In this document: piece after piece, positions 1 through 32,147 of the stretch
Numbering within the stretch: the stretch's first letter is position 1
How the letters are laid out: each line of letters opens with the position of its first letter
NCBI GenBank assembly: GCA_012838555.1
Contig: DUOZ01000019.1
Location: 1-32,147, forward strand
DNA: 32,147 bases
Source of the DNA: a bacterium
Lineage (GTDB): Bacteria > Bacillota_I > Bacilli_A > RFN20 > DUOZ01
Reading direction: 5' to 3'
Notes under the pieces: generated by a model
Database searches by the model: none
The model's input: the letters and a program-made list of their open reading frames with translations, nothing else
What the model was told of the DNA's origin: nothing
Position numbers and translations under genes: made by a program

Positions 1-696
1 ACCAATACCCCATTCAGCACCTGTATACTTACTAATAAAGTTAGAGTAAGTATAGAAGTCGAAGGTTTCTTTTGGATTTTGGATTTTATCTAAATATTCT
101 TGAGCCGTTGAATACTCAGAACTTTCTGGATTAAGTGTTTCTAAAATTTTAGTTATAACATCTGGGAAAAGTTCACGAGCAAGTCTTTCATCAATAACTT
201 GACGTTTATGGAAGACTTTTTCTTCAACACCATTAATATTTAAGATACCTTCTTTAGTAGTAATATGAGAAATAAAGTAAACTACTTCTTCTAGTTCTTT
301 TGGTGAAATATCAAGAACGAGTGCCATTCTTGAAGGTGTTCCCTTTAAATACCAAATGTGAGCGACTGGAGAAGCAAGTTCAATTCTTCCCATTCTTTCA
401 CGACGAACATTTTTGGTTGTTACTTCAACACCACATTTTTCACATATCTTGTTTTTATATCTAATTTTCTTATATTTACCACAAAAACATTCATAGTCCT
501 TAGTTGGACCAAAAATTCTTTCACAGAATAATCCATCTCTTTCAGGTTTTTGTGAACGGTAGTTAATTGTTTCAGGTTTTTTAACTTCACCATAAATTTC
601 TCCTGTATTAGGATTTTTTCTGGTAGACCATTCACGAATTTTTTCTGGGGATGCCAGACCTACCTGCATTGCAGCTAAGCGATTTATATCAAACAT
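1..696 (-). CDS. rpoC: DNA-directed RNA polymerase beta' subunit, N-terminal part (truncated by window edge)
   Basis: Minus-strand reading from ATG at 696 gives [24 protein letters not shown]...[58 protein letters not shown], with the zinc-binding Cys motif. Open at position 1, so absent from the ORF track. Confidence 0.97.
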
Positions 697-712
697 CCTG
701 TCCCCTCCTTAA

Positions 713-3700
713 TTAATCATAACTATCTTCGGAGTCGTCTCCGTAGATATCTGCTTCAGTTGAATAACTTTGTTCTTTGAAGACATCACTTAATTCATCA
801 TCAAGATTTGAATCAAGTTGACCCTTATTCGCCTTATCATTAGATTGACTATCTTTTTCACCAAGCATGTTCTTATAGAAATTGTTAGTTTGATTTAGCT
901 CTTCTTCCATTTCTTCTGAAATATTTATTTGTTCACCATGTTTGTCAATTAACTTAACATCTATAGCTAAAGCCTGAAGTTCTTTTTGTAAAACACTGAA
1001 TGATTCAGGAATACCTGGTTTAGGAATTGGTTGACCTTTAATAACAGCTTCATATGTTTTTTGTCTTCCAATCATATCATCAGATTTTACAGTTAAGATT
1101 TCTTGTAATGTATGAGCTGCTCCATATGCTTCTAGAGCCCAAACTTCCATTTCTCCAAATCTTTGTCCACCATTTTGCGCTTTACCGCCTAATGGCTGTT
1201 GAGTAACTAATGAATAAGGTCCAATCGAACGAGCATGTAATTTGTCATCAACCATGTGAGATAACTTAATCATATACATAATACCAACAGAAACCTTTTC
1301 TTCAAATGGTTGACCTGTTAGACCATCATATAAAGTTATCTTTCCATCTTCACTCATTCCGGCTTCCTTCATAATTTCATCTAGATCTTTTCTCATTACA
1401 CCGTCAAAGACTGGTGAAGCAACATGAATACCAAGTTTCTTAGCTGCCATACCTAAGTGTAATTCTAAGACTTGACCGATGTTCATACGAGAAGGAACAC
1501 CAAGTGGGTTAAGCATAATATCAACTGGAGTACCATCTGGTAAGAATGGCATATCCTCAACTGGTAAAATACGAGAGATAACACCCTTATTACCATGACG
1601 TCCAGCCATCTTATCACCCTCAGAAATCTTACGCTTTTGTGCTACGTAAACGCGCACTGAACGATTTACTCCTGGAGGCAATTCATCTCCTGCTTCTCTT
1701 GAGAATTTCTTAACATCAAGAACAATACCTGCACCACCGTGAGGAATTCTTAATGAGTTGTCTTTACCTTCTTTAGTTTTTTCACCAAAGATAGCCATTA
1801 ACAACTTTTCTTCTGGTGTTGGTTCAGTTTGTCCTTTAGGTGTGATTTTTCCAACTAGGATATCTTTTTCTTTAACTTCAGCACCAGGAACGATAATACC
1901 TTCAGCATCTAAATTTGCTTTAGCATTTTCACTTACACCTGGAATGTCTCTAGTGATTTCTTCAGGTCCTAGTTTTGTATCACGACATTCAATTGAGTAT
2001 TCTTCAATATGAATAGATGTATAGACATCATCTTTAACTAATCTTTCAGACATGATAACAGCATCTTCATAGTTGTAACCATGCCAAGTCATAAATGCAA
2101 CTATAACATTTTGACCTAGAGCTAAATCGCCCTTTTCCATAGCTGGTCCATCTGCGATAATTTCACCAGCTTGAACTTTATCTCCAACTTTTACAATTGG
2201 GTTTTGATTAATACAAGTTCCTTGGTTGGAACGATTGAATTTTTGTAAGTAATAAACACGTCTATCATTATCTAATGTCTTTTCAAATGGCTCGATAATA
2301 ATACGTTTTGAATCAACATATCGAACAATACCATCAACATCACTAATGATAGCAGCACCTGAATCCTTAGCAATAATATTTTCCATACCAGTTCCTACTA
2401 GTGGAGCTTGTGGACGTAATAGCGGGATTGCTTGACGTTGCATGTTTGCACCCATTAAAGCACGTTTAGCATCGTCATTTTCTAAGAATGGGATACAAGC
2501 AGTTGCAACTGAAACAATTTGCTTAGGTGAAACGTCAACATAGTCAACATCTTCACGTTTAGCCATAATGTTATCACCACGGAAACGTGCAACAACTGTT
2601 TCATCTAAGATTTGTTTAGTTTCATCATCAATATTAATGTTTGCTTGTGCAATCACATATTCAGATTCTAGGTCTGCAGAAAGATATTCTGTATCTTCTA
2701 AGACTCGGCAAATGATTTGTCCATTTACTTCTTCTTTTTCAACTTTACGGTATGGAGTTTCAATAAATCCATATTCATTTACACGAGCATAAGTTGCTAA
2801 GTTATTAATTAGACCAATGTTTGGTCCTTCTGGAGTTTCAATCGGACAAATTCGACCATAGTGAGAATGGTGAACGTCACGAACTTCCATTCCAGCTCTT
2901 TCTCTAGTTAAACCACCAGGTCCAAGCGCTGATAAACGACGTTTGTTTGTTAATTCAGCAAGTGGATTTGTTTGGTCCATAAATTGAGAAAGTTGTGAAG
3001 ATGAGAAGAACTCTTTAATCGCTGATGTTAAAGGTTTAATATTTGTTAATTGTTTTGGTGTTAAGTTAGTAGCATCAGCAATAGACATCTTCTCTTTAAT
3101 GCTTCTTTCCATTCTTGATAAACCAATTCTAAATTGATTTTGTAATAATTCACCGACGGTTCTAACACGACGATTACCTAAATGGTCAATATCATCTGTA
3201 TCGCCAAAACCTTCAGTAATATTTAACAAGTAAGAGAAAGCAGCGATAATATCAGGAATAGTTAAATATTTCTTTTCAATTGTTAAGTCTGTTCCAACAA
3301 TATTGGTAATATGATCATCATTATCAATAATGTCTTCTTCGCTTTCAGCAATATAAACTTTAACAATATTAACGGTATTTTCTTCTTCAAGTTCAGTTTT
3401 AATCTCTGGAATAGTATAACGATGAGCACCTTGCTCGAAGAATTCAATTTCTTTTAACTTATTAACAATTTCTTTGTCAATATAAGTTCCTTTTTTATAA
3501 AGAACTACACCATTAACATCGACTAAGTCTTCTGCAATATAGCGTCCTCTTAAACGGTTATAGACACTTAATTTCTTTTTAAATTTAAAACGTCCAGCTT
3601 TTAATAAATCATAACGTTTTGGATCAAAAAGTTTTTGGATAAGTGAGTTCTTAGCACTCTCTTCTGTTGCAGGTTCGCCCGGTCTTAATCTTGAATAGAT

Positions 3701-4411
3701 TTCAACCATAGCTTCTACACTACCCATATTCGTTTTTGTATTTTCAAAAGTCTTAATTAAGTACTTGTTTTTTCCAAATAAATTAATTAAACTATCTAAC
3801 GAAACTAAACCAAGCGCCTTAAAAAGCACTACCGCAGATAGTTTCCTAGTTCTATCAATACTTACATTGATAATATCTTTATTAGGGTCATGTTTAAATT
3901 CTAACCATGTACCACGTGAAGGTATAATATCTCCACTATATTCGATTTTTCCGTTCTTATCTAGGGCTTTCTTAAAATAAGCTCCAGGAGAACGAACTAA
4001 CTGAGAAACAATTACTCTTTCAGCACCATTAATGATGAAAGTTCCACTTTCAGTCATCTTAGGGAAATCACCCATGAAGACTTCACCGTCTGTAATTTCA
4101 CCAGTTGCTTTATTATGTAATCTTAAAACAACTTTTAAAGGTGCAGCATAAGTCAAATCACGATTCTTACATTCATATAAACCATATTTTTCATCTTCAA
4201 AATAATTTGAAACATACTCTAGTTCTAAATCACCAGGACCTTGAATAGGGAAAACATCCTTGAATACTTCATCAATCCCATTTTCTATAAAGTCCTTATA
4301 GGAACTAGTTTGGATTTCTACCAGATGTGGTAGTTCTAATGAACCGCTGACTTTAGAATAATCCCTTCTGATGATTTTGTTTGTTTTAATTTTAGTGTTG
4401 CTATCGCCCAC
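713..4411 (-). CDS. rpoB: DNA-directed RNA polymerase beta subunit
   Basis: 1232 aa with canonical RpoB blocks ([63 protein letters not shown]). Confidence 0.99.
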
Positions 4412-4519
4412 TAGAAATCACCTCGTTATTCATTTTGCAAATCTGCCCGACCTGAGATTTGCACATTAGTTGGCATTTTACTATTTTATCAAACTTTACA
4501 CATTTTTACAAGTATATAA

Positions 4520-5116
4520 CTATGCTTTTTGGCATTTAATAATATAATACCCTTTTTTACGTTTAATTATGCTACAGTTAGGATAGATTGTCTCTAACTT
4601 TTTTAATGCACTAGGTGCACCTTGATCTTTTCTTATCACAATCATTAAAACCCCTTGATTATTAAGGTGATCATAAGCTTTTTCAAAAATAGTATACACT
4701 ACTTTTTTACCAGCTCTAATAGGCGGGTTCGTGATAATAAAATCAAATTTGTCATTAATATTAGAAAAGATGTCACTTTGTAACACAGTTGTATTTTTAA
4801 GTGAAAGTCGATTTTTGTTCATTTCTGTTACTTTAACAGCACGGTTATTAATATCAGACATGACAAAATGGGCATGCGGAAAAAAACTTGCTAGTACTAG
4901 TCCGATAACTCCTATACCGCAACCTAAATCAAGTACTTTACCAAACAAACCCATTTTAATAATTTCTTCAATTAATAGTCTTGATCCAAAATCTAATTCA
5001 TTCTTGGAAAATACTCCTGAATTAGAAATAAAGGAAAAGGATCGTTCAAAAATCGTAAATTTAATTTCACGAAAGTCATCTTTTAAGTTAGGATCTTCAA
5101 TGAAATAGTGTGACAT
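4520..5116 (-). CDS. Class I SAM-dependent methyltransferase, RsmC/YbxB-like (16S rRNA guanine methyltransferase family)
   Basis: VLDLGCGIGVIGLVLA SAM motif and NPPIRAGK (NPP[IF]R motif), located between rplL and rpoB as ybxB is in Bacillus. Confidence 0.9.
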   Translation of the reverse strand: MSHYFIEDPNLKDDFREIKFTIFERSFSFISNSGVFSKNELDFGSRLLIEEIIKMGLFGKVLDLGCGIGVIGLVLASFFPHAHFVMSDINNRAVKVTEMNKNRLSLKNTTVLQSDIFSNINDKFDFIITNPPIRAGKKVVYTIFEKAYDHLNNQGVLMIVIRKDQGAPSALKKLETIYPNCSIIKRKKGYYIIKCQKA

Positions 5117-5140
5117 TAATGCACCTCTTTTTTAAAGGAC

Positions 5141-5171
5141 AAAAACCTGCCCATTTGTAAAGCAGGTTTAT
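5141..5171 (-). terminator. Rho-independent terminator downstream of rplL
   Basis: Minus strand AAACCTGC-loop-GCAGGTTTTTGT. Confidence 0.75.
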
Positions 5172-5195
5172 TTAGGTTTTAGTTAATAAATTAAA

Positions 5196-5570
5196 TTATT
5201 TAACTTCGACTTCAGCACCAGCTTCAACAAGTTGAGCTTTAATGCTTTCAGCTTCAGATGGTGAAATGTTTTCTTTAATTTTAGCTGGAGTAGCATCAAC
5301 AAGTTTCTTAGCATCCATTAGTCCTAAGCCAGTGATAGCTTGAACTGCTTTGATAACTTTAACTTTGCTTGTACCAACGTTAGTAACGATAACTGAAACT
5401 TCAGCTGGTCCTTCTTGTGCAACTTCTTCAGTAGCTGCTGCTGCAACAACTGTAGGTGCTGCTGCTGTAACTCCAAATTCTTCTTCGATAGCTTTAACTA
5501 AATCATTTAGTTCTAAAATTGTCATTTCTTTTAACGAAGCAATGATTTCTTCATGTGTTAATTTTGCCAT
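5196..5570 (-). CDS. rplL: 50S ribosomal protein L7/L12
   Basis: [34 protein letters not shown]...[44 protein letters not shown]. Confidence 0.99.
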
Positions 5571-5593
5571 TTTAATTTCCTCCTTATAAATAA

Positions 5594-6088
5594 TTATTGA
5601 TTTTCTTTTGCGTCTGCCACAGCTTTAACACCACGTGCGAAGCTTGAGACAGGAGCGTTTAGACAACTTAGTAACATTGAAAGTAAACCTTCTCTACCAG
5701 GTAGAGCTGCAATCTCTTTAACTTCTGCATCAGATAATACTTTACCTTCAACAATACCGCCTTTTAAAACAAGAGCTCTATTTCTTCGAGCGAATTTTGC
5801 TAATACTCTTGGACCGGCGATAGGATCATTCTTGGAAAAGACAACTGCATTAGGACCTACAAGATCCTTATCAAGTTCATCATATCCAAGTGATTCGGCT
5901 GCACGGCTAACCAATGTGTTCTTATAAACCTTCATTAAAGCATCTTCTTTACGAAGTAAACGACGCAACTCTTCAATTGCTGCTACGCTTAAACCACGAT
6001 ATTCAAAGACGACAGTTGATTGGTTCGACTTAATTTCTTCTGAAATTTGGTTAACAACCGCTTGTTTAGCCTTAATTACTTCCTTCAT
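5594..6088 (-). CDS. rplJ: 50S ribosomal protein L10 (ORF track starts at 6097; internal ATG at 6088 has better SD spacing)
   Basis: [46 protein letters not shown] upstream. Confidence 0.97.
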
Positions 6089-6117
6089 CGAGAGCATACC
6101 TCCTTTTGCTTAAATTT

Positions 6118-6258
6118 ATATAGCAATCAATATGCATCAAAAGAAAACCCACGCCAAAGGCGTAGGTTTAGTTAACTTTTAAAAGTTAATCACCTTTCAC
6201 CTCGGCAACCTTATTAAGTTATTCACCGTTGCTGTCTTTGGCATATTGATGACTAGGA
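6118..6258 (-). ncRNA. Ribosomal protein L10 leader (autoregulatory element)
   Basis: Structured stretch directly upstream of rplJ in an rplA-rplJ gap. Long-range pairing of catcaatatgcc and gcatattgattg on the minus strand, followed by a CCTACGCC-TTT-GGCGTGGGTTTT hairpin. Position and layout fit the L10 leader. Confidence 0.8.
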
Positions 6259-6265
6259 ATATTAA

Positions 6266-6943
6266 TTAAATACTGATTTTGATTGATGGCCCCATTGTTG
6301 ATGAGATAACAACATTCTTGACATAGGTACCTTTAACTGCTGCTGGACGTAAACTTACGATACGTTCACAAATTGCTTTGATGTTTTCAACTAGTTTTTC
6401 ATTCTCAAATGAGATTTTACCAGCTAGCACATGTAGGTTACCCTCTTTGTCAGCACGGTATTCAACTTTACCAGCTTTGATTTCTTTAATTGCTTTTGCA
6501 ATATCAGTTGTTACAGTTCCAGTTTTAGGGTTAGGCATTAAACCTTTTGGACCTAATAAGCGACCTAGTTTACCTAGTTCACTCATCATATCTGGAGTAG
6601 CAACAATTACATCATAACCAAACCAGTTTTCATTCTTGATTTTATCAAGAATTTCTTTACCGCCAACAAATTCAGCACCTGCTTCTTTAGCCTCATCAAC
6701 TTTAGAAGTAACTGCTAATACTGTAACATTTTTACCAGTTCCATTTGGAAGTGATAATGCACCACGAATTTGTTGGTCAGCTTGACGTGTATCAATATTT
6801 AAGTTGAATGATACATCAACTGAAGCATCAAACTTTGCAGGATTAGTCTTTTTAACTAATTCAACCGCTTCTTCAATTGTGTATAGTTTATTTTTGTCGA
6901 TCAATTTAGCGACTTCGTTATACTTTTTTCCTCTTTTAGCCAT
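6266..6943 (-). CDS. rplA: 50S ribosomal protein L1
   Basis: [17 protein letters not shown]...[20 protein letters not shown]... Confidence 0.99.
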
Positions 6944-7016
6944 TTATTTAATCCTCCTTGTGGTAATTGCGGAATAATTCCTCCCACTCTCTTGGGAATA
7001 AGTTTCTTTTTACAAA

Positions 7017-7448
7017 TTAATTCTTTTCCGGCATTCCTTCAACGACGATACCCATATTACGAGCAGTACCTTCGATGATTCGCATTGCCGCTTCTACATC
7101 GTTAGCATTTAAGTCAGGTAATTTATATTCAGCTATTTTTCTAACTTCATCAGCTGAGATAGTAGCAACCTTACTTGTTAAAGGGTTACCTGAGCCTTTT
7201 TCAATTTTAGCTGCTTTTTTTAGTAATACTGCTGCCGGAGTAGTTTTAACAACAAAACTAAATGATTTGTCTTCATAAGCAGTAATAATTACCGGTACGA
7301 TTGAACCTGGTTCTAAACTTCTAGTCTTATCATTAAATTCTTGACAAAACTTAGGCATGTTAATACCAGCACTTGCTAGGGCTGAACCTGGTTTAGCACC
7401 ACCAGCAGGTAATTGAAGTTTAACGACTTTTGCGATTCTCTTACTCAC
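7017..7448 (-). CDS. rplK: 50S ribosomal protein L11 (likely GTG start at 7448 rather than 7457)
   Basis: [53 protein letters not shown] then GTG. Confidence 0.97.
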
Positions 7449-7588
7449 GCGACACACCTCCTGATTAATCTTGTCCGTGTTGTGGTAAAACAGATTTACA
7501 TCCTCCCACTAACGCAAAAAACACAAAATACGTGCTTTATCATTTTACACACATTCTTACAATTTAGCAAGAACTTTTATCTAAAATG

Positions 7589-7626
7589 ATAAAAAAACAA
7601 CAAAGTCTTATCAAATGACAAGACTT
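7589..7626 (-). terminator. Rho-independent terminator downstream of nusG
   Basis: Minus strand AAGTCTTGTCATTTGATAAGACTT followed by a T-rich tract. Confidence 0.75.
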
Positions 7627-7635
7627 TTTACCATT

Positions 7636-8187
7636 TTATTCTTTTTCTACATCAGCAAAGTCGACTTCGATTGAAGTTGGACGACCAAAGAAAGTAATTT
7701 GAACACTAACTGTTCCTTTTTCAATATCGACACCTTCAATTTCGCCTACACTACCAACAAATGGACCTTTTAAGACTTTTACTCTTGTTCCAATTACATA
7801 TTCTTTATACATTTCTGGATTAATGATACCGACTTTCTTCAACACTGGTTCAATTTGCTCTTTAGGTACAGGGAACGGTTTAGTACCCTTACCACTTGAT
7901 CCAACGAATCCGGTAACACCTGGGGTGTTACGAATAACGAACCAAGCTTCATCAGTCATGTACATTTCAACGAATACATAACCTGGATAAAGATTCTTTG
8001 TTTTTGTTTTTCCTGTAGGAACACCATCTTTTAATACGGGTTCTTCTTCTTCAGCGACGATAACACGGAAGATGTAATCTTCCATATTCATACTTTCGAT
8101 ACGTCTTAATAGATTTTGTTTAACTTTATTTTCATGTCCTGAATATGTATTAACTACATACCATTGTTTTTCGCCTAATTGTTCCAT
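7636..8187 (-). CDS. nusG: Transcription termination/antitermination protein NusG
   Basis: KQWYVVNTYSGHENKVKQNL...YPGYVFVEMYMTDEAWFVIRNTPGVTGFVG...KGPFVGSVGEIEGVD. Confidence 0.99.
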   Translation of the reverse strand: MEQLGEKQWYVVNTYSGHENKVKQNLLRRIESMNMEDYIFRVIVAEEEEPVLKDGVPTGKTKTKNLYPGYVFVEMYMTDEAWFVIRNTPGVTGFVGSSGKGTKPFPVPKEQIEPVLKKVGIINPEMYKEYVIGTRVKVLKGPFVGSVGEIEGVDIEKGTVSVQITFFGRPTSIEVDFADVEKE

Positions 8188-8197
8188 CTATATTCTC

Positions 8198-8404
8198 CTA
8201 GAAAATACCAACAGATTTTAACAATTCAACAACAACGACATTAATGACATAAAGATAAACACCCCAGAAAATTACAAAGAAGATAACAATTGAAATATAG
8301 TTAGCCAAAACTTTTCCCTTTGGCCATCTAACTCTTCTTAATTCTCTAACGGCTCCTACAAAATAACGTTTAATACTTCTGAAAATCTTTTTTAATGCAT
8401 CCAT
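8198..8404 (-). CDS. secE: Preprotein translocase subunit SecE (start at 8404; the 8449 start overlaps rpmG)
   Basis: MDALKKIFRSIKRYFVGAVRELRRVRWPKGKVLANY plus one C-terminal TM segment; AAGGAGCG SD upstream. Confidence 0.95.
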   Translation of the reverse strand: MDALKKIFRSIKRYFVGAVRELRRVRWPKGKVLANYISIVIFFVIFWGVYLYVINVVVVELLKSVGIF

Positions 8405-8417
8405 ATTATATCGCTCC

Positions 8418-8567
8418 TTATTTACTCTCTTTATGTAATGTGTGTTCATTACATTTTTTGCAATACTTAACGATCTCGAAGCGCTCGCTTACACCGAATT
8501 TTTGTTTGGTGGTAGAGTAGTTACGCGATAAGCATTTAGAACAAACCAAAGTAATTTTCTTGCGCAT
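8418..8567 (-). CDS. rpmG: 50S ribosomal protein L33 (not in ORF track)
   Basis: Minus strand from ATG at 8567: [49 protein letters not shown]; CxxC pairs; adjacent to secE. Confidence 0.95.
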
Positions 8568-8669
8568 TATTAAACCACCTCACGCGTTATAACTTTATCA
8601 TAACAAGTTAATGCAAGTCAAGAATTTAATCATATGTTCATTTATATTCTATACCATTTTTTTAACATA

Positions 8670-9290
8670 TTAACTATTAATATATTTATTTAGCCTTTTT
8701 CTTCCCCGTCTAACTACATTATCTGCTGCTTTTGGTGTCAACTCTAGGATCTCACCTATTTCTTGAGCACTATAACCAGCCATTTTTAAGCTAACAGCAA
8801 CTTTTTCTTTTTTTGATAATATTTTTTCATCCTCTGATTCCATAATATCAATTACTTCTTGTAATAAGTATCCATATTTGGGATTACTTAACATAATATT
8901 TGTTTCAAGTCTATCCACTATTGTTTCATTATTGTCCTCATATAAAGGCATATCTAATGAAACATCATTTAATGCATATAATAACCCATTTCTTCTTCCA
9001 GCTCTTATATGAGAATATATCTGTCTTTTTACACAAAGTTTAGCAAAACTATAAAAGATGCCATATTCTTCCCAATAAGCATCAATGGCATCAAAAAAAG
9101 CCATCCAACACAGTTGTAACACATCATCAAAATCATACATATATGTAGGAAAGCCTTTAAAGCATTCTCTCATCCAAACTTTGATATGAGGTAAATAACG
9201 TTTCATTAATAATTCTCGAGCAAGTTCATCTTTCATTCGATATTGATAAATAAGTTCATCATCTGATACATCAAATTCTTTAAAAGACAC
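8670..9290 (-). CDS. Sigma-70 family RNA polymerase sigma factor, SigH-like
   Basis: Region 2 (FDDVLQLCWMAFFDAIDAYWEEYGIFYSFAKLCVKRQIYSHIRAGRR) and region 4 (KMAGYSAQEIGEILELTPKAADNVVRRGRKRL); synteny rlmB-sigH-rpmG. Confidence 0.85.
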   Translation of the reverse strand: MSFKEFDVSDDELIYQYRMKDELARELLMKRYLPHIKVWMRECFKGFPTYMYDFDDVLQLCWMAFFDAIDAYWEEYGIFYSFAKLCVKRQIYSHIRAGRRNGLLYALNDVSLDMPLYEDNNETIVDRLETNIMLSNPKYGYLLQEVIDIMESEDEKILSKKEKVAVSLKMAGYSAQEIGEILELTPKAADNVVRRGRKRLNKYINS

Positions 9291-9303
9291 ACAATCCTTC
9301 CTT

Positions 9304-10032
9304 TCATTTAATAGGATTCCGGTGTGTGAAAATTTGATATAAAATCACTGAAGTTGCTACAGAAGCATTCAAAGAATTAACATGACCTATCATTGGAATT
9401 TTAATCCGAAAATCACATTGTTCTTTAACTAATCTAGAGATTCCTTTTCCTTCTCCACCAATAACTAGAACAATTGGGACATTATAATCAACACTTCGAT
9501 AATCAATCGAATTCTCTGCTTCTGCTCCTACTACCCAAAAACCATGCTTTTTCAAATCTTTTAAAGTCGAAGTTAAATTAGTAACTCTAGCGACCTTTAC
9601 ATGTTCAATCGCACCTGTTGAAACTTTAGCCACCGTAGGTGTCAAAGAAACACTATTATGTTTAGGGATGATAACCCCATCAACACCAACAGCATCACAA
9701 GTTCTTAAGATAGCACCTAAATTATGTGGATCTTCTAAACCATCAAGCATAACGAGTAAATGAAAATTGCTTTTACAAGGTTCATTTATTATTTCTTCAA
9801 CTGTAAAGTAATCATAAGAACTAATAATCGCAACCAAACCTTGATGATTTGCATTATTCGTTATCTTATCTAGAAATTTCCTATCTACCATTTCAAATGG
9901 CAACTTAGATTTTTCAATTAGGTGGTGGATTTTATTATCACCAAGTTTTTCAAAAACGTAGATTTTCTCGATGGTAGCACCTTTTTTAATTCTTTCACAC
10001 ACGGTGTTTTTTCCGTAGATATATTGTGCCAT
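9304..10032 (-). CDS. rlmB: 23S rRNA (guanosine-2'-O-)-methyltransferase RlmB (SPOUT family)
   Basis: LDGLEDPHNLGAILRTCDAVGVDGVIIPKHNSVSLTPTVAKVSTGA...VIGGEGKGISRLVKEQCD...SLNASVATSVILYQ. Confidence 0.96.
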   Translation of the reverse strand: MAQYIYGKNTVCERIKKGATIEKIYVFEKLGDNKIHHLIEKSKLPFEMVDRKFLDKITNNANHQGLVAIISSYDYFTVEEIINEPCKSNFHLLVMLDGLEDPHNLGAILRTCDAVGVDGVIIPKHNSVSLTPTVAKVSTGAIEHVKVARVTNLTSTLKDLKKHGFWVVGAEAENSIDYRSVDYNVPIVLVIGGEGKGISRLVKEQCDFRIKIPMIGHVNSLNASVATSVILYQIFTHRNPIK

Positions 10033-10107
10033 GTTTCCACCTCCTAACTGTCTAATATTATTACCATATTATTTAATTTTCTATATCTAGATTAAATCAT
10101 GAATCAA

Positions 10108-10782
10108 TTAATATTTTCTCACAAATAAAGATACAGGAAGAATTGACTCATTTATTTCATCAACAATAGCATTAACTACAACTTTTGGCGTATGAGGATT
10201 CATAAATCCAAATGATACTTTAATACATTCTTTACCTTCATATTCTACTAGTGAAGATTGTAAATCTTTAATTTGGGTTTCATATTTATCACAAATTTTT
10301 AAGATTGTTCCAATTACTGGTAAATTAGCATGACCAATGCATGTAATTGTAAGTGATTTTTTAGTTATCATTGCTTCAAAGTATCTTAAGAAAGTTAAAA
10401 TTAATAATGAGAAAATGGTAACAATGATACCACCAACATAATATCCATTACCTGCTGCAAGACCTAACATTGCTGCTAACCAAAGTGTCGCAGCAGTAGT
10501 TAACCCTTTAATATCAGCTCCATGACGCATAATTGTACCTGCACCAATAAAACCGATGCCTGGAATAACTTGAGCAGCAAGTCTAGCTGGATCTCCATCT
10601 TCAAACCCATAAATTGAAATAAGCATTGCTAATGAAGACCCTAAACCAACTAAAATATGCGTTCTAAGTCCTGCTTGTGAACCATGAATTTCTCTTTCAA
10701 TCCCGATTATTCCACTAAAAATAACCGCAGCTAGTAATCTAACAAAAATTAAAAACCACTCTGATTTTAATAGTTCCTCCAT
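10108..10782 (-). CDS. MgtC/SapB family membrane protein with C-terminal ACT-like domain
   Basis: IIGIEREIHGSQAGLRTHILVGLGSSLAMLIS...QVIPGIGFIGAGTIMRHGADIKGLTTAATLWLAAMLGLAAGNG. Confidence 0.95.
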   Translation of the reverse strand: MEELLKSEWFLIFVRLLAAVIFSGIIGIEREIHGSQAGLRTHILVGLGSSLAMLISIYGFEDGDPARLAAQVIPGIGFIGAGTIMRHGADIKGLTTAATLWLAAMLGLAAGNGYYVGGIIVTIFSLLILTFLRYFEAMITKKSLTITCIGHANLPVIGTILKICDKYETQIKDLQSSLVEYEGKECIKVSFGFMNPHTPKVVVNAIVDEINESILPVSLFVRKY

Positions 10783-10793
10783 TTATAATCCCC

Positions 10794-12134
10794 CTACATC
10801 AATTTTCTTTCCATTAATACTTCTCTTATTGAATCAGATAAAGCGAAATCTTTTCTGCTTTTTGCTTCATGATATTTATTAAATAACTCAATATCTTCTT
10901 CAGTTAGGACAACATCAATGGCTTTAAATCCTAAAACGTCTAACATAATATCTAATGTTTTTACAATCCGAGCAGAACTATCAAGTTTATTTCTTCTTAT
11001 GTCAAGATTTAAATCCTTAACTAAGGCAAAGATAATACTAATTGCATTCGCTGTATTTAAATCATCTGCTAATTCGTTTATAAAATCATTTAATTTATCT
11101 TCTAACAAATCTGCGTTTTGATAATCAATATTATTTAATTGAAATCTTACCTTAGCTAACCGTATTGCATTCTCTATCTTTGTATATTCAACTTGATTGC
11201 TATTCATCACTTCATCAGTAAAGTTAAGCGGAGCACGATAATGCGTCGATAATAATGCTAATCTAACGACACTACCGCCATAAGTTTCTAAAAAGTCTTT
11301 GGCTAGTCTAACATTACCTAATGATTTTGACATCTTTTGATTATCAATATTAACAAAGCCATTGTGCATCCAATAAGTAGCTATTCGATGACCATGTAAT
11401 GCTAGAGACTGAGCTATTTCATTTTCATGATGTGGAAATTTTAAGTCAAATCCGCCACCATGGATATCAATCCGACCATCTTGATAGATGTTATTAATCA
11501 TAACTACACACTCTGTATGCCAACCAGGTCTTCCTTTTGACCAAGGCGAATCCCAATTAATACCAACATCTGTTTTCTTCCATAAAGTAAAATCAAGCGG
11601 ATTTTCTTTATCTAAGTTTTCTTCAATTCTAGCTCCAACTTTTAAATCTTCAATATCTAAATTAGATAATTTACCATAACCCTCAAGTTTGCTAACTCTA
11701 AAGTAAACATCGCCATTTACTTCATAAGCGAAACCTTTATCAATTAAATCAGCAATGAATTTTATAATTCCATCCATATTTTCAGTTACATATGGTGTAT
11801 ATTCTGCTTTTTCAACATTTAATTCTTCTAAACATTTAAAATAACTTTCTGCATATTTTTTGGTTAATTCAAGTTCACTTATTTTTTCTCTAATCGCTGC
11901 TGCAATGATTTTATCATCAACATCAGTAACATTAGAAATATGAGTTACTTTATAACCCAAGTATTTGAAAAGTCTTTTTAAAACATCGAAAACGACCACT
12001 GGTCGCATATTTCCAATATGTACTGGTCCATAAACTGTTGGCCCACACACATACATAGATACTTCTTTTTCTCTAATTGGTTTAAAAACTTCTAATGAAT
12101 CTTTTAAACTATTATATACTCTTACATCGTGCAT
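10794..12134 (-). CDS. cysS: Cysteinyl-tRNA synthetase
   Basis: MYVCGPTVYGPVHIGNMRPVVVFDVLKR...GGGFDLKFPHHENEIAQS...KMSKSLGN. Confidence 0.98.
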   Translation of the reverse strand: MHDVRVYNSLKDSLEVFKPIREKEVSMYVCGPTVYGPVHIGNMRPVVVFDVLKRLFKYLGYKVTHISNVTDVDDKIIAAAIREKISELELTKKYAESYFKCLEELNVEKAEYTPYVTENMDGIIKFIADLIDKGFAYEVNGDVYFRVSKLEGYGKLSNLDIEDLKVGARIEENLDKENPLDFTLWKKTDVGINWDSPWSKGRPGWHTECVVMINNIYQDGRIDIHGGGFDLKFPHHENEIAQSLALHGHRIATYWMHNGFVNIDNQKMSKSLGNVRLAKDFLETYGGSVVRLALLSTHYRAPLNFTDEVMNSNQVEYTKIENAIRLAKVRFQLNNIDYQNADLLEDKLNDFINELADDLNTANAISIIFALVKDLNLDIRRNKLDSSARIVKTLDIMLDVLGFKAIDVVLTEEDIELFNKYHEAKSRKDFALSDSIREVLMERKLM

Positions 12135-12320
12135 AAAAATCTTCCTTTCGAATAGTAAATAAAAAATCCTCTAATAAAATTAGATATGAAAAAAGGTACA
12201 TTATTATATATCCTTTTTCTATTTATAATTATACAAATTTATTAAAGTTGTTTCAATAAAGATATAAATAAATAATGATTTTATAACATTTTCCGATGTA
12301 AAAGACGACTTTAGGTCAAA

Positions 12321-13241
12321 TTAAATCTTTTTCTTTGAATATCTAAAAATATTGATTAGTAAAAATAAGAAGACAGAACCTCCAACAATTAATAACATTA
12401 ACCATGATTCAATCTTATAATCATAATAAAATAAATCCATAGAAAAATTATATCTAATATTTCCTTCTATTTGATTGTAAAATTCTTGAGGAACATTTTT
12501 TAACAAGTTCGCTAACGTACCTTCCATCATAATATTTCTTAATAAAGCCGAACTTAATGATGCCGGCATAATATTTGAAATTAATTGAACCCACTTAGGG
12601 AATAAACTAATCGGCATATAAGCACCTATTAAAAAACCAGCAAAGGTTCCCACAATCGCACTTAAAGCTGAATACGAGTTCGATGTTTCTAAATAACTAA
12701 CAACTATCATAATTAGTAAGACAACTGAAAATAACGATATAACTAAAACACCTAAGAACTTAAGTAGATCAATTAAAGGCAATAACTCTCCACCTATAGA
12801 CAGTAAATATAATTGACCCAAAACGATTAAGAGTAAATTTATTGTTAAACTTACTATAAATAACGATAAGAAATAACTTATAACAATTTCAAATTTTGAT
12901 ACTGGTGCAACTGAAAAGTCTTTTATTACACCTTTTTCTTTATCTAAAACAACATTTCCCGAAACACCTAGAGTGACAGTAATGATACTTAAAGATACAA
13001 CATTTGCTAATAACCAACTATAAACAAAAACTCTAATATCTTTACTTGTATAGACTAAATTTGGTACTTGTTTTAAAGCAAATTCGATATTATCAACTTG
13101 TAAGTCTGCTAAGAAGAATAAATATAAAAAGAGCAAGATAATCGGAGATAGGAACGAAAAAAACAAAGAGGCTCTATCTCGAACAAACAGACGAATATTT
13201 CTTTTGCATAAGATCCAAATAGTCGTTAATCTACTTTTCAT
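12321..13241 (-). CDS. ABC-2 type transporter permease
   Basis: Six-TM ABC-2 profile; overlaps the stop of the upstream ATPase gene. Confidence 0.9.
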   Translation of the reverse strand: MKSRLTTIWILCKRNIRLFVRDRASLFFSFLSPIILLFLYLFFLADLQVDNIEFALKQVPNLVYTSKDIRVFVYSWLLANVVSLSIITVTLGVSGNVVLDKEKGVIKDFSVAPVSKFEIVISYFLSLFIVSLTINLLLIVLGQLYLLSIGGELLPLIDLLKFLGVLVISLFSVVLLIMIVVSYLETSNSYSALSAIVGTFAGFLIGAYMPISLFPKWVQLISNIMPASLSSALLRNIMMEGTLANLLKNVPQEFYNQIEGNIRYNFSMDLFYYDYKIESWLMLLIVGGSVFLFLLINIFRYSKKKI

Positions 13242-14166
13242 TTTCGTCCCCTCCTAGAAGTTGTTTTCCACCAGTAACATTGATAAATACTGTATCCATA
13301 TCACCTTTAATAAGTTCAAAACTATTAATAAATGGATTGATATCATTGAGCAAAGATAAAACATCCATATTTTTATCAACTCTTATTTCTAAACAATCAG
13401 TTTCCTCACTAAACTTTAAATCTCTTAATCCTTTTATTAATTCTTTTTTCATATTTTCTTTATAATAAAGTTTTAAGCTATCAAAAGCATATTTATCTTT
13501 TAAATACGAAGGAGTCCCATTTTCTAAAATACGACCCTTATCAATTATTACAACTGTATCAACATGTTTTGTTTCTTCCATATAATGTGTGGTTAAAATA
13601 ATTGTAGTATTTTCTTTTTCTTTAATATCATTGAGAATTTCCCATACTTTAATTCTAATTTGAGGGTCTAACCCTGTCGTAGGTTCATCTAAAAATAAAA
13701 TCTTTGGATTATTAATTAAAGCTCGAGCAATATCAACTTTCCTTTTTTGCCCGCCAGATAAATCTCTATACTTTCGATTAAGAATATCTTGAAGTTCCAA
13801 TTTTTCGACTAAATAACTTAACCTGTTTTCATAATCTTTTTTACTTAAGTGATACAAAGCTGCCCTCGTTCTTAGATTCTCATCAACAGTTAGTAAAGGA
13901 TCTAAAACCGAGTTTTGAAAGACAACACCAATTTCTTGTTTAACTTTATCAGGAAATTTATCAATATCAAAACCATTGATTGTGACAGTACCCCTATCTT
14001 TTTCCTTTAAGGTACATAAAACATTAATCGTGGTACTTTTTCCTGCGCCATTTTTACCAAGTAAGGCAAATAATTCTCCTTCTTTAACATTAAAAGAAAT
14101 ATTATCTACTGCTTTTATTTCACCATATGAAGCCTTTAGGTTTCTAATTTCAATTATATTTTTCAT
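13231..14166 (-). CDS. ABC transporter ATP-binding protein (drug/antibiotic exporter type)
   Basis: Walker A GKNGAGKST, signature LSGGQKRKVDIARAL, Walker B ILFLDEPTTGLDP. Confidence 0.95.
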   Translation of the reverse strand: MKNIIEIRNLKASYGEIKAVDNISFNVKEGELFALLGKNGAGKSTTINVLCTLKEKDRGTVTINGFDIDKFPDKVKQEIGVVFQNSVLDPLLTVDENLRTRAALYHLSKKDYENRLSYLVEKLELQDILNRKYRDLSGGQKRKVDIARALINNPKILFLDEPTTGLDPQIRIKVWEILNDIKEKENTTIILTTHYMEETKHVDTVVIIDKGRILENGTPSYLKDKYAFDSLKLYYKENMKKELIKGLRDLKFSEETDCLEIRVDKNMDVLSLLNDINPFINSFELIKGDMDTVFINVTGGKQLLGGDENEK

Positions 14167-14297
14167 AAATCCTCCTTGATTATTTTATAAAATAATTATA
14201 ATTAATTAAGTAGATAGAAACAATAATAAACAAAGATTTTTTCTTGCTAGTTATTTAAAACAATGTATACTAATTAATATGAACAGAGGTGTGTTTT

Positions 14298-14771
14298 ATG
14301 AAGTTTTATAAGGTTAGTTTAGAAAATTATCAAAAGTTTAGAGAAAATAATGCAGAAATTGAATATCAAAATATTTTCTTACCAAGACGTTCAACTACAT
14401 ATGCGGCAGGATATGATTTTTTTGCACCCTTTGACATTTTAATTAAAAAAGGCGAAACGAAAATAATTCCAACTGGTATAAAATGTGAGTTAGATCCTGA
14501 TAAAGTATTACTCTTATTTGTTAGATCATCACTTGGAATAAAAAAGCATCTATCTCTTGCTAATGGTACAGGAGTAATCGATGCTGATTACTTTAATAAT
14601 GAATCTAACGAGGGTCATATCCTAGCAGCTATAACTAATAATGGTGATGAAGATATAATTATCGAAAAAGGACAACATTTTATTCAAGGAGTTATTATAA
14701 AATATTTTATCACTGAAGATGATGAAACATCCACATTAAGAACTGGTGGTATTGGCTCTACCAACAAATAG
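14298..14771 (+). CDS. dut: dUTP diphosphatase / dCTP deaminase-like trimeric dUTPase
   Basis: AAGYDFFAPFDILIKKGETKIIPTGIKCEL, VRSSLGIKKHLSLANGTGVIDADYF, RTGGIGSTNK; GAGGTG SD before ATG at 14298. Confidence 0.88.
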   Translation: MKFYKVSLENYQKFRENNAEIEYQNIFLPRRSTTYAAGYDFFAPFDILIKKGETKIIPTGIKCELDPDKVLLLFVRSSLGIKKHLSLANGTGVIDADYFNNESNEGHILAAITNNGDEDIIIEKGQHFIQGVIIKYFITEDDETSTLRTGGIGSTNK

Positions 14772-14785
14772 AAAGAGATACTATT

Positions 14786-15302
14786 ATGATTTTAAGTAAA
14801 CAACAACAATTAGAAACAGATCGATTAATATTAAAAAGAATGAATCATTTAGATGCTGATGATTTATTTCAAATGCGTAGTCATCAATTATGTTCAGAAT
14901 TTACCGATTCACTTCCAGATAAGTCAATACAAGAGACTCTTAAATATATCGATAATATGAATAAAGGTGTTGATTTAAATAAATGGAGAATATGGGTAAT
15001 TGAAGAAAAAACAACTAAAAAAGTTATAGGTAGTATAAGCATTTGGAATTTAATAGAAGAAGAAAATTCTGGCGAATTAGGTTTTGGATTACACCCTTCT
15101 TTTTGGGGACAAGGGTTTATGAGCGAAACATTAAATGAAATTATTACTTATGGTTTTAATAAAATGAAATTATCGCGAATCGAAGCTTATACAGCTACTT
15201 GAAACTTTTGGATTTAAATATGAAAAAACGGTTTTAGAAGAAGGATATCTAAAACCTCAAACTTTTAAAATGATTGTCTATGTTCTAGATAAAAATATTT
15301 AA
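14786..15302 (+). pseudogene. GNAT family N-acetyltransferase (RimJ/RimL-like), disrupted by a frame-changing deletion
   Basis: First frame LETDRLILKRMNHLDADDLF...GELGFGLHPSFWGQGFMSETLNEIITYGFNKMKLSRIEAYTAT then TGA at about 15202. The expected C-terminus (Q)LLETFGFKYEKTVLEEGYLKPQTFKMIVYVLDKNI* continues in another frame to 15302. Confidence 0.85.
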
Positions 15303-15377
15303 AAGAAATTCTATAAATATCCCTTTAATCCTTCATTAATTGATTTTCATACTAGTTTTATGTAAAATTATTAATAC

Positions 15378-15452
15378 TGCAACCGGGTAGTGAAATGCAA
15401 AAGTATTCGAATACACATCGTTAGGTCTTAGAAGATGTGTACTTGGGTGCTT
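15378..15452 (+). promoter_or_regulatory. Structured 5' leader of pnuC, candidate riboswitch
   Basis: GCAACC...GGGTGC closing helix (one mismatch), AAGT/ACTT helix, ACACATC-(gttaggtcttagaa)-GATGTGT hairpin, then TTATTTTTTT, ending just before GGAGG and ATG at 15470. Confidence 0.55.
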
Positions 15453-15469
15453 ATTTTTTTGGAGGAAGT

Positions 15470-16165
15470 ATGGATAGATTAGTTTTAAAGTTAAAATATT
15501 TTACAAAAACTGAAATTACCTTGTGGGTTGGATCAGTTTTATTAATAATAGTTTCTTTTTACACTTTTGATAAAACAAATTACCTTACACTTATAGCATC
15601 ACTAATCGGAGTAACTTCTTTAATCTTTAATGCTAAAGGTAATCCTTTTGGACAATTTTTAATGGTTATTTTCAGTATTCTATACGGAATTATTTCTTTT
15701 ACCTTTGCCTATTATGGCGAAATGATTACATATCTAGGTATGACAGCTCCAATGGCTTTATTTGCGTTAATTTCTTGGTTGCGCAATCCTTATAATGGTA
15801 ATAAAGCTGAGGTTAAAGTTAATCATTTAAGTATTAAAGAAATTATATTCATGTTAGTTTTAACTATTATAATTACAGTTGCTTTTTACTATATTTTAGA
15901 AGCATTTAATACTACTAATCTAGTACCTAGCACAATATCAGTCACAACTAGTTTTTTTGCAGTCTATTTGACATTTCGTAGGAGCGCATATTTTGCTTTA
16001 GCTTATGCTGCAAATGATATTGTTTTAATTATATTATGGATAATGGCAACAATGTCTAAAATAACATACCTATCAGTTGTTATCTGTTTTATTATATTTT
16101 TTATTAATGATATATACGGATTTATTAGTTGGTTAAAAATGAAAAAGAGACAATCAATCAACTAA
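15470..16165 (+). CDS. pnuC: PnuC-family nicotinamide (riboside) transporter
   Basis: Multi-TM protein with GKWSNPFG-like NAKGNPFGQFLMVIFSILYG, and NDIYGFISWLKMKKRQ C-terminus; GGAGG SD 5 nt before ATG at 15470 (ORF track start 15437 lies inside the leader). Confidence 0.88.
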   Translation: MDRLVLKLKYFTKTEITLWVGSVLLIIVSFYTFDKTNYLTLIASLIGVTSLIFNAKGNPFGQFLMVIFSILYGIISFTFAYYGEMITYLGMTAPMALFALISWLRNPYNGNKAEVKVNHLSIKEIIFMLVLTIIITVAFYYILEAFNTTNLVPSTISVTTSFFAVYLTFRRSAYFALAYAANDIVLIILWIMATMSKITYLSVVICFIIFFINDIYGFISWLKMKKRQSIN

Positions 16166-16189
16166 AAATATAAAGTTTTGCATATAACA

Positions 16190-16216
16190 AAAAAGTTTGA
16201 TAAATTTATCAAACCC
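16190..16216 (-). terminator. Rho-independent terminator downstream of tRNA-Lys
   Basis: Minus strand GTTTGATAAATTTATCAAACTTTTTTG. Confidence 0.75.
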
Positions 16217-16235
16217 GTAATTTAATATAAACTAA

Positions 16236-16311
16236 TGGTGGACCGTTAGGGACTCGAACCCTAGACCCACTGATTAAGAGTCAGTTGCTCTACCACCTGA
16301 GCTAACGGTCC
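16236..16311 (-). tRNA. tRNA-Lys(CTT), CCA encoded
   Basis: Minus strand GGACCGTTAGCTCAGGTGGTAGAGCAACTGACTCTTAATCAGTGGGTCTAGGGTTCGAGTCCCTAACGGTCCACCA; complete cloverleaf, anticodon loop CTCTTAA. Confidence 0.98.
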
Positions 16312-16375
16312 AAAGCGTTATTATCATACAATAAAACTTTTTGAATTGCAAGAATAAAAAACACCCAAAATTAAC

Positions 16376-18250
16376 CTAGTCCGTTTCAAACAATAAGAAA
16401 TATTTTTCTTCCAAAATACTTAATTCTTGTTTTAAAGTATCTATTTCTTCTTCTACCTCTTTTAACTTATCTATGTTTGTATATATTTCTTCTAAATATA
16501 ATTCTTTTTCTTTTTCATCAATCTTAATTTCTAAATCACTTATCTTCTTTTCTAAATTAACAATCTGTTTATTATTATTAAGATTAATTTTATCTTTTTT
16601 TATTTTGCTCTTTGTAGTGGCTATATAATCTAATTGTTCATTTCCTTTTTCTTTAATAATGTTTAAGTATTCTTGATAATCACATTCATAAAATTGACAA
16701 TTATAATCATCATCAATATGACAAATTCTATCTGCTAGTTCATCGATAAAATATCGGTCATGCGAAATAAAGATAATTGTATTATCAAAATCTTTAAGCG
16801 CTGATTCTAAGATTTTCTTAGTTTCCATATCAAGATGATTCGTTGGTTCATCTAAAAGTAAAATATCATATTTTTGTCTCACTAAAATCGCAAAAGCTAA
16901 TCTTACCTTTTCGCCACCACTTAAAGTATTTACGATTTTAAATACATCATCATTTCTAAAAAGGAAACTACCTAAATGTGTTCTAATCGTTGTATTATCT
17001 AATAAAGGAAAATGATCATGAAAATAATCAAATATTGTTTTATTAGAATCAATTGTAATAAGATTTTGTGAAATATAACCCACTTTGAGTTGTCTATGTT
17101 TATGAATTGTTCCACTAACAATTGGCAACTCTCCGTAAATGGTTTTTAGTAAGGTTGTTTTTCCAATGCCATTTTTACCAATAATACCAATTTTGTCACC
17201 GTTAAACACTTCAAAGTTTATGTTATGAACTAATCCTTGATTATCATATCCTACTGTTAAATTATCAATTGTTAACTGCTGAACTCGATGTAAATTTTTA
17301 CTTTGTAATTTAAATTTAACTTTTTTACTTTGAACTGGTTTATTAACTACATTCTTTTTAATTCTCTCTAGTTTAGTTTCTAAACTTCTAGCAAATTTAA
17401 CCTTTGATGGTTTTGGTTTAAAGCGAACGATTAAATTTTCTAAGTGCTCAATTTCTTTTTTCTGAAGATTATAAGCTTGTAGTTGTTGTTCATACCTAAC
17501 TACTTTTTCTTGTAAATAATACGAATAATTCCCATTATAGATATTAATTTCACCATTAACTAATTCAAAAACTCGATTACATACAGCATCAATAAAATAT
17601 CTATCATGAGAGACAATTACTACAACACCTTCATAAGTTGATAAATATTCTTCTAACCATTCAATTGTATCAACATCAAGGTGATTAGTTGGTTCATCTA
17701 GTAATAACACATCAGGACGATTTAGTAGTAACTTAGAAAAAGCAATCTTACTTCTCTCTCCACCAGAAAAAGACATAATCGGACGATTATAATCCTCTTT
17801 TGTAAAACCAAAGCGATTTAAAATCGTATCAATTATGTAGTGATAGTCATAGCCATTTAAATTTAAAAATCGAGTTTCTAATCTGCCATATTCATTAAGC
17901 AAATTGTTATCCTCTGGATTATGCTTTATTAGCTCGACTATTTGTTTTAACTTTGATTCTAAAGAAATTACTTCTTTAAATATGATTAACATTTCTTCAA
18001 TTAAAGTATTATTTACATCTTCAATTAAATGTTGTGATAAATATCCAACACTTGTTTGGGATGCAAAAGTAATACTTCCTTCATCTTTTGATAACTCACC
18101 AGTTAGCAATTTTAAAAGGGTGGTCTTTCCACTTCCATTATTACCAATAATAGCTACTTTTTCATTTTTATTAACACTAAAAGTAACATTTGATAATACG
18201 ATATTACCACCAAATTCTTTTTTTAAACTTCTTACATCAAGTATCGCCAT
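16376..18250 (-). CDS. ABC-F family ATP-binding cassette protein
   Basis: Two ABC domains (GNNGSGKTTLLKLL, FSGGERSKIAFSKLL, LLDEPTNHLD; GKNGIGKTTLLKTI, LSGGEKVRLAFAIL, LLDEPTNHLD) plus coiled-coil C-terminus. Confidence 0.97.
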   Translation of the reverse strand: MAILDVRSLKKEFGGNIVLSNVTFSVNKNEKVAIIGNNGSGKTTLLKLLTGELSKDEGSITFASQTSVGYLSQHLIEDVNNTLIEEMLIIFKEVISLESKLKQIVELIKHNPEDNNLLNEYGRLETRFLNLNGYDYHYIIDTILNRFGFTKEDYNRPIMSFSGGERSKIAFSKLLLNRPDVLLLDEPTNHLDVDTIEWLEEYLSTYEGVVVIVSHDRYFIDAVCNRVFELVNGEINIYNGNYSYYLQEKVVRYEQQLQAYNLQKKEIEHLENLIVRFKPKPSKVKFARSLETKLERIKKNVVNKPVQSKKVKFKLQSKNLHRVQQLTIDNLTVGYDNQGLVHNINFEVFNGDKIGIIGKNGIGKTTLLKTIYGELPIVSGTIHKHRQLKVGYISQNLITIDSNKTIFDYFHDHFPLLDNTTIRTHLGSFLFRNDDVFKIVNTLSGGEKVRLAFAILVRQKYDILLLDEPTNHLDMETKKILESALKDFDNTIIFISHDRYFIDELADRICHIDDDYNCQFYECDYQEYLNIIKEKGNEQLDYIATTKSKIKKDKINLNNNKQIVNLEKKISDLEIKIDEKEKELYLEEIYTNIDKLKEVEEEIDTLKQELSILEEKYFLLFETD

Positions 18251-18266
18251 ATAAACCAGTCCTTAC

Positions 18267-18294
18267 AAAAAACTAACCAAAGTTTGGTTAGTTT
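18267..18294 (-). terminator. Rho-independent terminator downstream of acyl carrier protein gene
   Basis: AAACTAACC-AAAGTTT-GGTTAGTTT stem; minus-strand T-run. Confidence 0.8.
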
Positions 18295-18296
18295 AA

Positions 18297-18521
18297 TTAT
18301 GATTTGCGTTTTTCAATTGCAACTATAACATCTTTGACGGTTTTAAATGAATTTAGTTCATCATTTTCAAAAGACACATCATACATGTCTTCAATCTCTA
18401 ATACAATTTCAACCAAGTCTAAAGAGTCAACTCCCAAACTTCTTAAATTTGAATTTTCATCAATATCAACATCGCCTATTTTTTTACTTAATAATTTTTT
18501 AAATTCCTCTAAATATTTCAT
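18297..18521 (-). CDS. acpP: Acyl carrier protein
   Basis: MKYLEEFKKLLSKKIGDVDIDENSNLRSLGVDSLDLVEIVLEIEDMYDVSFENDELNSFKTVKDVIVAIEKRKS; GVDSLDLVE phosphopantetheine site; start at 18521 from GAGGTG spacing. Confidence 0.95.
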   Translation of the reverse strand: MKYLEEFKKLLSKKIGDVDIDENSNLRSLGVDSLDLVEIVLEIEDMYDVSFENDELNSFKTVKDVIVAIEKRKS

Positions 18522-18682
18522 ATTTATACACCTCATTAAGATTATACACTTAGTTATAAGAACATTCTAGTATTTTTGCTTAACCTAACACCTTAAATCC
18601 ACTTTATCCCAATAAAAATGTTCTAGATTAGGGATTTTCCACATAATAAAGTTTAATAATCATTAACATCAAACTCTAGATT

Positions 18683-18775
18683 TTATAATAATATTTGCGC
18701 TCCTCGTCTGCAATTTGCCATACGTTCTTCTTTTAATTCATCTAACCAAGCTTTATAAGGTAGACCCGCTAACAT
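18683..18775 (-). pseudogene. Remnant of maltose/galactoside O-acetyltransferase N-terminus (Mac-like domain)
   Basis: Minus strand MLAGLPYKAWLDELKEERMANCRRGAQILL*; resembles MLAGEPY...L..ER..A..L of Maa/LacA-type enzymes, then a stop with no hexapeptide domain following. Confidence 0.5.
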
Positions 18776-18846
18776 TCTCTATTCTATATCCTCTTTTAGG
18801 CATTAATTATAATATTAGTATAAACTACATTATCAATTTAACCAAA

Positions 18847-18896
18847 ATAAAAGAGGCTGTGATTGATTACTTAATAATCATTTATAGCCTCTTTTA
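18847..18896 (-). terminator. Terminator at end of pilus-like operon
   Basis: AAAAGAGGCT...AGCCTCTTTT inverted repeat with minus-strand TTTTATTTT. Confidence 0.7.
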
Positions 18897-18900
18897 GATC

Positions 18901-19056
18901 CTATGGTAATTCTTCTGGTTGTTCAAGAATAGTTGAAATCTGGTTAGTAATATCATTCCAAGTATCAACAAAGAAATCGCTGACTGTAGAATTAAGAGCG
19001 ATAAAAATACCAAGAACAAGAATTACGCCAAGAATTTGCGCCTTGAATTCTGACAC
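18901..19056 (-). CDS. Small single-TM pilin-like protein (51 aa, GTG start; not in ORF track)
   Basis: Minus strand: AAGGAGGTGAAACTGA then GTG TCA GAA...; M(V)SEFKAQILGVILVLGIFIALNSTVSDFFVDTWNDITNQISTILEQPEELP*. Strong SD and operon position. Confidence 0.75.
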   Translation of the reverse strand: MSEFKAQILGVILVLGIFIALNSTVSDFFVDTWNDITNQISTILEQPEELP

Positions 19057-19070
19057 TCAGTTTCACCTCC

Positions 19071-19415
19071 TTATAAAATTAATATTTTTTTATACAACGT
19101 TATATTAGGAACACCGATTTCCCAAATAGCTCCTAATAAGGGTGTGTATGTCGCAGTAATTTTAATCTCCAATAAATTATCCTCATCAATCAAGCAATCT
19201 TTGTTTAAGCAAGTTAATTTTGCATTCATATCATCTTCTACCATTTGGATTAATTCTTCAGTTACCATTTTATCTTTTTCAATTTGCCTTACAATATAAA
19301 CACTTTGAGCTGATAACTTAGTAAATGTAATTTGGTAGCCAATTAAATCTCCACAAAATAACATCGATTGAATAAAAAGGATGCATGATAAAACTAAACT
19401 TACTTTATTACCCAT
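19071..19415 (-). CDS. TadE-like / pseudopilin-like membrane-anchored protein
   Basis: Single N-terminal hydrophobic helix, small extracytoplasmic domain, inside tad-like operon; 8-bp overlap with upstream gene. Confidence 0.55.
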   Translation of the reverse strand: MGNKVSLVLSCILFIQSMLFCGDLIGYQITFTKLSAQSVYIVRQIEKDKMVTEELIQMVEDDMNAKLTCLNKDCLIDEDNLLEIKITATYTPLLGAIWEIGVPNITLYKKILIL

Positions 19416-20094
19416 TAATTAACACCGCCAATGATTGAAGAATACCTAATACTAAAGCAAATGTGATTACTACTGTTGCAATAAGTGGAAAGATGCCAAA
19501 TATATCAAGTTTTGATGATTGATGTTCGATATACTCATCAATTGTTTGAGATCGTAGTTTCTCTAACAACGGGCTAAATTTTTCTAATAACATGGCATCA
19601 TAACCACTGTTTTCTAATTGATATAACAACAAACATATTTGACCAATAATTTGAGAACTAAAATTATTTGAAAAGTTCACATATGGTGTTACACTTTTAT
19701 CCTCATCAATTTCTTTAATTAAAGTTTCTACATTGTCTTTTATCGACTCATCTACATATTCTAGAGATGTTTTAATAGCTTGATATAGATTAAACTTATT
19801 TTCTAGAAAAACTAAAATATAACCAAAGAAACTAATGAATGATAATTGTGCAGTTGATGCTTTTTGTTTAAACTTGCTTTTTAAATCCCAATATTCAAAT
19901 TTAGAAATTAATAATCCTAATACTATAACGAAAATTGATAAGTAAACTTTTTTAGAATAAAAGTATAGAATTATTGATATGATAAATGATGCTATCAATG
20001 TATAAGTCCGCTTCTTATTTATTAGGTTTAAATCAACATCTAATGATTGACACAAAAACTCCAAATCTTTCTCTTTAAACATTAGATGTCCCAT
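19408..20094 (-). CDS. TadC-like type II secretion/pilus inner membrane protein
   Basis: T2SSF-like layout: cytoplasmic helical region between TM pairs (NKFNLYQAIKTSLEYVDESIKDNVETLIKEID...) with C-terminal TM; adjacent to TadB-like gene. Confidence 0.7.
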   Translation of the reverse strand: MGHLMFKEKDLEFLCQSLDVDLNLINKKRTYTLIASFIISIILYFYSKKVYLSIFVIVLGLLISKFEYWDLKSKFKQKASTAQLSFISFFGYILVFLENKFNLYQAIKTSLEYVDESIKDNVETLIKEIDEDKSVTPYVNFSNNFSSQIIGQICLLLYQLENSGYDAMLLEKFSPLLEKLRSQTIDEYIEHQSSKLDIFGIFPLIATVVITFALVLGILQSLAVLING

Positions 20095-20795
20095 CCTTTT
20101 TCCATGTAATAGTCACCATATCGTTTAAAATATAAACCATAACTCAATATCAATATTAGGAATAAAAAGGCAACTGCATATTTAAAAAGGACACTATGAT
20201 TTAGAACCATCATATAATAAGCTTCTAAACCTAATCTTAAATATAAGAGACTAACCAAACTAAAGATCCAAACTGTCGAAAATTCTCTAAGTTTTCTCTT
20301 CTTAATTGAAGTAAATAAATAAGCACTTGATTTTAAATGGTTGACTTGATTAATTAATTGGCTTGATAAATTTAAGATATCTCCACCTTGTTCAATATAA
20401 ACTTTTAATTCAGTAACAAATACATACATCAATGGTTGATTTATTAAATAGGATATTTGTTCAATCTTTTCAATCGCACTTTCAAAAGTATCATTACTGA
20501 TTATCTCCTGGATTTGTTTTGAACAACAGAAACTAATATTAGTTAAAGCTTCCTCAAGAGATGGTGTAACACTTAGTTGTACAGTTAAACTATTAATAAA
20601 TTGATTAGCCTCATCTACAGAAATTAAGTAATTTTTAGCATTTTTATAATTAGGCATTATAACCTTCGCAAAAATAAGAAGTGATAATAATGATAAAATT
20701 AAGGATACTAACATATCTTTAGTAAAATAAACAATAACAATAAAACTGATATCAAAGATAAGAAAAGATATTATGTATTTAATGAAGCCTTTCAT
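20082..20795 (-). CDS. TadB-like type II secretion/pilus inner membrane protein
   Basis: TM pairs plus SVTPSLEEALTNIS...IEQISYLINQPLMYVFVTELKVYIEQGGDILNLSSQLINQVN, typical of T2SSF domains (GG/GD motif). Confidence 0.75.
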   Translation of the reverse strand: MKGFIKYIISFLIFDISFIVIVYFTKDMLVSLILSLLSLLIFAKVIMPNYKNAKNYLISVDEANQFINSLTVQLSVTPSLEEALTNISFCCSKQIQEIISNDTFESAIEKIEQISYLINQPLMYVFVTELKVYIEQGGDILNLSSQLINQVNHLKSSAYLFTSIKKRKLREFSTVWIFSLVSLLYLRLGLEAYYMMVLNHSVLFKYAVAFLFLILILSYGLYFKRYGDYYMEKGWDI

Positions 20796-21872
20796 TTATG
20801 CCTCCTTATACCATCTTGGATTTATATTTAACTTATTAGCTAAGTTTAATGACAAATCTTTAAACATATACTCATTTTGATTATTTTGATATATTAAATT
20901 AAATTTGATTTCATTATTATCTTTATAAACTTCAACAATTTCTGTAATAGTTCTTTGAAATGAACCATTAACTTTCACTCTTTTTGTTTGGATTATAATA
21001 GAGAAATAATCTGCTAAAATAGAGTGAAGTTCAGTTCTACTTAATTTGATTTTACTTTTTCCCATATTGTAAATTCGATCAAAAACAGTGAATGGGTCAC
21101 TAGCATGGAGAGTTGTAATTAAAGGATGTCCAGTTGATACTGACTCTATCATTTCAATTACTTCTTCTCCTCTAGTTTCAGCAACAATTAACCAGTCAGG
21201 TTGATTTCTTAATGCAACTTTTACTAAATCTGAAATACCTATGGTATTACTTGTAATCCAAGTTGTAATATCATGATTAGGAAATAACTCTTTTAAACAT
21301 GTTTCATAACTATCTTCTATTAAAATGATTTTTTCATCTTGATCTATTAAGGAAACCAAATATTTTTGTAACTCAGTTTTACCACTACCTGTAGGTCCAC
21401 TTATTAATATTGATAAATGAGATTTAATGAACCTATTAAGTAATCTAAAAACTTCTTTTTTACAAACTTTGGTATCATTTTCTTTTATTCTTAACTTTTC
21501 ATACCTTATTCTTAACGAAAAGGTAATGACAGGTTGATTTTTACTTTTTGCTATACTAGTATAAACGGCACTTAATCGATATCGATCAAACGAAACATCT
21601 AGAATTGGATTCATATGATTGAAATTTTTACCAAGTAAATTAGCTATTTGTCGAGTAAAATTTAGGACTTCTGAGGTTGATAAGTTTAAACCATCAACCC
21701 TATATCTACCGTTAAAATTGTCAAAGATATATAAATCTTTACCGTTAAATGATATATCTGTAATATCTAAATCTGAATTGATAAATCGAGAAAGAAAGGA
21801 TTTATTTAGAAATGTTAATAAACTTTTAGAGACTTCACTTAAATTTTCATCATTTAAATTCTTATTAATCAT
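20796..21872 (-). CDS. TadA/CpaF-like secretion ATPase
   Basis: Walker A ISGPTGSGKTELQKYL, Asp box LIEDSYE, DWLIVAETRGEEVIEMIESVSTGHPLITTLHASDPFTVFDRI. Confidence 0.92.
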   Translation of the reverse strand: MINKNLNDENLSEVSKSLLTFLNKSFLSRFINSDLDITDISFNGKDLYIFDNFNGRYRVDGLNLSTSEVLNFTRQIANLLGKNFNHMNPILDVSFDRYRLSAVYTSIAKSKNQPVITFSLRIRYEKLRIKENDTKVCKKEVFRLLNRFIKSHLSILISGPTGSGKTELQKYLVSLIDQDEKIILIEDSYETCLKELFPNHDITTWITSNTIGISDLVKVALRNQPDWLIVAETRGEEVIEMIESVSTGHPLITTLHASDPFTVFDRIYNMGKSKIKLSRTELHSILADYFSIIIQTKRVKVNGSFQRTITEIVEVYKDNNEIKFNLIYQNNQNEYMFKDLSLNLANKLNINPRWYKEA

Positions 21873-22284
21873 AACTACTTAATTGATTTTCTTTAATTTC
21901 ATAACGTATATACTTTTCGAGTGGGGCTATATAGGGAATAATTTGTGATTTAATTTTAATTTGAACTCCATTGCAACTTAAGTTAATATTGTTACACTCT
22001 TTTTCTAATGGAGCATTATAATAGGCAAATGAAACTTCTACAACACCTAGATAAAAATCTAAATTACTTTGAAATTGCTTTAAATATAATGTCTCAAACT
22101 TCTCTTGATCAATATATAAATCATCAATGTCATTAACTTCATCAAACTTCTTTACGATACATAATTTCAAAGTGCTTTTTGAGACAGAATCAATCGCACT
22201 TTCAATACTTGATAAGGCGCTTGAATAGAAAAAATTAGTCACGATAACATTAATAAAGAGAAAGAATGGTAAAATATAATACAT
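21865..22284 (-). CDS. TadE-like membrane protein
   Basis: N-terminal TM (MYYILPFFLFINVIVTNFFYSSAL) then extracytoplasmic domain with two Cys; translationally coupled to the ATPase gene. Confidence 0.5.
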   Translation of the reverse strand: MYYILPFFLFINVIVTNFFYSSALSSIESAIDSVSKSTLKLCIVKKFDEVNDIDDLYIDQEKFETLYLKQFQSNLDFYLGVVEVSFAYYNAPLEKECNNINLSCNGVQIKIKSQIIPYIAPLEKYIRYEIKENQLSSYD

Positions 22285-23315
22285 TATTTTAAATCACCTA
22301 CTTTATAGGATTTGTAATTAAGAAGATCTAAAGGTTCATTCGTTTGATAAATACAGTATCTTGATGTTGAACAACTGTCTCCTATTTCAAATGTGGGAGG
22401 TTTAGGTTTACTGTTATTAATATAAATAAAATTATATTGGTAATTGATTTTATTAACCCCTTGACCGAAAATTTCAAGAGTAACATATGTACTTTTGGTT
22501 TCACTGCTTAATTGTAATTCACTAACTTCTTTTAATTTTCCATCTACATTTTCTTTATAATAAATGTCATTTTCTTCATCATAATAAGTGCTTCTTAACA
22601 TGAAACCACTATAAAGATTTCCTTTATTTTTATAATCTAAAGTGAAACAATAACCTTTATTATCATCATATAAACTAATATCTCCATTAAAACCTTCACT
22701 GAAGCAGACTTGGGCACTATCGAAATTTTTCGTACCAACTCTACCTTCTGTGTAGTATTTAAAACTCCATTTTTCAAAGTCAACAATCGATTCACTAAAT
22801 AATGAGTCAATTTCTAATAGTGCACCAAAGTCTATATGCTCATAACTAACTTCAAGAGTTTGAGCATTATAATCAGCTTTTATTTCGCTGATATAACTGA
22901 AGGTGTACTGATTTAAGGTTATTACTTTATCTTTTTGTGGAAAATTATAAATCTCAAAGGTAATTTGTTTTATCGGATCTTCTTTATCATCTGTATATAC
23001 AATAACAGATAAATATCTGCTATCCCCTTTAAAATTATCTAATTCAACCTTCCTTGTACAATTATAGCGTAACCTATCATTTTGTTTTTCGTATAACTGC
23101 TCTAATTCACTACCATTTATAACGCCCACAGTATAATCAAATAAACTATCTTTATGAATATCATTATTTGCTAATCTGATTTCAACAACTGGTTTCATTT
23201 TATAATAATCTAAATAATAAGTAACTGTAAAATCCCAATTAGTTTGACTAGCTTGAATTTTCATTGAAGGGAAAAAAGCAACTATCATTGTAAAAATGGT
23301 TAATATATAGAGCAA
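22284..23315 (-). CDS. Secreted/anchored protein of unknown function in pilus operon
   Basis: N-terminal signal-like helix MLYILTIFTMIVAFFPSMKIQA followed by a hydrophilic beta-rich domain; overlaps next gene by 1 nt. Confidence 0.65.
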   Translation of the reverse strand: MLYILTIFTMIVAFFPSMKIQASQTNWDFTVTYYLDYYKMKPVVEIRLANNDIHKDSLFDYTVGVINGSELEQLYEKQNDRLRYNCTRKVELDNFKGDSRYLSVIVYTDDKEDPIKQITFEIYNFPQKDKVITLNQYTFSYISEIKADYNAQTLEVSYEHIDFGALLEIDSLFSESIVDFEKWSFKYYTEGRVGTKNFDSAQVCFSEGFNGDISLYDDNKGYCFTLDYKNKGNLYSGFMLRSTYYDEENDIYYKENVDGKLKEVSELQLSSETKSTYVTLEIFGQGVNKINYQYNFIYINNSKPKPPTFEIGDSCSTSRYCIYQTNEPLDLLNYKSYKVGDLK

Positions 23316-23327
23316 TCTTACACCTCC

Positions 23328-23669
23328 TTATTCATAATAAAATAACATTTTTTTAATCGCTCTATTTTTAATACGATAATAAGTACTCCTAGAATATAAT
23401 CCAATCCACCAGTTTTCATGGACTCTTTCATAAAAATCATTTTTTATGATTAATTTTTCATCTTCTTCTAAAGTATTTAAAAATGATTCAAACATTATTT
23501 TAAAGTTATGATACTTTTTTATTTTGTCTTCATCCGTCTTGTCGTTTATAACGTACACTTTCTTATCATATAAATCAGCATAAATACATGCTTTTTTATA
23601 AAGCTGGACTATCTCATTTAATCTTTCTGCATCATCTTTTATTGAATTTCTTTTTAAACTTTTTTTCAA
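23328..23669 (-). CDS. Small regulator-like protein, sigma-region-4/MG284-MPN403-like (tentative)
   Basis: C-terminal EEDEKLIIKNDFYERVHENWWIGLYSRSTYYRIKNRAIKKMLFYY resembles a sigma-4/ArpU-type helix-turn-helix; first gene of the operon. Confidence 0.5.
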   Translation of the reverse strand: MKKSLKRNSIKDDAERLNEIVQLYKKACIYADLYDKKVYVINDKTDEDKIKKYHNFKIMFESFLNTLEEDEKLIIKNDFYERVHENWWIGLYSRSTYYRIKNRAIKKMLFYYE

Positions 23670-23843
23670 CTCTATACCTCCTTACGTGGGCGTCAAATAT
23701 TATATACGACAGTTACCCTACTTTTTCCATCATAGAAAATCCATAATTTAATATAATACTTATATGAAGAAATTTCAAGAGTAAAATAGTTTAACATTTC
23801 GCAAACTTTTACGTTATATATGATGATAATTCAATACTTATAT

Positions 23844-23866
23844 TAAAAAAAACCGATTTCTCGGTT
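23844..23866 (-). terminator. Rho-independent terminator overlapping the 3' end of the DUF3784-like gene
   Basis: AACCGA-TTTC-TCGGTT with minus-strand T8. Confidence 0.75.
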
Positions 23867-24221
23867 ATTCTTTCTTAGTAAATTTTCCGCCTTTTTTACC
23901 TTCTTTATTAGTTACGATTATCATAAATAAGATGATAATACCAAAAATAACATATGAAATTATCCCAACAATAAAGCTTAAATCAGGAAATATAAAGTAA
24001 GCTATAATATTAGGAATAATTACAACACACCCTGCATTAATTAGACAAGTACCAATAAACCTCGATAATAATTTCTTATCAATATAAGGCATTGAGTGTT
24101 CATTATATCCTGAAAGAATTTTTAACGACTCGTATTTAATAGCAAAATAACCATTAAGTATACAAAGTCCACCTACAAAAAAATTTATTAAATGAGAGAT
24201 AAAATCTTGGTTTACAAGCAT
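23865..24221 (-). CDS. DUF3784-like small membrane protein
   Basis: KILSGYNEHSMPYIDKKLLSRFIGTCLINAG fits the aGyN...yD.k.l.r pattern; three or more TM segments; ATG at 24221 has GGTGGTG upstream. Confidence 0.5.
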   Translation of the reverse strand: MLVNQDFISHLINFFVGGLCILNGYFAIKYESLKILSGYNEHSMPYIDKKLLSRFIGTCLINAGCVVIIPNIIAYFIFPDLSFIVGIISYVIFGIIILFMIIVTNKEGKKGGKFTKKE

Positions 24222-24261
24222 ATAAAACACCACCGATGGCTCTATTGTAGCATAAAATAAA

Positions 24262-24296
24262 AAAGTCTGTAAACACAACTAGTGTTTACAAACTCT
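24262..24296 (-). terminator. Rho-independent terminator downstream of cotJC-like gene
   Basis: AGTCTGTAAACACAACTAGTGTTTACAAACT inverted repeat with minus-strand T-run. Confidence 0.8.
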
Positions 24297-24297
24297 T

Positions 24298-24864
24298 TTA
24301 ACGATTAGCATTGAATTTTTTTACATAATAGTCATATAATTCTCTAAACCTGTTAAAGTGAACGATTTCTCTTTGTCTTAAAAATAATAAAGGTTGAATT
24401 ACACTCACATCATCGGTAAGGTGAATTAAATTTTCATAAACTGCTCTTGCTTTTTCTTCTGCAGCCATATTCTCAGCTATATCAGCAAGAGGATCACCTA
24501 ATGAGTTAATATATGCTGTTGTAAATGGATTACCAGAGGCATCTTTAGGAAATACCGATTTACCATGATCAGTATAATAAGCACCTAATCCGGCTTCTCT
24601 TAATTCTTCTGGAGTAGCATCCTTAACTAATTGATATACCATTGTACTAATCATTTCAACATGGCCTAACTCTTCAGTACCTATATCAGTTAATAATGCT
24701 TTACCATAATCATCAGGCATAGTATACCTTTGTGTTAAATATCTTAATGCTGCAGCTAATTCACCATTTGGACCACCATATTGTGATAGAAGAAATTTTG
24801 CCATCTTCAAGTCTTTCTTCTTAATATTAATAGGATACTCTAATTTTTTATCATAAATCCACAT
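24298..24864 (-). CDS. cotJC: CotJC-like manganese catalase family protein
   Basis: MWIYDKKLEYPINIKKKDLKMAKFLLSQYGGPNGELAAALRYLTQRYTMPDDYGKALLTDIGTEELGHVEMISTMVYQL; metal ligands GTEELGHVE. Confidence 0.95.
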   Translation of the reverse strand: MWIYDKKLEYPINIKKKDLKMAKFLLSQYGGPNGELAAALRYLTQRYTMPDDYGKALLTDIGTEELGHVEMISTMVYQLVKDATPEELREAGLGAYYTDHGKSVFPKDASGNPFTTAYINSLGDPLADIAENMAAEEKARAVYENLIHLTDDVSVIQPLLFLRQREIVHFNRFRELYDYYVKKFNANR

Positions 24865-24878
24865 CTATAGGTCCCTCC

Positions 24879-25262
24879 TTAATTTTCCCAAGGCCATGGA
24901 CCTTTGATCCATTCCCAAGGTAATTTATCAAATGCTTCGCTTTTTAAAGTAAACGGTCCATATTTACTTTCATAATCTTTCATTAAAGGACGTAACTCGT
25001 TTTGATATTTTTTAAATAGTTCAAAAGCTTCGTTACTATTTGGATGAGTATCAAGGTAAAGACCTAAATCAATTAAGTTAAAGACAAGAGCCTGGATTCT
25101 TAAAAGTGCTCTAGTTTGCTCATTACCTGCTTCAATTGCCATTGGGCGGTAATGTTCATATTGTTCATAAGTACGACTTTCAATGTTCCCTTTAAAAAAG
25201 GCTTCAAATAGCGGGTAAAAACTCGCAGCCATCATTTTTTCTTGATCGTCTTTTGAAAACAT
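24879..25262 (-). CDS. cotJB: CotJB-like protein with an N-terminal extension
   Basis: ALLRIQALVFNLIDLGLYLDTHPNSNEAFELFKKYQNELRPLMKDYESKYGPFT...WIKGPWPWEN is CotJB-like and lies directly upstream of cotJC; residues 1-45 are extra. Confidence 0.85.
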   Translation of the reverse strand: MFSKDDQEKMMAASFYPLFEAFFKGNIESRTYEQYEHYRPMAIEAGNEQTRALLRIQALVFNLIDLGLYLDTHPNSNEAFELFKKYQNELRPLMKDYESKYGPFTLKSEAFDKLPWEWIKGPWPWEN

Positions 25263-25312
25263 AGTTTTATCCTCCCGCTATAAAATATGCAAAATATACA
25301 AATGTACTTAAT

Positions 25313-25375
25313 GAAAAAGCCCATTTGAGTTTTTTCGTTGACTTATTTCACAAGTAATAAACTCTTATGGGCTTT
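25313..25375 (-). terminator. Terminator overlapping the stop codon of the ProRS-like gene
   Basis: AAGCCCAT...ATGGGCTT long-loop inverted repeat; minus-strand TTTTTC tail; the gene's TAA at 25343 lies in the loop. Confidence 0.6.
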
Positions 25376-26455
25376 CTTTTTGCATACTAGACATTCTTTA
25401 TTAGAAACATTTTGATTAAAGGGAAGATATATCTTATTTGGCTTAATTTTTCCTTTTAATTCATTTAAACATTTTTTATCTCCACACCATGTAATTCTTA
25501 AATATGGATTCTCATCAATGATTGGTAAATCTTTAATAGTAGTAATTGATTTAAGAGATTTTTTTAATGCTCTTTTATACATCTCTCCAGTTTGATTTTT
25601 TATAATAGTTTTAAACTCTGTTATCAGATTATTTTCATTTATATGGTAAATTTCTTCTAAATAATTATCAATAATACTTACTGTTTTATCTCTTACTTCC
25701 TTCTTAGATATCCTGACAACAAAGGGAATTCCTTCTTTTAATTCATTAAATTTACCATTTTTATACTCCGATGAATTTATTATTTTTACTGGTAGACTTG
25801 CATTATTAAATATTGAATCAATATGATGAACATAATCCATTATACCAATTCTTTCTGGTTTAACTGGTTTAATAATTGCAACTAATTGTGAAATCGTATG
25901 CGGTAAGATTAATTCCTTTTTACTGTTAAGATGGACAATGAGTAAAGATAAAAATGCCCTTAAAAAAATCTGACCTTCTAAAATGACTAAGTCATTAATT
26001 TGTGAAACTTTAAAGTTAGAAAATTCAATATTTTTACCATTAATTACTGTATATTGAATATATTCATTATCATTAATACTTTTAACATTAAATAAAGGTA
26101 CATTTAAAATAGCTTTAGAAACCTCAACTATTACCTCCATTAAGGAAAATAAATGCATCCTAGCTTTTTCAAAAGTTAAAAAACTACCAATAAAGGAAAA
26201 TAAATGTTCTTCTAATAATGAATTCGCTTGATAAAATAAAACATTAACATTAGTTTGCATGTGACTTAATTTTAGATTATTTACATTTGTTTTAATTTCA
26301 AAAATATCTCTAACCTTCAAACCTTTACTTAATTTATTGTAATAAATATTGTGAATTTGAATTAAGGTTTCCTTATAAACAATTTCATTATCAATTAAAT
26401 TTATTAAGTTCGCTTTATTTAAATATTTCAATAAAGTTTTACTCATATATATCAT
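25343..26455 (-). CDS. Prolyl-tRNA synthetase-like protein, apparently catalytically degenerate (370 aa)
   Basis: Anticodon-binding-like block LILPHTISQLVAIIKPVKPERI...KNGKFNELKEGIPFVVRISKKEVRDKTVSIIDN, and C-terminal zinc-domain-like block LRITWCGDKKCLNELKGKIKPNKIYLPFNQNVSNKECLVCKKKAHK. These align by eye with the archaeal/eukaryotic-type ProRS C-terminus (LVLPPRLAPIQVVIVPI...[25 protein letters not shown]...FHCGDKACERLIQ...CVPFEAE...GFCVRCGRPSA). Class II motifs 1-3 not recognisable. Confidence 0.7.
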   Translation of the reverse strand: MIYMSKTLLKYLNKANLINLIDNEIVYKETLIQIHNIYYNKLSKGLKVRDIFEIKTNVNNLKLSHMQTNVNVLFYQANSLLEEHLFSFIGSFLTFEKARMHLFSLMEVIVEVSKAILNVPLFNVKSINDNEYIQYTVINGKNIEFSNFKVSQINDLVILEGQIFLRAFLSLLIVHLNSKKELILPHTISQLVAIIKPVKPERIGIMDYVHHIDSIFNNASLPVKIINSSEYKNGKFNELKEGIPFVVRISKKEVRDKTVSIIDNYLEEIYHINENNLITEFKTIIKNQTGEMYKRALKKSLKSITTIKDLPIIDENPYLRITWCGDKKCLNELKGKIKPNKIYLPFNQNVSNKECLVCKKKAHKSLLLVK

Positions 26456-28190
26456 TACTTTCTTTATATCTTATTAAATATTGCAATTTTCTTAATGTAA
26501 TTATATCTGCCTTCTCACTTAAATCAGTAGTACTTCCCAAAATTGGACCACAGAAATATTCAATATCACCATTCATTAAAATTTCTACTTCTACTTTATC
26601 ATTAACACCTGTAATAATAACGTTAACATCCTTAGGTAATACCTCGATCATTCTAATAATACTTAATTTGGCCTTTTCATCTTCCTTAATATTTTTATAC
26701 ATCGAAGGTGGAACAATAAAGGCATCAAATAAAGTAAAGAAAGGATGTGTTATCATTTTCATATCTTCATTTACAACTAAGGCAAACTTGATTCCTTGTT
26801 CCTTATAATGTAAAAGTTTAACTCTTAAGTTATCATATGAATTAGACTCAATAGAAAAATCAAAATTAGCAATCGCAAACATTAATGAATGTCTTTGATA
26901 TTTACTAGAAGATACATAAATATCAATTAAAGAAGATATCATATTAACGTCACAAACATACATAAATGTTGAATATCTGCTTGCTTTTTGTTTTAAAATT
27001 GTTTCTAAAGTACTTTTAAAACTTGCTTCAATAAATTCTTTTTCTTCTTTATTCTTAATCGCACATTTCAATGCATCTTCGTAATATTTAAAATGACTAG
27101 AAGCAGATGTTAATTCAATAAAATAATCATTAACTAGACCACTGTATAATGAGAATACATAATAAAAACTTGGAACAAATTCTTGTTTATTAATCATTTG
27201 TTTTAAGGCTTGATAATCTAAATAATTATCGGTATTAACTTTTTCCATCTTTTCATCGTATTCAACAAATTCTTTTTGAATAATATAAATGTTAACTGCA
27301 TGATTATCACATGCTTGAATCGCTTGGTTAATCGCCATATCAACACTAAAAGTAAATCGACCTAAGAATGTCGTACCGGCACAATAATCTACATTAAATT
27401 CTAAGTTTTGATATTTTATCGAATTTCCTAGTTCTTTTTTAATTTTACTCATAAATCGATAAAGTTGTTTCTTCCTAGTTAATCCATGACGGTAAATCCA
27501 TAAATAATCATTATTAACGCTAACAACCGTATTTTCATTGACTAAACTTTTTAATCGTTTTAATAAGGTATCGCGATAATAATAAGCTATTTCATCACTA
27601 TATCGTTCATTAATTTTTTCATATAGTTTCAAATAGATACAAACTAATGAACCAACTGATGTATATGCATCATCACTCATTGATCTAACTATCGCTTTAA
27701 ATGTATCAAAATCAACGACATCATCTACATTGACTTTGTTAATATTACTATCTTTATCTAATGTTAAAACAAAATGTAAAACCTGATTCTTATCATCTTT
27801 ACGTACAAACTTCATATCATAAAAAAAGGCTTTTTTTACATTTTGGTCGATGGCTAATTGTAATTTTAAAACGTCACTTACTGTTTCTTGATTTAAACAA
27901 AGATCGATGTAATTATAAAATAGATTTAACCTTTCACTTGATAATGTTTTCTCAAAATCTTGTAAAGATATCGTTTCAACTTTAATATCATCTTGTCGAT
28001 AAGAAAGAGTGACTTCTTTAGTGTTTAAATCCAATTTAAAATAAATTGTTTTAATCATATTAAAAAAAGTTATATTAAGGTAAAGGGGTTCTCTAACAAA
28101 TGTAACTACAATATAGTAAACTAAATAAAAAGTAACCAAGATTACTATAAATATAAATAAAGTTAGAATGGAGTAACTGTTAATTAGCAT
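26439..28190 (-). CDS. Membrane protein with degenerate GGDEF-like and EAL-like domains
   Basis: N-terminal TM; GGDEF-like ending LEFNVDYCAGTTFLGRFTFSVDMAINQAIQACDNHAVNIYII with NNDYLWIY where GGDEF should be; EAL-like INKQEFVPSFYYVFSLYSGLVNDYFIELT... and C-terminal DAFIVPPSMYKNI...DVNVIITGVNDKVEVEILMNGDIEYFCGPILG, corresponding to the KID..v / viAEGVE / QGYlfgkP region. Confidence 0.65.
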   Translation of the reverse strand: MLINSYSILTLFIFIVILVTFYLVYYIVVTFVREPLYLNITFFNMIKTIYFKLDLNTKEVTLSYRQDDIKVETISLQDFEKTLSSERLNLFYNYIDLCLNQETVSDVLKLQLAIDQNVKKAFFYDMKFVRKDDKNQVLHFVLTLDKDSNINKVNVDDVVDFDTFKAIVRSMSDDAYTSVGSLVCIYLKLYEKINERYSDEIAYYYRDTLLKRLKSLVNENTVVSVNNDYLWIYRHGLTRKKQLYRFMSKIKKELGNSIKYQNLEFNVDYCAGTTFLGRFTFSVDMAINQAIQACDNHAVNIYIIQKEFVEYDEKMEKVNTDNYLDYQALKQMINKQEFVPSFYYVFSLYSGLVNDYFIELTSASSHFKYYEDALKCAIKNKEEKEFIEASFKSTLETILKQKASRYSTFMYVCDVNMISSLIDIYVSSSKYQRHSLMFAIANFDFSIESNSYDNLRVKLLHYKEQGIKFALVVNEDMKMITHPFFTLFDAFIVPPSMYKNIKEDEKAKLSIIRMIEVLPKDVNVIITGVNDKVEVEILMNGDIEYFCGPILGSTTDLSEKADIITLRKLQYLIRYKESNDIYE

Positions 28191-28228
28191 TCTAAATCAC
28201 CTATTAAATAGTATATCACTAAATTAGG

Positions 28229-29881
28229 CTAATTGAGAATTAAATCAATCACTTCTTTGAATTTCCTTACTAAGATTTCGTTATAATCTAAATAAGTTAC
28301 CTCGCACAAACATGGAGAAGGATTTAAATGATTATTACAAGTTTTTATTTCGATTATGTCATTAACATTTATTTTTGCGTAATTATTATCTTTATCTTTA
28401 AATACAATCTTGAAACAATTATCTGTATCTGCCATCTTTTTAATTAATTTAAAAGAATAATCGCTATTTAAAATGATTATTACACGATTATTATAATTAC
28501 AAGTTCCTGCTATTACTTTGTTTTTAGGGACTATAAGTTTATTACTTATAAGATAATATCGAATGATAAAGTCAGAAATAATTAATTTATTATTTAGTAG
28601 AAACGATTTATCAATAATATTATCATGATCATTTTTAATTTCTCTGAAATCAAGAATATCATAATCGAAAACCTGAGATGTAGAGTTAATTGTTTTTGTT
28701 AGTTTTGTAGGAATCGCAAAATAAAGCCCACGAACTTTAAAAACATTATAAGAAGAATATATGAAACCACTAGGAACTATGATTGTAAACATCGTTAACT
28801 CATCATTGCTTATTACATCAATTTTACCACCTAATGAATCAATACATGCTTTAACACCAACAAGTCCAATCCCACTTCCAGAATTAATATCAGGTTTTTC
28901 ATTAGCTGAAACAAAAGGAGTAAAGAGCAAATCATTAAGATTATCTTCTTCTATTTTAACATTTTCATTTTTAAATCTCTTAATCAACTTCTTAAAATCA
29001 ATCGGTCTACCGTCGTTAATGATTTCAATATGTAAATAATTATCAACTTCATAGAAATTTAAATATAAATTACCATAACTGGTTTTATTTTGTGACTTTC
29101 TTTCTTCTAGCGATTCAAAACCATGAACAATATTATTTTTAATAATTTGAGATATTGGATCAATTAATAAGTCAAGTACAACCCGATCAATAGTACAATC
29201 TTGTGCATTAATATGAAGTTTTACTGCTTTTCCACAATCAGCAGCTATAGATTTGGCAATAATATTCATTTTTTTAGTTAATAGGCTTATATGTTCATAT
29301 CTAAAACTGCTTAATTTTGATTGGAAATTATAGAAAAGATTTAACAAGGTGCTACGCTCAATCTCATCCAAATAAATATGATTTTGAATTTTCTCAACAC
29401 TATTTAAAAATTCCTCTAAAAAACTTATTTGGAAAACTAAATTGACTCTTTTTTGTTTACTATTATTAGTGCTAATCCGGTTCACAAAACAATCATTATC
29501 ACTATAAGCTTTTTCTCTTAATAAGTTGATAGATAATAGTTTGTTTAATATATTTTGATAATAATCAACATAGTTAGCCGTATTGTGCGTAATTAAATTT
29601 TCATAAATATTTTGAAAAATATCCAACATCATATTTACTTGTGATGATGAAACATGAATATTTTCCTTAACTAATCTCATTGCTATTTTTTCTAATTCAT
29701 AAGTAATCTTAGCAAGTTCTTTCTCATTATGTGTTAATAATTGGTGCTTTAAAGAATGGATTTTCGTTAGAAAATCAAAATTTAAAAGTGCAATATTTTT
29801 GAATCTAATAGTAGTTAAATCATTTATTATGTCTTCGAGGTTCGACAACATTTCACTTGATATACTAAGATCAACCTCCAT
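28229..29881 (-). CDS. CheA-like histidine kinase (Hpt-like + HATPase + CheW-like regulatory region)
   Basis: Hpt-like LTKIHSLKHQLLTHNEKELAKITYELEKI; N box IIKNNIVHGFESLEERK; INDGRPID; G box SGSGIGLVGVKACIDSLGGKIDVIS; CheW-like start FKVRGLYFAIPTKLTKTI. Confidence 0.8.
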   Translation of the reverse strand: MEVDLSISSEMLSNLEDIINDLTTIRFKNIALLNFDFLTKIHSLKHQLLTHNEKELAKITYELEKIAMRLVKENIHVSSSQVNMMLDIFQNIYENLITHNTANYVDYYQNILNKLLSINLLREKAYSDNDCFVNRISTNNSKQKRVNLVFQISFLEEFLNSVEKIQNHIYLDEIERSTLLNLFYNFQSKLSSFRYEHISLLTKKMNIIAKSIAADCGKAVKLHINAQDCTIDRVVLDLLIDPISQIIKNNIVHGFESLEERKSQNKTSYGNLYLNFYEVDNYLHIEIINDGRPIDFKKLIKRFKNENVKIEEDNLNDLLFTPFVSANEKPDINSGSGIGLVGVKACIDSLGGKIDVISNDELTMFTIIVPSGFIYSSYNVFKVRGLYFAIPTKLTKTINSTSQVFDYDILDFREIKNDHDNIIDKSFLLNNKLIISDFIIRYYLISNKLIVPKNKVIAGTCNYNNRVIIILNSDYSFKLIKKMADTDNCFKIVFKDKDNNYAKINVNDIIEIKTCNNHLNPSPCLCEVTYLDYNEILVRKFKEVIDLILN

Positions 29882-30047
29882 ATTTGATCACCTCATTGAC
29901 ACCATACTAACAAAATTTTCTATAGTTGTAAAGTTATTTATAAGAACTTTAGTATATGAATTATAATGAAAAAGTTTCATTTATGGATTTCTTTACTAAA
30001 CTATTCAACTTGAATGATTTTATTTCCTAATATATAATTATTTACAC

Positions 30048-30136
30048 GGAAGAATACCCAAGTGGTTGAAGGGACTGGTTTCGAAAACCAGCAGGAGCTC
30101 AAACTCGCAGGGGTTCAAATCCCCTTTCTTCCGCCA
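30048..30136 (+). tRNA. tRNA-Ser(CGA), CCA encoded
   Basis: GGAAGAATACCCAAGTGGTTGAAGGGACTGGTTTCGAAAACCAGCAGGAGCTCAAACTCGCAGGGGTTCAAATCCCCTTTCTTCCGCCA; class II tRNA with variable arm; anticodon loop TTCGAAA. Confidence 0.97.
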
Positions 30137-30148
30137 TATTGAATGAAT

Positions 30149-30177
30149 AGGTTTGATACAATGTCAGACCTTTTTTT
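30149..30177 (+). terminator. Terminator downstream of tRNA-Ser
   Basis: AGGTTTGA-tacaatg-TCAGACC followed by T7. Confidence 0.75.
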
Positions 30178-30220
30178 ACTTGTTGGCAGAAAGGGGAAAA
30201 TCTCCTATTCCCAGTTTTGT

Positions 30221-30268
30221 AGAGACCTGTAGTAGTCAGTTTTTAGGCTATTATTAGGTCTCTTTTTT
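30221..30268 (+). terminator. Second terminator-like hairpin
   Basis: AGAGACCT...AGGTCTCT followed by TTTTTT. Confidence 0.65.
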
Positions 30269-30284
30269 ATTTTCTAATCAACTA

Positions 30285-30379
30285 TTTAACGATTACCCTA
30301 ATTTTTAACGATTTGAATACTTTTTAACGATTACCCTACAATTTAACGATTTGAATACTTTTTAAACTATTTGAGAAAA
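30285..30379. repeat. Five tandem 19-bp iteron-like repeats (alternating A/B types)
   Basis: Starts at 30285, 30304, 30323, 30342, 30361: TTTAACGATTACCCTAATT / TTTAACGATTTGAATACTT / TTTAACGATTACCCTACAA / TTTAACGATTTGAATACTT / TTTAAACTATTTGAGAAAA. Confidence 0.9.
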
Positions 30380-30480
30380 ACATGACTTAAATTGACAGTT
30401 TATTTAATAAATTATGGACGATTTGATAAAAAAGTGCTATACTAATTACAAGACGTTTACAATCAAAAAAGGTGAATATT

Positions 30481-30675
30481 ATGAACTATAAAAAATTAGT
30501 TAAAGAAATAAGAGAAAAGCTGATCATCACTCAAGAAGAGTTAGCAGCTCTTTTAGGTGTTTCATTTGCATCAATTAATAGATGGGAGACAGGCAAACAC
30601 GAACCTACTACTAAAATCAAGAGAAAAATTGTGGAACTTTGCAAAGATAATAATATCAAATTGGAGGATGAATAA
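30481..30675 (+). CDS. XRE-family HTH transcriptional regulator (small)
   Basis: MNYKKLVKEIREKLIITQEELAALLGVSFASINRWETGKHEPTTKIKRKIVELCKDNN; stop abuts the start of mod. ATG at 30481 preferred over the GTG at 30472. Confidence 0.9.
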   Translation: MNYKKLVKEIREKLIITQEELAALLGVSFASINRWETGKHEPTTKIKRKIVELCKDNNIKLEDE

Positions 30676-32147
30676 ATGTCAAATTATTTAACAAAAAAAC
30701 GTAATGAACTATTAAAAAAGATTGACAGCATAAAAAAATGGATTTTATCTAATAATCATAATAATGAAACTGAGAAATGCATATCAATATTAAATGAATT
30801 AAAACGCGAAGTTGAAATAAACGCAACAAAAAAATTTGGTTTACTGTGGGATAAGGAAATTGAACCTGAAGAAGTTGTTAGGATGTGTGAAAGCAATATA
30901 CCAATACTTGAACTTCAAAGTGACAAAAAGATTATCAATGGAAAAATAAACAATATTTTAATTGAAGGAGATAATTTTCATTCCTTATCCGCTTTAAATT
31001 TTGTTTTGCAAGGAGCAATTGACATAATCTATATTGATCCTCCGTATAACACTGGAAATGGGGACTTCACTTATAATGATAAATTCGTAAACGAAGACGA
31101 CGGTTTTAGACACTCAAAGTGGTTGAGCATGATGCAAAAAAGGCTCAATTTATCTCGCCAACTTTTAAAAGACTCTGGAGTTATTTTTATTAGCATTGAC
31201 GATAATGAATTTTTTAACTTGAAGCTTTTGTGTGACCAAATATTTGGAGAACGTAATTATCTTGGTACGGTTTATTGGAAATCTAATCCTAATGGTCGTG
31301 GAGATTCTAAATATTTAGGAACTATTTTTGAATATGTCTTGTGTTACAAGAAGAAGGACGTTGCTTTTAATTATGAACCACAAGATTTAGCACAGTTCAA
31401 ACTTCGAGACGAAAAAGGACCATATGCAGAACAAATTCTTCATTCTAAACTATCCTATAGTGTTGGAATGGATTATTCAATTATAGCACCTGATGGAACG
31501 GAAATTTATGCAGGAAATGTTACCAAGGAAGAATGGCTTAAAAGACGAGCAGATAGAACTGTGAAAAAAGCCATGACTTGGAGATTTGGAGAAGAAAGGT
31601 TTAAAGCAGAATTAGCAAAAGGTGAAATAATTTTTCGCAAGAAAGCAGATGGCTGGAAAGTCTATAGAAAAAGAAGACCAGTAGTAGGAGGATCCGCTCC
31701 TTATAAGAACCTATACGAGGAAGAAGGTACAAGGCATGGTTCTAACCAAATCAAAAATATTTTTAATTACACTCCTTTTGACCACCCTAAACCAGTTGGT
31801 TTAATAAAATTTCTTATTTCTTTAGTAAAAGTTAAAAATCCTATTGTCTTAGATTTTTTTGCTGGCTCAGGAACAACTGGACAAGCGGTTTTAGAACTTA
31901 ATCAACAAGATGGTGGGGAGCGAATATTTATATTAGGAACGAATAATGAAAACCAAATATGTCAAAATATCACTTATCCTCGATTGAAGACGGTAATTAC
32001 CGGCATTAGACCAGACGGATCAAAATATAGTGATGGAATACCAGCAAATCTCTACTATTTCAAAACAACTTTTATTGAAGATCATGTCAACAGTGAGCAA
32101 GTAAAATACAATCTTGTGGAGAAAGTTGATTCTCTGTTATGCATTGC
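30676..32147 (+). CDS. Type III-like restriction-modification DNA methyltransferase Mod subunit (beta-class), 3' truncated by window
   Basis: Open frame from ATG 30676 (GGAGG SD) to window end; GDNFHSLSALNFVLQGAIDIIYIDPPYNTGNGDFTYNDKFV...WLSMMQKRLNLSRQLLKDSGVIFISIDDNE...HPKPVGLIKFLI...VLDFFAGSGTTGQAVLELNQQDGG. Confidence 0.95.
   Translation, partial: MSNYLTKKRNELLKKIDSIKKWILSNNHNNETEKCISILNELKREVEINATKKFGLLWDKEIEPEEVVRMCESNIPILELQSDKKIINGKINNILIEGDNFHSLSALNFVLQGAIDIIYIDPPYNTGNGDFTYNDKFVNEDDGFRHSKWLSMMQKRLNLSRQLLKDSGVIFISIDDNEFFNLKLLCDQIFGERNYLGTVYWKSNPNGRGDSKYLGTIFEYVLCYKKKDVAFNYEPQDLAQFKLRDEKGPYAEQILHSKLSYSVGMDYSIIAPDGTEIYAGNVTKEEWLKRRADRTVKKAMTWRFGEERFKAELAKGEIIFRKKADGWKVYRKRRPVVGGSAPYKNLYEEEGTRHGSNQIKNIFNYTPFDHPKPVGLIKFLISLVKVKNPIVLDFFAGSGTTGQAVLELNQQDGGERIFILGTNNENQICQNITYPRLKTVITGIRPDGSKYSDGIPANLYYFKTTFIEDHVNSEQVKYNLVEKVDSLLCI

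Follow-up and report, generated by a model that had tools for sequence, protein, structure and literature searches.

We have identified an operon that probably encodes a reduced filament machine of the Tad lineage (type IVc) in single-membrane, probably walled Bacilli. It is not an ordinary member of the Tad family, since two canonical Tad features, an A24 prepilin peptidase and the Glu5/Tyr6 pair of Flp pilins, were missing. The operon lies in the window, by which we mean the whole 32,147-nucleotide stretch of DNA that was analysed. An earlier note on this DNA had described eight tightly packed genes, and all eight open reading frames were found on the minus strand between positions 18901 and 23669. 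Neighbouring genes overlap by up to 13 bases or stand up to 14 bases apart, and every frame can be read in the standard code without meeting an in-frame TGA. The eight genes form one operon.

The 5' limit of the operon is set by a predicted terminator of the upstream gene (23851-23866, minus strand), which consists of the stem AACCGA..TCGGTT followed by a T run. A promoter-like site was found 5' of REG, the first gene, at positions 23778-23750, but such sites are no commoner than in shuffled sequences and the evidence from it is therefore weak. At the other end, a strong terminator-like hairpin (18838-18900, minus strand, MFE -19.1 kcal/mol, z -5.3, 0 of 200 shuffles) follows P51, the last gene, and marks the putative end of the operon in the window genome. 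Because of this hairpin the adjacent gene on the same strand, which encodes an acyl carrier protein (ACP, 18297-18536, PF00550 2.9e-11), is probably a unit of its own in the window genome.

The 358-residue motor ATPase TadA (20796-21872, minus strand) matched T2SSE (PF00437) in Pfam at 3.2e-29. Amongst the NCBIfam models, the TadA model TIGR03819 (7e-35) and the VirB11 model (about 1e-35) ranked approximately 50 bits over ComGA. When a profile of 20 TadA relatives was compared with the PDB, an archaeal GspE-type ATPase, VirB11 and CpaF scored 110-119 bits, against about 45-59 for PilT/PilF, and the CpaF structures 8rkd and 9e24 were matched at about 1e-30. The earlier note had named a grouping of the ATPase with ComGA or type II secretion as evidence that would speak against its reading. 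We therefore inferred an IQ-TREE phylogeny of 37 sequences, in which the TadA proteins split from ComGA, PilB and PilT with support of 100/100 and the ATPase fell with TadA. The TadA proteins of the window's order formed one clade (97/93) whose sister group included Bacillaceae and family f13. Identity as a competence (ComG) pilus or a type II secretion system was rejected, because the ATPase lies outside the ComGA/PilB/GspE clade of this tree.

The two genes that follow encode the platform membrane proteins, TadB-like (20082-20795, minus strand, 237 amino acids) and TadC-like (19408-20094, minus strand, 228 amino acids). Their profiles matched each other (hhalign 96.9%, E 1.4e-10), and T2SSF (PF00482) was found in 2 of 17 TadC members, with a best value of 2.3e-5. 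Pfam and NCBIfam searches with the single window copies of TadB, TadC, E1, E2, SEC and P51 gave chance-level matches only. By sequence, the operon has two of the features that characterise a Tad (type IVc) system, a predicted motor ATPase in the TadA/CpaF clade and a tandem TadB/TadC platform.

REG (23328-23669, minus strand, 113 amino acids) is a DNA-binding regulator-like protein of the MG284/MPN403 family with a sigma-70 region 4/ArpU-like C-terminus. It matched the NCBIfam model NF045770 with 68.3 bits for a cut-off of 37.3, and most carriers have it at the head of the operon. SEC (22284-23315, minus strand, 343 amino acids), whose position in the operon is conserved among carriers, has an N-terminal hydrophobic helix and all-beta domains and is a candidate tip or surface protein. 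Its AlphaFold2 model (pLDDT 74.4, pTM 0.67) is mainly beta, and a fold search with this model gave no significant match, the best hits being adhesin and Ig-like folds (best E 2.3e-3). E1 (21865-22284, minus strand, 139 amino acids), with one N-terminal membrane helix and a small domain, is minor-pilin-like in layout. The label TadE-like, which the earlier note gave to two proteins, is weaker than stated there. E2 (19071-19415, minus strand, 114 amino acids) is conserved in position, but of its 14 members only 2 matched TadF (PF16964), the better one at 0.0012, and E1, like SEC, had no convincing family match in Pfam. In Myxococcus Kil and other Tad systems, TadE, TadF and TadG form the tip, prime the filament and bear binding domains (PMC12075869); E1, E2 and SEC fit such a role by position and layout. 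No TadZ localisation ATPase was found within the operon.

A search of 58 genomes of the window's order led to the identification of an ATPase match at E < 1e-12 in 24. In 23 of these, all in families f1, f2, f5, f7 and f8, the match is the TadA of the operon, that of genome G057 being divergent; the remaining one, in G008, is PilB-type. The neighbourhoods that we fetched showed the order REG-SEC-E1-TadA-TadB-TadC-E2-P51, followed in most by ACP. We also examined 80 loci from named records, mostly metagenome-assembled genomes of uncultured Bacilli, Erysipelotrichaceae, 'Mollicutes', Candidatus Fiminaster and Candidatus Onthovivens; they were retrieved with an alignment as query, the window TadA alone having given no match against the genome contigs. 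In counts that are lowered by contig ends and a strict detector, these loci contained TadB (76), TadC (75), E2 (69), E1 (68, in each case adjoining TadA), P51 (64), ACP just downstream of the operon (47) and REG (43), and an uninterrupted string of all nine genes was present in 28. Since this gene order recurs at TadA identities of 35-45%, the operon is not a chance arrangement. As far as the literature we searched shows, a Tad-lineage operon has not been described in these lineages.

The earlier note had taken the cell to be Mollicutes-like and wall-less or nearly so. This premise is not supported, as the genome encodes a penicillin-binding transpeptidase (L001 8-1249, PF00905 1.8e-14); moreover, the relatives are uncultured Bacilli, the operon can be read in the standard code and the window has genes for CotJB and a CotJC-type manganese catalase. 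The carriers are single-membrane and probably walled. The lack of a secretin, also claimed earlier, was borne out by a search of the window's own genome, and none of the 58 relatives had RcpC. Secretins are expected in diderms only.

P51 (18901-19056, minus strand, 51 amino acids, starting MSEFKAQILGVILVLG) is the last gene before the terminator and has a strong Shine-Dalgarno sequence (aaggaggtg) 5' of its GTG start. Its size and layout are those of an Flp-like pilin, and it had no match in Pfam. Comparison of 69 distinct homologues revealed a near-invariant N-terminal hexapeptide, MSE(I)K(G/A), with Glu3 in 69, Lys5 in 66 and Gly or Ala at position 6 in 68; Gln7 (61), Leu9 (67) and Phe18 (67) are also conserved, and the start codon lies six residues 5' of position 7 in 67 of the 69. 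The hallmark of Flp pilins is Glu5/Tyr6, that is Glu or Asp at +5 and Tyr at +6 of the prepilin site, according to Imam et al. 2011 (PMC3244431), and in the Caulobacter filament the Glu and Tyr of the pilin make contacts (PMC11067988). In all 69 P51 proteins residue +5 after the possible cut is hydrophobic (I/V/L/M), which indicates that this hallmark is missing. The fixed hexapeptide together with the missing Glu5/Tyr6 suggests that P51 may be used uncleaved.

The absence of a prepilin peptidase, which had been noted for the window, extends to the genome, as a search with PF01478 (A24 peptidases) gave no match anywhere in the window's genome (94.7% complete, 151 contigs). Amongst 395 genomes of the class, 96 had TadC matches, and PF01478 was detected in 2 of 44 TadC carriers of the window's order (G304 and G370) against 46 of 48 carriers in other Bacilli (Fisher p 3e-21, genomes not being independent). 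The same model detected the enzyme in 12 of 14 control genomes, and the archaeal-type peptidase PF06847 gave no match over the cut-off. The contrast between orders does not cleanly show whether the Tad operon requires the enzyme, because PilB/ComGA-type ATPases are present in other orders, where the main role of the A24 enzyme may lie with a second type IV pilus.

The operon shares with the canonical Tad/Flp pilus (Caulobacter cpa, Aggregatibacter tad) the TadA/CpaF-clade ATPase, the tandem TadB/TadC, a very small pilin and putative TadE/F-like minor pilins. It differs in lacking TadV, RcpC, a secretin and, within the operon, TadZ, and in its pilin, which has neither Glu5 nor Tyr6 and begins with a fixed stretch of six residues. 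The tad-like loci of Gram-positive bacteria presented by Imam et al. 2011 (PMC3244431) likewise belong to single-membrane cells and have fewer genes and Flp-like pilins that lack Tyr6; unlike the present operon, however, they mostly include TadV. That paper treats Mollicutes as having no type IV pilus genes, and in its available portion loci of the present lineages are not among the examples. Closer at hand, the Tad-like operons of Bacillaceae and of families f13, f17 and f25 have the same series of a minor-pilin-like gene, TadA, TadB and TadC, with a small pilin near TadC in f17 and f25, the families checked for it. The f17 and f25 operons differ in that an RcpC-like gene lies between the E1-like gene and TadA and nearly all of these genomes have an A24 peptidase, and in the Tad-like operons of other Bacilli we saw neither the REG-SEC start nor the ACP end. 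MSH pili resemble the present system in that their locus has no prepilin peptidase of its own, but in MSH genomes another system always supplies the enzyme (Denise et al. 2019, PMC6668835), whereas none is detectable in the window's genome.

Prepilin cleavage is held to be necessary for type IV filaments, and a locus that has no peptidase gene is taken to rely on an enzyme encoded elsewhere in the same genome (PMC6668835). We infer that no A24 prepilin peptidase is used here. P51 would then either be cut behind residue 6 by an enzyme that is unrelated or very divergent, or polymerise with its N-terminus intact. Cutting by an enzyme outside the known families is favoured by the retained Gly/Ala-Gln site, whereas a putative leader that is conserved and constant in length speaks for a hexapeptide that would never be removed and would itself be functional. 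The peptidase-free reading competes with that of an ordinary Tad pilus whose peptidase is encoded elsewhere and is too divergent to be detected, to which we give slightly less than an even chance. The carrier genomes are mostly metagenome-assembled, and HMM searches could miss a peptidase that has diverged very far; Gly or Ala at position 6, mostly with Gln at 7, is the pattern of a cut site, and after cleavage at that point the window P51 would be 45 residues long, as is the mature Tad pilin of Caulobacter (PMC11067988). On the other hand PF01478 finds the enzyme in nearly all carriers of other orders and in most controls but hardly ever here, and a conserved leader of fixed length is unlike a disposable one.

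As for the machine itself, a TadA hexamer would drive the TadB/TadC platform, which would pull P51 out of the membrane and assemble it into a thin, helical filament. The tip would be formed or decorated by E1, E2 and SEC, in the manner of TadE, TadF and TadG, and the filament would cross the wall without a secretin and serve for attachment to host or neighbour cells. By analogy, adhesion is the most likely use, and we consider it about evenly balanced between right and wrong. At best weak matches of E1, E2 and P51 to known pilin families limit the reading as a filament machine, and a pseudopilus-type secretion device in which P51 is a short membrane piston and SEC the cargo would agree with the signal-like N-terminus of SEC and its place as second gene, with the lack of RcpC and secretin, and with the retention of SEC, E1 and E2 in sister families without the ATPase. 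We regard it as improbable, given that Sec alone could export SEC and that the conserved pilin and its strong ribosome site suggest an abundant product. A DNA-uptake pilus standing in for the missing com pilus appears rather unlikely as well. ComEC is encoded in the window's genome (C30, 1.6e-26), and Micrococcus luteus depends on its Tad locus for transformation (PMC8467076), as Liberibacter reportedly does for DNA uptake (PMC8513845). However, ComEC was found in 18 of 23 TadA-positive and 23 of 35 TadA-negative relatives (p 0.38), five TadA-positive genomes having no ComEC match, and this failure to track TadA within the order argues against a purely DNA-uptake role.

Two families of the same order, f3 and f4, have kept REG-SEC-E1, one membrane protein and E2 but have neither TadA nor P51. 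Their proteins matched those of the full operon in hhalign comparisons (E1 78-90%, E2 96.6%, SEC 62-95%), and the single membrane protein, of about 290-377 amino acids, matched TadB with its N-terminal part (56%) and TadC with its C-terminal part (78.5%). In a PF00437 search almost every f3 genome was without a strong ATPase match.

A still shorter arrangement was found in family f22, whose mycoplasma-type genomes of 0.7-1.0 Mb read in-frame TGA as Trp. Fifteen of 23 inspected loci consist of REG, a protein of about 375 amino acids, a protein of about 140-210 amino acids with one membrane helix, and ACP, which we take to be the arrangement of M. genitalium MG284-MG287. This mycoplasma operon resembles ours in having a REG homologue first, ACP last and, between them, two proteins of similar size and order, but is without TadA, TadB, TadC, E2 and the pilin. 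The mycoplasma REG matched that of the operon (hhalign 98.4%, E 1e-14). For the middle proteins, the score of the approximately 140-residue protein against E1 was over those of all 100 block shuffles, with a low absolute score and a hhalign probability of 1-4%, and larger alignments reduced the hhalign score. The score of the approximately 375-residue protein against SEC was reached by 2-7 of 100 shuffles and is not significant. Its AlphaFold2 model (pLDDT 84) is mainly beta like that of SEC, with no significant fold match in the PDB, and the protein has no obvious signal peptide. A common origin of these middle proteins with SEC and E1 is plausible. A prolyl-tRNA synthetase gene is clear 5' of REG in several mycoplasma loci; we did not count it as added synteny because what lies 1.7 kb upstream in the window is only a ProRS C-terminal-domain protein. 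Nothing relevant to MG284-286 or MPN403-405 turned up in our literature search.

Taken jointly, these observations can be read as a peptidase-free type IV filament in which P51 would keep MSEIKG, with Glu3 and Lys5 replacing Glu5 and the free N-terminus, and as an operon that would have shrunk stepwise to the ATPase-less sisters and then to the mycoplasma REG-SEC-E1-ACP; as a whole we hold this picture to be tentative and somewhat unlikely. With motor, platform and a pilin under selection but the enzyme lacking, this order of gut-type Bacilli makes the cleavage rule directly testable. In addition, the ATPase-less sister operons together with the mycoplasma synteny would offer a first clue to the evolution of uncharacterised genes that very small mycoplasma genomes have retained.

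The window's own genome carries a lone ATPase gene on another contig (locus L001 of contig C137, 1246-2316), which our IQ-TREE phylogeny of motor ATPases places on the PilT/ComGA/PilB side. A PBP transpeptidase is encoded next to it, as is a protein of 403 aa with no match in Pfam. Neither a PilB-type ATPase nor an A24 (prepilin) peptidase was found in this genome. Amongst the operon carriers of the window's order an A24 peptidase was matched only in G304 and G370, and these two matches could represent the enzyme of another pilus or misbinned contigs.

Close to the operon in the window lies a pair of spore-coat-type genes encoding CotJB and a CotJC-type manganese catalase (24298-25262). Upstream of the operon, a 370 aa protein (25343-26455) has the ProRS C-terminal domain (PF09180) as its sole domain, the catalytic domain of prolyl-tRNA synthetase being unmatched. 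Two long genes lie further upstream (26439-29881). One encodes a 583 aa protein that matches nothing in Pfam; the product of the other, 550 aa long, looks CheA/histidine-kinase-like when judged by eye, and the longer frame of this gene contains a single in-frame TGA close to its start.

Two further families of the window's order, f3 and f4, have versions of the operon devoid of both ATPase and pilin (L204 5656-8669, L207 4969-7818, L240, L241 and L243), each with a single TadB-TadC-like membrane protein. The mycoplasma-type loci (L215, L218, L220, L224-L234 and L239) hold an operon of their own type, which consists of REG, a ~375 aa protein, a ~140 aa protein and the acyl carrier protein, an order that is kept across genomes reading TGA as Trp, and in several mycoplasma loci a full ProRS lies immediately upstream of REG.
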